Shown here: positions 1 to 47,131 of the stretch, in pieces
Layout of the letters: each line of letters starts with the position of its first letter
How positions within the stretch are numbered: position 1 is the stretch's first letter
From: Clostridia bacterium
Lineage (GTDB): Bacteria > Bacillota > Clostridia > Christensenellales > Borkfalkiaceae
Assembly: GCA_017886575.1 (NCBI GenBank)
Contig: JAGHJP010000051.1
Span: 1-47,131 of the forward strand
Length of the DNA stretch: 47,131 nucleotides
Direction: 5' to 3'
Translations under genes and position numbers: made by a program
The notes under the pieces: model-generated
The model's input: only the letters and a program-made list of their open reading frames with translations
Database searches by the model: none
What the model was told of the DNA's origin: nothing

Positions 1-13
1 ATATAGTATTCAT

Positions 14-92
14 AGAGTAACAGCCTCGTTTGTTTGGTTTTTTTTGGTGATTAAACTATATCACAAACTTCTTGGCTTGTTACTCTTTTTTT
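14..92 (+). terminator. terminator-like stem with a large loop
   Basis: The arm AGAGTAACAGCC (14-25) is complementary, apart from one bulged T, to GGCTTGTTACTCT (74-86), which runs into a stretch of seven T. The loop of about 48 nt holds a small GTGAT/ATCAC hairpin. This fits a rho-independent terminator, or an attenuator with a structured loop, for a gene to the left of the window. The loop is unusually large, so the call is tentative. Confidence 0.45.
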
Positions 93-155
93 ATCATCTT
101 TGTCTCATATCTATTGTAATCATACACAAAAGAGAAAAAAATAAACGAAAGGTTA

Positions 156-184
156 TTGACATTCCGCCGATTTTGGGGTACAAT
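156..184 (+). promoter_or_regulatory. sigma-A promoter of rplI
   Basis: Perfect -35 TTGACA (156-161), 17-nt spacer and -10 TACAAT (179-184). The predicted start near 191 leaves an 88-nt leader. That leader can fold a GGCGGAAG/CTTCCGCC stem and a CCCGC/GCGGG stem before the ribosome-binding site. Confidence 0.8.
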
Positions 185-278
185 GATATGGACGGAACGC
201 AAAGGCGGCGGAAGTGTGGCTTTCCCCTTCCGCCCGCACCGCATTGCGGGACCATTTCAAACGGAGGACACGGACAAC

Positions 279-722
279 ATGAAAGTTATTTTGAAGGCAG
301 ACGTTAAAGGCAGCGGAAAAAAGGGCGACGTCATCGAAGTTTCCGAGGGCTATGCCAAGAACTTTCTTCTGAAAAAGAACCTCGCCGAGGCCGCCACCGC
401 CGCTTCGCTGAACGAGGCGATGCAGAAAAAGAAGGCGAAAGAATTTCACAGGGCCGAGGAGGTCAAGGCGATGCAGGCGCTTGCCGCCTCGCTGAAGGGC
501 AAAAAGATCACCCTCGCCATCAAGACGGGCGAAAACGGAAAACTTTTCGGCTCGGTCACGTCCGCGCAGATCGCGCAGGAACTCGCCGCCCTGGGCACGG
601 ACGTGGACAAGAAGAAAATTTTGCTCAAAGAGCCCATCAAAAACCTGGGCGTTTATACCGTGACCGTCCGCCTGATGGAAGGGGCGGAAGCCGACGTCAC
701 CGTGGAGGTCGTGCCCGCCTGA
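279..722 (+). CDS. rplI: 50S ribosomal protein L9
   Basis: A 147-residue protein, the usual length of L9, which binds 23S rRNA domain V near the base of the L1 stalk. The N-terminal domain begins MKVILKADVKGSGKKGDV and carries the conserved GYAKNFLL segment. A charged helix follows (about residues 45-75), then a C-terminal domain with a TGENGKLFGSVTS core and a valine-rich end. The ATG at 279 was chosen because ACGGAGGA lies 10 nt upstream and the L9 consensus starts exactly there; the frame is open further upstream but that stretch has no L9 similarity. It is a single-gene unit with its own promoter and a strong terminator. Confidence 0.97.
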   Translation: MKVILKADVKGSGKKGDVIEVSEGYAKNFLLKKNLAEAATAASLNEAMQKKKAKEFHRAEEVKAMQALAASLKGKKITLAIKTGENGKLFGSVTSAQIAQELAALGTDVDKKKILLKEPIKNLGVYTVTVRLMEGAEADVTVEVVPA

Positions 723-750
723 ACCCCGAACGGGAGCCGATGGTTTTTCC

Positions 751-773
751 GGTATATACCATGTATATACCAT
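751..773. repeat. GGTATATACC palindrome with 10-bp direct repeat
   Basis: TATATACCAT occurs at 753-762 and again at 764-773. The first copy lies in the perfect palindrome GGTATATACC (751-760) and the second in GTATATAC. It sits between the rplI stop and its terminator. No function assigned. Confidence 0.6.
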
Positions 774-790
774 ACCGATGCATATGTTTT

Positions 791-827
791 ACGGCGCGCG
801 GCATTTTGCCGCGCGCCGTCTTTTTTT
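791..827 (+). terminator. rho-independent terminator of rplI
   Basis: Perfect 13-bp stem ACGGCGCGCGGCA / TGCCGCGCGCCGT with a 3-nt loop, then CTTTTTTTG. It lies about 70 nt after the rplI stop. Confidence 0.92.
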
Positions 828-900
828 GTTTGCAACGATACTCTTCCGCGGCAAAGCCGGAACGCCGCGCCGGCACCGCCCGCATGTCCTTATGGTACCC

Positions 901-1683
901 CTACTTACGGAGCAGGCGCACCAAATAAGAGAAGAGCACGCCCAGCAGGGATACCGCGAGCGCGAGGGTCAAAAAGCAGAGCATGCAGGCGCCCGCCCCG
1001 ATGACCCAGCGGGTAAACGTTTGCAGCGCGGCGGGGCTGACGAGCCCCGTCACGACGTCGGCGAGCAGCAGGAGCGCAAGGAGCGTTACCAGACCGGCAA
1101 CGGCGTTGCGGATGTCGGCGCCGCTCAAAGTCATATGGAGCGAAAGGAAGATGCCGATCAAAAGAAAGACCCACCACTGCCAGGTGACGACGCCCGCAAA
1201 GAAAGAGCCGATGACGGCAAAAATACCGGAAAACAAACTTTCAAAGTCCCTTGCCTCCTCCGAAAAAGAAAGGGCGTCGACCGCCGCGGTGAAATCGGGC
1301 AAAAGCAGTTTTGCCAGCCCGTAGAGCAGCAGGGAGATGACGACGATCGGCGCAACGCCGATGAAAAAATTTCCGATGCGCTGATAAAAATTACGGCGGT
1401 TGTACGAATGGTTGACATAGCCGAGCGTGCCGTCGGCGGAGCTGACGGAAAACAATTTGATGTCCGTGATCTTATGTCCGAAAATGATGCAAAAGAGAGC
1501 GTGCGACAATTCGTGCACGGGCGTGCCGATGATGCCCGTGACGTAACAGACGGTGCGCCCGTACCGGCCGAAGTTGGAATAAAACCTCTTGTTGCAAAGC
1601 GATATCAGCCACCCGAAGAGAAAAATCACCCCGACCGTAAATACGACTTGCAACAGAAAACTGACGACGATCTCCGCAAACAT
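901..1683 (-). CDS. M50-like membrane zinc metalloprotease
   Basis: A 260-residue integral membrane protein. An N-terminal membrane segment (about 5-27) is followed by GTPVHELSHALF near residue 53, a classic HExxH zinc site inside a hydrophobic stretch, as in M50 intramembrane proteases. Four or five further hydrophobic segments follow, around residues 105-125, 155-180, 190-210 and 225-255. The usual second M50 motif (NxxPxxxxDG) is not obvious; SGADIRNA near residue 185 may supply the third zinc ligand. Substrate unknown; the related M50B branch is poorly characterised. The start has GGGAGGGAG just upstream and its own promoter. It lies downstream of galK but 271 bp away, so probably separate. 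The zinc protease call is good; a role is not assignable. Confidence 0.7.
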   Translation of the reverse strand: MFAEIVVSFLLQVVFTVGVIFLFGWLISLCNKRFYSNFGRYGRTVCYVTGIIGTPVHELSHALFCIIFGHKITDIKLFSVSSADGTLGYVNHSYNRRNFYQRIGNFFIGVAPIVVISLLLYGLAKLLLPDFTAAVDALSFSEEARDFESLFSGIFAVIGSFFAGVVTWQWWVFLLIGIFLSLHMTLSGADIRNAVAGLVTLLALLLLADVVTGLVSPAALQTFTRWVIGAGACMLCFLTLALAVSLLGVLFSYLVRLLRK

Positions 1684-1737
1684 GTTTCTCCCTCCCGCGG
1701 CGGCCCGCTTTTTTGCGCCGCCGCCCGCTTTTATCCC

Positions 1738-1766
1738 ATTATATCACAAATCTCTCCGCTTTTCAA
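1738..1766 (-). promoter_or_regulatory. promoter of the M50-like protease gene
   Basis: Read on the minus strand: -35 TTGAAA, 17-nt spacer, -10 TATAAT. The leader of about 45 nt contains a GC-rich hairpin (GCGGCGGC with GCCGCCGC) directly before the ribosome-binding site. Confidence 0.7.
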
Positions 1767-1840
1767 GGCCGTGCGGCAACTTTGCGGTATTTTTATGCCG
1801 CAGAGGGTAAAATTGTGACAAGACACGCGCCTTTTTCTTT

Positions 1841-1880
1841 GGCATGCCCCTATTCTTTTACCCGTTCAACGCGGGCATGG
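1841..1880. repeat. CATGCCCG-family intergenic repeat unit
   Basis: GGCATGCCCC (1841-1850) faces GCGGGCATGG (1871-1880), giving CATGCCC/GGGCATG arms around a 24-nt loop. The same two half-elements in the same order occur at 21870-21950. It lies between galK and the M50-like gene. Confidence 0.6.
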
Positions 1881-1954
1881 GTTCATATCGTTTTTTAACG
1901 CGAAAGTACATATCCGCCTCTTTCCCCTCTTTCCGCCTTCCGCAATAACGCGCG

Positions 1955-3094
1955 TCATTCGTCGGCGGCGAATGAAAGGGTGATGCCGTCGGAAACATCC
2001 GCTTCGTAAAAGCGGGCGGTATAGCCCGTTTCTTTCCGATAACGCGCGGAAACATACGATTTGAAATCGCCGAGGGCTTCCGTGCGGACGAGAGAAACGG
2101 TGCAGCCGCCGAACCCCGCCCCCGTCATGCGCGAACCGAGACAGGCGGGATGAGATTGCGCCGCTGCCGCCAAGGCGTCCGGTTCCTTTCCCGTCACCTC
2201 ATAGAGGTCGCGCAGGGAAGCGTGCGAAGCGTTGAGCAGTTCCCCCAGACGCGCCGAGTCGCCCCCCTTCATCGCCTCGGCGGCGCATGACACGCGAGCA
2301 CATTCCTCCACGACGTGGCGGGCACGGGCGCGCAATTTTTCGGGCAGGAGGTACGCATATTTTTCAAAGTCGCCCGCCGTCACCTCGGCAAGGCAGTTGA
2401 CGGGCAGTTTTTTGCGCAGGATCGCGAGCGCCTCCTCCGTTTCTGCGCGGCGTTCGTTGTACTTGCTCTGCACGAGATCGTGCGGTTTGCAGCAATCGGC
2501 AATGACGAGGGAACAGCCGCCGAGCGCGAACGAAATGTATTCGCATTGCAGTGTGCCGCAATCGAGCAGCATGGCATACCCCCGCCTGCCGCAGGCGGAG
2601 GCATATTGGTCCATAATGCCGCAGTTGACGCCCGCAAACTCCCGCTCGGCTTTCTGCGCGAGCAGGGCGACTTCGACGGGGTCGAACGGTTCCCCCGCAG
2701 CCGCCGCCAGCGCGGCGATCGTCGAAACCTCGATCGCCGCCGAGGAGGACAGCCCGCTGCCGAAGGGCACCGTACAGCTTTGAAGCATGTCGCAGCCGAC
2801 GAGTTTATGCCCCGCCCGCTTCCAGAAAAGCGCGCTGCCCGCCTGATAGTTGCCGTAGCGCAACCCCCGGTATGCTTCCAAATTGCCGATATCGAGGGAG
2901 ACGGAGCCGGGCAGCGTGGTCCAGAAGAGATTGATCTTATCCGTCCCGTTGGGGCGGACGTACACCGTGTTGCAGAGGGAGAGTGCCGCGGGAAGGACTT
3001 TGCCGCCGCAATAGTCCACATGTTCCCCGATGATGTTGACCCTGCCCGCGGCGGTGACTTTACAGGCATAGCGCCCGAATTCCGTTTCATTCAT
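1955..3094 (-). CDS. galK: galactokinase
   Basis: GHMP-family kinase of 379 residues that phosphorylates galactose to galactose-1-phosphate, first step of the Leloir pathway in the cytoplasm. The galactokinase signature GRVNIIGEHVDYCGG is near the N-terminus, the phosphate-binding GHMP motif VPFGSGLSSSAAIE near residue 115, and the C-terminal GHMP motif SRMTGAGFGGCTVSLV near residue 335. A GTG 12 nt upstream in frame overlaps the AGAGGAG ribosome-binding site, so the ATG at 3094, 11 nt after that site, is preferred. It follows the beta-galactosidase gene by 44 nt, so the two are probably one operon releasing and activating galactose. galT and galE are not in the window. Confidence 0.95.
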   Translation of the reverse strand: MNETEFGRYACKVTAAGRVNIIGEHVDYCGGKVLPAALSLCNTVYVRPNGTDKINLFWTTLPGSVSLDIGNLEAYRGLRYGNYQAGSALFWKRAGHKLVGCDMLQSCTVPFGSGLSSSAAIEVSTIAALAAAAGEPFDPVEVALLAQKAEREFAGVNCGIMDQYASACGRRGYAMLLDCGTLQCEYISFALGGCSLVIADCCKPHDLVQSKYNERRAETEEALAILRKKLPVNCLAEVTAGDFEKYAYLLPEKLRARARHVVEECARVSCAAEAMKGGDSARLGELLNASHASLRDLYEVTGKEPDALAAAAQSHPACLGSRMTGAGFGGCTVSLVRTEALGDFKSYVSARYRKETGYTARFYEADVSDGITLSFAADE

Positions 3095-3138
3095 ACAAGG
3101 CGTCACTCCTCTTCTTCAAAATAAGACAACGGGCACGA

Positions 3139-5523
3139 TCATATACATTCATACCCTTGTTTGTTCCCCCGCACTTTTATCTCCGTCTCTCCCCGCAGCC
3201 TGCCGTCCGTCGCCGTCACGATGACCGCGGAAGCGTCTGCGGACGCCCTGACGACCGCCATCGCCTCGCCGTAATAGGTGTCCGTTTCGTCCGTCATGTA
3301 GCCGCGTTCGTTGTAGGGGCACGCGCAGCCGAGCGCCAAAAGCTCGCCGCCCGCCACGCTGACTTTCAGGACGCCCCGTTCGAGCGGTTTGACAGTGCCC
3401 GCCGCGTCGGTATAGCGCAGACGCACGAAACACAGCCCGCCCCCTTCGGTCGTTTCCCTTTCGGGCGCGACGGAAAGCACGGTCTCCTCCCCCGCCGTGC
3501 GCAGGGAATTGCGCGACAGTTCTTTCCCGTTTTCGTCCAGGGCGACCGCCGTCACCTCGCCGCCGCGATACGTCGTGCGGAAAACGAAACAGCAATTTTT
3601 TCCGCGTTTCTTTCTGCCGACCCGCTTGCCGTTGATATAGAGTTCCACAGCGGGCGCGCGGGAATACACCTCCACCCGCGCCTTTTTCCCGTCCAGCCCG
3701 TTCCACGACCAGGACGGGCGCGCGTTGGAAAATTTCCACGCCGACGGCGAGTGCTTTTCGTCCGTATTGCCGACAGGCACGACGGCGATCTGCGGCACGT
3801 CGGTGAGGCCGAACGCCACGCGGGTGTATGCCGCCTCGCCCAGCGGGTTCCCGAGAAGGTCGAGCCTGCCGCTGCCCGCGCTGATCCAGCCGGGACCGTG
3901 GCGGAAATCGGGCGCATACTCTTTATATTCCCAGGCGCCCACGCCGACCTCGCCAAGGTAGTCCATGCCCGCCCAGACAAAGTCGCCGATTAGCGCGGGG
4001 TGTTTTTTGGCGATCTCCATAAACCGACAGGCGTCCGAACAGAACGTTTCGCTGCCCAGGATCACCCGGCCGGGATATTTCTTCAGATCGCCTTCATAGC
4101 GGAGAATGCCGTAGTTATACCCCGCGACGTCCATCGCCGCATAACAGCCGCGCGTCTTTCTGTCGCAGCCGGGCAGCTTTGCCATGATCTTCATGAAATT
4201 TGCCCCCAGCCGCCCCGCAAGGTCGTTGAAAAATTCGCTGCCCACCTTTTTTTGCGGGTTCTCGCGCGCTTTTTTGTCGGTATACACGCCGAAACCGAGA
4301 GCGTGCAGGTAGTTGAAAAAGATGTTGACGCCCGCCGTCACGGGGCGGTCGGGGTCGAGTTTTTTGCAGACCGCGCGCATCTTGCGGAAGAATTCTATCC
4401 CCTTTGCCTGTCCCGTTTCGGCGACCTCGTTGCCGAGGGAGTACATCACGACGGAGGGGTGGTTGAAGTCCTTTTCGATCATGTCCGTTATGTCGCGCTC
4501 GTACCATGCGGGAACATAGTCGGCATAGTCGTACATGGTCTTGTGGATGTACCACATGTCGACGTATTCGTCCATCATCAGCACGCCCAGCCGGTCGCAG
4601 GCACGGAGCATGGCCTTGGAGCAGGGATTATGCGCGCTGCGCACGGCGTTGTAGCCCGTCTCTTTCAAAAGGCGTATCTTGCGCTCCTCCGCCTCTTCGA
4701 AGCACCGCGCGCCGAGGATGCCGTTGTCGTGATGGATGCACGCCCCCCGCAGGATGACCCGCGCGCCGTTGATGCAAAACCCGTTTTCCGCGTCGCACGA
4801 AACCGTGCGTATGCCGAACGTTTCCGTGACTTCGTCGCCGCCGAAGCGGGCGGTGCAGGTATAGAGATTCGGCTCTTCGGGCGACCAAAGCGCGGCATGC
4901 GGCACTTCGACGGCGAACACCGCCTCCCCGTCGCTCTCCGCAGTCACGGACGCGGCCGAAACGCCCTCCCGTTCCACGGACAGCCGCACCTCCCCGGGCT
5001 CGCTCGTCCGGACGCGGACTTCCACTACGGCAGGGTCGATCGTCAGGGTGCGGATGCGCACGCCGTTCAGAAGGATGTGCCGCCGCTCCTGTACGAACAT
5101 GGTCACGGGACGATAGATGCCCGCGCCCGAATACCAGCGGCTGTTGGGCTGATCGGCGTTGCGCGCCGTGACGCGGACCGTATTCTCTTCGCCGCAACGG
5201 AGGAACCGACTCACGGGGACGAAAAAGCCGATATAGCCGTACGGGCGGGACATCGCCTTTTCGCCGTTGATATACACTTCGGCGTTGCGGTAAACGCCCT
5301 CGAATTCCAGCGTAACCACTTTATCGGCAAAATCGGACGGCACGAAAAAAGTCTTTTCATACACATAGTCGTGCCCTTCGAACCAGCCCGTGTTCGTACC
5401 GCCGTCGCTCTCCGCCGTGCGTTTCTCTCCGATCATCGCGTCGTGCGGGAGCGTGACGTCCGACCACGCCGCATCCTCCGCGCGTCTCCATTTCCAGCCG
5501 CGATTGAAATCGAAAACCTTCAT
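3139..5523 (-). CDS. glycoside hydrolase family 2 beta-galactosidase
   Basis: A 794-residue GH2 enzyme predicted to hydrolyse terminal beta-galactosides. An N-terminal sugar-binding jelly roll (about 1-150, with YRNAEVYINGEKA and RWYSGAGIYRPV) precedes an Ig-like domain and a TIM barrel. The acid/base is Glu366 in SLGNEV and the nucleophile is Glu492 in LGSETF. After the barrel comes a DUF4982-type Ig-like module (WSWNGLDGKKARVEVYS). No signal peptide, so probably cytoplasmic, acting on imported oligosaccharide. The ATG at 5523 has AGAGAGGA upstream and starts the GH2 consensus; longer in-frame extensions upstream run through the promoter. The galK neighbour supports galactoside as substrate, but beta-glucuronidase or another GH2 specificity cannot be excluded by reading. 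Confidence 0.88.
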   Translation of the reverse strand: MKVFDFNRGWKWRRAEDAAWSDVTLPHDAMIGEKRTAESDGGTNTGWFEGHDYVYEKTFFVPSDFADKVVTLEFEGVYRNAEVYINGEKAMSRPYGYIGFFVPVSRFLRCGEENTVRVTARNADQPNSRWYSGAGIYRPVTMFVQERRHILLNGVRIRTLTIDPAVVEVRVRTSEPGEVRLSVEREGVSAASVTAESDGEAVFAVEVPHAALWSPEEPNLYTCTARFGGDEVTETFGIRTVSCDAENGFCINGARVILRGACIHHDNGILGARCFEEAEERKIRLLKETGYNAVRSAHNPCSKAMLRACDRLGVLMMDEYVDMWYIHKTMYDYADYVPAWYERDITDMIEKDFNHPSVVMYSLGNEVAETGQAKGIEFFRKMRAVCKKLDPDRPVTAGVNIFFNYLHALGFGVYTDKKARENPQKKVGSEFFNDLAGRLGANFMKIMAKLPGCDRKTRGCYAAMDVAGYNYGILRYEGDLKKYPGRVILGSETFCSDACRFMEIAKKHPALIGDFVWAGMDYLGEVGVGAWEYKEYAPDFRHGPGWISAGSGRLDLLGNPLGEAAYTRVAFGLTDVPQIAVVPVGNTDEKHSPSAWKFSNARPSWSWNGLDGKKARVEVYSRAPAVELYINGKRVGRKKRGKNCCFVFRTTYRGGEVTAVALDENGKELSRNSLRTAGEETVLSVAPERETTEGGGLCFVRLRYTDAAGTVKPLERGVLKVSVAGGELLALGCACPYNERGYMTDETDTYYGEAMAVVRASADASAVIVTATDGRLRGETEIKVRGNKQGYECI

Positions 5524-5559
5524 CGTGTGTCCTCTCTTTATCTGTTTTTTCTCATAACC

Positions 5560-5588
5560 ATGATAACAGATATTGCCGCTTTTTACAA
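5560..5588 (-). promoter_or_regulatory. promoter of the GH2-galK operon
   Basis: Minus strand: -35 TTGTAA, 17-nt spacer, -10 TATCAT. No catabolite-repression operator was recognised close by. Confidence 0.55.
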
Positions 5589-5634
5589 GAAATTTTTTGA
5601 CGTTACATGGACATTTTTTGCGTGCACAGGGCGG

Positions 5635-5670
5635 AAAAAGTAAGGGCGGCCGATCGCAACGGCCGCCCTT
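5635..5670 (-). terminator. terminator of the glycosyltransferase operon
   Basis: AAGGGCGGCCG and CGGCCGCCCTT form a perfect 11-bp stem with a 7-nt loop. On the minus strand it is followed by ACTTTTTCC, 12 nt after the glycosyltransferase stop. Confidence 0.88.
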
Positions 5671-5681
5671 CCCAACGGATC

Positions 5682-6842
5682 TCATTTACCGCAGGGTCTT
5701 TCTTTTTCTTTCTTCTCCTCGTACTCGGCGTATTCGTACACCTCCAGCGTCTTGTCCGTCACGTCGTCCCAACTGTACGGCATGACCATGTTTTTATGCG
5801 TCTGCACGTGCAGGTTCAAAATCTTCTTGATCTGATGCCGCAATCTGTCCACGTTGCCGCGTTCGAATACGAAGCAATCTTCGTTGATGACCTCGGTATT
5901 CTCCGCAATATCCGAAACCAGACACACGTTGCCGTACGAGAGCGCTTCCAGCAAACTCATGGGCATGCCCTCGATGTCCGACGGTAAAACGTACAGATAT
6001 GCGTTGCTGTACAACTCCTCCAGCGCCTGCCCTTCCACAAAGCCCGTCATGATGATGCTCGGGTCTCCCTTGCACATCCGCTTTACTTCTTCAAAGTATT
6101 CGTCGCTGTGCGAAGGCCCGCCCGCGATCACCAGTTTTTTATCCGTACCCGTCTGCTCCACCACCTTCTTCCACGCGGGGATCAGGTATTGCAGCCCTTT
6201 TTCCGGCACGATGCGCGCAAGGAAGAGAACATAGCTGTTCGGCGTCAGCTTCCATTTTTTGGTGATGAGATCGGTCGGTTTCAATACGGGCAGATCGACC
6301 CCGTTGGGGATATACGTCGTCGTGCGGTGATATTTGTCCGCAAAATATTTTTGATTGTTCTTGGAAAGAACGATGACCTTGTCGGCATATTTGACGGCTT
6401 TCCGCTCGGCGTTGCGCAGGACCTTGCTTGCCAACGCGCCCCACTTGCCCCGCTGCCAGTCCAGCCCGTGAATGGTGACGACGATCTTATATTTTCTCTT
6501 TTCCCGCTTCGGCAAAAGATTCAGAAAGAAACAGGGACCCTCCGCATGAAAATGCAGGACGTCGAATTCTCCCTTCTTTGCCATTTTCCGCGCCTTTAAG
6601 GTCGCAAAAAAGGCATACACGATCGCGTCGAACGACTTTTTGTTGATGGTGAATATCTCTTTGATCTTACAGCCCTTGTATTCGGTCACGGGCTTTTCGC
6701 CCTTCGGAAGTTTGCGCCTGCGGTTGAAGAGCGTGACTTCGTGCCCGCGCGCCGCCATGCGTGTGGACAGTTCCTCGACGACGATCTCCACGCCGCCTTC
6801 CCTGGAAGGGACTTTCTTTTGCCCGATCATTGCTATTTTCAT
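5682..6842 (-). CDS. GT4-family glycosyltransferase
   Basis: A 386-residue GT-B fold enzyme that adds a sugar to a growing surface polysaccharide on the cytoplasmic face. The N-terminal acceptor domain starts MKIAMIGQKKVPSREGGVE with the glycine-rich loop, and HFHAEGP and IHGLDWQRGKW lie in the middle. The C-terminal nucleotide-sugar domain has LFLARIVPEKGLQYLI and the E-x7-E motif in EGMPMSLLEA. The N-terminus resembles rhamnosyl/glucosyl transferases of capsule loci (DUF1972 type). It follows the sugar transferase by 92 nt and ends the operon. Donor and acceptor sugars cannot be read from the sequence. Confidence 0.87.
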   Translation of the reverse strand: MKIAMIGQKKVPSREGGVEIVVEELSTRMAARGHEVTLFNRRRKLPKGEKPVTEYKGCKIKEIFTINKKSFDAIVYAFFATLKARKMAKKGEFDVLHFHAEGPCFFLNLLPKREKRKYKIVVTIHGLDWQRGKWGALASKVLRNAERKAVKYADKVIVLSKNNQKYFADKYHRTTTYIPNGVDLPVLKPTDLITKKWKLTPNSYVLFLARIVPEKGLQYLIPAWKKVVEQTGTDKKLVIAGGPSHSDEYFEEVKRMCKGDPSIIMTGFVEGQALEELYSNAYLYVLPSDIEGMPMSLLEALSYGNVCLVSDIAENTEVINEDCFVFERGNVDRLRHQIKKILNLHVQTHKNMVMPYSWDDVTDKTLEVYEYAEYEEKKEKERPCGK

Positions 6843-6906
6843 GTCATCGTTTCCTTTTGTGATGTTGACGCCTTCTTCGTCATACCCATATTTTATGTAA
6901 CGTTTT

Positions 6907-6924
6907 GCGCAGGCATGCCTGCGC
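6907..6924. repeat. GCGCAGGCATGCCTGCGC perfect palindrome
   Basis: An 18-bp perfect palindrome between the sugar transferase and glycosyltransferase genes, centred on GGCATGCC. It shares GCGCAGG(G)CATGCC with intergenic sites near 12877 and 21866. Confidence 0.65.
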
Positions 6925-6934
6925 TCTCTTTCCT

Positions 6935-7870
6935 TTACTCTCCGCTTCTGTCAAAGAGGACCATGTATGCGCCTTTGAAAATGATCTTCAAGTCCAGCCC
7001 GGCGCTCTGGCGGGCGATGTAGTCCAGATCCAGCCTGACCCATTCCTCGAAAGGGATATCGTTCCGGTTCTTCTGTATCTGCCACAGGCAAAGCAAGCCG
7101 CCCTTCACGTCGAAACGGTGCAACTGTTCGACGGTGTACTCCTTCACTTCGTCGGGAAGCGCCGGACGGGGCCCGACCACGCTCATGTCCCCGCGGATGA
7201 TGTTCAAAAGCTGCGGCAGTTCGTCGCAACTGGTCTTGCGCAGGAACTTTCCGAACTTGGTGATGCGCGGGTCGTCCTTCATTTTGAACACGGGCGGATC
7301 CGCCTCGTTCAGTCCCGCTTCGATCAGCTGCGCCTTCATTTCCTCGGCGTTCGGAACCATCGAACGGATCTTGAACAACTTGAATTCCTTTCGGTTTTTA
7401 CCCACCCGCGTGGAAGTGTAGACGGGATTGACGAACCGCTTGCCGCCCTTCTCCTTCTTCACGGGCGTCAGGCTGCAATCGAAGGCGACACCGTCCTTTC
7501 TGATGATGCGCGTCACACCCTTTCCCGCGGGCATGCTATCGTCCGCACGTTCGATGTGCAATTCATACCGGGGGTGACGGAAGTCTTCCGCCCACTTAAT
7601 GAAGAGGCAGAGCAAGATCAAAGGCGAAAGAACGATGAGCATCAAAGTTGCGGATACGATGTCAAACGTCCGCTTGCAGAATTTATACAGGGCGTGCCCG
7701 ACCCCTTTCCGCTCATAAGATTGCCACGCCTGCCGCGGCAAAGCCTGTGCGGGAGCGGGCGCATATCCGGCATTGACATCCGCCGCATCCATGTCCGCGC
7801 CCAGCGCCGCCCCGGCATCTGCCACGGCGATCTCCTCGCGTATATCCTTTTCCGTTTTATTCTCCATCAT
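6935..7870 (-). CDS. bacterial sugar transferase (polyprenyl-phosphate glycosyl-1-phosphate transferase)
   Basis: A 311-residue initiating transferase that loads a sugar-1-phosphate onto undecaprenyl phosphate to begin exopolysaccharide synthesis. A variable, acidic and alanine-rich cytoplasmic tail of about 60 residues comes first. The membrane hairpin RTFDIVSATLMLIVLSP follows, then the catalytic domain with KIRSM, DDPRITKFGKFLRKTSCDELPQ and MSVVGPRP. This is the short, single-anchor form. The ATG at 7870 was chosen for GGGAGAG 5 nt upstream; an adjacent ATG at 7867 is possible. It is the first gene of a two-gene operon with the glycosyltransferase and has a leader of about 350 nt. Confidence 0.9.
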   Translation of the reverse strand: MMENKTEKDIREEIAVADAGAALGADMDAADVNAGYAPAPAQALPRQAWQSYERKGVGHALYKFCKRTFDIVSATLMLIVLSPLILLCLFIKWAEDFRHPRYELHIERADDSMPAGKGVTRIIRKDGVAFDCSLTPVKKEKGGKRFVNPVYTSTRVGKNRKEFKLFKIRSMVPNAEEMKAQLIEAGLNEADPPVFKMKDDPRITKFGKFLRKTSCDELPQLLNIIRGDMSVVGPRPALPDEVKEYTVEQLHRFDVKGGLLCLWQIQKNRNDIPFEEWVRLDLDYIARQSAGLDLKIIFKGAYMVLFDRSGE

Positions 7871-8223
7871 GTTTTCTCTCCCGTAAGTTCTTTTTTGTTG
7901 CCGCCATGGCATGCCCCCCGGGCTCATGCACGCCGTCCGCGATCAAAAAAATAAAAAATTTGCCCCTCTCGGCCGGATGGACAAAATAACAGCTTTCCCC
8001 TCGGATTTGAGGGGCGCCTTCGCTTTTTTGTATTGAGTTTTGCCGCGCTCCTGCAATTTCATTGCCTTGCCTGCTTCCTACCCATACATAGTCTTTTTTC
8101 GGCCGTTCGGCATAAACGGGTTCATGCCCGCAATTATTTTCGGCTCCGCAAATTTTTTCTCTCGTCAAGCGTCGGTAAAAGAGCCTTTCAAAAGTATATT
8201 TCTTAATATTACAATACTTTGAT
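7871..8223 (-). ncRNA. long structured leader of the sugar transferase operon (candidate attenuator)
   Basis: From the promoter at 8230-8258 to the start codon there are about 350 nt with no convincing gene. The minus-strand RNA can form a GGCTC/GAGCC closing stem, a CGGG/CCCG hairpin and a CCCCTC/GAGGGG hairpin (about 7999-8016). A downstream GAGAGGGGC segment can compete for the same CCCCTC and is followed by AAATTTTTTATTTTTTT, like an attenuator terminator. The leader contains one CATGCCCGC and one GGCATGCCCC repeat unit. I could not match it to any riboswitch class I know. Confidence 0.4.
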
Positions 8224-8229
8224 GGCTAC

Positions 8230-8258
8230 ATTATATCATCTTTTCGGCGGATAATCAA
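8230..8258 (-). promoter_or_regulatory. promoter of the sugar transferase operon
   Basis: Minus strand: -35 TTGATT, 17-nt spacer, -10 TATAAT. Confidence 0.7.
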
Positions 8259-8712
8259 GTAATTCGCACAAATTTCTCGGCCGACTTTCGACTTTTCTCT
8301 GACAAATTCTGTCTTTTTCGGGTATTTGGACGTAAATTTAACAATTTTTGCGGCAAAAAATGCGGTTCATTTTGTTTTTCCGGCAAACGGCCGCCGCATG
8401 CCCGCGCCGAAGTTTTGCATCGCTTCATCGAAACGCATCCGTTTCACACCCATGCCCGCATTGTTCATATAAAACATTATCCACCAATCCGTAAGTCGGT
8501 TTTTCCCTTTCACGCGGGCATGGTATGGGGTTTTTAACGCTTTCCCCTTGTAACCGTTTGCTGCTGTTTCCCTCTTTTTTCGGGCATGCCCCGCCTCTAC
8601 CGACGTTTTCGTTCCAGAGAAAGAAGTTTTCGCGGCACATATAAAGTTACGGGTCAGAAAAGATGTTTACAGCTGAAAATTCTTCGTTTCGATGCGGCAA
8701 ATGCCCGCATTC
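8259..8712. other. gene-free repeat-rich stretch
   Basis: About 450 bp with no supportable gene on either strand. Short open frames here have unnatural composition and no ribosome-binding sites. It is AT-rich at 8259-8375, then holds a cluster of CATGCCCG-family units. It lies between the promoter of the sugar transferase and the terminator of the truncated esterase, both on the minus strand. Confidence 0.55.
8397..8592. repeat. cluster of CATGCCCG-family repeat units
   Basis: CATGCCCGC at 8397-8405 and 8451-8459, its complement GCGGGCATG at 8514-8522, and GGGCATGCCCC at 8582-8592; ATGCCCGC follows at 8701. This is the densest group of the element in the window. Confidence 0.65.
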
Positions 8713-8733
8713 AAAAATGCCGCGGCGCGGCAT
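8713..8733 (-). terminator. terminator of the truncated esterase
   Basis: Minus strand: ATGCCGC-GCC-GCGGCAT followed by TTTTG, starting about 10 nt after the esterase stop. Confidence 0.6.
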
Positions 8734-8742
8734 CCCTTTTTC

Positions 8743-9216
8743 TCATTCAAATACATTCAACCCATTTGAGCCGCCGTACAACCATACCATGACGGGCGCG
8801 TTCTGCGCGCCTTCGGGCGCCCATATGTTAAGGTTCTGGCAGTTGTTATCGTATTGTACCCCCGAGACCCATGCCCCAAAATCGCCCAAAAAATTGGATT
8901 GCATGGAAGAAGGCCCGTATTCAGTGGCGTTTTTTACGCCTTCCCACGGCTCCACCTCTTCGGCGGGCTGAAAAAGTTTTGTAGCCCTTGCATATTCCAC
9001 GCCGAGAAAGTTATAAACGCCGTTATTTTCCCGCCCCTGCAATGTGCCTTTATCCGTCTGAACTACGGCGTTCGCCGTGATCTCGCCCAGCTGGCGGGCG
9101 GGCGCGGTGAAATGGCGCAGGACAAAAAATCCGGCTATGGCAAAAACAATTATTGCCGTCAATACGATAGAAACCGCCACGATCACTTTCTTTTTCGTTT
9201 TACTCTTTTCCGCCAT
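8743..9216 (-). pseudogene. truncated type-B carboxylesterase
   Basis: A 157-residue product. A Lys-rich start and one membrane anchor (about 11-32) precede the N-terminal part of a type-B carboxylesterase: TDKGTLQGRENNGVYNFLGVEYA, a FQPAEEVEPWEGVKNATEYGP stretch, then CQNLNIWAPEG and PVMVWLYGGSNG, the oxyanion-hole region. The frame stops five residues later. The catalytic Ser, Glu/Asp and His of the roughly 500-residue family are all missing, and no continuation is visible in any frame below 8743. The gene is probably a deletion remnant; a short secreted non-enzymatic product is less likely. It follows the flavodoxin and reductase genes, a grouping often seen with such esterases. Confidence 0.75.
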
Positions 9217-9254
9217 AAAATATTTCCTTATTCGATTACGCCCGGATCGCGCAG

Positions 9255-9423
9255 TTAGCTCGTTACATCGCTTTCGGATGCGCGCGAACGGAAGCCGTGT
9301 CCCGTCAGCCGGTTGCCCTCGCCCGCCATATCGGCGAGCAGCCTGCCGCTTTCACCCAAGCCGGAGCCGGAAGAAGTGCAGAACGGTACGACGGTTTTGC
9401 CGGTAAAGTCATTGCCCGTATTT
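9255..9423 (-). pseudogene. remnant of a second flavodoxin (C-terminal part)
   Basis: Directly after, and partly overlapping, the stop of the intact flavodoxin, another frame reads NDFTGKTVVPFCTSSGSGLG and continues to GHGFRSRASESDVTS before a TAA at 9255-9257. This matches the C-terminal half of a flavodoxin (GKT-V-PFCTSGGSG, then RRFSGSAS-DV). It has no start codon, ribosome-binding site or N-terminal FMN-binding half. A tandem flavodoxin gene has therefore lost its front part. Confidence 0.7.
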
Positions 9424-10027
9424 ACAAGAGCCCGTTGGACGAAAGGTATGCATCGATCGTCTGCGTAGCGCCCTCATCGCAATACAAGCCGTCATGGACG
9501 GTGGCGCCTTCCGCGCTGCCGCGGACAAAGCTCATGGAGTTATCGTAATATTCCCGATTGCTGTTCGACGCGCCCTGAAAGAAGGGATAGATATTGTCCT
9601 GCGCCGTCCATTCGTAATGTTCGAGGAATGTGCCGATTATCATGGGTGCGGTATGCCACCATATGGGAAAGCCGATGAGTATGGTATCGTAATTTTCCAT
9701 ATCGATGAGATCATACGTCGCCTGCGAAACGGCGGGACGGGCATTGTTTTCCGCCTCTTCCTGCGCCCTGCCATAGGCCACATCGTTATAGCTGCCTTCA
9801 TAAGGTTCTTCCGGAACGATCTCCACGAGATAGGCGTCTGTCTGCCCTGCGATATAACTTGCCATCTCCCGCGTGTTGCCCGACCATGAGAAATACACGA
9901 CGAGCGTATCGCTTGCAGGGTCGCCGGAAGAAGTGTTTTCACTCGGCGTATTGTCCGCACATGCGGCGAACGCGAGCGCTGTTCCGCACAGAATGAAGCT
10001 TAAAAGCATTGCAAAAAACTTTTTCAT
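9422..10027 (-). CDS. lipoprotein-anchored flavodoxin
   Basis: A 201-residue protein. The signal peptide MKKFFAMLLSFILCGTALAF ends in a lipobox (FAAC-ADN, Cys at about 23), so it should be anchored outside the membrane. A short Ser/Thr-rich linker precedes a flavodoxin domain: the FMN phosphate loop YFSWSGNTREMA, a middle strand with ILIGFPIWWHTAP, and a C-terminus with YPFFQGAS and GATVHDGL. It probably carries electrons or reduces quinone-like substrates outside the cell; the partner is unknown. GAGGTGGAAG precedes the ATG. It follows the aldo/keto reductase by 27 nt and is likely cotranscribed. Confidence 0.87.
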   Translation of the reverse strand: MKKFFAMLLSFILCGTALAFAACADNTPSENTSSGDPASDTLVVYFSWSGNTREMASYIAGQTDAYLVEIVPEEPYEGSYNDVAYGRAQEEAENNARPAVSQATYDLIDMENYDTILIGFPIWWHTAPMIIGTFLEHYEWTAQDNIYPFFQGASNSNREYYDNSMSFVRGSAEGATVHDGLYCDEGATQTIDAYLSSNGLL

Positions 10028-10054
10028 GGTTCTTCCACCTCGCGGCAGCGCCGT

Positions 10055-10939
10055 TTACCAGTTCTTTTTGGCGGTATCGCTCGTCTTGCCGCGGCGCTCC
10101 TCGACCATTTTCACGAACATCTCCACCGTTGCCGGGTCGGTGTGCGAGAAGAAGGACGACTGCTCTTTGTCGAGCGCGGCGATCGCCTGCATGTCCTCGT
10201 CCGAGAGCGTGAAACCGAACACATCAAAGTTCTGTTCCATCCTCTCGATATGCGTGGACTTGGGGATGACGACGATGCCGCGCTGCAAATGCCAGCGAAG
10301 AATGACCTGCGCCGCCGTCTTTCCGTACTTTTCGCCGATCTTTACAAGGACGGGATCCGTAAACAGTCCGCCCCTGCCTTCCCCGAAGGGCGCCCATGCC
10401 TCGTGCACGACGCCGTATTTGTTCATCCATTCGTGCGCAACTTTCTGCTGGTTGAAGGGGTGCGTCTCCACCTGGTTGACCATGGGCTTTATGCGGGCAA
10501 AGTTACATAAATCTACCAGCCTGTCGGGCAGGAAGTTGGATACGCCGATGGCGCGCAGTTTCCCCTCCGCATACAGTTCTTCCAAAGCCCTCCATGCGCC
10601 GTAATAATCGGCAAACGGCTGGTGCAAGAGGACGAGGTCGATATAGTCGAGCTGCAATTTGCGCAGCGATTCCAAAACGGACTTTCTGCACGCCTCATAG
10701 CCGTAGTGCTCTATCCACACCTTAGTGGTGATGAACAGTTCATTGCGGGGAATACCGGACTTTTTGATTGCATTGCCGACTTCCTCTTCGTTGAAGTAGG
10801 ACTGCGCCGTGTCGATATGGCGGTAGCCGACTTTGAGCGCGTCCGCAACGCACCTTTCGCATTCGTCCCTCGTCACCTGGTACACGCCGTAGCCGAGCTG
10901 CGGCATCTTCACACCGTTTGCAAGCGTTACATATTCCAT
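10055..10939 (-). CDS. aldo/keto reductase
   Basis: A 294-residue NADPH-dependent oxidoreductase of the AKR TIM-barrel family. The catalytic tetrad is visible: Asp in RHIDTAQSYFNE, Tyr in the same segment, Lys in ITTKVWIEHYG and His in LVLLHQPFADYYGAW. The cofactor-binding end has VIPKSTHIERMEQNFDVFGF. AAGGAGG lies 6 nt before the ATG. A -10 TATAAT sits at 10970-10975, and a LysR-type box at 11008-11022 lies upstream of it. With the LysR gene behind and the flavodoxin ahead, it looks like a regulated stress or carbonyl-detoxification unit; the substrate is unknown. Confidence 0.92.
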   Translation of the reverse strand: MEYVTLANGVKMPQLGYGVYQVTRDECERCVADALKVGYRHIDTAQSYFNEEEVGNAIKKSGIPRNELFITTKVWIEHYGYEACRKSVLESLRKLQLDYIDLVLLHQPFADYYGAWRALEELYAEGKLRAIGVSNFLPDRLVDLCNFARIKPMVNQVETHPFNQQKVAHEWMNKYGVVHEAWAPFGEGRGGLFTDPVLVKIGEKYGKTAAQVILRWHLQRGIVVIPKSTHIERMEQNFDVFGFTLSDEDMQAIAALDKEQSSFFSHTDPATVEMFVKMVEERRGKTSDTAKKNW

Positions 10940-11007
10940 AAAAAAACCTCCTTTTGATTTACGGATACATTATAGCACGCCTTCTTTCAAAAGGGAATTT
11001 CAAAAAA

Positions 11008-11022
11008 GTTCACTGTTTGAAC
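11008..11022. promoter_or_regulatory. LysR-type T-N11-A operator
   Basis: GTTCACTGTTTGAAC is a perfect inverted repeat with 5-bp arms and 5-bp centre and fits T-N11-A. It is centred about 40 bp upstream of the -10 of the aldo/keto reductase gene, where a LysR activator would bind. The adjacent LysR gene is the obvious candidate. Confidence 0.6.
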
Positions 11023-11040
11023 CGAAAGTAAATACAAGAA

Positions 11041-11079
11041 AATAATAAAGGCCGCGCATTCTTTTGAATACGCGGCCTT
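11041..11079 (-). terminator. terminator of the LysR gene
   Basis: Minus strand: AAGGCCGCGTATTC-AAAA-GAATGCGCGGCCTT, then TATTATTTT. Confidence 0.9.
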
Positions 11080-11098
11080 GCGGTGCATGATAACGGTT

Positions 11099-11989
11099 TT
11101 ATTTCCCGGCGACGGAACTCAACAGACCGATAAATTTTTTGACGAGTTTTGCGGGCGTCGGCGAATAGAACACGCCGAAGGGAACGGAATCCTCCCAATC
11201 GACGGGTATGAGCCTTAAAAGCGGGTGAACGTCCTCCCAACCCTCTACGGTGATGATGGGCGTATTCTCCGTGACGGCGCGGTTGTAAGCGGACATGTTG
11301 AACATTTCAAAATCTTCCGTCTTTACGCCGCACGCCTCTAACTTGCCGCGCAGATCGTCGATGTATCTGTTCCAACCGCGGCGGATGAATAAGACCTTGC
11401 GGTTTTTCAGCTTTTCGGCCGTGATGATCGTTTCGGCGCTCAGCGCGTGCGCCACGGGAACGGCAAGAAGTATCTTTTTGTCGTACATGTGCGCCGCAAG
11501 GCAGCGGCGCTCCTTCAGAAAATTTTCGTCGTACAGCCCCGCGACGATATCGATATGCTGCCCGAGGTTGCGCAATATCTCCACGGAATTGACAGGGTTG
11601 TTTTCAAAGGGGATGAGCTCGATCTTCAGGTCGGGCATACGGCTCTGTATCCGCGACCATACGTCCAGAATGAACTTTGCGGGCGTCATGACCGACGTAC
11701 CGATGCGGATGGATCTGCGGTTTTCGCCTTCGTCTATCTCCCGCGCTTTCTGCACCGCGCGGTCGGCGTATTCCAAAAGGTACCGCGCGTCCCGTAAAAA
11801 ACTTTCGCCCGCCGTCGTGAGGCGCAGACCGTGATTGGTGCGCTCGAAGAGCGTCACGGCAAGTTCGACTTCCAAAGCATTGATCTGCTTCATGACAGCC
11901 GTCGGCGTGATGTACAGACCTTCCGCCGCTTTGGTAAAACTGCCGTCGGCCGCTACTTTTACAAACGTTTCCAGTTTGCCGTCAAACAT
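11099..11989 (-). CDS. LysR-family transcriptional regulator
   Basis: A 296-residue regulator. The N-terminal winged helix-turn-helix is clear: LETFVKVAADGSFTKAAEGLYITPTAV, then the wing with LFERTNHGLRLTTAGESFL. A linker helix and a periplasmic-binding-protein-like effector domain follow, starting near residue 88 with SIRIGTSVM. The ATG at 11989 was chosen for GGGAGGAAAG upstream and because the LysR domain starts there; a longer frame adds 13 unlikely residues. The T-N11-A box just downstream, before the reductase gene, points to control of the reductase-flavodoxin group. The inducer is unknown. Confidence 0.92.
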   Translation of the reverse strand: MFDGKLETFVKVAADGSFTKAAEGLYITPTAVMKQINALEVELAVTLFERTNHGLRLTTAGESFLRDARYLLEYADRAVQKAREIDEGENRRSIRIGTSVMTPAKFILDVWSRIQSRMPDLKIELIPFENNPVNSVEILRNLGQHIDIVAGLYDENFLKERRCLAAHMYDKKILLAVPVAHALSAETIITAEKLKNRKVLFIRRGWNRYIDDLRGKLEACGVKTEDFEMFNMSAYNRAVTENTPIITVEGWEDVHPLLRLIPVDWEDSVPFGVFYSPTPAKLVKKFIGLLSSVAGK

Positions 11990-12049
11990 CTGTCTTTCCT
12001 CCCGTATCCGATACATACATTGCGGCAAACGACTGAAAGGACCGTCCCG

Positions 12050-12838
12050 TCAGCCGAATACGACTTCGAGAGTCATCATCAGGGCGAAGCCGACCATGAC
12101 GCCCCAGGTGCCGAGGTGGGTGTGCTCGTCCAGCTTCGCCGACGGAATGAGATCCTCGGCGACGACGAAGATCATCGCCCCCGCGGCGAAGGACAAAAGC
12201 CAGGGCTGCGCCGCCGAGAGGTATGCTGCGAGGAAATAGCCGACGACGGCAAAGACCGGCTCCACCGCGCCGCTTGCCGTCCCGAACGCGAAGGCTTTGA
12301 GACGGCTGCCCGTCACGGGCTTCATGGGCAGCGCGACCGCCGCGCCCTCGGGCAGGTTCTGAATGCCGATGCCGACGGCGAGGGCGAGAGCGGAAACGAG
12401 CGCCGCGTCCGTGCCGAGCGTCGCCGCCGCACCGAAGGCAAACCCCACTTCCAGCCCTTCGGGGATGTTGTGAATGGTGACCGCGAGAAAGAATTTGACG
12501 GGCTTGGCGAGCGCGACGTCCGGTCCCTCCTCGCGGTTGGTGGCGGCGTGCAGGTGGGGCACGACTTTATCGAGCACGACGAGGAATATGCCGCCGAGCA
12601 GGAAGCCGCAGACGGCGGGGACAAACTTCCACGTGCCCCAATCCGCCGCCCCTTCGATGGAGGGAAGGAGCAGCGACCAGATGGACGCGGCGACCATGAT
12701 GCCCGCCGCAAAGCCGAGAAAGAGCGTGTTGAGTTTCGGCGATATATTGTCCTTGAACACAAAGACCAGCGCCGAACCCAGGGCAGTCATCAAAAAGATG
12801 ATGGCAAAGCCGAGAATGGTGACCAGAACGGGATTCAA
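12050..12838 (-). CDS. ZIP-family divalent metal transporter
   Basis: A 262-residue membrane protein of the ZIP family, which moves zinc, iron or manganese into the cytoplasm. Seven or eight hydrophobic helices are visible. Helix IV carries VTIHNIPEGLEVG and helix V IGIQNLPEGAAV, the paired HNxPEG metal-binding motifs. The loop between helices III and IV has HLHAATNREEG. An initiating TTG at 12838 is proposed: GAGGAGG lies 7 nt before it, while the only longer frame starts in a region with no ribosome-binding site. It lies between the HNH gene and the LysR gene, all on the minus strand. Metal specificity cannot be read. Confidence 0.9.
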   Translation of the reverse strand: MNPVLVTILGFAIIFLMTALGSALVFVFKDNISPKLNTLFLGFAAGIMVAASIWSLLLPSIEGAADWGTWKFVPAVCGFLLGGIFLVVLDKVVPHLHAATNREEGPDVALAKPVKFFLAVTIHNIPEGLEVGFAFGAAATLGTDAALVSALALAVGIGIQNLPEGAAVALPMKPVTGSRLKAFAFGTASGAVEPVFAVVGYFLAAYLSAAQPWLLSFAAGAMIFVVAEDLIPSAKLDEHTHLGTWGVMVGFALMMTLEVVFG

Positions 12839-12880
12839 TTTTATGCCTCCTCTTTTTCCTTTGTTTTGCCCGTCTGCGCA

Positions 12881-12899
12881 GGGCATGCCCGCGATGAAC
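12881..12899. repeat. CATGCCCG-family unit before the ZIP gene
   Basis: GGCATGCCCGC at 12881-12891 followed by GATGAACGGGC. GCCCG and CGGGC form a small hairpin around CGATGAA. Compare the GCCCGCGTTGAACGGG form (minus strand) at 1861-1877. Confidence 0.5.
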
Positions 12900-12919
12900 G
12901 GGCAAAGCGACGCAGTGTT

Positions 12920-13426
12920 TTATTTCGTTCCCCCGCCGTTTTCCCCCGCTTCGGGGAGCGGCGGGCCGCCCGCGCGCGGCGCGGAAAAGTGCTCTTTGAG
13001 CCAAGAGATGTCCAGCCGCCACTCGCCGATGCGGTTGCGCCTTCGATGTTCCTCGTTTGCCCTGCCGAGGGCGGCGCGGTAGGCGGCGTAATTACAGCCG
13101 TTGACCCGCATGAACCAATCCGCAGCCTCCTTTTCGCCGCCCATGAGCTGCGTCCTGCCGATGTGGATGACGGCATGGCACTGACGGCAGACCGCCACGA
13201 CGTCGGTCAGCTTCTGGATGCGGGCGGCCTCGTCGTATGCCCAACGTTCGTGCGCTTCCAGCCGCTTCACCGCCCTGCCGCAGATCATGCAGCGGCCGCC
13301 TGCGCGGGCATAGGCGTCCCGCCGCACGGCGTCCCAATACTGCGGTTTTAAGACCGAACGCAGGTTGCTGTACCAGCAGCCGTCGGGGACCAATTCAAAA
13401 TCGAGCTTGTATTTTTTTCCGTCCAT
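12920..13426 (-). CDS. HNH endonuclease-domain protein
   Basis: A 168-residue protein. The centre has a zinc-ribbon HNH core: CMICG (about residue 46), LEAHERWAYDE with the HE pair, and CRQCHAVIHIGR, supplying four cysteines and the HNH histidines. The N-terminal 40 residues (FELVPDGCWYSNLRSVL) and the C-terminal part (W-x-LDISWLKEHF) look like the small stand-alone HNH proteins common in Firmicutes, whose targets are mostly unknown. GGGAGAGGAAC precedes the ATG. No restriction, phage or intron context is visible, so a housekeeping or orphan nuclease is all that can be said. Confidence 0.8.
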   Translation of the reverse strand: MDGKKYKLDFELVPDGCWYSNLRSVLKPQYWDAVRRDAYARAGGRCMICGRAVKRLEAHERWAYDEAARIQKLTDVVAVCRQCHAVIHIGRTQLMGGEKEAADWFMRVNGCNYAAYRAALGRANEEHRRRNRIGEWRLDISWLKEHFSAPRAGGPPLPEAGENGGGTK

Positions 13427-13521
13427 GTTCCTCTCCCTTTTCTTTCGCGTTCATTATAGCACGCCCGCAGAAAAATAACAAGCGTTGCAAGCGGTCACGG
13501 CATTTTTCTCCGCAGTTTTTC

Positions 13522-13570
13522 GGAACAAAAACGGAAGGAGGGCCGCCCGGATCGCTCCGGACGGTCCTCC
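13522..13570 (-). terminator. terminator-like GC stem upstream of the HNH gene
   Basis: Plus-strand arms GGAGGGCCGCCCGGA (13537-13551) and TCCGGACGGTCCTCC (13556-13570) pair at 13 of 15 positions plus one wobble. On the minus strand the stem is followed by TTCCGTTTTTG. It lies between a promoter-like TATAAT (minus, 13636-13641) and the HNH start, so it could end a short transcript or attenuate the HNH gene. Confidence 0.6.
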
Positions 13571-13583
13571 CCCGATTAAGAAT

Positions 13584-13613
13584 AAAAAGTTTTATAGAAG
13601 GATAAAACTTTTT
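13584..13613. repeat. perfect AT-rich inverted repeat
   Basis: AAAAAGTTTTAT (13584-13595), a 6-nt loop, then ATAAAACTTTTT (13602-13613): a perfect 12-bp stem. Just upstream of the GC-rich stem on the minus strand, it may be part of the same leader or small RNA, or an operator. The rest of 13427-13799 holds no gene. Confidence 0.65.
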
Positions 13614-13711
13614 GTGTGGGCCGTTTTATAATTTTATTATAGTACACACTTGTATATCTTCTTTCTTATTTTTGTAAAAAAAATGTAATATTTTTACCGC
13701 GAACGTTTTTT

Positions 13712-13747
13712 TGCATGAGAAAAGCGCCCGCCTTCAAAGCGGACGCT
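13712..13747 (-). terminator. terminator of the Ig-like lipoprotein gene
   Basis: Minus strand: AGCGTCCGC-(TTTGAA)-GGCGGGCGCT followed by TTTCTC, about 55 nt after the stop. Confidence 0.7.
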
Positions 13748-13799
13748 CTCTTGTCTGCAAACAATACTATGTTTTTCCGGCGGCAAACCGCCTTTTCTC

Positions 13800-15420
13800 T
13801 TATGCATTGGCGTTGGCGATCTTCAACCCGACGCAGCCGTAATAAGCGGACTCGTTGCCGCCCTTGGTGTAGCTCATGGTATATACCCTGCCGTCCAGCT
13901 CAACGCTGTCGGTGAAGGAATCCACGTCGGGCTTGAAGTCGTTCCAGCCGTTTTCGTTCGTCCGCGCGCTTTCCTCCTTCAGGTGGGTCGTGTAGGAAAA
14001 GTTGTCGAGGTCGGTGATGTCCACGGCAATTTCAAACGTACCGTCCGCGCGGTCGACCGTGATCTCTTCCGTGTTGACGCAATACAGGTTCCAATTGCCT
14101 TCCCAATTGCCCGTTTCCATGTAGGCGTTGGCGCCCAGGTCGAAGTAATAATAATCCTCCAGAAGTTGCGCCAGCGCGGAATCCAGTTCTTCGTCGGTCA
14201 GCCCCGCGGCTTCATATTCAAACGTGCCGCCGGCGACCACATACCAGACCTTGCCGTCGCGCTCTTCCAGGCCGATTTCCGTGCCCAGGGCGGCGGCAGT
14301 GATTTCGGCTTTGACGGGTTCGATCTCATTGTCGTCCGTGATGACCTTCATGCTGTCGATGTTGGCGGTGAACACGTTATTGAAAGCGTCCTGGCTGCAA
14401 TCGGCATAGTCATGACGGATGAACTCGATGGTGATCTCGTTGCGGCCCTCCCGCAGTTCCACGTCGCCGAATTCAACGTCCATCCAATTGAACCACAGGG
14501 ACGCGTCGGGCGTCCCGCCCTCAGCGCCGCCGCCGGGTAGAATGACGGAAGCGTCGATGTTCTGCTCGACTTCGTTGACATAGACCTTCATGATCTTATT
14601 GAGCTGGCAGTCGCCCATCCAGATCGGCGTCCAATTGTCGTCCTGTTTCAGATACTGCGAAGCAAGACGGAAAACGATCTCCGCGGTGCCGGCCTTTTCC
14701 GCCCGGAGCTGGAAGGAGAGCGTGTCGCCCGACTTCATGTCGCCGACATAGGCGCCGCCCGTCGCCTCCGCGGAATCGGTGTTAATGTCTGCACCGGTAG
14801 AATCGATGATCCCGTCCTCCGCTTCGATGAAGACGCCCGTGCGCACGGTGATCGCCTGCGTGACAGTGGCTTGCCCAATCGTGATCTCGACGGAAGTCTG
14901 TCCGCTGACCAGCGGCGAATCGTCAAAATCGACATCGGACGGCGATTCGACGGTCAGCGTATCCGTGCTCTTGTCCTGATAGGTCACGGAGAGGACCATG
15001 CCCGTGGGATCGAAAATCTCGCCCGCGACGTATTCCGTCTTGTCGGGCGCCTGCGTAATGGTCGCAGCCGTCACATCGTTGGTGACCGAAATGCGCACGC
15101 GCGCCGTCCGCGTCACCTCGTTTTCCGTATAGGAGACGGTAATATACCTGTCGCTCGTCGCCAACTCGTCGGCAGGCGCATAGGTATAGTCCTCTGCCGC
15201 CAGCTCCTTGGTCTTGTCGCCTTCATACGTCGCCGTTACGACCATACCCGCCGGATTGAACGTTTCGCCCGCGACGTATTCCGTCTTGGTCGGCTGGGTT
15301 GTGATCTCAATGGACTGCAATTCCCCCGTTCGCGCACGAAGCAAGCATGAACGTTGCAGAACATGCCAGCGCCGCGACCAGGAGAACAGCCAGACATTTT
15401 TGCACTGTTTTCCTAACCAT
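13800..15420 (-). pseudogene. Ig-like surface lipoprotein, frameshifted after the lipobox
   Basis: From the ATG at 15420 the frame gives a lipoprotein signal peptide (MVRKTVQKCLAVLLVAALAC, then a TFMLASC lipobox) but stops soon after. Removing one base from the G5 run (plus-strand C5 at 15323-15327) joins it to a 500-residue frame. That frame has two Ig-like repeats sharing KTEYVAGE-F-P-GMV (about 40-190), a CBM6/35-like carbohydrate-binding domain with FIEAEDG and GGAYVGDMKSGDTLSF (about 195-350), and an unrecognised C-terminal domain of about 150 residues rich in Tyr, Asp and Asn. The protein would be an exported glycan-binding lipoprotein. The break may be a real mutation, slippage in G5, or a sequencing error. 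Confidence 0.75.
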
Positions 15421-15514
15421 GATTCCAAACATACCTCCATAAAAAGAATCGAACGGCGGACACGCCGGGCGGCAATGCCCCCCTCGCGTTCGCCAAGTTA
15501 TAAAAATAAATAAC

Positions 15515-15535
15515 GGCATAAAGTATCTTTATGCC
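15515..15535. promoter_or_regulatory. perfect inverted repeat upstream of the lipoprotein gene
   Basis: GGCATAAAG-TAT-CTTTATGCC, 9-bp perfect arms, 95 bp before the lipoprotein start codon. It is a candidate operator. The rest of 15441-15745 is AT-rich and has no gene. Confidence 0.5.
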
Positions 15536-15745
15536 ATGTAGTACGATACAACATTTTGCACCCTTCTTTCAATAAGCAAAAATAAAATATCGTCTGTTTT
15601 TATACTGAAAATCAAAAATGACTTTACACACGTCCCGCACCCGAGGCTTATCGGTATTTTTCGTTGCTTCCATTCCTCGGACATTAAAAAATCACGGCGT
15701 AAAACAAACGTCCGATCCGCCGAACGGCCATGCGGGTTTTTTCCG

Positions 15746-16726
15746 TCAGCGGACGGAATTTTCGCGCAGGACGGTCAGGCGACGGCGGAAGGGATAGCGG
15801 GCGAGGACCTTTCCGCCGAGGTCCTCCCGCCGCATGTCGACCGCGCGGACGGCGGGATCCTCGTAAGTCGAATAGTAATAGACGCCCGCGTCGGCATTGC
15901 AGCAGGCGGAATAAATCGTTACCTCATACCCCTCTCCCGCGGCGGCGCACCCGCGGGGCTGAGAGACGAAGCCGAGAATGTGGAAAAACTGCGCGACGCT
16001 CTCCGCCTCGCCGGAGCCCGAAACGGCGTTGCGGGCGGCAAACGCCGCGCGCACGAAGCGGGAAGAAGAGGAGAGGTCGCCGGGCAGCCCCAACGCGCCC
16101 ATGCCGCGGCTGTACGCCCGCAACGGCAATTTTCGGGAAAAGGTATTTTTCGGTTCACGCGGGGAGAGCCCCATGAAGTCGTTCAGGCGGAACATCTGCA
16201 CGGGGAAGGGCGGTTCGTTGGTGAGCACGCCGACAGGATTTTCGTACAGACGCATTCCCTCGCCGGTGCATTCCAGCGTGACCGCCTCCTTGCGGTCGGC
16301 TATGAGCCAATGCAATTTGGCGGGGGGCATGCCCGCGTTGTACGGCTCATCGAGTACGGTTATGTTTTGCAAGGCGGCGGCTGCTTCGCGCACGGAGGCA
16401 CAACTTCCGAGCAAGTAGGGAATGAACTCGAACTGCGCCAGCCCGACTTTGTCCCCCTCCCCTTTGCCGTAAAAGGCGCTGCCGACGAAATTCAGCCCCG
16501 CGGCGCACAGCCCCTTTTCGTTGACGGCGTCATAATAAAGCGGAAATCCGTCCGGCACAAACGCCGTGCCGATCATGGCATAGTGCTCCCCCGCCTGCCC
16601 CGCATGGCGGAAGGAAAAGGGAAAGCGCCGCGGCGTTACCACGACCTCCTCGCCGTAAGACACATCGTTGTCGAGCGTCCGCCCGAAGTAAAAACTTTTC
16701 GTCTTATAACAAACCGCCGTACACAT
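15746..16726 (-). CDS. bsh: bile salt hydrolase-type choloylglycine hydrolase
   Basis: A 326-residue Ntn-hydrolase that would split glycine or taurine from conjugated bile salts. The start at 16726 puts the nucleophile at Cys2 (MCTAVCY), exposed after Met removal; GGAGGA lies 7 nt upstream. An in-frame ATG two codons earlier would bury the Cys. Other expected residues are present: Arg16 and Asp19 in FGRTLDND, Asn in AAGLNFVGSAFY, Asn170 in LTNEPPF and Arg in SSRFVRAAF. The VGLAQFEFIPYLLG stretch is close to Firmicutes bile salt hydrolases. Cytoplasmic, no signal peptide. Penicillin V acylase and N-acyl homoserine lactone acylase are relatives, so the substrate is probable, not proven. Confidence 0.85.
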   Translation of the reverse strand: MCTAVCYKTKSFYFGRTLDNDVSYGEEVVVTPRRFPFSFRHAGQAGEHYAMIGTAFVPDGFPLYYDAVNEKGLCAAGLNFVGSAFYGKGEGDKVGLAQFEFIPYLLGSCASVREAAAALQNITVLDEPYNAGMPPAKLHWLIADRKEAVTLECTGEGMRLYENPVGVLTNEPPFPVQMFRLNDFMGLSPREPKNTFSRKLPLRAYSRGMGALGLPGDLSSSSRFVRAAFAARNAVSGSGEAESVAQFFHILGFVSQPRGCAAAGEGYEVTIYSACCNADAGVYYYSTYEDPAVRAVDMRREDLGGKVLARYPFRRRLTVLRENSVR

Positions 16727-16915
16727 AAGCATTCCTCCGCCATCAGTATGCCCGTTCCGCCGATTTTTACGCGCAGCGCCATGCCGACGGCAAAAAAGAA
16801 AAAAAGCGCGAGCCGAATGCAACGCGCTTTGCAACATGGCACGGGGTGCAAGAGAAAACGGAGCCGACGCCCCGAAGTCCCGTCGACGGCAAAAAAGCGC
16901 ACGCCGAAAGATATG

Positions 16916-16948
16916 ACAAAAAGACCGATCGTGCGATCGGTCTTTTTT
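16916..16948 (-). terminator. terminator of tuf
   Basis: Minus strand: AAAGACCGATCG-CA-CGATCGGTCTTTTT, a long perfect stem about 25 nt after the tuf stop. Confidence 0.93.
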
Positions 16949-16972
16949 GGATACTGACAAATACAGTAAAAA

Positions 16973-18193
16973 TTACTTGATGAGCTTGGAGATAACGCCG
17001 GAGCCGACCGTTCTGCCGCCTTCGCGGATGGAGAAACGGAGCTGCTCTTCCATGGCAACGGGCTTGATGAGCTCGATGGTCATGTTGATGTTATCGCCGG
17101 GCATGACCATTTCCACGCCTTCGGGCAGCTGGATCTGACCGGTGACGTCCGTCGTTCTGATGAAGAACTGCGGTCTGTAGTGGTTGAAGAACGCCGTGTG
17201 ACGGCCGCCCTCTTCCTTCTTCAGAACGTAGACCTGTGCTTCGAACACGGTGTAGGTCTTAACGGTGCCGGGCTTCGCCAGAACCTGACCCTTTTCAATG
17301 CCGTTACGGTCGATGCCGCGGAGCAGAGCGCCGACGTTGAAACCGGCTTCCGCAACGTCGAGGGACTTGTGGAACATTTCGAGACCGGTGATGGTCGTGC
17401 CGATGGGCTTGTCGACCAAACCGACGATTTCGGCGGGATCGCCGACGCGCGCGCAGCCTCTCTCCACACGACCGGTGGCAACGGTGCCGCGGCCGGAGAT
17501 GGTGAACACGTCTTCAACGGGCATCAGGAAAGGCTTGCTCTCGTCGCGGACGGGCGTCGGGATGTAGTTGTCCACGGCGTCCATGAGCTCGAGGATGCAC
17601 TTGCACTCTTCGGAAGCCAGAACTTCGGCATCGGAAGCGTCGGAAGAAGCCTTTTCGAGGGCTTTCAGCGCGGAACCCCTGATGATCGGGATGTCGTCGC
17701 CGGGGAAGTCATAGGAGCTCAAAAGCTCTCTGATCTCCATCTCGACGAGTTCGAGCAGTTCGGGGTCGTCGAGCTGGTCGCACTTGTTCAGGAACACGAC
17801 GATGTAGGGCACGCCGACCTGACGGGCGAGCAGGATGTGCTCACGGGTCTGGGGCATGGGACCGTCGGTCGCAGCGACGACGAGGATGGCGCCGTCCATC
17901 TGCGCGGCACCCGTGATCATGTTCTTGACATAGTCGGCATGTCCGGGGCAGTCAACGTGCGCATAGTGACGCTTTTCGGTCTCGTATTCGACGTGCGCGG
18001 TGTTGATCGTGATACCGCGGGCTTTCTCTTCGGGCGCCTTATCGATATCGTCGTACTTCATCTTTTGCGCCTCACCCTTGCGAGCGAGCGTCATCGTGAT
18101 AGCAGCCGTCAACGTAGTCTTGCCGTGGTCAACGTGACCGATCGTACCGATGTTCACGTGCGGCTTACTGTTGTCGTACTTCGCTTTAGCCAT
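16973..18193 (-). CDS. tuf: elongation factor Tu
   Basis: A 406-residue GTPase that brings aminoacyl-tRNA to the ribosome. The G1 motif GHVDHGKT, G3 DCPGHADY, G4 NKCD and G5 GSALKAL are all present, with switch I around [13 protein letters not shown]. It is about ten residues longer than most EF-Tu because of an acidic insert ([17 protein letters not shown]) after G5 in domain I. The ATG at 18193 follows GGAGGA at normal spacing. It is the last gene of the str cluster, but it has its own promoter (18283-18311), so it can be made independently of fusA. Confidence 0.98.
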
Positions 18194-18282
18194 AATTAAA
18201 ATCCTCCAAATTTTTATGATTTTGAAAATGTTAAACTTGTTACAGCCGACCATCAACAATGTGAAGTCGCTCTTACGGTTCT

Positions 18283-18311
18283 ATTATATATTAAAACGAC
18301 AAGTTTATCAA
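18283..18311 (-). promoter_or_regulatory. internal promoter of tuf
   Basis: Minus strand: -35 TTGATA, 17-nt spacer, -10 TATAAT, giving an 85-nt leader. The leader contains GACTTCACATT, also present in the rpsL leader. Confidence 0.75.
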
Positions 18312-18348
18312 ACGTTTTAATACGTTTTTTTCGATTTTTTTTAATTTT

Positions 18349-18386
18349 CCGTCCCGTTTTTACACTTTCGCGCCCGAACGGGACGG
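18349..18386. other. stem-loop between fusA and tuf
   Basis: Perfect 10-bp arms CCGTCCCGTT and AACGGGACGG around an 18-nt loop, about 15 nt after the fusA stop. On the minus strand it is followed by an A-rich rather than T-rich run, so it is a weak terminator or an mRNA 3'-end or processing hairpin. Confidence 0.55.
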
Positions 18387-18401
18387 CATTGCGTCAAAGC
18401 C

Positions 18402-20483
18402 TTATGCCTTCTTGCCGCGCTTGGCGATGATCTCCTCCGCGACCGAGCGGGGCACTTCGGCATAGTGGTCGAACTGCATGGTGAACTGCCCTCTGCCCTG
18501 CGTTCTCGAACGCAGGTCGGTGGCATAGCCGAACATCTCGCTCAGAGGCACTTCGGCGTCGATGACCTTGGCGCCGCTCCTGTCGTCCGTGCCGACGATG
18601 GTGCCGCGGCGGGAGGACACGTTGCCCATGAGGTCGCCGAAGTAGTCTTCGGGCGTGACGATCTCCACCTTCATGATGGGCTCCAGCAAAACGGGCTTCG
18701 CGGTAGCCATGCCGTTCTTGAACGCCATGGAACCCGCCACTTTGAACGCCTGTTCGGAGGAGTCGACTTCGTGGTAACTTCCGTCGTAGACGACGACCTT
18801 GAAGTCCACCACTTCATAACCGGCGAGATATCCATTCGCCGCCGCCTCGCGGATGCCCTTGTCGATGGCGGGAATGTATTCCTTGGGAATGGAACCGCCG
18901 ACCGTGGCGTCCTCGAAGACATAGCCCGAACCGGGCTCTCCGGGGATGAGGTGGATCTTGCAGTGACCGTACTGCCCTTTACCGCCGGACTGGTGCTTGT
19001 ACAGCCCTTCGGCGTCGACGGCGTTGCGGAAGGTCTCGCGGTAAGCGACCTGCGGCGCGCCGACGTTGGCTTCGACATGGAATTCACGCAGCAGGCGGTC
19101 GACGATGATGTCGAGGTGCAGCTCACCCATGCCCGCGATGATGGTCTGACCCGTTTCGGCGTCCGTCCACGTCTTGAACGTGGGATCCTCCGCCGCAAGT
19201 TTGACGAGGCCTTCCACCATCTTCTCCTGCCCCGCCTTGGTCTTGGGTTCCAGGGAGAGCTGGATGACGGGTTCGGGGAACTCCATCTTTTCGAGGATGA
19301 TGGGATGGGCGGAGTCGCACAGCGTGTCGCCCGTGGTCGTGTATTTCAGACCGACGATGGCGCAGATGTCGCCCGAATAGACGGTGTCGATGTCCTTTCT
19401 CTCGTTGGCGTGCATCTGCACGAGGCGGCCGACGCGCTCCTTCTTGTCCTTGGTGGAGTTATAGCAGTACGAACCGGACTGCAGATAGCCCGAATAGCAA
19501 CGGAAGTAAGCGAGGTTGCCCACAAAGGGGTCGGTGGCGATCTTGAACGCCAGCCCGGAGAAGGGCTCCTCGTCGGACGTTTTGCGGATCTCTTCGGCGT
19601 CCGTGTCGGGGTTGACGCCCTTCACGTGGTCGACGTCGAGAGGGCTGGGCAGGTAATCGATGACGGCGTCCAAAAGGAACTGCACGCCCTTGTTTCTGTA
19701 AGACGAACCGCACAGCATGGGAACGATCTCGATGGCGAGCGTTCTCTTTCTGAGGCCCTTTTTGATGTCCTCGGGAGAGAGGTCGCCCTGGTCGAAGAAC
19801 TTCTCCATGAGCTCGTCGTCGGCTTCCGCCGCCGCTTCGACCATCTTCGCGCGATATTCGTTGGCGAGGTCGAGCATGTCCTCGGGAATGGCTTCCTTGC
19901 GGAAGTCCTTGCCGAGGTCGTCGTAGTAAATTTCCGCCTCCATGTTGATGAGGTCGATGATGCCGCGGAAGGTGTCTTCCTTGCCGATGGGCAGTTCGAT
20001 GGGGACGGGGTTAGCGCCGAGGCGCTCTTTGATCATCTTTTCGACGTTGAAGAAGTTGGCGCCGTTGATATCCATCTTATTGACGTAAGCGATGCGGGGG
20101 ACGCGGTAAGTGTCCGCCTGACGCCAGACCGTTTCGGACTGGGGCTCCACGCCGCCTTTGGCGCAGAACGTGGCGACCGTGCCGTCGAGCACGCGCAGGG
20201 AGCGTTCGACCTCGACCGTGAAATCGACGTGTCCCGGGGTGTCGATGATGTTGAAACGGTAGCCCTTCCACTGACAGGTGGTCGCGGCGGAAGTGATGGT
20301 GATGCCGCGTTCCTGTTCCTGTACCATCCAGTCCATGGTGGCGGCGCCTTCGTGCACTTCGCCGATCTTATGCGTCTTACCCGTGTAGAACAGGATGCGC
20401 TCGGTGGTCGTCGTTTTGCCGGCATCGATGTGCGCCATGATGCCGAAGTTTCTGGTATGATATAAGTCAAATTCTCTGGGCAT
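18402..20483 (-). CDS. fusA: elongation factor G
   Basis: A 693-residue translocation GTPase of the usual length. Domain I has G1 [12 protein letters not shown], switch [12 protein letters not shown]3 DTPGHVDF and G4 NKMD. Domain II contains the [10 protein letters not shown] region. Domain III/IV segments include [24 protein letters not shown] and [13 protein letters not shown] (domain IV). Domain V ends with [20 protein letters not shown]. Positions around the fusidic acid pocket look unremarkable by eye. TGAGGAG precedes the ATG. It follows rpsG by 16 nt, so the two are cotranscribed. Confidence 0.98.
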
Positions 20484-20499
20484 ACTTTGGGCTCCTCAG

Positions 20500-20970
20500 T
20501 TAAAACTTGAAGTGCGCGAAAGCCTTGTTCGCTTCCGCCATTCTGTGCGTTTCTTCTTTCTTCTTGACGGAACCGCCCGCATTGTTGTAAGCGTCCATGA
20601 GTTCCGCGGCGAGTTTGTTTGCCATGCCCCGCTCGCTGCGCTTTTTCGTGTTGATGACGATCCAGCGGATGGCGAGGGTCTGCCGGCGCTCGGGCCGGAT
20701 CTCGATCGGCACCTGATAGTTGGCGCCGCCCACGCGGCGCGCCTTGACCTCGACCATGGGCATAACGTTGTTCATCGCCTGATTGAAAATTTCCATGGCG
20801 TCCGCTTTGAGTTTCGCCTGCATCTGTTCGAACGCTTCATAGACGATTCTCTGCGCGACGCTCTTTTCCCCGTCCTGCATGATCTGGTTGATGAGCTTGG
20901 TCACCACCTTGCTGTTGTATACGGGATCGGGCAATACGTCTCTTTTGGGTACTTTACCTCTTCTGGGCAT
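20500..20970 (-). CDS. rpsG: 30S ribosomal protein S7
   Basis: A 156-residue primary assembly protein of the 16S rRNA 3' domain. It has the S7 signature near the N-terminus ([33 protein letters not shown]), [17 protein letters not shown] in the beta ribbon, and [21 protein letters not shown] with [13 protein letters not shown] at the end. AAGGAGGATC precedes the ATG. The 222-nt spacer from rpsL is long and structured, in a position where S7 autoregulation of the str mRNA is known in other bacteria. Confidence 0.98.
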
Positions 20971-21192
20971 CGTAGGGATCCTCCTTAAATTATTTTTTGA
21001 TTCGAGGGCTGATGAGCTTACCCCTCAGTACAGCTATCGCTTGCCGCCGCGCGGGCGGTAGCGAACCTTCTGCGGAGAACGCTGCTTCTCCGCATACTGC
21101 CTACTTTTTATCGGGGTATCTCAAAGAAATATATTCCGAATTTGAAGTAGGAGCGAAAATTGTTTTACGTCGTTTTCTTTTTTAAGAAAAAA
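20971..21192 (-). promoter_or_regulatory. structured rpsL-rpsG intercistronic RNA
   Basis: Three stems are visible: TGCGGAGAA/TTCTCCGCA (21071-21094, perfect 9 bp), a GCTA..CCGCC/GGCGG..TAGC stem (about 21033-21062), and GAGGG/CCCTC (21004-21026) just before the rpsG ribosome-binding site. Candidate S7 autoregulatory site. Confidence 0.45.
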
Positions 21193-21564
21193 TTACTTGG
21201 GGCGTTTTGCGCCGTACTTGGAGCGCGCCTGCTTGCGGTTGGCGACGCCTGCCGTATCGAGCGCGCCGCGCACGATGTGATAACGCACGCCGGGCAGATC
21301 CTTAACACGTCCGCCGCGGACGAGCACGGAGCTGTGCTCCTGCAGGTTGTGACCTTCGCCCGGGATGTACACGACGCCTTCCTGCTTGTTGGTCAGGCGG
21401 ACGCGCGCGATCTTACGGAGCGCCGAGTTGGGCTTCTTGGGCGTGGTGGTCGTCACGGACAGACAGACCCCGCGCTTCTGCGGACAATTGTCCAGGATAG
21501 GGCTCTTGGACTTGTAGGTCTGTTTCTCTCTGCCGTATTTGATCAGCTGATTGATGGTGGGCAT
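21193..21564 (-). CDS. rpsL: 30S ribosomal protein S12
   Basis: A 123-residue decoding-centre protein. The start is [22 protein letters not shown]. The conserved loops [11 protein letters not shown] and [15 protein letters not shown] carry the lysines (K42/K43 and K88 in E. coli numbering) whose change gives streptomycin resistance; both look wild type. AAGGAGGTAAAAA precedes the ATG. It is the first gene of the str operon. Confidence 0.98.
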
Positions 21565-21699
21565 TTTTTACCTCCTTACAAAATTTGGAATATATTTCTC
21601 CGAAATTGCCTCGAAAGCAATTTAAGAAGACGAAGGGAACTATATATAATAATGTGAAGTCCCCGCAGGGCGCAATACACCCCATGAGACAGCTTGATT

Positions 21700-21729
21700 A
21701 TTTTAACACCCCGCAGGGGGTTTTGTCAA
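21700..21729 (-). promoter_or_regulatory. promoter of the str operon
   Basis: Minus strand: -35 TTGACA, 18-nt spacer, -10 TAAAAT. The spacer is largely the near-palindrome CCCCCTGCGGGG. A second CCCTGCGGGG lies downstream in the leader at 21661-21670. Confidence 0.7.
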
Positions 21730-21967
21730 ACGAATTGCACAAAAAAATCGGCGGGAACGCAAAAAAATTTTTGCCGTACCCGCCGTTTTCTCCTTTTTTC
21801 CGCGCCTTTGCCCCCGCGGCGCGAAAGCGCGGGGCGGACACGGGGCGTCCCTTTTTTGCTTTCCGCGCAGGCATGCCCCTCTCTTTTCCCTTCTCCGCCG
21901 CCCGCGGACCTTGCCGCAAAAGGCATTTTTCCGCAAAAATGCGGGCATGGGTGCGGGAAGGGGCGCG
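21730..21967. other. GC-rich gene-free spacer
   Basis: Between the str promoter and the end of the TVP38-like gene; no gene seen. Two members of the CATGCCCG family lie at 21870-21879 and 21941-21950, arranged as at 1841-1880. A CCGCAAAAATGCGG hairpin overlaps the second, and a GCGCGAAAGCGC hairpin lies near 21820. No clear terminator with a T run was found for the TVP38-like gene. Confidence 0.5.
21870..21950. repeat. CATGCCCG-family repeat pair
   Basis: GGCATGCCCCTCTCTTTT begins at 21870 and GCGGGCATGGGT at 21941. The first copy at 1841-1880 reads GGCATGCCCCTATTCTTTT and GCGGGCATGGGTT, so the two loci look related over both halves. Confidence 0.6.
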
Positions 21968-22864
21968 TCAGTCCTTTTTCTTACGGAAGAAAAGTTTTTC
22001 GACGAGGGCGTAGATCCTTTTGTTGAACACCACGCCGAGAACGCCGAGAACGAGGAACACGCCGAACACGATGCCCGCGGCGACATAATTCCCTTCGAGC
22101 AGGGCCTCGACGGTAAACGTGGAACTGACGACGGACGGAATGCGGGCGATGGAAGAGACGATCATGAACTTCCACATCTTCACGCGGGTGAGCGGAATGA
22201 AATAGATGAGAATGTCCTTGGGGATGCCGGGAATGAGGAAGATGAAGAAGAGCGCGACCAGCGCGCGGTCGGGGTCGTTGAGTATTTTCAGGTATTTGTA
22301 TTGCTTTTGGCTGACGTTCTCGCGCACGTATGCCCCGCCCAAAAGGCGCACCAGCCCGAAGATGACAAGCGTGCCGATGTTCAGCCCGACCAGGCAGAGG
22401 ACCAGCCCGCCGAACGTGCCGTAGAGCGCGCCGCTCGCAAGTTCGACGATCTCGCCCGGGATGAACGCCACGACGACCTGCAAGATCTGTATGAGCAGGA
22501 GAATGAGCACGCCGACGAACCCCGTGCCGCGCAACCTTTCGATGAATTCGTTCCGCCCTTCCGGCGTGCCCAGATATTGAAAATCGTCGTAGAAATACAC
22601 GAATATAAAAATGAATACGCCGAGCAGCAGGACGGCGGCGACGATGTTGACGACGATGTTCGCCCTGTGCGCGCGGCGGGATCTTTTGCCGTCCCCTTCC
22701 GCGGGCGCCCCTTCCGTCCCTTCCGCGGGCGCGGAGCCGCCTTCCGTTTCCACGCTCTCCGGTGCGCTTGCCGCGTCTGCCGCGCTTGCCGCAGGTTGAG
22801 CGCCCGCCTCGTTTTCCCCGCCTTCCGGCGGACAATTTTTTTTCTCCTCTTCTTCGGTTCCCAT
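21968..22864 (-). CDS. TVP38/TMEM64 (VTT-domain) membrane protein
   Basis: A 298-residue protein. The first 75 residues are cytoplasmic low-complexity sequence rich in Glu, Ala and Pro. A membrane segment (about 80-100) is followed by the VTT/SNARE-associated core: VVAFIPGEIVELASGALYG, GLNIGTLVIFGLVRLLGG, and a second half with FIFLIPGIPKDILIYFIPL and SSIARIPSVV. Five or six membrane segments in all. DedA/VTT proteins are linked to lipid scrambling and undecaprenyl phosphate recycling; the exact substrate here is unknown. The Ala/Glu/Pro-rich tail is unusually long. It has its own promoter and runs divergently from pgk. Confidence 0.87.
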   Translation of the reverse strand: MGTEEEEKKNCPPEGGENEAGAQPAASAADAASAPESVETEGGSAPAEGTEGAPAEGDGKRSRRAHRANIVVNIVAAVLLLGVFIFIFVYFYDDFQYLGTPEGRNEFIERLRGTGFVGVLILLLIQILQVVVAFIPGEIVELASGALYGTFGGLVLCLVGLNIGTLVIFGLVRLLGGAYVRENVSQKQYKYLKILNDPDRALVALFFIFLIPGIPKDILIYFIPLTRVKMWKFMIVSSIARIPSVVSSTFTVEALLEGNYVAAGIVFGVFLVLGVLGVVFNKRIYALVEKLFFRKKKD

Positions 22865-22896
22865 ACAAGTCCCCCTTACGCAAAAACTGTACCGTC

Positions 22897-22926
22897 ATTA
22901 TACCACGGCGGCGGGAAAAATAGCAA
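22897..22926 (-). promoter_or_regulatory. promoter of the VTT-domain gene
   Basis: Minus strand: -35 TTGCTA, 18-nt spacer, -10 TATAAT; leader about 25 nt. Confidence 0.65.
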
Positions 22927-23016
22927 ACGATTTGCGAAAACCGATAAAAACAAATATTTTTTCGCATAAAAAAGCAACTTTTTCCGCCGCAAAACGGTAA
23001 AAGTTCCCTTATATTC

Positions 23017-23045
23017 TTGACAAAAAAAGGAAAAAAGACTAAAAT
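23017..23045 (+). promoter_or_regulatory. promoter of pgk-tpiA
   Basis: -35 TTGACA, 17-nt A-rich spacer, -10 TAAAAT; leader about 47 nt. Confidence 0.75.
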
Positions 23046-23098
23046 AAAACCGTTAAAATCAAAAATAAAAATCTTTTGTTGCAAGGAGAGTTTGATTT

Positions 23099-24421
<1,323 letters not shown>

Positions 24422-24433
24422 TCATACGCGAAA

Positions 24434-24466
24434 AACAGGCTGAAATTCTTTCCGTTTCGGCCTGTT
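24434..24466. other. stem-loop between pgk and tpiA
   Basis: AACAGGCTGAAA (24434-24445) pairs with TTTCGGCCTGTT (24455-24466), 12 bp with one wobble. There is no T run, so it more likely stabilises or separates the mRNA than terminates. Confidence 0.5.
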
Positions 24467-24525
24467 GCCGCGTTCTACGGACTTACATACAAAAAAATCA
24501 TTGCTAAGGAGTCAGAGATTCGGAT

Positions 24526-25269
24526 ATGAGAAAACCTTTTATTGCAGGCAACTGGAAGATGAACATGACGGCGGAGAGCGGCGCGGCGCTCATCAAGGAA
24601 CTGCGCCCCCTCGTGAAGGAGGCAAAATGCGACGTGGCGCTGTGCGTGCCCGCCATCCTCATTCCCGCCATGGTCAAAGCCGCCAAGGGTTCGCGCATCA
24701 AGATCGGCGCGGAAAACGTGCACTGGGCGGAAAAGGGCGCCTTTACTGGCGAGATCTCCGTGAACATGCTCAAAGAGTACGGCGTGAAGTACGTCATCGT
24801 CGGGCACAGCGAACGCCGTCAATACTTCGGCGAAACGGACGAAACGGTCAATAAGCGCACGCTCGCCGCGCTGGCGGGCGGGCTGACCCCCATCGTGTGC
24901 GTGGGCGAGACGTTGGAAGAGCGCGAGAGCGGCAAGACCAACGCCGTTCTGGACCGCCAGCTCGAAGAGGGCCTGAAGGGCGTGGAGGACCTGACCAAGC
25001 TGGTCATCGCCTACGAGCCCGTCTGGGCGATCGGCACGGGCAGGACGGCGACGGACGAACAGGCGGAGGAGACCATCGGCTACATCCGCAAAAAACTCTC
25101 CAAACTGTTCTCCCGCAAGGAAGCCAACCGCGTGCGCATCCAATACGGCGGTTCGATGAACGCCAAGAACTGCAAGGGACTGATGGCGCAGCCCGACATC
25201 GACGGCGGGCTCATCGGCGGCGCGTCGCTGACCACCGATTTTGCGACCATCGTCAATTTCGACAAATAA
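24526..25269 (+). CDS. tpiA: triosephosphate isomerase
   Basis: A 247-residue TIM barrel interconverting dihydroxyacetone phosphate and glyceraldehyde-3-phosphate. Lys in AGNWKMN, the catalytic His in VIVGHSERR, the catalytic Glu and hinged loop in AYEPVWAIGTG, and the phosphate-binding YGGSM and LIGGASL are all present. Normal length. It lies in the pgk transcript and is closed by a strong terminator; gap and eno are not in the window. Confidence 0.98.
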   Translation: MRKPFIAGNWKMNMTAESGAALIKELRPLVKEAKCDVALCVPAILIPAMVKAAKGSRIKIGAENVHWAEKGAFTGEISVNMLKEYGVKYVIVGHSERRQYFGETDETVNKRTLAALAGGLTPIVCVGETLEERESGKTNAVLDRQLEEGLKGVEDLTKLVIAYEPVWAIGTGRTATDEQAEETIGYIRKKLSKLFSRKEANRVRIQYGGSMNAKNCKGLMAQPDIDGGLIGGASLTTDFATIVNFDK

Positions 25270-25289
25270 GTTTTACCGTTCCATACGTT

Positions 25290-25329
25290 GCCGCCCCGCT
25301 TTTTCGAAAAAAGCGGGGCGGCGTTTTTT
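25290..25329 (+). terminator. terminator of pgk-tpiA
   Basis: GCCGCCCCGCTTTTT-CG-AAAAAAGCGGGGCGGC followed by GTTTTTTC, 21 nt after the tpiA stop. Confidence 0.93.
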
Positions 25330-25366
25330 CCGCCGCGATTTTCTTATGAAAAGGACTTTCCAACGG

Positions 25367-25395
25367 TTGCTAATTTTCTGCGTTTGATATATAAT
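25367..25395 (+). promoter_or_regulatory. promoter of gpmI
   Basis: -35 TTGCTA, 17-nt spacer, -10 TATAAT, directly after the tpiA terminator; gpmI is thus a separate unit. Confidence 0.7.
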
Positions 25396-25434
25396 AATAG
25401 GCGACGAAAAGTTTATGAAAGAGGTAAAAAATTC

Positions 25435-27003
25435 ATGAAAAAACCTTACGGCATCATCATCATGGACGGCTACGGCATTGCCCCCGCTTCCAAGGGAAAC
25501 GCCATCTCCATCGACGGCAGCAAGAACATCCGCGCGCTCGAAAAGGAGTTTCCCTCTTCGACCCTCGGCGCAAGCGGCATGAGCGTGGGGCTGCCCGACG
25601 GACAGATGGGCAACTCCGAAGTGGGACACCTGAACATCGGCGCGGGTCGCATCGTCTACCAGGACCTCACCAAGATCACCAAGGCCATTCAGGACGGCGA
25701 CTTCTTCAAAAACCCCGCCCTCATCAAGCCCATGGACGAAGCGAAGAAGAACGGCAAAAAACTGCACCTGTGGGGCCTGTGCTCCACGGGCGGCGTGCAC
25801 AGCCACCTCACCCACCTCTACGCCCTTCTGAAAATGGCAAAGGAACGCGGGCTTGACCAGGCGTACGTACACTGCTTCATGGACGGCAGGGACGAGCCCC
25901 CGACTTCCGGCGCGGCATTCGTGCGCGAATTGCAGGCAGAGATGGACAAACTCGGATTTGGCGTCATCGCCTCGGTCGCGGGCAGGTATTATTCCATGGA
26001 CCGCGACAACAACTGGGACCGCGAAGAAAAATCGTACGACATGATGACCCTCGGCACTGGAATTCACGCCGAAAACGCCGTGGCAGCCATTGAAAAGTCG
26101 TACGCCGAGGGCGTGACGGACGAATTCATCCTGCCCACCAACATCTGCAAAGACGGCAAGCCCGTCGCGCTGGTGGAAGAGGGCGATTCCATCATCTCCT
26201 TCAACTTCCGTCCCGACCGCGCCAGGCAGATCGCGCGCATGTTCTCGCAAAAGACATTCCCCTTCCAAAGCGCCGACGGCAAGACGCTCGGGTTCGAGCG
26301 CAAGACGGGATTCCTGCACCCCGTATTCACGGGCTTCGCGGTGTACGACAGCACCTTTGAAGACGTGGGCGTGGCGTTCCCGCCCGATGAGATCGACAAC
26401 ACGCTGCCCCAATACCTCGCCTCGCTCGGCAAAAAGCAGCTGCACATCGCCGAAACGGAGAAATACGCGCACGTCACCTTCTTCTTCAACGCCAAACTCG
26501 AAGCGCCCGTCGAGGGCGAGACCCGCATCGTCATTCCCTCGCCCAAGGTGGCGACCTATGACTTGAAGCCCGAAATGAGCGCCTATGAAGTGACCGACAA
26601 GGTGCTCGAAGAGCTGTCCACGGGCGCATTCGACGTGCTCATCCTGAACTTTGCCAACTGCGACATGGTCGGGCACACGGGCGTCATTCCCGCGGCGGTC
26701 AAGGCCGTGCACACAGTGGACGAGTGCGTGAAAAAGGTCGTGGACAAGATTTTGGAAATGGGCGGCGGCGCGCTGGTGACCGCCGACCACGGCAACGCCG
26801 ACAAACTGATCGACGACGACGGCGTTTCCCCCTTCACGGCGCACACCACCAACCCCGTGCCCGTCATTCTCGTTTCCGAAGAACTGAAAAACGTCACCCT
26901 CCGCAAGGACGGCGTGCTTGCCGACCTTGCCCCGACCCTGCTTGAAATGATGGGACTGCCCCAGCCCAAGGAAATGACGGGCAAGAGCCTGATCGTGCAC
27001 TGA
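25435..27003 (+). CDS. gpmI: 2,3-bisphosphoglycerate-independent phosphoglycerate mutase
   Basis: A 522-residue alkaline-phosphatase-superfamily enzyme converting 3- to 2-phosphoglycerate with two manganese ions. IIMDGYGIAP gives the first metal Asp, and QMGNSEVGHLNIGAGR holds the phosphorylated Ser. HCFMDGRDEPP, GRYYSMDRDNNWDR and NFRPDRARQI are the mutase-specific substrate motifs. VGHTGVI and TADHGNADKLID carry the remaining metal ligands. The ATG at 25435 starts the family consensus and has GAGG upstream; the upstream in-frame extension crosses the promoter. It completes the triose section of glycolysis with the preceding operon. Confidence 0.97.
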   Translation: MKKPYGIIIMDGYGIAPASKGNAISIDGSKNIRALEKEFPSSTLGASGMSVGLPDGQMGNSEVGHLNIGAGRIVYQDLTKITKAIQDGDFFKNPALIKPMDEAKKNGKKLHLWGLCSTGGVHSHLTHLYALLKMAKERGLDQAYVHCFMDGRDEPPTSGAAFVRELQAEMDKLGFGVIASVAGRYYSMDRDNNWDREEKSYDMMTLGTGIHAENAVAAIEKSYAEGVTDEFILPTNICKDGKPVALVEEGDSIISFNFRPDRARQIARMFSQKTFPFQSADGKTLGFERKTGFLHPVFTGFAVYDSTFEDVGVAFPPDEIDNTLPQYLASLGKKQLHIAETEKYAHVTFFFNAKLEAPVEGETRIVIPSPKVATYDLKPEMSAYEVTDKVLEELSTGAFDVLILNFANCDMVGHTGVIPAAVKAVHTVDECVKKVVDKILEMGGGALVTADHGNADKLIDDDGVSPFTAHTTNPVPVILVSEELKNVTLRKDGVLADLAPTLLEMMGLPQPKEMTGKSLIVH

Positions 27004-27034
27004 TCCGGCATTCCGTTTTTGAAAAGACGAGGCA

Positions 27035-27044
27035 CCCATGCCCG
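27035..27044. repeat. partial CATGCCCG-family unit
   Basis: CCCATGCCCG within the gpmI-degV spacer. A GC-rich hairpin (CCCCGTGCGC/GCGCGCGGGG, about 27054-27080) follows. Confidence 0.4.
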
Positions 27045-27117
27045 AGAAAAGCCCCCCGTGCGCACTATTTGCGCGCGGGGATCCTTTACGCGCGTCCGGC
27101 CCGAACATTCCGATACG

Positions 27118-27151
27118 AAAAAAGACCTTTCCCGAAAGAAAGGTCTTTTTT
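27118..27151. terminator. bidirectional terminator between gpmI and degV
   Basis: AAAAAAGACCTTTC-CCGAAA-GAAAGGTCTTTTTT, perfect 14-bp arms, between convergent genes. Confidence 0.93.
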
Positions 27152-27164
27152 GTGCCGTAAAAAT

Positions 27165-28040
27165 TTATCTGTGCGTGCCGCGGAAGAAGAGCGCCAGCGT
27201 GCCGGGGCCGGAGTGGGCGCCGATGACGGGCCCGATATAATTGATGACGACCTCGTGCCCGGGGAAGGCGGCGCGCACCATGTCCGCGAGCGCGTTTGCA
27301 TCCTCGATGCAGTCACCGTGGCTGATGAATACGGGATCGCCCTCTTCGAGCGCCGCCAACTCCTTCATCTTGTCGAAGAGCGCCTTGACGGACTTCTTGC
27401 GCCCCATCGCCTTGCCGATGGGAATGAGGTGACCCTCGTTGTCCACGTGCATGACGGGCTTGATGGAGAGCAGCGTGCCCACGACGGCGACCGCCGCCGA
27501 CACCCTGCCGCCCCGCTTCAGGTGGAAGAGGTTATCCACCGTGAAGATGTGGCAGATGTGCAGTTTGAGATCTTCGAGGTAATCGTATGTTTCCTGTAAA
27601 GAGGCGCCCGTGTCCGCCTTCCGGACGGCATAGTCGAGATAGAGCCCCTCGCCCATGGAGGCGCAGAGGGAGTCCGTGACCAGCACTTTGCGTTCGGGAT
27701 ATTTTTCGGAGAGTTCCTTCGCGGCGACGAAGAAACTGTTCGCAGTGCCCGAAAGCCCGCTGGAAAAGACGACGGCAAGGACATCCCGCCCCGCCTGCAA
27801 AAACTTTTCCATGTGCTCCTTGGCGCACTCCGCGTTGACCTGGTGGGTCGTGGGCATGGCCTTATCGTTGCGCATCTTCTCATAAAATTCGTGCGTGTCG
27901 ATGGATTCGCCGTCCTCGCCGCCGTAGAGGACGTTGTCCATCAGGAACCCGAGGCGCACGCATTCGAGGTCGTGCGCGGCAAAGTACTCCTCCGGCATAT
28001 CGGAGGCGGAATCGGTTACGATTGCAAATTTTCTTTCCAT
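27165..28040 (-). CDS. DegV-family fatty-acid-binding protein (FakB-like)
   Basis: A 291-residue two-domain protein that binds one fatty acid and presents it to the kinase FakA. FAIVTDSASDMPEEY at the start, PTTHQVN (TSQPS-like site near residue 75), FSSGLSGTAN, VTDSLCASMGEG, LKRGGRVSAAVA and the terminal AHSGPGTLALFFRG are all family hallmarks. The ATG at 28040 was chosen because the family consensus starts there; GGGAG lies about 11 nt upstream. It has its own promoter and a structured leader, and is convergent with gpmI. fakA is in the window at 40235-41884, so this is a likely partner. Confidence 0.92.
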   Translation of the reverse strand: MERKFAIVTDSASDMPEEYFAAHDLECVRLGFLMDNVLYGGEDGESIDTHEFYEKMRNDKAMPTTHQVNAECAKEHMEKFLQAGRDVLAVVFSSGLSGTANSFFVAAKELSEKYPERKVLVTDSLCASMGEGLYLDYAVRKADTGASLQETYDYLEDLKLHICHIFTVDNLFHLKRGGRVSAAVAVVGTLLSIKPVMHVDNEGHLIPIGKAMGRKKSVKALFDKMKELAALEEGDPVFISHGDCIEDANALADMVRAAFPGHEVVINYIGPVIGAHSGPGTLALFFRGTHR

Positions 28041-28158
28041 TTTTTGTATACTCCCGAGAATGATTTTTCCTTCCCCGCGCTCTTGCGAGCGGGAGCACAC
28101 CCTATTTTCCCGTTCTCACACGTCCCGCCGCAGCGGGATATATGATATCTATATACCC

Positions 28159-28187
28159 ATTATACAATATTTTCAGACAAAAGTCTA
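28159..28187 (-). promoter_or_regulatory. promoter of degV/fakB
   Basis: Minus strand: -35 TAGACT (4 of 6), 17-nt spacer, -10 TATAAT. The leader of about 115 nt has a TCCCGC/GCGGGA hairpin and a CCCGCTC-GCAA-GAGCGCGGG hairpin. Confidence 0.6.
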
Positions 28188-28217
28188 TAAAAATCTCCCG
28201 GGGAAAGGACGGTTTTT

Positions 28218-28478
28218 TTATTTCAATATGTAAAACGTCTTCACTCTGTCCGCCTTGAACGTGACGCTGACCGCGTATTCCCCCGCCTCGCTCTCGATCT
28301 TCAGTTCGAGGGGCGTTTTCAGGTCGAAGTATTCGAGCGCGACGCGGGTCAGGTCGCGCAGGGCGACGGCGCGGCACTCCTCGCTCATCGCCGATTTGTC
28401 CGCCCCGATGACGCGGCTGGCGCGCTCGAACGCCGCCTGCGCGTTTTCCTCGTTTTTTGCCTTGTTTTTCCCTTTCAT
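28218..28478 (-). CDS. minE: divergent MinE-like cell division topological factor
   Basis: An 86-residue protein whose ATG overlaps the minD stop (ATGA). After a Lys/Asn-rich start, residues 19-85 align by eye with the anti-MinCD helix and topological domain of MinE: RVIGADKSAMSEE resembles the usual VLAHDRA-L-PE, then LRDLTRVALEYFDLKTPLELKIESE resembles L-x-ILEVI-KYVEID, and YAVSVTFKADRVK the final ALVANIPI strand. The short N-terminal membrane-targeting segment of MinE is replaced by a charged tail. It would drive MinD off the membrane to position the septum. Position and coupling to minD support the call; similarity is weak enough that a search is needed. Confidence 0.62.
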   Translation of the reverse strand: MKGKNKAKNEENAQAAFERASRVIGADKSAMSEECRAVALRDLTRVALEYFDLKTPLELKIESEAGEYAVSVTFKADRVKTFYILK

Positions 28479-29245
28479 ATGCTCCGTTTCAACCCCATGC
28501 GTATGCGGCCGAGAACGCCGCTGTATTGTCTGGTCGCATCGTAATATTTCGTCTTGCCGCCCGCAAGGTTGTTCGCCGCGATCCGGAAGATCTTTTTGCG
28601 GTCGGTCAGCGTGTTCAGGTAGACCTCGTCCGACTCGGGCAGGACGGCGAGGAGAGGAATCTTCAGAATGTCGGCGATCGCCTGCGGGGAGAGGATGTCG
28701 CCGTTCAGCAGCAGGTCGCCGCGCACCATATTGACGATGAGCTGCACGCTCTTCAACCGGTAACTCTTCAGCACCGAGATGACCTTGTCGGCGTCGCGCA
28801 GGGCGGACAGGTGCGGCGTGGTGACGACGACCGCCTCTTCCGCCGAGGCAACGGCGCGGTGAAACCCCTCCTCTATCCCCGCAGGACAGTCGATGAGGAT
28901 ATAGTCGAACTGCGGGGAGAGGCTGTCGAGGACGAGCCGCACGGACTGCGGGGAGATGTATTTGTCGGGCGAGGAATGGTTGCTGGCGAGAATGTAGAGA
29001 TTTTTGAAGGCAGGGTGCTGCACGAGCGCCTGGCGGGCACGGCAGCGCCCCTCGATGACGTCGCCGATGTCGTAAGTGATGCGCTTTTCGATGCCCGTCA
29101 CGACGTCGATGTTGTTGAGCCCGAAGTCGGTGTCGCACAGAATGACCTGCTCGCCCTTGAGGGAGAGCTGCGCGCCGATGTTCGCCGCCACCGTGGTCTT
29201 GCCCACGCCCCCTTTCCCCGAAGTAAAAACGATTTTCCTTGCCAT
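28475..29245 (-). CDS. minD: septum site-determining ATPase MinD
   Basis: A 256-residue deviant-Walker ATPase. KIVFTSGKGGVGKTTVAANIG is the signature Walker A at the N-terminus. DTDFGLNNIDVVTGIE, LIDCPAGIEEGF and VTTPHLSALRDADK follow in family order. The C-terminal amphipathic helix (GVLGRIRMGLKRSI) is the membrane-targeting sequence. The ATG at 29245 is preferred over one seven codons earlier because AAAGGAG lies at proper spacing and the Walker A position is normal. It is coupled to minE by ATGA; minC is not in the window. Confidence 0.96.
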   Translation of the reverse strand: MARKIVFTSGKGGVGKTTVAANIGAQLSLKGEQVILCDTDFGLNNIDVVTGIEKRITYDIGDVIEGRCRARQALVQHPAFKNLYILASNHSSPDKYISPQSVRLVLDSLSPQFDYILIDCPAGIEEGFHRAVASAEEAVVVTTPHLSALRDADKVISVLKSYRLKSVQLIVNMVRGDLLLNGDILSPQAIADILKIPLLAVLPESDEVYLNTLTDRKKIFRIAANNLAGGKTKYYDATRQYSGVLGRIRMGLKRSI

Positions 29246-29310
29246 ACTTTGCTCCTTTTCGGTCAACAGTATACCGTCTTTCCCGGGTCGTTTACGCGGA
29301 AAAAAGCGCG

Positions 29311-29343
29311 AAAAAAGGCTGTTTTCGGAAAAAAACAGCCCTT
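29311..29343 (-). terminator. terminator of the his operon and aldolase
   Basis: Minus strand: GGCTGTTTT-TTTCCG-AAAACAGCC followed by TTTTTT, about 40 nt after the aldolase stop. Confidence 0.88.
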
Positions 29344-29381
29344 TGTTTTCCGCAAAGCCGCCAAAAGCGGGCGCGGCCGCC

Positions 29382-30353
29382 TTACCGCTCCATCAGTTCG
29401 TTGAAGAAGTCGGCGTAATCGGTGCGCTTTTTCACCGTGAAGTCGATCGCCGCGCGGGGATGGCGGTTGAGCATGCCCGTGAGCATGTACTGCACGTCGT
29501 ACCCCCAGACCACGCCCTGCTCCTTCAAAGGCAATATCTGCCGCTCGATGAACTTCAGAACGGGCAGAAGTTTGTAGGACGGGTTTTTGAGAAAGCCGAG
29601 CATGAGCTCGAGGGCGCAGTTGCCCGCCCCGCGCCCCATGGACGAAACGGTGGCATCCACATAGTCCACGCCGCGCGCGACGCATTCGATGCTGTTGGCA
29701 AAGGCGAGGTTCTGGTTATTGTGCGCATGGATGCCGATGAATTTGCCGTATTTTTCGCCGTATTCGAGGTATTTGTCGGCGAGTACGCGCATCTGTTCGG
29801 GGTAGTAGGACCCGTAACTGTCCACGATGTAGATGCCGTCCACGCACGAGCGGCCGATCATGTCGAGGGCGATGTCGATCTCCTTTTCGGTCGCCGTGGA
29901 CACCGCCATGACGTTGCAGGAAGTCAGGTAGCCCATCTTGTGGCAGTGCTCGATCATCTCGATCGCCGAAGGGATGGCGTTGATATAGGTGGCGATGCGG
30001 TACATGTCGACGGGGCTGTTCGCCTTTTCGCCGATGTCGCGCAGGTAGTTGGTGCGCCCCTCGTCCGCCATGCAGGCGATCTTCAGATTGGTCTTGTTTT
30101 CGCCGACGACGGCAAAGATGTCGTCCTCCTTGCAGAACTTCCATTTGCCGAACTTGTCCTCGGGGAAGATGTCCTTATCCGCCTTATAGCCGAACTCCAT
30201 GAAATCGACCCCCGCCGCGACGTTGGCCGCGTAGAGCGCCTTGACGAATTCGTCCGTGAATTCGAAGTTGTTGACCAGCCCGCCGTCGCGCATCGTCGCG
30301 TCGACCAGACGGATGCTCTTCCGGAATGATAACAGATTGCCCGTTTCCGCCAT
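29382..30353 (-). CDS. DRE-TIM metallolyase-family aldolase
   Basis: A 323-residue HMGL-like TIM barrel. The metal/acid motif appears as IRLVDATMRDGGLVNNF near residue 14, where most relatives have D-x-TLRDG. YIVDSYGSYYPEQMR and GIHAHNNQNLAFANSIE provide the C-terminal metal site, and the closing YVDATVSSMGRGAGN loop is present. Best matches by eye are 4-hydroxy-2-oxovalerate aldolase-like proteins and an unassigned group found in surface or antibiotic-like clusters. The lyase partner acetaldehyde dehydrogenase is absent here, so that reaction is doubtful. It follows hisIE by 39 nt with a good ribosome-binding site and is probably the last gene of the his transcript. Confidence 0.75.
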   Translation of the reverse strand: MAETGNLLSFRKSIRLVDATMRDGGLVNNFEFTDEFVKALYAANVAAGVDFMEFGYKADKDIFPEDKFGKWKFCKEDDIFAVVGENKTNLKIACMADEGRTNYLRDIGEKANSPVDMYRIATYINAIPSAIEMIEHCHKMGYLTSCNVMAVSTATEKEIDIALDMIGRSCVDGIYIVDSYGSYYPEQMRVLADKYLEYGEKYGKFIGIHAHNNQNLAFANSIECVARGVDYVDATVSSMGRGAGNCALELMLGFLKNPSYKLLPVLKFIERQILPLKEQGVVWGYDVQYMLTGMLNRHPRAAIDFTVKKRTDYADFFNELMER

Positions 30354-30392
30354 GATTGTGTTCCTCCTTTGGAATTTATGCCGTATGTTTTT

Positions 30393-31013
30393 TTAGTTGT
30401 GCCGCCTGTTGAGTTCGGTGCAGACGTCCGAGAGGCTGACCCCCCGCTCGGCGAGGAGCACCAGCGTGTGATACAAGAGGTCGGCGCACTCGCCGATGAG
30501 CTCCTCCTTGTCCTCGTTCTTGGACGCGATGACCATTTCCACCGCCTCTTCGCCCGCCTTTTTGGCGATTTTGTCTATCCCCTTTTCAAAGAGATAGGAA
30601 GTATACGACCCCTCGGCGGGGTGTTCCTTTCTGTCCAGCACGATGCGCTGCAACTTGCCGAGCATCTCCGCGCCGATGCGCTCCTTATCTCCCTGCACAA
30701 AATCGAAAAAGCAGGAATAGGCGCCCGTATGGCAGGCAACGCCCGTCTGGCGGACTTTCAGAAGCACGCAGTCGCGGTCGCAGTCGAAAGTCATGGAAAC
30801 AACCTCTTGCACGTGACCGCTCTCTTCGCCCTTCTTCCAGAGTTTCTGCCTTGAACGGCTCCAATAGTGCGCAAAGCCCGTCTTTTTGGTCGTTTCCAGC
30901 GCCTCGGCGTTCATGTATGCCTGCATGAGCACCTCACCGCTCTCGATGTCCTGCGCGATCGCGCAGATCAGCCCTTTTTCGTCAAATTTGATATTGCCGT
31001 TATTCTCGGTCAT
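30393..31013 (-). CDS. hisIE: bifunctional phosphoribosyl-AMP cyclohydrolase / phosphoribosyl-ATP pyrophosphatase
   Basis: A 206-residue fusion catalysing steps 2 and 3 of histidine synthesis. HisI part (1-100): [37 protein letters not shown] and the metal site [12 protein letters not shown] with CHTG. HisE part (about 105-206): a helical MazG-like domain with [15 protein letters not shown] and [17 protein letters not shown]. The his operon order runs hisF to hisIE with a 9-nt gap. Confidence 0.96.
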
Positions 31014-31022
31014 GGTATGCCT

Positions 31023-31796
31023 CTATGCCTCCTTCACTGTTTTGCGCACGGGCACGCCCCGCGCGGCGAGATAGTCTTTGAGCTCGTCCATTCCGAGTTC
31101 GCCGTAATGGAAGAGGGATGCCGCCAGCGCGGCGTCCGCCTTGCCCGCGGTGAGCACGTCGTAAAAATGTTCCTTGGCTCCCGCGCCGCCCGACGCGATG
31201 ACGGGAATGTTGACCGCCTCGGCGACCTGCCGCGTGAGTTCCAGATCGTACCCCGCCTTGGTGCCGTCGCAGTCCATGCTGGTCAGAAGCACTTCGCCCG
31301 CGCCCAGCTTTTCCGCCCGCACGATCCATTCGAGGGCGTCGAGCTCCGTCCTGACCCTGCCGCCGTTCAGATAGACGTCCCAACGGCCCTTTTCATTCCG
31401 CTTGGCGTCCACCGCCAGCACCACGCACTGCGAGCCGAAGCGGAGCGCCGCTTCGGTGATGAGGGAAGGGTTTCCGATCGCCGCCGAATTGACGGAAATT
31501 TTATCCGCTCCGCAGGCAAGGAGGGTCTTGAAATCTTCCACCGTGCGGATGCCGCCGCCCACCGTGAGCGGAATGAAAACCTGTTCGGAAGCGCGGGAGA
31601 TGACGTCGAGCACGGTGCCCCGCCCCTCGGCGCTCGCCGTGATATCCAGAAACACGATCTCATCCGCGCCGAAGGCGTTATACGTCTTGGCGCACTCCAC
31701 GGGGTCGCCCGCGTCGGTGAGATGGATGAAGTTGACGCCCTTGACCACGCGCCCGTTTTTGAGGTCGAGGCAGGGAATGATGCGTTTGCACAACAT
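31023..31796 (-). CDS. hisF: imidazole glycerol phosphate synthase cyclase subunit
   Basis: A 257-residue TIM barrel that joins ammonia from HisH to PRFAR, giving IGP and AICAR. The start [17 protein letters not shown] has the catalytic Asp, and [16 protein letters not shown] carries the second. [15 protein letters not shown] is the phosphate loop. Normal length; lies 14 nt after hisA and is paired with hisH in the same operon. Confidence 0.97.
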
Positions 31797-31810
31797 AGTC
31801 GTTTTCTTCC

Positions 31811-32518
31811 TTATTGACAGGCATGGATGGCTTCTTTCAGGTCGATCGCGCCCGTATAGATGCTCCTGCCCAGAATGGCGCCGTACAGCCCTGCCGCCTT
31901 GATTTTCATGAGATCGTCCAAAGAGGCGATGCCGCCCGATGCGATGACGGAAAGCCCCGTCTTTTCCTGCATTTTACGGCTCTCCTCCACGCTGGCGCCC
32001 TGCATGGCGCCGTCCTTGGAAATGTCGGTGAACACGGCATAACAAACGCCCATGCCCGCGGCTTTGCGCCCGAAGGATTCCGCCGTGACGTCCGCCGTTT
32101 CCGTCCAGCCCTTGATGGAGAGCAAGCCGTCCTTTGCGTCGATGCCCGCAACGATCTTTTCGCCGTATGCCGCCACGAGCGCGGCAAACAGTTCGGGGTC
32201 GGTGTAGCACACGGTGCCGAGCACGACGCGCGCCGCACCCGCCTCGAAGCGGTCCTTTACATCCGACGCCCGCCGCAGTCCCCCGCCCGATTGGACGGGC
32301 ACGCCGAGGCGCGCGATCTTTTCCAGCGTGCCGTTGATATGGCTGCCGCCGTCGAACGCGCCCGACAGGTCGACGACGTGCAGAAATTCCGCGCCGCAGT
32401 CTATCCACTCCTTCGCGCGGTCGACGGGGTCGCCGTAGTCGGTCGCCTTATCCTTTTTACCGTAGAGAAGGCGCACCGCGCGCCCTTCCAATATATCGAT
32501 GGCGGGAAATAAGATCAT
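31811..32518 (-). CDS. hisA: ProFAR isomerase
   Basis: A 235-residue TIM barrel paralogous to His[18 protein letters not shown] holds the catalytic Asp, [13 protein letters not shown] the phosphate loop, and [14 protein letters not shown] the second Asp. Normal length. The ribosome-binding site is CAGGTG shortly before the ATG; the gene follows hisH after 33 nt. Confidence 0.97.
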
Positions 32519-32551
32519 TTGCTTTCACCTGAAAAAAGTTTTCGATAAAAA

Positions 32552-33145
32552 TCAGAGTTGCTGAAAATTCCGCAGCAGCGCCAGCCCTGCGTCGCCGCTC
32601 TTTTCGGGGTGGAACTGCGTGCCGTAGACGCTGCCCCCGTTCCACACCGCCGCCGCGTAGTCCTCGTAATAGTTGCACGTTGCGACGGAAAATTCCGCCG
32701 AAGTACGGGCATGGTAGCTGTGTACAAAGTAAAAATAGGTGTTTTCGGGAATGCCGCGGAAGAGCGGGGAGCGCAGGGAAAAGACATTGTTCCAGCCGAT
32801 CTGCGGCACCTTGCCCTGCGTGAAACGCACCACGTCGCCCTTGCAGAACCCCAGCCCTTCGTTTTCGCCGTCCTCGTAGGACTTTTCGAGCAGGAACTGC
32901 ATGCCGAGGCAAATGCCCAAAACCGGCGTGCCGCCCGCGGTGCGCATGCGGATGTACCCGTCCAGCCCGCGCTTTTTCAGTTCCTCCATGCCCTCGCCGA
33001 AGGAGCCGACCCCGGGCAGAATGAGGCGATCGCAGCGATCGAGCAGCGCAAGATCGCCGCTGATGACCGCCCTTTCGCCGAGGTATTCCATTGCCTTCTG
33101 CACGGAACGCACGTTGCCCATGCCGTAATCGAAGATGCCTGTCAT
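32552..33145 (-). CDS. hisH: imidazole glycerol phosphate synthase glutaminase subunit
   Basis: A 197-residue class I glutamine amidotransferase that supplies ammonia to HisF. FDYGMGNVRSVQKAM at the start, the nucleophile Cys in LGICLGMQFL, and the His and Glu in YGTQFHPEKSG complete the triad. Normal length, 13 nt after hisB. Confidence 0.97.
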   Translation of the reverse strand: MTGIFDYGMGNVRSVQKAMEYLGERAVISGDLALLDRCDRLILPGVGSFGEGMEELKKRGLDGYIRMRTAGGTPVLGICLGMQFLLEKSYEDGENEGLGFCKGDVVRFTQGKVPQIGWNNVFSLRSPLFRGIPENTYFYFVHSYHARTSAEFSVATCNYYEDYAAAVWNGGSVYGTQFHPEKSGDAGLALLRNFQQL

Positions 33146-33158
33146 GGATATGTTTCCT

Positions 33159-33740
33159 TTATAAAACGCCTTTGCTGGAAGGGATCTTGTCGGACACGAC
33201 GGCGACCGCCATGCGCAGACACTGCGCCAGCGCCTTGAAGATCGCCTCCGCCTCGTGGTGCATGTTGCCCGCCGAAAGCAGTTTTACATAAATATTCAGT
33301 CCTGCGTTATTGGCGAATGCGCGCAAAAACTCCTCCACGAGTTCGGCGTCGAACGAACCGATCTTGCCGCGGGAGAGTTCCCCGCCGCAATCGAAATTGA
33401 GGAAGGGCCTGCCGCCGATGTCCAGCGCGACAAGCGCCGCCGTCTCGTCCATGGGTACGACCTTATCGGCAAACCGCGCGATGCCGCGCTTGTCCCCCAG
33501 CGCCTCTTTGAGCACCAGCCCGAGCGCGATGCCCACGTCCTCCGTGGTGTGGTGAAAATCGACTTCCGTATCCCCTTTGCATTTAATTTGCAGCCCGAAC
33601 CCGGAATGCACGGCGAGCAGCTCGAGCATGTGATCGAGAAACCCCGCGCCCGTGCCGACGGAGATATCTCCCCCCTCGAGGGCGAGAGAGAGGGTGATCT
33701 GCGTTTCCTTGGTATTGCGTTCAATTTTTGCCGTTCTCAT
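33159..33740 (-). CDS. hisB: imidazoleglycerol-phosphate dehydratase
   Basis: A 193-residue monofunctional dehydratase with two manganese sites. GFLDHMLELLAVHSGF and DFHHTTEDVGIALG are the first metal-binding motif; MDETAALVALDIGGRPF follows. The second motif would be near NIYVKLLSAGNMHHEAEAIFKA. There is no fused phosphatase domain, so histidinol phosphatase must come from elsewhere. Confidence 0.97.
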   Translation of the reverse strand: MRTAKIERNTKETQITLSLALEGGDISVGTGAGFLDHMLELLAVHSGFGLQIKCKGDTEVDFHHTTEDVGIALGLVLKEALGDKRGIARFADKVVPMDETAALVALDIGGRPFLNFDCGGELSRGKIGSFDAELVEEFLRAFANNAGLNIYVKLLSAGNMHHEAEAIFKALAQCLRMAVAVVSDKIPSSKGVL

Positions 33741-33794
33741 ACGTTTTTTACCTCTTTTTTTGTTTATACCATGCGGGAGACCGCTCCGCGGCGG

Positions 33795-35069
33795 TCATTT
33801 TTGCAGCCGTATCTTCACGGCGTTGGCGTGCGCCGTCAGCCCCTCGTTTTCCGCCAGGCGGATAATGTGCGCGCCGTCCGTTTCCAATGCGCGTTTTTCG
33901 TAGCGGATGACCGACATCTTGCGCAGGAAGATATCCTGGTTCAGTACCTGAAAGAACTTCGCGCTGCCGCCCGTCGGCAGAATGTGGTCGGGCCCCGCAA
34001 AGTAGTCCCCCACGGGCTCGGGCGTGTAGCCGCCCAGGAACACCGCCCCCGCGTTTTTGACCTTTTTCAAGAGTTCTTCGGCGTTCTCCGCATAGATCTC
34101 CATGTGTTCGGGCGCGACTTCGTTGGCGAGAGCCACACCCTCGTCCAAAGAATCGAGCACCACGATGCCGCCGCTGTGTTCGATGGAATGAGCGGCGATC
34201 TCCCGCCGCGAAAGGGCGGCGAGCTGTTTTTCCACTTCCGCCTGTATCTTTTCCGCCTGCTCGAAACTGTCCGTGAGGACGATGGAACGGGCGAGGCGGT
34301 CGTGCTCCGCCTGGGAAAGGGCGTCCGCCGCCACATAGGCGGGGTCGGCTTTTTTATCGCAGAGGATGAGAATTTCGCTCGGCCCCGCCAGCATGTCGAT
34401 GCCGACCTGCCCGTAGACCTCTTTTTTGGCGAGCGTGACGAAGATATTGCCCGGCCCCGCGATGACGTTGACCTTGGGGATGCTCCTCGTGCCGTACGCG
34501 AGCGCGGCGATCGCCTGCGCGCCGCCGACCTTGAAGATCTTCTCCGCGCCGCACTCCGCCGCCGCCACGACGGTGGCGGGGCTGACCTTGCCGCCCTTGG
34601 CGGGCGTCGCCACATAGATGTGCTCCACCCCCGCCGCTTTGGCGGGCAGGATGCCCATGCAGACGGAGGAGAAGAGGGGCGCGGTGCCGCCGGGAACGTA
34701 GATGCCCGCGCTTTCGACCGCGCGGACGACATAGCCCGTCGTCCGCCCCGCCCCGTCCGAGCGCACGTCGCTCTGCATGACGTTGCGGCTGTGATAGGCG
34801 AGGATGTTTTTGACGGCGAGGCGCAGGGAGCTCAAAAGCTCCTTGTCGACCGCGCAGTACGCCTCTTCGATCTCGGCGGGGGAAACGGCGACGGTCTCCT
34901 CCGTCAGGTCGGTATCGTCGAATTTGCGCGCATAGGCGAACAGAGCTTCGTCCCCCCGCGCCTTGACGTCCGACACGATCTCCTTGACGGCGGCGACGAG
35001 TTTTTCGTCCTCGAACCCGCCGCGGGCGAGCAGCCCGGCGCAGGCGTCTTTGTTATAAATTTTCATCAT
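33795..35069 (-). CDS. hisD: histidinol dehydrogenase
   Basis: A 424-residue zinc enzyme doing the last two oxidations to histidine. The start codon is followed by a second ATG (MMKIYN), either usable. Family marks: VPGGTAPLFSSVCMGILPAKAAGV, GAQAIAALAYGT, VIAGPGNIFVTLAKK, AGPSEILI, then the catalytic region SIEHSGGIVVLD and EHMEIYAENAEELL with the zinc His. The C-terminus has ILPTGGSAKF. A GACCGC/GCGGTC hairpin overlaps its stop codon and may partly insulate hisB. Confidence 0.97.
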   Translation of the reverse strand: MMKIYNKDACAGLLARGGFEDEKLVAAVKEIVSDVKARGDEALFAYARKFDDTDLTEETVAVSPAEIEEAYCAVDKELLSSLRLAVKNILAYHSRNVMQSDVRSDGAGRTTGYVVRAVESAGIYVPGGTAPLFSSVCMGILPAKAAGVEHIYVATPAKGGKVSPATVVAAAECGAEKIFKVGGAQAIAALAYGTRSIPKVNVIAGPGNIFVTLAKKEVYGQVGIDMLAGPSEILILCDKKADPAYVAADALSQAEHDRLARSIVLTDSFEQAEKIQAEVEKQLAALSRREIAAHSIEHSGGIVVLDSLDEGVALANEVAPEHMEIYAENAEELLKKVKNAGAVFLGGYTPEPVGDYFAGPDHILPTGGSAKFFQVLNQDIFLRKMSVIRYEKRALETDGAHIIRLAENEGLTAHANAVKIRLQK

Positions 35070-35073
35070 GGTC

Positions 35074-35694
35074 TTATACCTTCTTCCGCATTTTTTCGAT
35101 GAGAGGGAGCAGCACGTCCGCCTTGGTCTTCAGGCTGACCTTGTTGACGACCAGCCGCGCGGAAATGTCGTACACCTCTTCCAGCACGACCAGCCCGTTG
35201 GCTTTCAGCGTGGAACCCGTCTGCACGATGTCGAAGATGACGTCCGACAGCCCCGTGACGGGGGCGAGTTCGATGGAGCCGTGCAGGGAGATGATCTCGA
35301 TGTCCTCCCCGCGCGAAGCGAAGAGTTTTTTTGCCGTGTTCACGTACTTCGTGGCGACGCGGAGATGCGAATTGGTGAGCTGCTTTTTCATTTCGGGATA
35401 GCCCGCCACGCACAGCTTGCATTGTTCGAATTTGAGGTCGAGCATCTCGTAGAGGTCCTTGTCCTCCTCCATGAGGGTGTCCTTCCCCGCGATGCCGATG
35501 TCGGCGATGCCGTACTCCACATAGGTGGGCACGTCGGAAGGCTTGACGAGGAAAAAGGCATACTGCCCGTCCGCGCTCTCCAAAACGAGTTTGCGCGTGT
35601 CGGAGAACACCACGTCGGCGTCCACGCCGCATTCTTTGAGGAGCGCCGCGCTCTCCTGCGCCAGCCGCCCCTTTGCCAATGCCACGGTGATCAT
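35074..35694 (-). CDS. hisG: ATP phosphoribosyltransferase, short form
   Basis: A 206-residue catalytic subunit doing the first step of histidine synthesis. It is the short form without the C-terminal histidine-sensing domain, so it needs HisZ. ITVALAKGRLAQESAALL and GIADIGIAGKDTLMEE are at the front, and the PRPP loop DIVQTGSTLKANGLV lies near the end. Its ATG overlaps the hisZ stop (ATGA), which fits production in fixed ratio with HisZ. Confidence 0.97.
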   Translation of the reverse strand: MITVALAKGRLAQESAALLKECGVDADVVFSDTRKLVLESADGQYAFFLVKPSDVPTYVEYGIADIGIAGKDTLMEEDKDLYEMLDLKFEQCKLCVAGYPEMKKQLTNSHLRVATKYVNTAKKLFASRGEDIEIISLHGSIELAPVTGLSDVIFDIVQTGSTLKANGLVVLEEVYDISARLVVNKVSLKTKADVLLPLIEKMRKKV

Positions 35695-36878
35695 ATCTTT
35701 TCCACCCCCTTCTTCGTCGCTTTCAGGACGACCATACCCGCGTTTTTCAGGGTTTCCGCTTCCTTTGCGTCCCCCGCCGCGAGATCGACGCGGCGCCCGG
35801 CGGCGGTCAATTCGAGATAGGCTTGGTATGCCTTCGTCTCCGCCCCCTCTTCGCTGAAAATGACGACGTCCGCCCGCGGCGCGGCGGGGCGCAGCGCCCC
35901 CTGCCGTTCGAGCGCGATGAGGATGCGTTTGAGCCCCATGGCGAACCCCACGGCGGGCACGTGCCTGCCGAAGTCGTCCGCCAGGTTGTCGTACCTGCCG
36001 CCGCTCAAAATGGGCGAACCGATGGAGCGGGTCAGGCCCGTGAACACCACGCCCGAGTAATAGGACAGGTCCTTGACCGTGCCCAGATCGAAGGAAACGT
36101 ATTTTTCCAGCCCGAAGTCTTTGAGCAGGGCATATACCCGCTTCAACCGGTCGAGCGCTTCCCTCGCCGCGGGGCTGCCCGCGTACTTTTCCGCGCGGGA
36201 GAGGACCTCCTCCCCGCCGAAGAGGGTGGGCAGAGCGGCAAGCGCGTCCGCCGCGCGGCGGGGCGCGCCGTATTTTTCAAGCAGCGCCTGCGCCCCCGGC
36301 GCGTCCTTGGCGTTGACCAAAAGTCGCACTTCCTCCACGGCGTCCCCGTCGAGGTCGCACTCCTGCAAAATGCCCTTGAAGAAGCCGGCATGCCCCACGT
36401 CGACGATGAAGTCTTTGAGCCCGATGGCTTGCAGGCATTCGATGGCGAAGGCGATGGCCTGCGCGTCCGAAAAGGCGCCCGACCGCCCCAGAAATTCCAC
36501 GCCCGCCTGATAGATCTCGCGGATGGTATAACTGCCCGCGCCCGCATAGTCCCAGACGTTGGAGAAATAGCAGAGTTTGGCTGGCAGCGCGAGCGGGGAC
36601 GTTGCCGCCATGCGCGCGACGGCGAGGGTCATGTCGGGGCGGAGCACCAGAAGGCTGCCGTCCCCGTCCGTGAGCTTGAACATCTTTTTCTGCGGGATCT
36701 TGTTCTTGATCTCCGCATAGGTGTCGTAATATTCGAGCGCGGCGGACTGCACGCGGCTGCACCCCGCAAGCATGAATTTTTCTTCCAATTTTTTTTCGAT
36801 GAGGTTGAGGTTGTAACACTCGTCGGGCAGGAGATCCTGCACGCCCGCAGGCAACCGATAATAACTTCTGCGTTTCAT
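35691..36878 (-). CDS. hisZ: ATP phosphoribosyltransferase regulatory subunit
   Basis: A 395-residue HisRS paralogue that gives the short HisG its feedback control by histidine. It has class II synthetase-like motifs: YRLPAGVQDLLPDE, LVLRPDMTLAVARM, FSNVWDYAG with the REIYQAGVEFLG stretch, and VGFAMGLKRILIALE at the end. It lacks the anticodon-binding domain of a true HisRS apart from a degenerate C-terminal stretch. The only plausible ATG has no Shine-Dalgarno sequence and lies 7 nt from a consensus -10, implying a leaderless mRNA. It is the first gene of the operon. Confidence 0.95.
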   Translation of the reverse strand: MKRRSYYRLPAGVQDLLPDECYNLNLIEKKLEEKFMLAGCSRVQSAALEYYDTYAEIKNKIPQKKMFKLTDGDGSLLVLRPDMTLAVARMAATSPLALPAKLCYFSNVWDYAGAGSYTIREIYQAGVEFLGRSGAFSDAQAIAFAIECLQAIGLKDFIVDVGHAGFFKGILQECDLDGDAVEEVRLLVNAKDAPGAQALLEKYGAPRRAADALAALPTLFGGEEVLSRAEKYAGSPAAREALDRLKRVYALLKDFGLEKYVSFDLGTVKDLSYYSGVVFTGLTRSIGSPILSGGRYDNLADDFGRHVPAVGFAMGLKRILIALERQGALRPAAPRADVVIFSEEGAETKAYQAYLELTAAGRRVDLAAGDAKEAETLKNAGMVVLKATKKGVEKI

Positions 36879-36885
36879 ACCGTCA

Positions 36886-36915
36886 ATTATACTACAAAAC
36901 GGGAAAAGTTGTCAA
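36886..36915 (-). promoter_or_regulatory. promoter of the his operon, leaderless
   Basis: Minus strand: -35 TTGACA, 18-nt spacer, -10 TATAAT (36886-36891). Only seven nucleotides separate the -10 from the hisZ ATG at 36878, so the message probably starts at or within a base or two of the A of ATG. There is therefore no room for a T-box or peptide attenuator. Confidence 0.75.
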
Positions 36916-37013
36916 TTTTTTTGTCATAAAAAAACCGCCGGCTGTGCGATATACATGCCGACGCGTTGTTTGCTTCCGTTTCCGTTTTGTTCTTCCTCCG
37001 TTCGCTTTTTCTC

Positions 37014-37067
37014 TATAATATCATCTATATTTGAGTATGCCAAGCGTTTTGCTCAAATACAGATAAT
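37014..37067 (+). promoter_or_regulatory. promoter region with 16-bp inverted repeat before the double-XRE genes
   Basis: A -10-like TATAAT (37014-37019) with a poor -35 is followed at once by ATCATCTATATTTGAG (37020-37035). A 16-nt centre separates this from CTCAAATACAGATAAT (37052-37067). The arms match at 14 of 16 positions. It ends 10 nt before the ribosome-binding site AGGAGGAGGG. It could be an operator for autoregulation by the XRE proteins or a 5' stem-loop. Confidence 0.6.
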
Positions 37068-37093
37068 ATATAGAAGGAGGAGGGAATGAGCGT

Positions 37094-37534
37094 ATGAATA
37101 TTTTAGCGAATTTTTCCGAGCGGCTGAACGACTTGCTGTCCGAAAACGGATACACCACGAAGAGCCTGCACGAAAAGACGGGCATACCGGTTTCCGTCAT
37201 CAACAAATACCGCAACGGAACGGTGGCGCCGTCCGTGGAAGCCGCCTTGCGCCTTGCAGAACTTTTCTGCTGTTCTCTCGATTATCTGCTGGGCAGAAAA
37301 GAGGATAGCCGTGTACGATCGTTTCACGCATGCCCGCCTTTTGGCGAAAGGCTGATTTTTTTATTGCAGGAAAATCACTGCTCGCAGTACAAGCTGTGCA
37401 AGGACGCGAACATTTCAAGTTCCGTTCTGCGGCATTGGCTGAACGGCACGCACGTCCCTTCCCTGGACAACGTGGTAAAATTAGCGGATTTTTTCGGCTG
37501 CTCCGCCGATTATGTCCTCGGCAGAGAAAAGTGA
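37094..37534 (+). CDS. protein with two XRE helix-turn-helix domains (copy A)
   Basis: A 146-residue cytoplasmic DNA-binding protein. Domain 1 (about 7-67) runs FSERLNDLLSENGYTTKSL to CSLDYLLGR. After a short linker, domain 2 (about 82-146) runs FGERLIFLLQENHCSQYKL to CSADYVLGREK. Each has the XRE helix-turn-helix with a turn followed by NG-x-x-PS and a closing D-LLGR helix, typical of Cro/C1-type repressors of Clostridia. Having two in one short chain, with no effector domain, is unusual. AGGAGGAGGG precedes the ATG. A paralogue follows directly. Targets unknown; self-regulation through the upstream inverted repeat is plausible. Confidence 0.82.
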   Translation: MNILANFSERLNDLLSENGYTTKSLHEKTGIPVSVINKYRNGTVAPSVEAALRLAELFCCSLDYLLGRKEDSRVRSFHACPPFGERLIFLLQENHCSQYKLCKDANISSSVLRHWLNGTHVPSLDNVVKLADFFGCSADYVLGREK

Positions 37535-37543
37535 ACGAAAAGA

Positions 37544-37571
37544 CCGGACGGCAGTCCGAACGACAGTCCGG
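37544..37571. repeat. hairpin after copy A, degenerate copy of the one after copy B
   Basis: CCGGAC...GTCCGG arms enclosing a second GGCAGTCCG. The text GACCGGACGGCAGTCCG here parallels GCCCGGACGGCAGTTCG after copy B, where it forms a working terminator. Here there is no T run, so readthrough into copy B is expected. Confidence 0.5.
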
Positions 37572-37619
37572 CATACATAAAAACGATGCCCGGAGTGCAG
37601 AAGATTTTTATTTGTAGCC

Positions 37620-38057
37620 ATGATAAACATGTTAGATTTTGCCGAAAGACTGGAAGAGTTGATGTTCGAGCGGGAACTGAATATGCAAACGCTGGCAAAA
37701 ACAGCCGGCGTATCCCGCGCGACGGTCAACCGGTATCTGCTGGGGCAATTGCTGCCCTCCGTCGGGGCAGCCATGAAACTCGCGGACCAGTTCAACTGCT
37801 CGGTGGATTACCTGTTGGGGCGCACGGATGACACGCCGGAAAGCTTTTTGTCCTGTCCGCCCTTCAGCGAACGCCTGCGGTTTTTGCTGGAACAGTACCG
37901 TTGCACACAATACCGGCTTTGCGTATACGGAAAGTTTGCCCCCTCCACCGTGCGGAACTGGCTGCTGGGAATACACGTTCCGTCCATGGACAATGTTCTG
38001 AAATTGGCAGATTTTTTCGATTGTTCCGCCGATTATGTCCTCGGCAGAGAAAAGTGA
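37620..38057 (+). CDS. protein with two XRE helix-turn-helix domains (copy B)
   Basis: A 145-residue paralogue of the preceding gene. Domain 1 (about 6-68) runs FAERLEELMFERELNMQTL to CSVDYLLGR. Domain 2 (about 80-145) runs FSERLRFLLEQYRCTQYRL to CSADYVLGREK. Domain 1 resembles domain 1 of copy A, and domain 2 resembles domain 2, so a two-domain gene was duplicated whole. The last eight residues are identical. Recognition-helix residues differ between copies (SVINKYRNG against ATVNRYLLG), so DNA targets probably differ. The ribosome-binding site is weak; ATG at 37620 or 37629 could serve. Ends at a strong terminator. Confidence 0.82.
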   Translation: MINMLDFAERLEELMFERELNMQTLAKTAGVSRATVNRYLLGQLLPSVGAAMKLADQFNCSVDYLLGRTDDTPESFLSCPPFSERLRFLLEQYRCTQYRLCVYGKFAPSTVRNWLLGIHVPSMDNVLKLADFFDCSADYVLGREK

Positions 38058-38062
38058 AGCAA

Positions 38063-38094
38063 AGGAGCCCGGACGGCAGTTCGGGCTCCTTTTT
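38063..38094 (+). terminator. terminator of the double-XRE genes
   Basis: AGGAGCCCG-(GACGGCAGTT)-CGGGCTCCTTTTT. It lies between convergent genes and may also serve recG. Confidence 0.88.
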
Positions 38095-38097
38095 ACG

Positions 38098-40101
38098 TCA
38101 GTTGAGCACGACGTCCTTGAGGGCGTTGTATTTTTCGACCGCCGCGCGGCGGATGTCCTCGGTGTCGAACGCACCCGAAAAACTTTCGTCGCTGAGTTTT
38201 TTCGCCAGGAAAATGACTTCGGCGGGGTATTGCAGGTTGCGTATCTCGTTGAGGAACTTTCCGCTCTGGCGGGTGCCGAAAAAGTCGCCGCTGCCGCGCA
38301 GGCGCAGATCCTCTTCGGCAATGGCGAAGCCGTCCGCCGAGTTTTTCAGAATTTGCAGCCGCTCGCGCGCGACGGGGCTGTCGCTGCCCAGGAGCAGGAA
38401 GCAATAGCTCTGCGCATCCCCCCGCCCCACACGGCCGCGGAGCTGATGGAGCTGCGAGAGCCCGAACCGCTCGGCGTTGTGAATGACCATGATGGTGGCG
38501 TTGGGCACGTCCACGCCCACTTCGATGACCGTGGTGGACACGAGGCAGTCGTACTTGCCGTCCTTGAAGTCCTGCATGACGGCGTTCTTTTCCTTGTCCT
38601 TCATTTTGCCGTGCAGCATGGCGAACCGCACGCGGGGCAGGCGGTTTTTCAGATCTTCGTACAGTTCGCTGACGCTCAGGACTTCCCCCTCGTCGTCCTC
38701 GATCTTGGCGGCGACGAAATACGCCTGCCGCCCGGCATGCACCTGCTTTTCCACGTATTCCAGAAGATCGCCGTACCGCCGCTGCGGAACGACCGAAGTG
38801 GAGACGGGGAGCCGTTCTTTGGGTTTGTCGGGAATGGTCGTGATGTCCAGGTCGCCGTAAAAGATGAGCGAGAGGGTGCGGGGAATGGGCGTGGCGGACA
38901 TGACCAGCACGTCGCAGCCCTCCCCTTTTTCGCTGAGCGCGTTGCGCTGCGCCACGCCGAAACGATGCTGTTCGTCGCACACGCAGAAGGAGAGATCGGA
39001 CAACTCTACATCCTTCTGAATGATGGCATGGGTGCCGCAAATGATGTCCAGCTCGCCTTTTTTGAGCGCCGTCTTTATCTCCCGTTTCTCCTTCGCAGTC
39101 AGCGCGCCCGAAAGGTAGCCGACCTTATAATCGGGGAAGTATTTGCACAGCGTTTCATAGTTCTGCCGCGCCAGCACTTCGGTGGGCGAAAGGTAGGCGG
39201 CGCGGTGCCTGCTTTTGACCGCCATGAAGATGCCGCAGAGGGCGACGGCGGTCTTGCCGCTGCCCACGTCCCCCTGCAACAGGCGGTTCATGCGGGTGGG
39301 GGCGTGCAGGTTGCGGTAAATGTCGTTGACCGCCTGCTTCTGCCCGTCCGTAAAATCGAACGGAAAGCGTTCGGTGAACGCCTTGACCTCTTTGGCGGTG
39401 ACGGTATACTCGTTGACGCGCACTTCCTCTTTGTCTCCCTTAATGAGTTTGAAGGCGCTGATGAGCTTGAAATATTCTTCCAGCGCGATGCGCTCCGCCG
39501 CCCCCTTCTGCTCGGACATGGTATCGGGGAAATGCACGTTCCAATACGCCTTGGGGAGGGAGGAGAGGCCGTATTTCGCGATGAGCGGGGACGGGATGAC
39601 CGAGTCGATCTTCTCCACTTTCAGCGCCTCGCGCACGGCGTTCGCCATGACCCGCTGCGTGACGCTGCCCTTGACCGTGTACACGGGCACGATGCCTTTG
39701 AGGCGGCGGTTTTCGTCCAGCGGCTCGAAGGTCGGATTGGTGACGGAGAGCGCGTCAAAGCGGTTGGATACCCGCCCGTAAAAGAGATATTCGCCCGGCT
39801 TTAACTTCTGCGCGACGTACGGCTGATTGAACCACACGGCGGTGAAGGGAAAGCCGTCCTGGTTGCAGAAGGCGCGCACGACCTTATAGCGGCTGGCATG
39901 GTTGACGGGCGCGACGGAGAGCACGCGGCAGACGAAGAGCGCCATGTCGTTGTGATAGGCGTCGCGCAGCGAAGTGCGTTTGGTGAGGTCGAGATAGGCA
40001 CGCGGATAGTAGTCGACGAGGTCTTTGGTGGAAAAGATACGGAGTTTGTTCAGGTCCTTTTCCCGCTTTTCGGAGATGTACTTGATGAAAGAAAGCTGCA
40101 T
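38098..40101 (-). CDS. recG: ATP-dependent DNA helicase RecG
   Basis: A 667-residue branch-migration helicase that remodels stalled forks. The N-terminal wedge/OB domain (about 1-230) has the YYPRAYLDLTK start. Helicase motifs: I GDVGSGKTAVA, Ia LSPTEVLARQ, II DEQHRFG, III MSATPIPRT, then domain 2 with STTVIEVGVDVPNAT (V) and QLHQLRGRVGRG (VI). The TRG motif region with LRGSGDFFGTRQSG is at the C-terminus. Length is near the family's 680. It has its own promoter with -35 TTGAAA and AAGGAGGG upstream, after fakA, the gene order seen in many Firmicutes. Confidence 0.97.
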   Translation of the reverse strand: MQLSFIKYISEKREKDLNKLRIFSTKDLVDYYPRAYLDLTKRTSLRDAYHNDMALFVCRVLSVAPVNHASRYKVVRAFCNQDGFPFTAVWFNQPYVAQKLKPGEYLFYGRVSNRFDALSVTNPTFEPLDENRRLKGIVPVYTVKGSVTQRVMANAVREALKVEKIDSVIPSPLIAKYGLSSLPKAYWNVHFPDTMSEQKGAAERIALEEYFKLISAFKLIKGDKEEVRVNEYTVTAKEVKAFTERFPFDFTDGQKQAVNDIYRNLHAPTRMNRLLQGDVGSGKTAVALCGIFMAVKSRHRAAYLSPTEVLARQNYETLCKYFPDYKVGYLSGALTAKEKREIKTALKKGELDIICGTHAIIQKDVELSDLSFCVCDEQHRFGVAQRNALSEKGEGCDVLVMSATPIPRTLSLIFYGDLDITTIPDKPKERLPVSTSVVPQRRYGDLLEYVEKQVHAGRQAYFVAAKIEDDEGEVLSVSELYEDLKNRLPRVRFAMLHGKMKDKEKNAVMQDFKDGKYDCLVSTTVIEVGVDVPNATIMVIHNAERFGLSQLHQLRGRVGRGDAQSYCFLLLGSDSPVARERLQILKNSADGFAIAEEDLRLRGSGDFFGTRQSGKFLNEIRNLQYPAEVIFLAKKLSDESFSGAFDTEDIRRAAVEKYNALKDVVLN

Positions 40102-40128
40102 TTTCCGTTTTTTCCCTCCTTCTCTTTC

Positions 40129-40157
40129 AGTATACTACATTCGCGGCAAAATTTCAA
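40129..40157 (-). promoter_or_regulatory. promoter of recG
   Basis: Minus strand: -35 TTGAAA, 17-nt spacer, -10 TATACT. Confidence 0.7.
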
Positions 40158-40186
40158 GGTTTTCGCCCCATTCGCCGCCCGGAACG

Positions 40187-40212
40187 GAAAAAACCGCCCG
40201 CGGGCGGTTTTT
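40187..40212 (-). terminator. terminator of asp23-fakA
   Basis: AAAAACCGCCCG directly abutting CGGGCGGTTTTT, then another T on the minus strand; about 22 nt after the fakA stop. Confidence 0.88.
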
Positions 40213-40234
40213 CGGTGCGGCAGGAACGCCGCGT

Positions 40235-41884
40235 TCACTCCAAAGACACGATATAATAGTACACGGGCTGGCCGCCGAAGTGGACGTCCACGTCGCAGTC
40301 GGGATAGAGTTCGGCGACCTTTTCCTTGACCGCCTCCGCCTGCTCCTCCGTGACTTCCTCGCCGTAATAGAGCGTGATGACCTCGTGCGAAGGGTCTTTG
40401 AGTTTGGCGATGAGCGCGAGCAGCGTTTCCTCCACGTCCGCGCCCTTGGCGAGGATCTTTTTGTCGTCCAGGCCGATGATGTCCCCTTCGTTGATGTGGA
40501 AGCGGCCGACGGTGGTGGTGCGCACGGCATGCGTGACCTGCCCGACCTTGACGTCCGAAACGGCGTTGGTCATGTTGGTCTTGTTCTCCGCGACGGAGGC
40601 TTCGGGGTCGAACGCCAGCGCCGCCGCAAAGCCCTGCGGGATGTTCTTGGTCGGAATGACGTGGATGGTGCGGTTTTCGACGAGCGCCTTCGCCTGTTCC
40701 GCCGCCAGGATGATGTTCTTATTGTTCGGGAACACGAACACGTTGGAGGCGTTGACGCGCATGACCGCGTCGGCGATGTCGTTCGCCGAAGGGTTCATGG
40801 TTTGTCCGCCCTCGATGACTTTGTCCACGAAGAGGTCCTTGAAGATATCGGCAATGCCCTTGCCCGCGCAGATGGAGACCATGCCCATCAGCTTCTTTTC
40901 CTTTTCCCGCTTGGCGCGGACCTGGCGGTTCTCTTCGAGCATGTTTTCGATCTTGATGCGGTCGAGTTCGCCGAGTTCCAAAGCGTAAGAGAGCGCCCTG
41001 CCGGGCGTGTTGGTGTGCACGTGCACCTTGACGAGTTCGAGGTCGCCGATGCAGATGACCGAATCGCCGATGCGCATGAGCTTTTCTTTCAACCGCTCGA
41101 TGTCGGCGAGCGTGGTGCTCTTTTTGAGGTTGATGACGAAAAATTCCGTGCAGTAGGCAAATTCGATCTCGCCGAGGTCGAGATTGATGATGTCGGAATT
41201 GTCGCCGAACACGTCCTCCTCGCTCTTCTGCACCTGCGCGGCGCCTTCGACCTCGTCCTCGCTGATCTCTTCCCCCGCGAGCGCGGCGCGCCAGCCGCGG
41301 AAGATGGTCATGAGCCCGACGCCGCCGCTGTCCACGACGCCCGCCTTTTTGAGCACGGGCAGCATTTCGGGGGTCATGGCGAGCGCCCTGTCGCCCTCTT
41401 TGATGATGTCGTCCAGGAACACGTCGAGATCCTTGTTGCGCCCCGCGTTCTTGACGGCGTACTCGCCCATCATGCGGATGACGGTGAGGATGGTGCCCTC
41501 TTTGGGGATGGAAACGGCGCCGTAGGCGACCTTCGTGCCCGATTCGAGCGCCTTGGCGAAGATCTTACAGTCGATGGGCTTGCCCTCGCGGAACACCGAG
41601 CAGATGCCGCGGAGGATCTGGGAAGTGATGACGCCCGAATTGCCCCTTGCGCCCTTGAGCGCGCCCTTGGCGACGGCGTCGCAGATCTCGGCGATGCCGT
41701 TGGACGTGCAGGCGCCCATTTCATGCACTGCCGATTGAAGGGTGAGGGACATGTTGGTGCCCGTATCGCCGTCGGGAACGGGGAAAACGTTCAGCGCGTC
41801 CACCTTGGCGCGGTTGACGTCCAGCGTTCTCGACCCGCTGATGATCATTTTTCTGAAATCGGTACTACTGATGGTTTTATGCAT
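40235..41884 (-). CDS. fakA: fatty acid kinase catalytic subunit FakA
   Basis: A 549-residue kinase that phosphorylates FakB-bound fatty acid to acyl phosphate for membrane lipid synthesis. The N-terminal DAK2/DhaL domain (about 1-200) has NVFPVPDGDTGTNM with the magnesium-binding aspartates, GARGNSGVITSQI and VDSGGVGLMTI. A middle domain has LDLGEIEFAYCTEFFVI and a C-terminal DegV-like domain from about residue 320 has SICAGKGIADIF and VFPNNKNIILAA. The gene follows asp23, as in most Firmicutes, and shares its promoter. A FakB candidate is at 27165-28040. Confidence 0.94.
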   Translation of the reverse strand: MHKTISSTDFRKMIISGSRTLDVNRAKVDALNVFPVPDGDTGTNMSLTLQSAVHEMGACTSNGIAEICDAVAKGALKGARGNSGVITSQILRGICSVFREGKPIDCKIFAKALESGTKVAYGAVSIPKEGTILTVIRMMGEYAVKNAGRNKDLDVFLDDIIKEGDRALAMTPEMLPVLKKAGVVDSGGVGLMTIFRGWRAALAGEEISEDEVEGAAQVQKSEEDVFGDNSDIINLDLGEIEFAYCTEFFVINLKKSTTLADIERLKEKLMRIGDSVICIGDLELVKVHVHTNTPGRALSYALELGELDRIKIENMLEENRQVRAKREKEKKLMGMVSICAGKGIADIFKDLFVDKVIEGGQTMNPSANDIADAVMRVNASNVFVFPNNKNIILAAEQAKALVENRTIHVIPTKNIPQGFAAALAFDPEASVAENKTNMTNAVSDVKVGQVTHAVRTTTVGRFHINEGDIIGLDDKKILAKGADVEETLLALIAKLKDPSHEVITLYYGEEVTEEQAEAVKEKVAELYPDCDVDVHFGGQPVYYYIVSLE

Positions 41885-41987
41885 ATTAAAATTTTTCTAC
41901 TCCTTGAATGCGTTTCGCGCCGCGGACGGGTGATGCGGGAGGAAAGAGGCGCGAAAAAAGACACGGAACGGAAAAAAGAGCCAAGTT

Positions 41988-42338
41988 TTACAGCTTGACT
42001 CCGATCACGTTGACGTTAACCGTGTCTACGATCATGCCGGTGAAGTATTCGACTTTATACTTAACGGTCTCCTTTAAGGATTCCGCCACCGCGTTGATGG
42101 AAACGCCGTATTTGACGACGACGTAAACGTCGATATAGATCCTGTTGCCGGAGGTGGTGACGCGCACGCCCCTGCCGCCGACTTCTTTTTTCAAAAATTC
42201 TGCAAGGGAATCGGTAAAACGCCGCGCCACCGTCTTGACGATGCCGTAACTTTCCATCGTGGCATAGGAAGCGACCTTGGCGATCGCCAGGTCGGAAATG
42301 GATATTTTACCGTAAGCGTTGCTTGTATTGACTGACAT
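41988..42338 (-). CDS. Asp23/Gls24 family envelope stress protein
   Basis: A 116-residue protein of the Asp23 family. GKISISDLAIAKVASYATMESYGIV is the N-terminal hallmark, and GNRIYIDVYVVVKYGVSINAVAESLKETVKYKVE is the second half. Members sit beneath the membrane and are linked to envelope stress; this type is nearly always paired with fakA. The ATG at 42338 was chosen for GGGAGAG upstream and agreement with family starts. The promoter overlaps a perfect palindrome. Confidence 0.93.
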   Translation of the reverse strand: MSVNTSNAYGKISISDLAIAKVASYATMESYGIVKTVARRFTDSLAEFLKKEVGGRGVRVTTSGNRIYIDVYVVVKYGVSINAVAESLKETVKYKVEYFTGMIVDTVNVNVIGVKL

Positions 42339-42352
42339 ATGACTCTCCCGTT

Positions 42353-42391
42353 TACAATGTTCATTGTACATTATTTCTCTCCGTTTGGCAA
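42353..42391 (-). promoter_or_regulatory. asp23-fakA promoter with overlapping palindromic operator
   Basis: Minus strand: -35 TTGCCA, 17-nt spacer, -10 TACAAT (42363-42368). The palindrome TACAATGTTCATTGTA (42353-42368; 7-bp arms, 2-bp centre) begins in the -10 and covers the transcription start, an ideal repressor position. Confidence 0.72.
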
Positions 42392-42451
42392 GCGTTTCGG
42401 AAAAAATTTCGGAATTTTTTTATTTTTCTTCCGTTTGCGGTCCTTTTTTAA

Positions 42452-42480
42452 TTGATTTTTTGGCCGTTTCATGGTATAGT
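42452..42480 (+). promoter_or_regulatory. promoter of rpmB
   Basis: -35 TTGATT, 17-nt spacer, -10 TATAGT; divergent from asp23. Confidence 0.7.
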
Positions 42481-42542
42481 ATTTGTACTTACGGTCGCGG
42501 GCCGTATTTCTTTATGATGAATTTTACCTCGGAGGTGTGAAT

Positions 42543-42731
42543 ATGTCCAGAATTTGCAGCATTTGCGGAAAGGGTCAGGCGTCGGGCAACAATGTCAGCC
42601 ACTCCAAGCGCAGGACCAGGAGGACCTTCAAAGTCAACGTGCAGAAGGTGAGCTTCGTGCAGGACGGCAAAACGCAGACCGGCTATGTCTGCGCCAGATG
42701 CCTCAAGAGCGACAAAGTGCAGCGCGCTTAA
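42543..42731 (+). CDS. rpmB: 50S ribosomal protein L28
   Basis: A 62-residue L28. [20 protein letters not shown] at the start and VCARCLKS near the end give two CxxC pairs, the zinc-binding form of L28. The middle [14 protein letters not shown] is the conserved rRNA-binding stretch. The ATG at 42543 follows CGGAGGTG; the frame is open upstream but crosses the leader. It lies divergent from asp23-fakA. Confidence 0.96.
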
Positions 42732-42763
42732 ACTTCTGAATTTTTGACCGATGACGGCACGAA

Positions 42764-42795
42764 GGACCGTTCCGAAAATGGGAACGGTCCTTTTT
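42764..42795 (+). terminator. terminator of rpmB
   Basis: GGACCGTTCC-GAAAATGG-GAACGGTCC with TTTTT. It also lies just past the end of the convergent dipeptidase gene. Confidence 0.92.
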
Positions 42796-42830
42796 CCGTT
42801 GCGCGCCTTTTCGTCCGCATTCCCCCGTCC

Positions 42831-43676
42831 TCAATCCCCCAGGAGCCGCAGGACGTTTTGTTGCAGGACCTTTTCGATCTGCCGGGAAAAAAGCCCCGCC
42901 CGTTCCAGATCCCCTTCTATCCTTTGCGCGGCGTCGGCGCAGTTTTTGTAGTACCCGCCCGCCATGCCGTCGAAGTCGCTGCCGAGCGCAACGGCGTCCT
43001 CGCCGCAGATGTCTATCATATATGCAATATGTTGCGCGGGCGAAAATCCGCCCAGAAACGGGGGATAAAAATTGACCCCGGCAAGGCCGCCCGCGTCCGC
43101 CAGGGCGCGCAATTGACCGTCCGTCAAATTGCGGGAATGCGGGCAAAGAGCGCGGGCGCACGAATGGGAGGCGACGAAGGGCTTGCGGCATGCCTTCATG
43201 ATCGCGGCGACCTCCGCAAAACCCGCGTCGGACAGGTGCGACACGTCGGGCAGGGCGCCTTCCGCCGCCAGAAATTCGACGACCGTTTTGCCCCATGCCG
43301 TCAGCCCGCCGCCCGTATCGTGCGCGCCGCCGAGGGCGTTGCCGCCGTTCCAGACCAAGCCGAAGAGTTTCACGCCCGCGGCAAGCATCTCGCCGACGTT
43401 CTCCGCCCTTTCCTCCGCCATGCTGCCGTTTTCCACGGACAGGACGGCGCGCACGCCGCACGCCGCCGCGCGGGCCTTGATTTTTTGAAAGAGGGACGCC
43501 TTTGCGCGGAAATACGCCATGTCTGCCCGCGTGTTTTCGGCAAATACGGCAAAGACCTGCAAAAAAACGCCCCCGCAGAGGCTTGCGGGAGTGATTTGCA
43601 GATCACCCTCGTCCGTCCATGCGGCGGGCGTCCGGATCTTATCGAGCAGATCGCAGTGCAGATCGCAATACTTCAA
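42831..43676 (-). CDS. membrane dipeptidase family (M19) peptidase
   Basis: A 281-residue TIM-barrel zinc peptidase of the renal dipeptidase family. The metal ligands are visible in order: DLHCDLLDK at the start, the bridging Glu in VLSVENGS, His in PDVSHLSDAGF and His in PFVASHSCARALCPHSRNL; LGSDFDGM supplies the last Asp region. No signal peptide, so cytoplasmic. The start is an unusual TTG at 43676, with GAGGGGAAGGA just upstream and the M19 consensus beginning at once; no ATG fits. It is the last gene of rpe-thiN-M19. Relatives act on dipeptides, D-amino-acid dipeptides or beta-lactams. Confidence 0.87.
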   Translation of the reverse strand: MKYCDLHCDLLDKIRTPAAWTDEGDLQITPASLCGGVFLQVFAVFAENTRADMAYFRAKASLFQKIKARAAACGVRAVLSVENGSMAEERAENVGEMLAAGVKLFGLVWNGGNALGGAHDTGGGLTAWGKTVVEFLAAEGALPDVSHLSDAGFAEVAAIMKACRKPFVASHSCARALCPHSRNLTDGQLRALADAGGLAGVNFYPPFLGGFSPAQHIAYMIDICGEDAVALGSDFDGMAGGYYKNCADAAQRIEGDLERAGLFSRQIEKVLQQNVLRLLGD

Positions 43677-43694
43677 AGCCGTCCTTCCCCTCTT

Positions 43695-44294
43695 TCAGTT
43701 GTCGAGAAAGACCAGCACGGTCCCCCGGTCGCAGACGAACCGCGCCCTGCCGGACAGGAGCACGTTGGAAATGCCGCGGCAGCTGCCGTAGGAGAGGGTC
43801 AGTCCGTCGAGGGGGTACTTGAGTCCCTCGCTCTCCATTATATGCGCGCCGCCGCCGAAAGGCAACAGCGAAACGGTCTGCCCCGCCCTGCCGCGGAGTT
43901 CCGCTTCGCCCGCGGCGGGAAAGATGACGGCGCTTTCGGTGAACATCTTCGCGCGCACGCCCGCGCGTTGCGCGCGGTATAAAAGGTGCAGGTTGCCCAG
44001 AAAATGGTCCTCCCTGCCCCCGCCGCCGCCATACACCTCGATCTCTTCGCAGCCGCGGGAAAGCAAAAGTTCCAGCCCGATCTCGCCGTCGGTAAAATTT
44101 TTTTCGGACGGATAGACCTTGCGCGGGGGCGGCACGGGCGCAAGGGAGAGGGAATCGAAGTCGCCGACGTTTTCGTCGATCTTCGCCTTATCCTTCGCCC
44201 AGGCGTACGCGCCGTCGCAGCAGACGACGTATGCGTCCCCCGCCTCTATTTTTCCGCCGTAAGGCCGTCCGTTCAACAGCAGAATGCCCTTCAT
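43695..44294 (-). CDS. thiN: thiamine pyrophosphokinase
   Basis: A 199-residue enzyme transferring pyrophosphate from ATP to thiamine, making the cofactor thiamine diphosphate. VVCCDGAYAWA and VGDFDSLSL form the ATP and metal site. FTDGEIGLELLLSRGCEEI and YGGGGGREDHFLGNLHLLY are the family core, and a C-terminal beta domain (about 125-199) binds thiamine. It lies between rpe and the dipeptidase gene; rpe-thiN linkage is common in Firmicutes. Confidence 0.93.
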   Translation of the reverse strand: MKGILLLNGRPYGGKIEAGDAYVVCCDGAYAWAKDKAKIDENVGDFDSLSLAPVPPPRKVYPSEKNFTDGEIGLELLLSRGCEEIEVYGGGGGREDHFLGNLHLLYRAQRAGVRAKMFTESAVIFPAAGEAELRGRAGQTVSLLPFGGGAHIMESEGLKYPLDGLTLSYGSCRGISNVLLSGRARFVCDRGTVLVFLDN

Positions 44295-44334
44295 TGCCGG
44301 TCCTCCCGTCCTTCCGCCCGCGCCGTGCGGGGCG

Positions 44335-44997
44335 TTATTTCGTGCGTTCGCGCAGGGCGGCGACCGCCGCCCGCCTGTCCGCCGCGCCGAACACCGCGCT
44401 GCCAGCGACGATGACTTCCGCCCCCGCCGCCTTGACTTCCGCCACGTTGTCGGGCGTGATGCCGCCGTCGATCTCGATGGGAATGTCCCGCCCCGCGGCG
44501 CGCAACATGTCCTTCATTTCCCGTATCTTCGCGGTCACCGAGCCGATGTACTTCTGTCCGCCGAAACCGGGGAACACGCTCATGAGGAGCACCATGTCGC
44601 AGAGGGGCAAAACGTTTTGCAGGACGGACACGGGCGTGTCGGGATTGACGACGGCGCCCGCTTTGACGCCGCAACCGCGGATGGCTTGCAGCACCTCGCC
44701 GAGCCTGTCTCCGCAGGCCTCATAATGCACGGTGATGTATGCCGCGCCCGCCTTGGCGAACGCCTCGACGTATTTCCAGGGCTCGACGATCATGAGATGG
44801 CAATCGAGGGGCAGCGAAGTGCGCTTGCGGATGTCCGCCACCATTTTGATGCCGAAAGTGATGTTGGGCACGAACACGCCGTCCATGACGTCGCAGTGCA
44901 GCAGGTCGGCGCCTGCCCGTTCCATGGAGATGAGTTCCTCGCCCATGGCGGCGAAGTCCGCGCTCAGAAGGGACGGCGCGATGCGGATTCGGGACAT
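44335..44997 (-). CDS. rpe: ribulose-phosphate 3-epimerase
   Basis: A 220-residue TIM-barrel metalloenzyme of the pentose phosphate pathway. IAPSLLSADFAAMGEEL, LLHCDVMDGVFVPNITFG, CHLMIVEPWKYVE, MSVFPGFGGQKYI and EIDGGITPDNV contain the catalytic aspartates, metal-binding histidines and phosphate loop. Usual length. It has its own promoter, shared with thiN and the dipeptidase gene. Confidence 0.97.
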   Translation of the reverse strand: MSRIRIAPSLLSADFAAMGEELISMERAGADLLHCDVMDGVFVPNITFGIKMVADIRKRTSLPLDCHLMIVEPWKYVEAFAKAGAAYITVHYEACGDRLGEVLQAIRGCGVKAGAVVNPDTPVSVLQNVLPLCDMVLLMSVFPGFGGQKYIGSVTAKIREMKDMLRAAGRDIPIEIDGGITPDNVAEVKAAGAEVIVAGSAVFGAADRRAAVAALRERTK

Positions 44998-45030
44998 GAT
45001 GTTTTTTCCTCTCTTCTACCTTTTTCCTAT

Positions 45031-45060
45031 ATTCTATCACCTCGGCGGGGGGCTTGTCAA
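45031..45060 (-). promoter_or_regulatory. promoter of rpe-thiN-M19
   Basis: Minus strand: -35 TTGACA, 18-nt spacer, -10 TAGAAT. Confidence 0.7.
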
Positions 45061-45147
45061 CTCCGTCCGCGCCGCGGGAAAGATTTGCCGGAGAAACACA
45101 TGCTGCCGAGGCAAAAACGGGGGCGAAAGGAATTTTCGGCAAAACAC

Positions 45148-45176
45148 TTGACATTTTTGTCATAAAAATGTATGAT
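45148..45176 (+). promoter_or_regulatory. GT28-plsY promoter with inverted repeat in the spacer
   Basis: -35 TTGACA, 17-nt spacer, -10 TATGAT. A perfect inverted repeat with 8-bp arms (ACATTTTT and AAAAATGT, 5-nt centre, 45151-45171) starts inside the -35 and runs to the first base of the -10. A protein bound there would block the promoter. Confidence 0.72.
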
Positions 45177-45246
45177 ATAGGCGAGAGAGTAAGACAGGGA
45201 TTTTTGTAAGTATTTTACATCCTGTTGCAAGGAATCATAATTTGAC

Positions 45247-46353
45247 ATGAAAATACTGATACTCAGTTGTAGCACGGGCGGGGGGCACAACAGCGCCGCA
45301 AGGGCCATGCAGCATGTGCTGACCGAGCGGGGCGCCTATGCGGAGATCGTCGATCCCATCGTTTTCAGCAGTGAAAAAGCCAAGAATTTCGTCTCCGCCC
45401 TCTACAACAAAATCATAAAAAATACGCCGCAAGTGTTCGGCGTCATCTACAAGGCGGGCGCCATCTATGAAAAGACGCCCTTCCCTTCCCCCGTATATTT
45501 TGCCAATTCCACCTATGCCGAAGCGCTCAACGATTACATCGTGCAAAACGCCTTCGACTGCGTGCTGTGCTGCCACCTGTACGGCATGGAGGCGATGACC
45601 GCCATCCGCGACAAATGGAACCCCGGCATTCCCTGCTACGGGGTGCTGACCGATTATACCTGCATCCCCTTCACTTCGGACACAAAACTGGACGGGTACT
45701 TTATCCCCCATGCCGAACTCGAAGAGGAAGCCGAACGAAAAGGACTGCCCGCGGGAAAAATTTACTCGTTCGGTATTCCCGTGCACCCCGCCTTCATGCA
45801 GGAAATATCCAAGCGCGAGGCGCGCGAAAAACTGGGGCTGCCGCAGGATAAGAAGATCCTCCTGCTCATGTTCGGCAGCGTGGGCTGCGGCAAGATCGAA
45901 AAGCTGTGCAAATGCCTGATGAAAACGATCGGAAAGGATTGCCTTGTGTACCTGATCACGGGCAGCAACGAAAAACTGAAGGCGGCGGTCGACAAACGCT
46001 TTGCCGCGGACGGGCGGATGCACACCCTGGCCTACACGGCGGATGTGCCGCTATACATGAAGGCGGCGGACGTCTTTATCTCCAAAGCCGGCGGGCTTTC
46101 CAGCACGGAGGCCGCCGTGGCGGGCGTTCCGCTCGTACACCTGCACTCCATTCCGGGCTGCGAAACGAAGAACGTGGAATTTTTTACGGCGCACGGCATG
46201 TCTTACGGTACAAAAAAAGCAAAAAAAGCCGCTCTTCTGGCACAGAAACTGCTGTGCGACGAAGAAGCAGCCGACAACATGCGGCGGGCGCAGCGGGCAA
46301 ACGTTTACCCCGACGCCGCCGAACGCATTGCGGATAAAATCATGAGGGGATAA
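45247..46353 (+). CDS. GT28 diacylglycerol glycosyltransferase-like protein (UgtP/MGDG synthase family)
   Basis: A 368-residue GT-B enzyme predicted to transfer glucose or galactose to diacylglycerol at the membrane, making glycolipid. ILSCSTGGGHNSAARAM is the MGDG-synthase N-terminal motif; CCHLYGMEAM and LTDYTCIPF continue the acceptor domain. The nucleotide-sugar domain has LLLMFGSVGCGKIEKL, FISKAGGLSSTEAAVAGVPLV and a C-terminal helix. It is followed by plsY with a 4-nt gap, which supports a lipid role over MurG-like peptidoglycan synthesis. Product head group unknown. Confidence 0.87.
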   Translation: MKILILSCSTGGGHNSAARAMQHVLTERGAYAEIVDPIVFSSEKAKNFVSALYNKIIKNTPQVFGVIYKAGAIYEKTPFPSPVYFANSTYAEALNDYIVQNAFDCVLCCHLYGMEAMTAIRDKWNPGIPCYGVLTDYTCIPFTSDTKLDGYFIPHAELEEEAERKGLPAGKIYSFGIPVHPAFMQEISKREAREKLGLPQDKKILLLMFGSVGCGKIEKLCKCLMKTIGKDCLVYLITGSNEKLKAAVDKRFAADGRMHTLAYTADVPLYMKAADVFISKAGGLSSTEAAVAGVPLVHLHSIPGCETKNVEFFTAHGMSYGTKKAKKAALLAQKLLCDEEAADNMRRAQRANVYPDAAERIADKIMRG

Positions 46354-46357
46354 GTTT

Positions 46358-47023
46358 ATGTTAGAAATTTTACAATGGATGGCCTTCATCATCGGCGGAT
46401 ACCTGTTGGGCGGCGTGATGTTCTGCCGTCTGCTGCCGCAACTGATCTTGCGCAAGGACGTTACAAAACTGTTTCCCGACCGCAACCCCGGGGCGGCGAA
46501 CGTATTTTCTTCCTGCGGCGCCGTCATGGGCATGACGTGCCTGCTGTTGGACATGGCGAAGGGATTTTTGCCCGTATTCCTCGGGACAATCTTCCTCGAC
46601 CCGACAAACATGCTCTTTGCCGCGGTCATCGTCGCGCCCGTTCTGGGGCATGCGACGGGCGTGTTCAACCATTTCCGCGGAGGCAAGTGCATCGCCACTT
46701 CCTTCGGCGTGGTCATCGGGCTGCTGCCCGTCACCTGGGTCGGCTGGATCCTTGCGGCGGTATACATCATCTTTTCGGTGTTCGTGAAGATCAACCCCCA
46801 CCGCCGCCGCAGCATTTTTGCCTTCGCCATCTTTGGCATCCTCTCCTGCATCATACTCATCTTTACAAGGCAGTACTCCGTGGCGATCGGTTGCCTGTTG
46901 CTCTCCGCTGTGGCGGTCGTCAAGCACTCCAAACGCTTCTCGCCCGATGAAACGCCCGCCGCCGATAAGACGGCGTTGCAGGACGACGACGAATCGCTCC
47001 ATGCCGACGGCAAGGGAAGATAA
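46358..47023 (+). CDS. plsY: acyl-phosphate glycerol-3-phosphate acyltransferase PlsY-like
   Basis: A 221-residue membrane protein with five or more hydrophobic segments. PlsY transfers acyl from acyl phosphate to glycerol-3-phosphate, the first step of phospholipid synthesis. The motifs are recognisable but drifted: FPDRNPGAANVF (usually GSGNPGATN), GHATGVFNHFRGGKCIATSFG (usually GHxFPxFxxFKGGKGVAT). A 30-residue acidic tail (DETPAADKTALQDDDES) follows the last membrane segment. It is coupled to the GT28 gene. Because of the drift it may be a PlsY paralogue. Confidence 0.82.
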   Translation: MLEILQWMAFIIGGYLLGGVMFCRLLPQLILRKDVTKLFPDRNPGAANVFSSCGAVMGMTCLLLDMAKGFLPVFLGTIFLDPTNMLFAAVIVAPVLGHATGVFNHFRGGKCIATSFGVVIGLLPVTWVGWILAAVYIIFSVFVKINPHRRRSIFAFAIFGILSCIILIFTRQYSVAIGCLLLSAVAVVKHSKRFSPDETPAADKTALQDDDESLHADGKGR

Positions 47024-47048
47024 CGGCAGACGTTCATGAATGAATTAC

Positions 47049-47086
47049 GCCGCCTGCGTTTTTGAAAACGCGGGCGGCTTTTGTTT
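47049..47086 (+). terminator. terminator of GT28-plsY
   Basis: GCCGCCTGCGTTTT-TG-AAAACGCGGGCGGC with one mismatch, then TTTTGTTTG. Confidence 0.88.
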
Positions 47087-47131
47087 GCCCTCTTCGCTTC
47101 CCTTCTATCCCCCTCGCCCTTTTCCCGTCCC

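Follow-up and report, generated by a model that had tools for sequence, protein, structure and literature searches.

A genus-restricted, highly iterated DNA word with symmetric phased flanks in uncultured Clostridia: a possible site for a chromosome protein

What kind of element is the short G/C-rich word that recurs along a contig of an uncultured Clostridia bacterium? The window (the whole stretch of DNA analysed, 47,131 nucleotides) is contig C15 of a source genome of 1.53 Mb (G000; 61 contigs, 92% complete), whose neighbours at the protein level, among them Candidatus Protoclostridium and Candidatus Borkfalkia, are MAGs of uncultured Clostridia. An earlier note on this DNA had described a dispersed, mostly intergenic repeat family and had offered three readings of it: a mobile miniature repeat, a site for a chromosome-organising protein or a conserved RNA element. 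Here, four sister species of the same genus (G001-G004) were compared with G000 from sampled stretches, all five genomes being MAGs that are 91-96% complete. Context counts for G000 rest on a sample of 638 kb, i.e., 42% of the genome, with genes called on MAG contigs by a simple home-made, self-trained finder. Intergenic expectations were taken from a third-order Markov null and coding expectations from a synonymous shuffle.

In the window, CATGCCCGC has 13 exact matches against 1.0 expected, a number reached in 0 of 100 shuffles, and GGCATGCC has 10 against 1.03. All seven non-coding positions previously given for CATGCCCGC were recovered, with 12884 replacing 12883, and its further matches lie at 3964, 7527, 16328, 19128, 32051 and 37329; those of GGCATGCC include 1841, 6912, 7908, 8583 and 21870. 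The sites are the following.

12861..12909, plus strand: strongest site of the window, GGGCATGCCCGC core with CATGCCC at 12884-12890 and the palindrome GGGCATGCCC at 12881, both halves extended (TTTTGCCCGT...GGGCATGCCC...AACGGGCAAA); held-out PWM total 30.5, flanks outscoring virtually every background position; spacer between genes 12050-12838 (minus) and 12920-13426 (minus)
8563..8608, no strand: palindromic core GGGCATGCCC at 8582-8591 with extended flanks, 7928-9421 spacer; held-out PWM 27.6 (minus strand), flank percentile 0.001
8497..8542, minus strand: extended site with CATGCCCGC core at 8514-8522 (TACCATGCCCGCGTGAAAGGGAAAAACCG); held-out PWM 22.1, flank percentile 0.001
21924..21969, minus strand: extended site ACCCATGCCCGCATTTTTGCGGAAAAATG, core 21941-21949; held-out PWM 25.6, flank percentile 0.002; upstream of gene 21193-21564 (minus), ribosomal protein S12 family
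21852..21898, plus strand: site AGGCATGCCCC, core 21872-21878, with GGCATGCC at 21870; held-out PWM 20.8
1854..1899, minus strand: site ACCCATGCCCGCGTTGAACGGGTAAAAG, core 1871-1879, with partner CATGCCCC at 1843-1849 (plus); inverted-repeat pair with 8448-8479; held-out PWM 19.1
27017..27062, plus strand: intergenic site ACCCATGCCCGAGAAAAG, core 27037-27043; held-out PWM 21.4, flank percentile 0.009
8397..8405, plus strand: exact CATGCCCGC core with weak flanks, 7928-9421 spacer; PWM 18.8
8451..8459, plus strand: exact ACCCATGCCCGCA core with weak flanks, same spacer; PWM 17.8
8123..8131, plus strand: exact CATGCCCGC core with weak flanks, same spacer; PWM 14.3
6911..6920, no strand: near-site GGCATGCC with diverged ends (AGGCATGCCT); PWM 14.1
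7908..7916, plus strand: near-site GGCATGCCC where the Bac_transf gene 6935-7927 (minus) begins
16308..16353, plus strand: coding site GGGCATGCCCGC (16325-16336), in-frame in gene 15746-16726 (minus); held-out PWM 28.6, flank percentile 0.002
19125..19136, plus strand: coding site ACCCATGCCCGC in gene 18402-20483 (minus), in a conserved EF-G-like peptide of 11 residues with codons GCG GGC ATG GGT
32051..32059, plus strand: coding site CCCATGCCCGC in gene 31811-32491 (minus); held-out PWM 24.2

The 7928-9421 spacer also holds an open frame of 157 aa (8743-9216, minus strand) whose match to the carboxylesterase family PF00135 is confined to the N-terminal portion of that family. This frame is probably a decayed gene, which would make the spacer partly pseudogene.

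The excess extends far beyond the window. Across the whole of G000 there are 398 copies of CATGCCCGC, compared with 25 of its reversed-letter control, and 144 sites of the palindrome GGGCATGCCC, compared with 0. In the 638-kb sample, CATGCCCGC occurs 50 times in spacers (4.0 expected) and 107 times in genes (41.3 expected), GGGCATGCCC at 21 intergenic sites against 0.3 and 28 coding sites against 6.5, and ACCCATGCCCG 15 times against 0 and 14 times against 0.8, respectively. The intergenic density is thus well above the Markov null; the spacer bias that the earlier note claimed is real, but genes are enriched too, and since the coding excess goes beyond protein sequence and codon usage, the label of an intergenic repeat is too narrow. 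Sites of the CATGCCC type come at about one per 1.35 kb and are present on every sampled contig, with an uneven density (0.05-0.72 per kb) and near-Poisson spacing in which long gaps are somewhat too few. Per kb of spacer, CATGCCC reaches 2.0 between convergent genes, 1.28 between tandem genes and 0.53 between divergent ones, so promoter regions are avoided. Orientation bias relative to genes or strand is weak. Taking the direction of most genes as a stand-in for that of replication, 34 intergenic copies run against it and 23 with it, far from the strong replication orientation of a Chi/KOPS-type motif.

The word turned out to be the centre of a larger and very regular structure. Intergenic CATGCCCG was counted 75 times against 5.4 expected, while nearly all of its one-base variants stay at or near background; the sole clearly enriched one is CATGCCCC (25 vs. 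3.6), and the final base of the 8-mer is therefore looser than CATGCCC. Around the core, an alignment of 188 intergenic sites (G000, G001 and G004) shows A/T peaks at -20/-19, -11/-10, +10, +13/+14 and +20 to +23. Over a background of about 0.47, the A/T fraction rises to 0.74-0.81 (-20, -11/-10, +13) and to about 0.7 (+20 to +23). Weaker blocks appear near -31 and +35, with G/C troughs in between. The blocks are symmetric around the CATG dyad, at about 12 and 21 bp and, weakly, 33 bp from it, or roughly a helical turn apart. Palindromic sites were entered in these profiles on both strands; rerun as a check with non-palindromic sites alone, the pattern was found separately in those of G000 and in those of G001 and G004, as it was in coding sites, and the sites of G002 repeat it. 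Three of four control words had no phased flanks, and the fourth, CATGCC[AGT], gave a weaker version of the pattern, which fits the behaviour of weak sites, as its matches presumably are. Counted about the CATG dyad, the consensus half-site is CATGCCCGCRWnnAAnGGnnAAWWCG (CATG-CCC-GC-R-W-nn-AA-n-GG-nn-AAWW-CG), with base-specific GG and CG steps, and the opposite half either matches well (GGGCATGCCC) or is degraded (ACC/GCC/TAC/ATC-CATGCCC). When the window was held out of training, a PWM still placed the flanks of its copies well above background (16 intergenic, z=6.1; 20 coding, z=4.7). No repeat unit reaching much past about +/-25 bp was found at the word copies. The flanks quoted in the earlier note do exist, but what the copies truly have in common is a base composition phased with the helix over ~46 bp instead of a long alignable repeat.

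Inside genes, the copies arise through synonymous codon choice that builds the word. The Gly codon GGC makes up 0.87 of Gly codons ahead of ATG, compared with 0.63 overall, and the Ala codon GCG 0.93 ahead of GGC-ATG, compared with 0.51. In small numbers, C|ATG|CCC is retained in G001 in 20 of 24 cases (55% for control contexts) and in the word-free G003 in 5 of 14 (28% for control contexts); the same retention test on GGC|ATG gave no extra conservation.

Four of the five species (G000, G001, G002 and G004) carry the word, with 144, 125, 50 and 72 copies of GGGCATGCCC, respectively, against 4 in G003 (reversed control 0 to 2). G003 is without the word in its spacers as well, where CATGCCC is at background (2 vs. 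3.4 expected), and G002 favours a variant of its own, CATGCCCGA, together with ACCCATGCCC. Among 247 genomes drawn across the order, a draw that excluded the sister species G001, G002 and G004, no other genome exceeds 35 copies of GGGCATGCCC, and stretches, up to 22 kb long, of published relatives fetched by the product of window gene 3139-5523 were not clearly enriched. A literature search on GGGCATGCCC returned, among the matches listed, p53 response elements and primers and no bacterial repeat. The 14-bp palindrome was widespread in viral contigs among the matches listed, although the query is short for such a scan. Overall, the word is a real, genus-restricted and highly iterated DNA site. 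Following the sites through the spacers of related genomes revealed that they are kept in particular places: where the G000 spacer has a site, relatives carry one in 13 of 24 orthologous spacers (3.2 expected by length), and where it has none, in 0 of 131 (9.8 expected; pooled set, permutation p<0.0001). Part of this retention comes from shared ancestry; nevertheless, the flanks in these spacers often cannot be aligned and some of the sites have changed orientation, which suggests maintenance as well.

Symmetric phased flanks of this kind would mark a nucleoprotein site at which the DNA is bent or wrapped. We therefore favour, with a probability of roughly one in two and from sequence evidence, the reading that the word is the core of a ~46-bp site for a putative DNA-bending or DNA-wrapping chromosome protein, iterated hundreds of times. 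A putative dimeric or multimeric chromosome-associated protein would read the G/C core and, in successive major grooves one to two turns out, the GG and CG steps, while the A/T-rich blocks (near +/-12 and +/-21 bp, with a weak pair near +/-33 bp) would let the minor groove narrow, so that the DNA might bend or wrap. Such sites could serve as distributed anchoring points along the chromosome, tolerated in genes by means of synonymous codons, retained in certain spacers and held out of divergent promoter regions. Among the three readings of the earlier note, the chromosome-organising one fits best, given the palindrome-like core, the symmetric A/T blocks, the presence on all sampled contigs, the depletion in divergent spacers and the retention in orthologous ones; ParB, the one chromosome-site protein checked against the distribution of the word, does not fit. 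ParB is single-copy and also found in word-free G003, and the word differs from parS (TGTTTCACGTGAAACA), which is present in canonical form and as a one-mismatch copy in G002 (L211, 4425 and 4595), about 3.4 kb from parB. The parB genes of G002 and G001 (L341, L342, position 1960) write the conserved peptide SGHAR as TCG GGG CAT GCC CGY, creating the palindrome, and G000 parB has one mismatch where these two carry the word.

One may venture further, and only tentatively, to a new chromosome-packaging system of this gut Clostridia genus, in which one putative protein would act at hundreds of exact 46-bp sites, bending or wrapping the DNA and shaping synonymous codons, and would be missing, along with the sites, from one sister species. 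Other exact words found throughout a genome, Chi and the uptake sequences for instance, have been signposts to important DNA transactions, and to our knowledge HIP1 is still without explanation. In the present case, the anatomy of the site (dyad, phased flanks, base-specific contacts) is unusually informative, and the on/off contrast between sister species means that comparing them should reveal the cognate protein. Together with the retention in particular spacers, this makes the function directly testable.

The same marks, namely an exact core, phased A/T tracts and placement in both genes and spacers, would be left by an uptake or transfer signal that molecular drive had spread. The word could be an analogue of the Neisseria DUS or Haemophilus USS, its copies accumulated by biased uptake or transfer and recombination. 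An over-represented exact short core with rare variants, hundreds of copies with little strand bias, species variants such as that preferred by G002, and a gene for a ComEC-type channel all agree with this. However, ComEC was all that was found of a type IV pilus or transformation machinery in these MAGs (91-96% complete): the T2SSE-type pilus/transformation ATPase (PF00437) is below cut-off in 5 of 5 genus genomes, while 14 of 14 control genomes are positive, which disfavours uptake of the DUS/USS type. Moreover, the A/T tracts of USS lie on one side, whereas the flanks here are symmetric. The resemblance to the H. influenzae USS, whose core is flanked by phased A/T tracts (PMC7811141), keeps this explanation in view, and a transfer machine of some new kind could conceivably be at work, but we consider it unlikely.

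Less probable again is an iterated palindrome like HIP1, made and kept by a DNA methyltransferase with linked repair, as modelled by Elhai 2015 (PMC4390886). As with HIP1 and alternate HIPs, a GC-rich palindromic core is over-represented genome-wide in coding and non-coding DNA and is patchy within the genus. The extensions of HIP1 are, however, short palindromes, and the available text describes no phased flank of 46 bp (PMC4390886). In addition, where the word abounds, no cognate methyltransferase was found among the families searched: m5C (PF00145), N6/N4 (PF01555) and D12 (PF02086) are absent from the word-bearing G001 and G002, which speaks against the HIP1 model. A HIP1-containing decamer, GGCGATCGCC, occurs in genes of the G000 sample 26 times against 7.2 (synonymous shuffle) and is absent from its spacers.

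We regard as very unlikely that the copies are preferred sites of DNA gyrase or another type II topoisomerase, symmetric about a 4-bp centre and with wrapped flanks. The dyad at such a centre and the phased A/T and G/C flanks do suggest wrapping, but in the E. coli gyrase motif, which spans about 130 bp, a 36-bp centre separates two periodic arms of 47 bp each (PMC12393610), while the phasing here is confined to about +/-35 bp around an exact core. Gyrase is also general, yet the sister species G003 lacks the word.

A regulatory element, be it a transcription-factor site in promoters, a terminator or an RNA leader, is slightly less credible still. Of all words in spacers it is the most enriched, and its half-sites CCCG...CGGG could fold into a small hairpin; on the other hand, it is depleted in divergent promoter spacers, its strand bias is weak, and genic copies have the same flanks. 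Sites fall on either side of intrinsic terminators about as chance predicts, with no positional preference, and there are 0 Rfam matches in the window at the gathering score. The conserved RNA element of the earlier note is not supported on these grounds. Among the most enriched spacer words of the G000 and G003 samples is also GTGCTATAAT, of the extended -10 promoter type TGnTATAAT.

Finally, descent from a mobile miniature repeat or a REP element, suggested by the dispersed, spacer-enriched and partly dyad copies and by a broken IS200-type Y1 transposase near one of them (contig C50), is barely credible, because the word does not track Y1 (Y1 finds no match in G001, with 337 copies of CATGCCCGC, and is intact in G003, with 43), in-frame copies are made by synonymous codons within conserved genes, and neither a longer unit nor the discrete alignable unit of a MITE with terminal repeats and target duplication was found. 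The broken transposase (L028, 16560-16960) has a hairpin end, AACCACCGGTGAACCGGTGGTT, and adjoins one word copy. G001 has a separate, larger repeat (L093, L099, L082), with copies about 230 bp apart (e.g., L093 2892 and 3125; L099 10252 and 10487), which reads TTGCAAAGGGAG...TTTGCC...GGGTGCGGGAACGGCGTTCCCGC, followed by AAGGGGC-GCC-GCCCCTT and CAAGGGAC...GTCCCTTG hairpins.

Set beside known systems, the word resembles REP/BIME elements with RAYT transposases in being dispersed, spacer-biased and dyad symmetric, and differs from them by its independence of RAYT, its coding copies built from synonymous codons and the lack of a longer repeat unit. With the E. coli gyrase Topo-Seq motif it shares a periodic flank composition that indicates wrapping, although that motif is degenerate over 130 bp (PMC12393610) and the present site is compact (46 bp) with an exact core. 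The cyanobacterial HIP1 (GCGATCGC) and alternate HIPs (PMC4390886) are likewise short GC-rich palindromes in hundreds of copies in genes and spacers and patchy among close relatives; the word departs from them in its long phased flanks, its spacer bias, the full palindrome in only part of the copies and the lack of correlation with the three methyltransferase families. USS and DUS (PMC7811141, PMC3630211) match it in the exact core, a similar order of density, between-species variants and, for USS, A/T tracts by the core, and are set apart by the two-sided symmetry of our flanks, the pilus ATPase below cut-off and the Clostridia lineage. Like matS/MatP and parS/ParB sites, the word is a palindrome-like exact chromosomal site kept at particular places; unlike them, it has hundreds of copies spread over all sampled contigs and not over a single domain.
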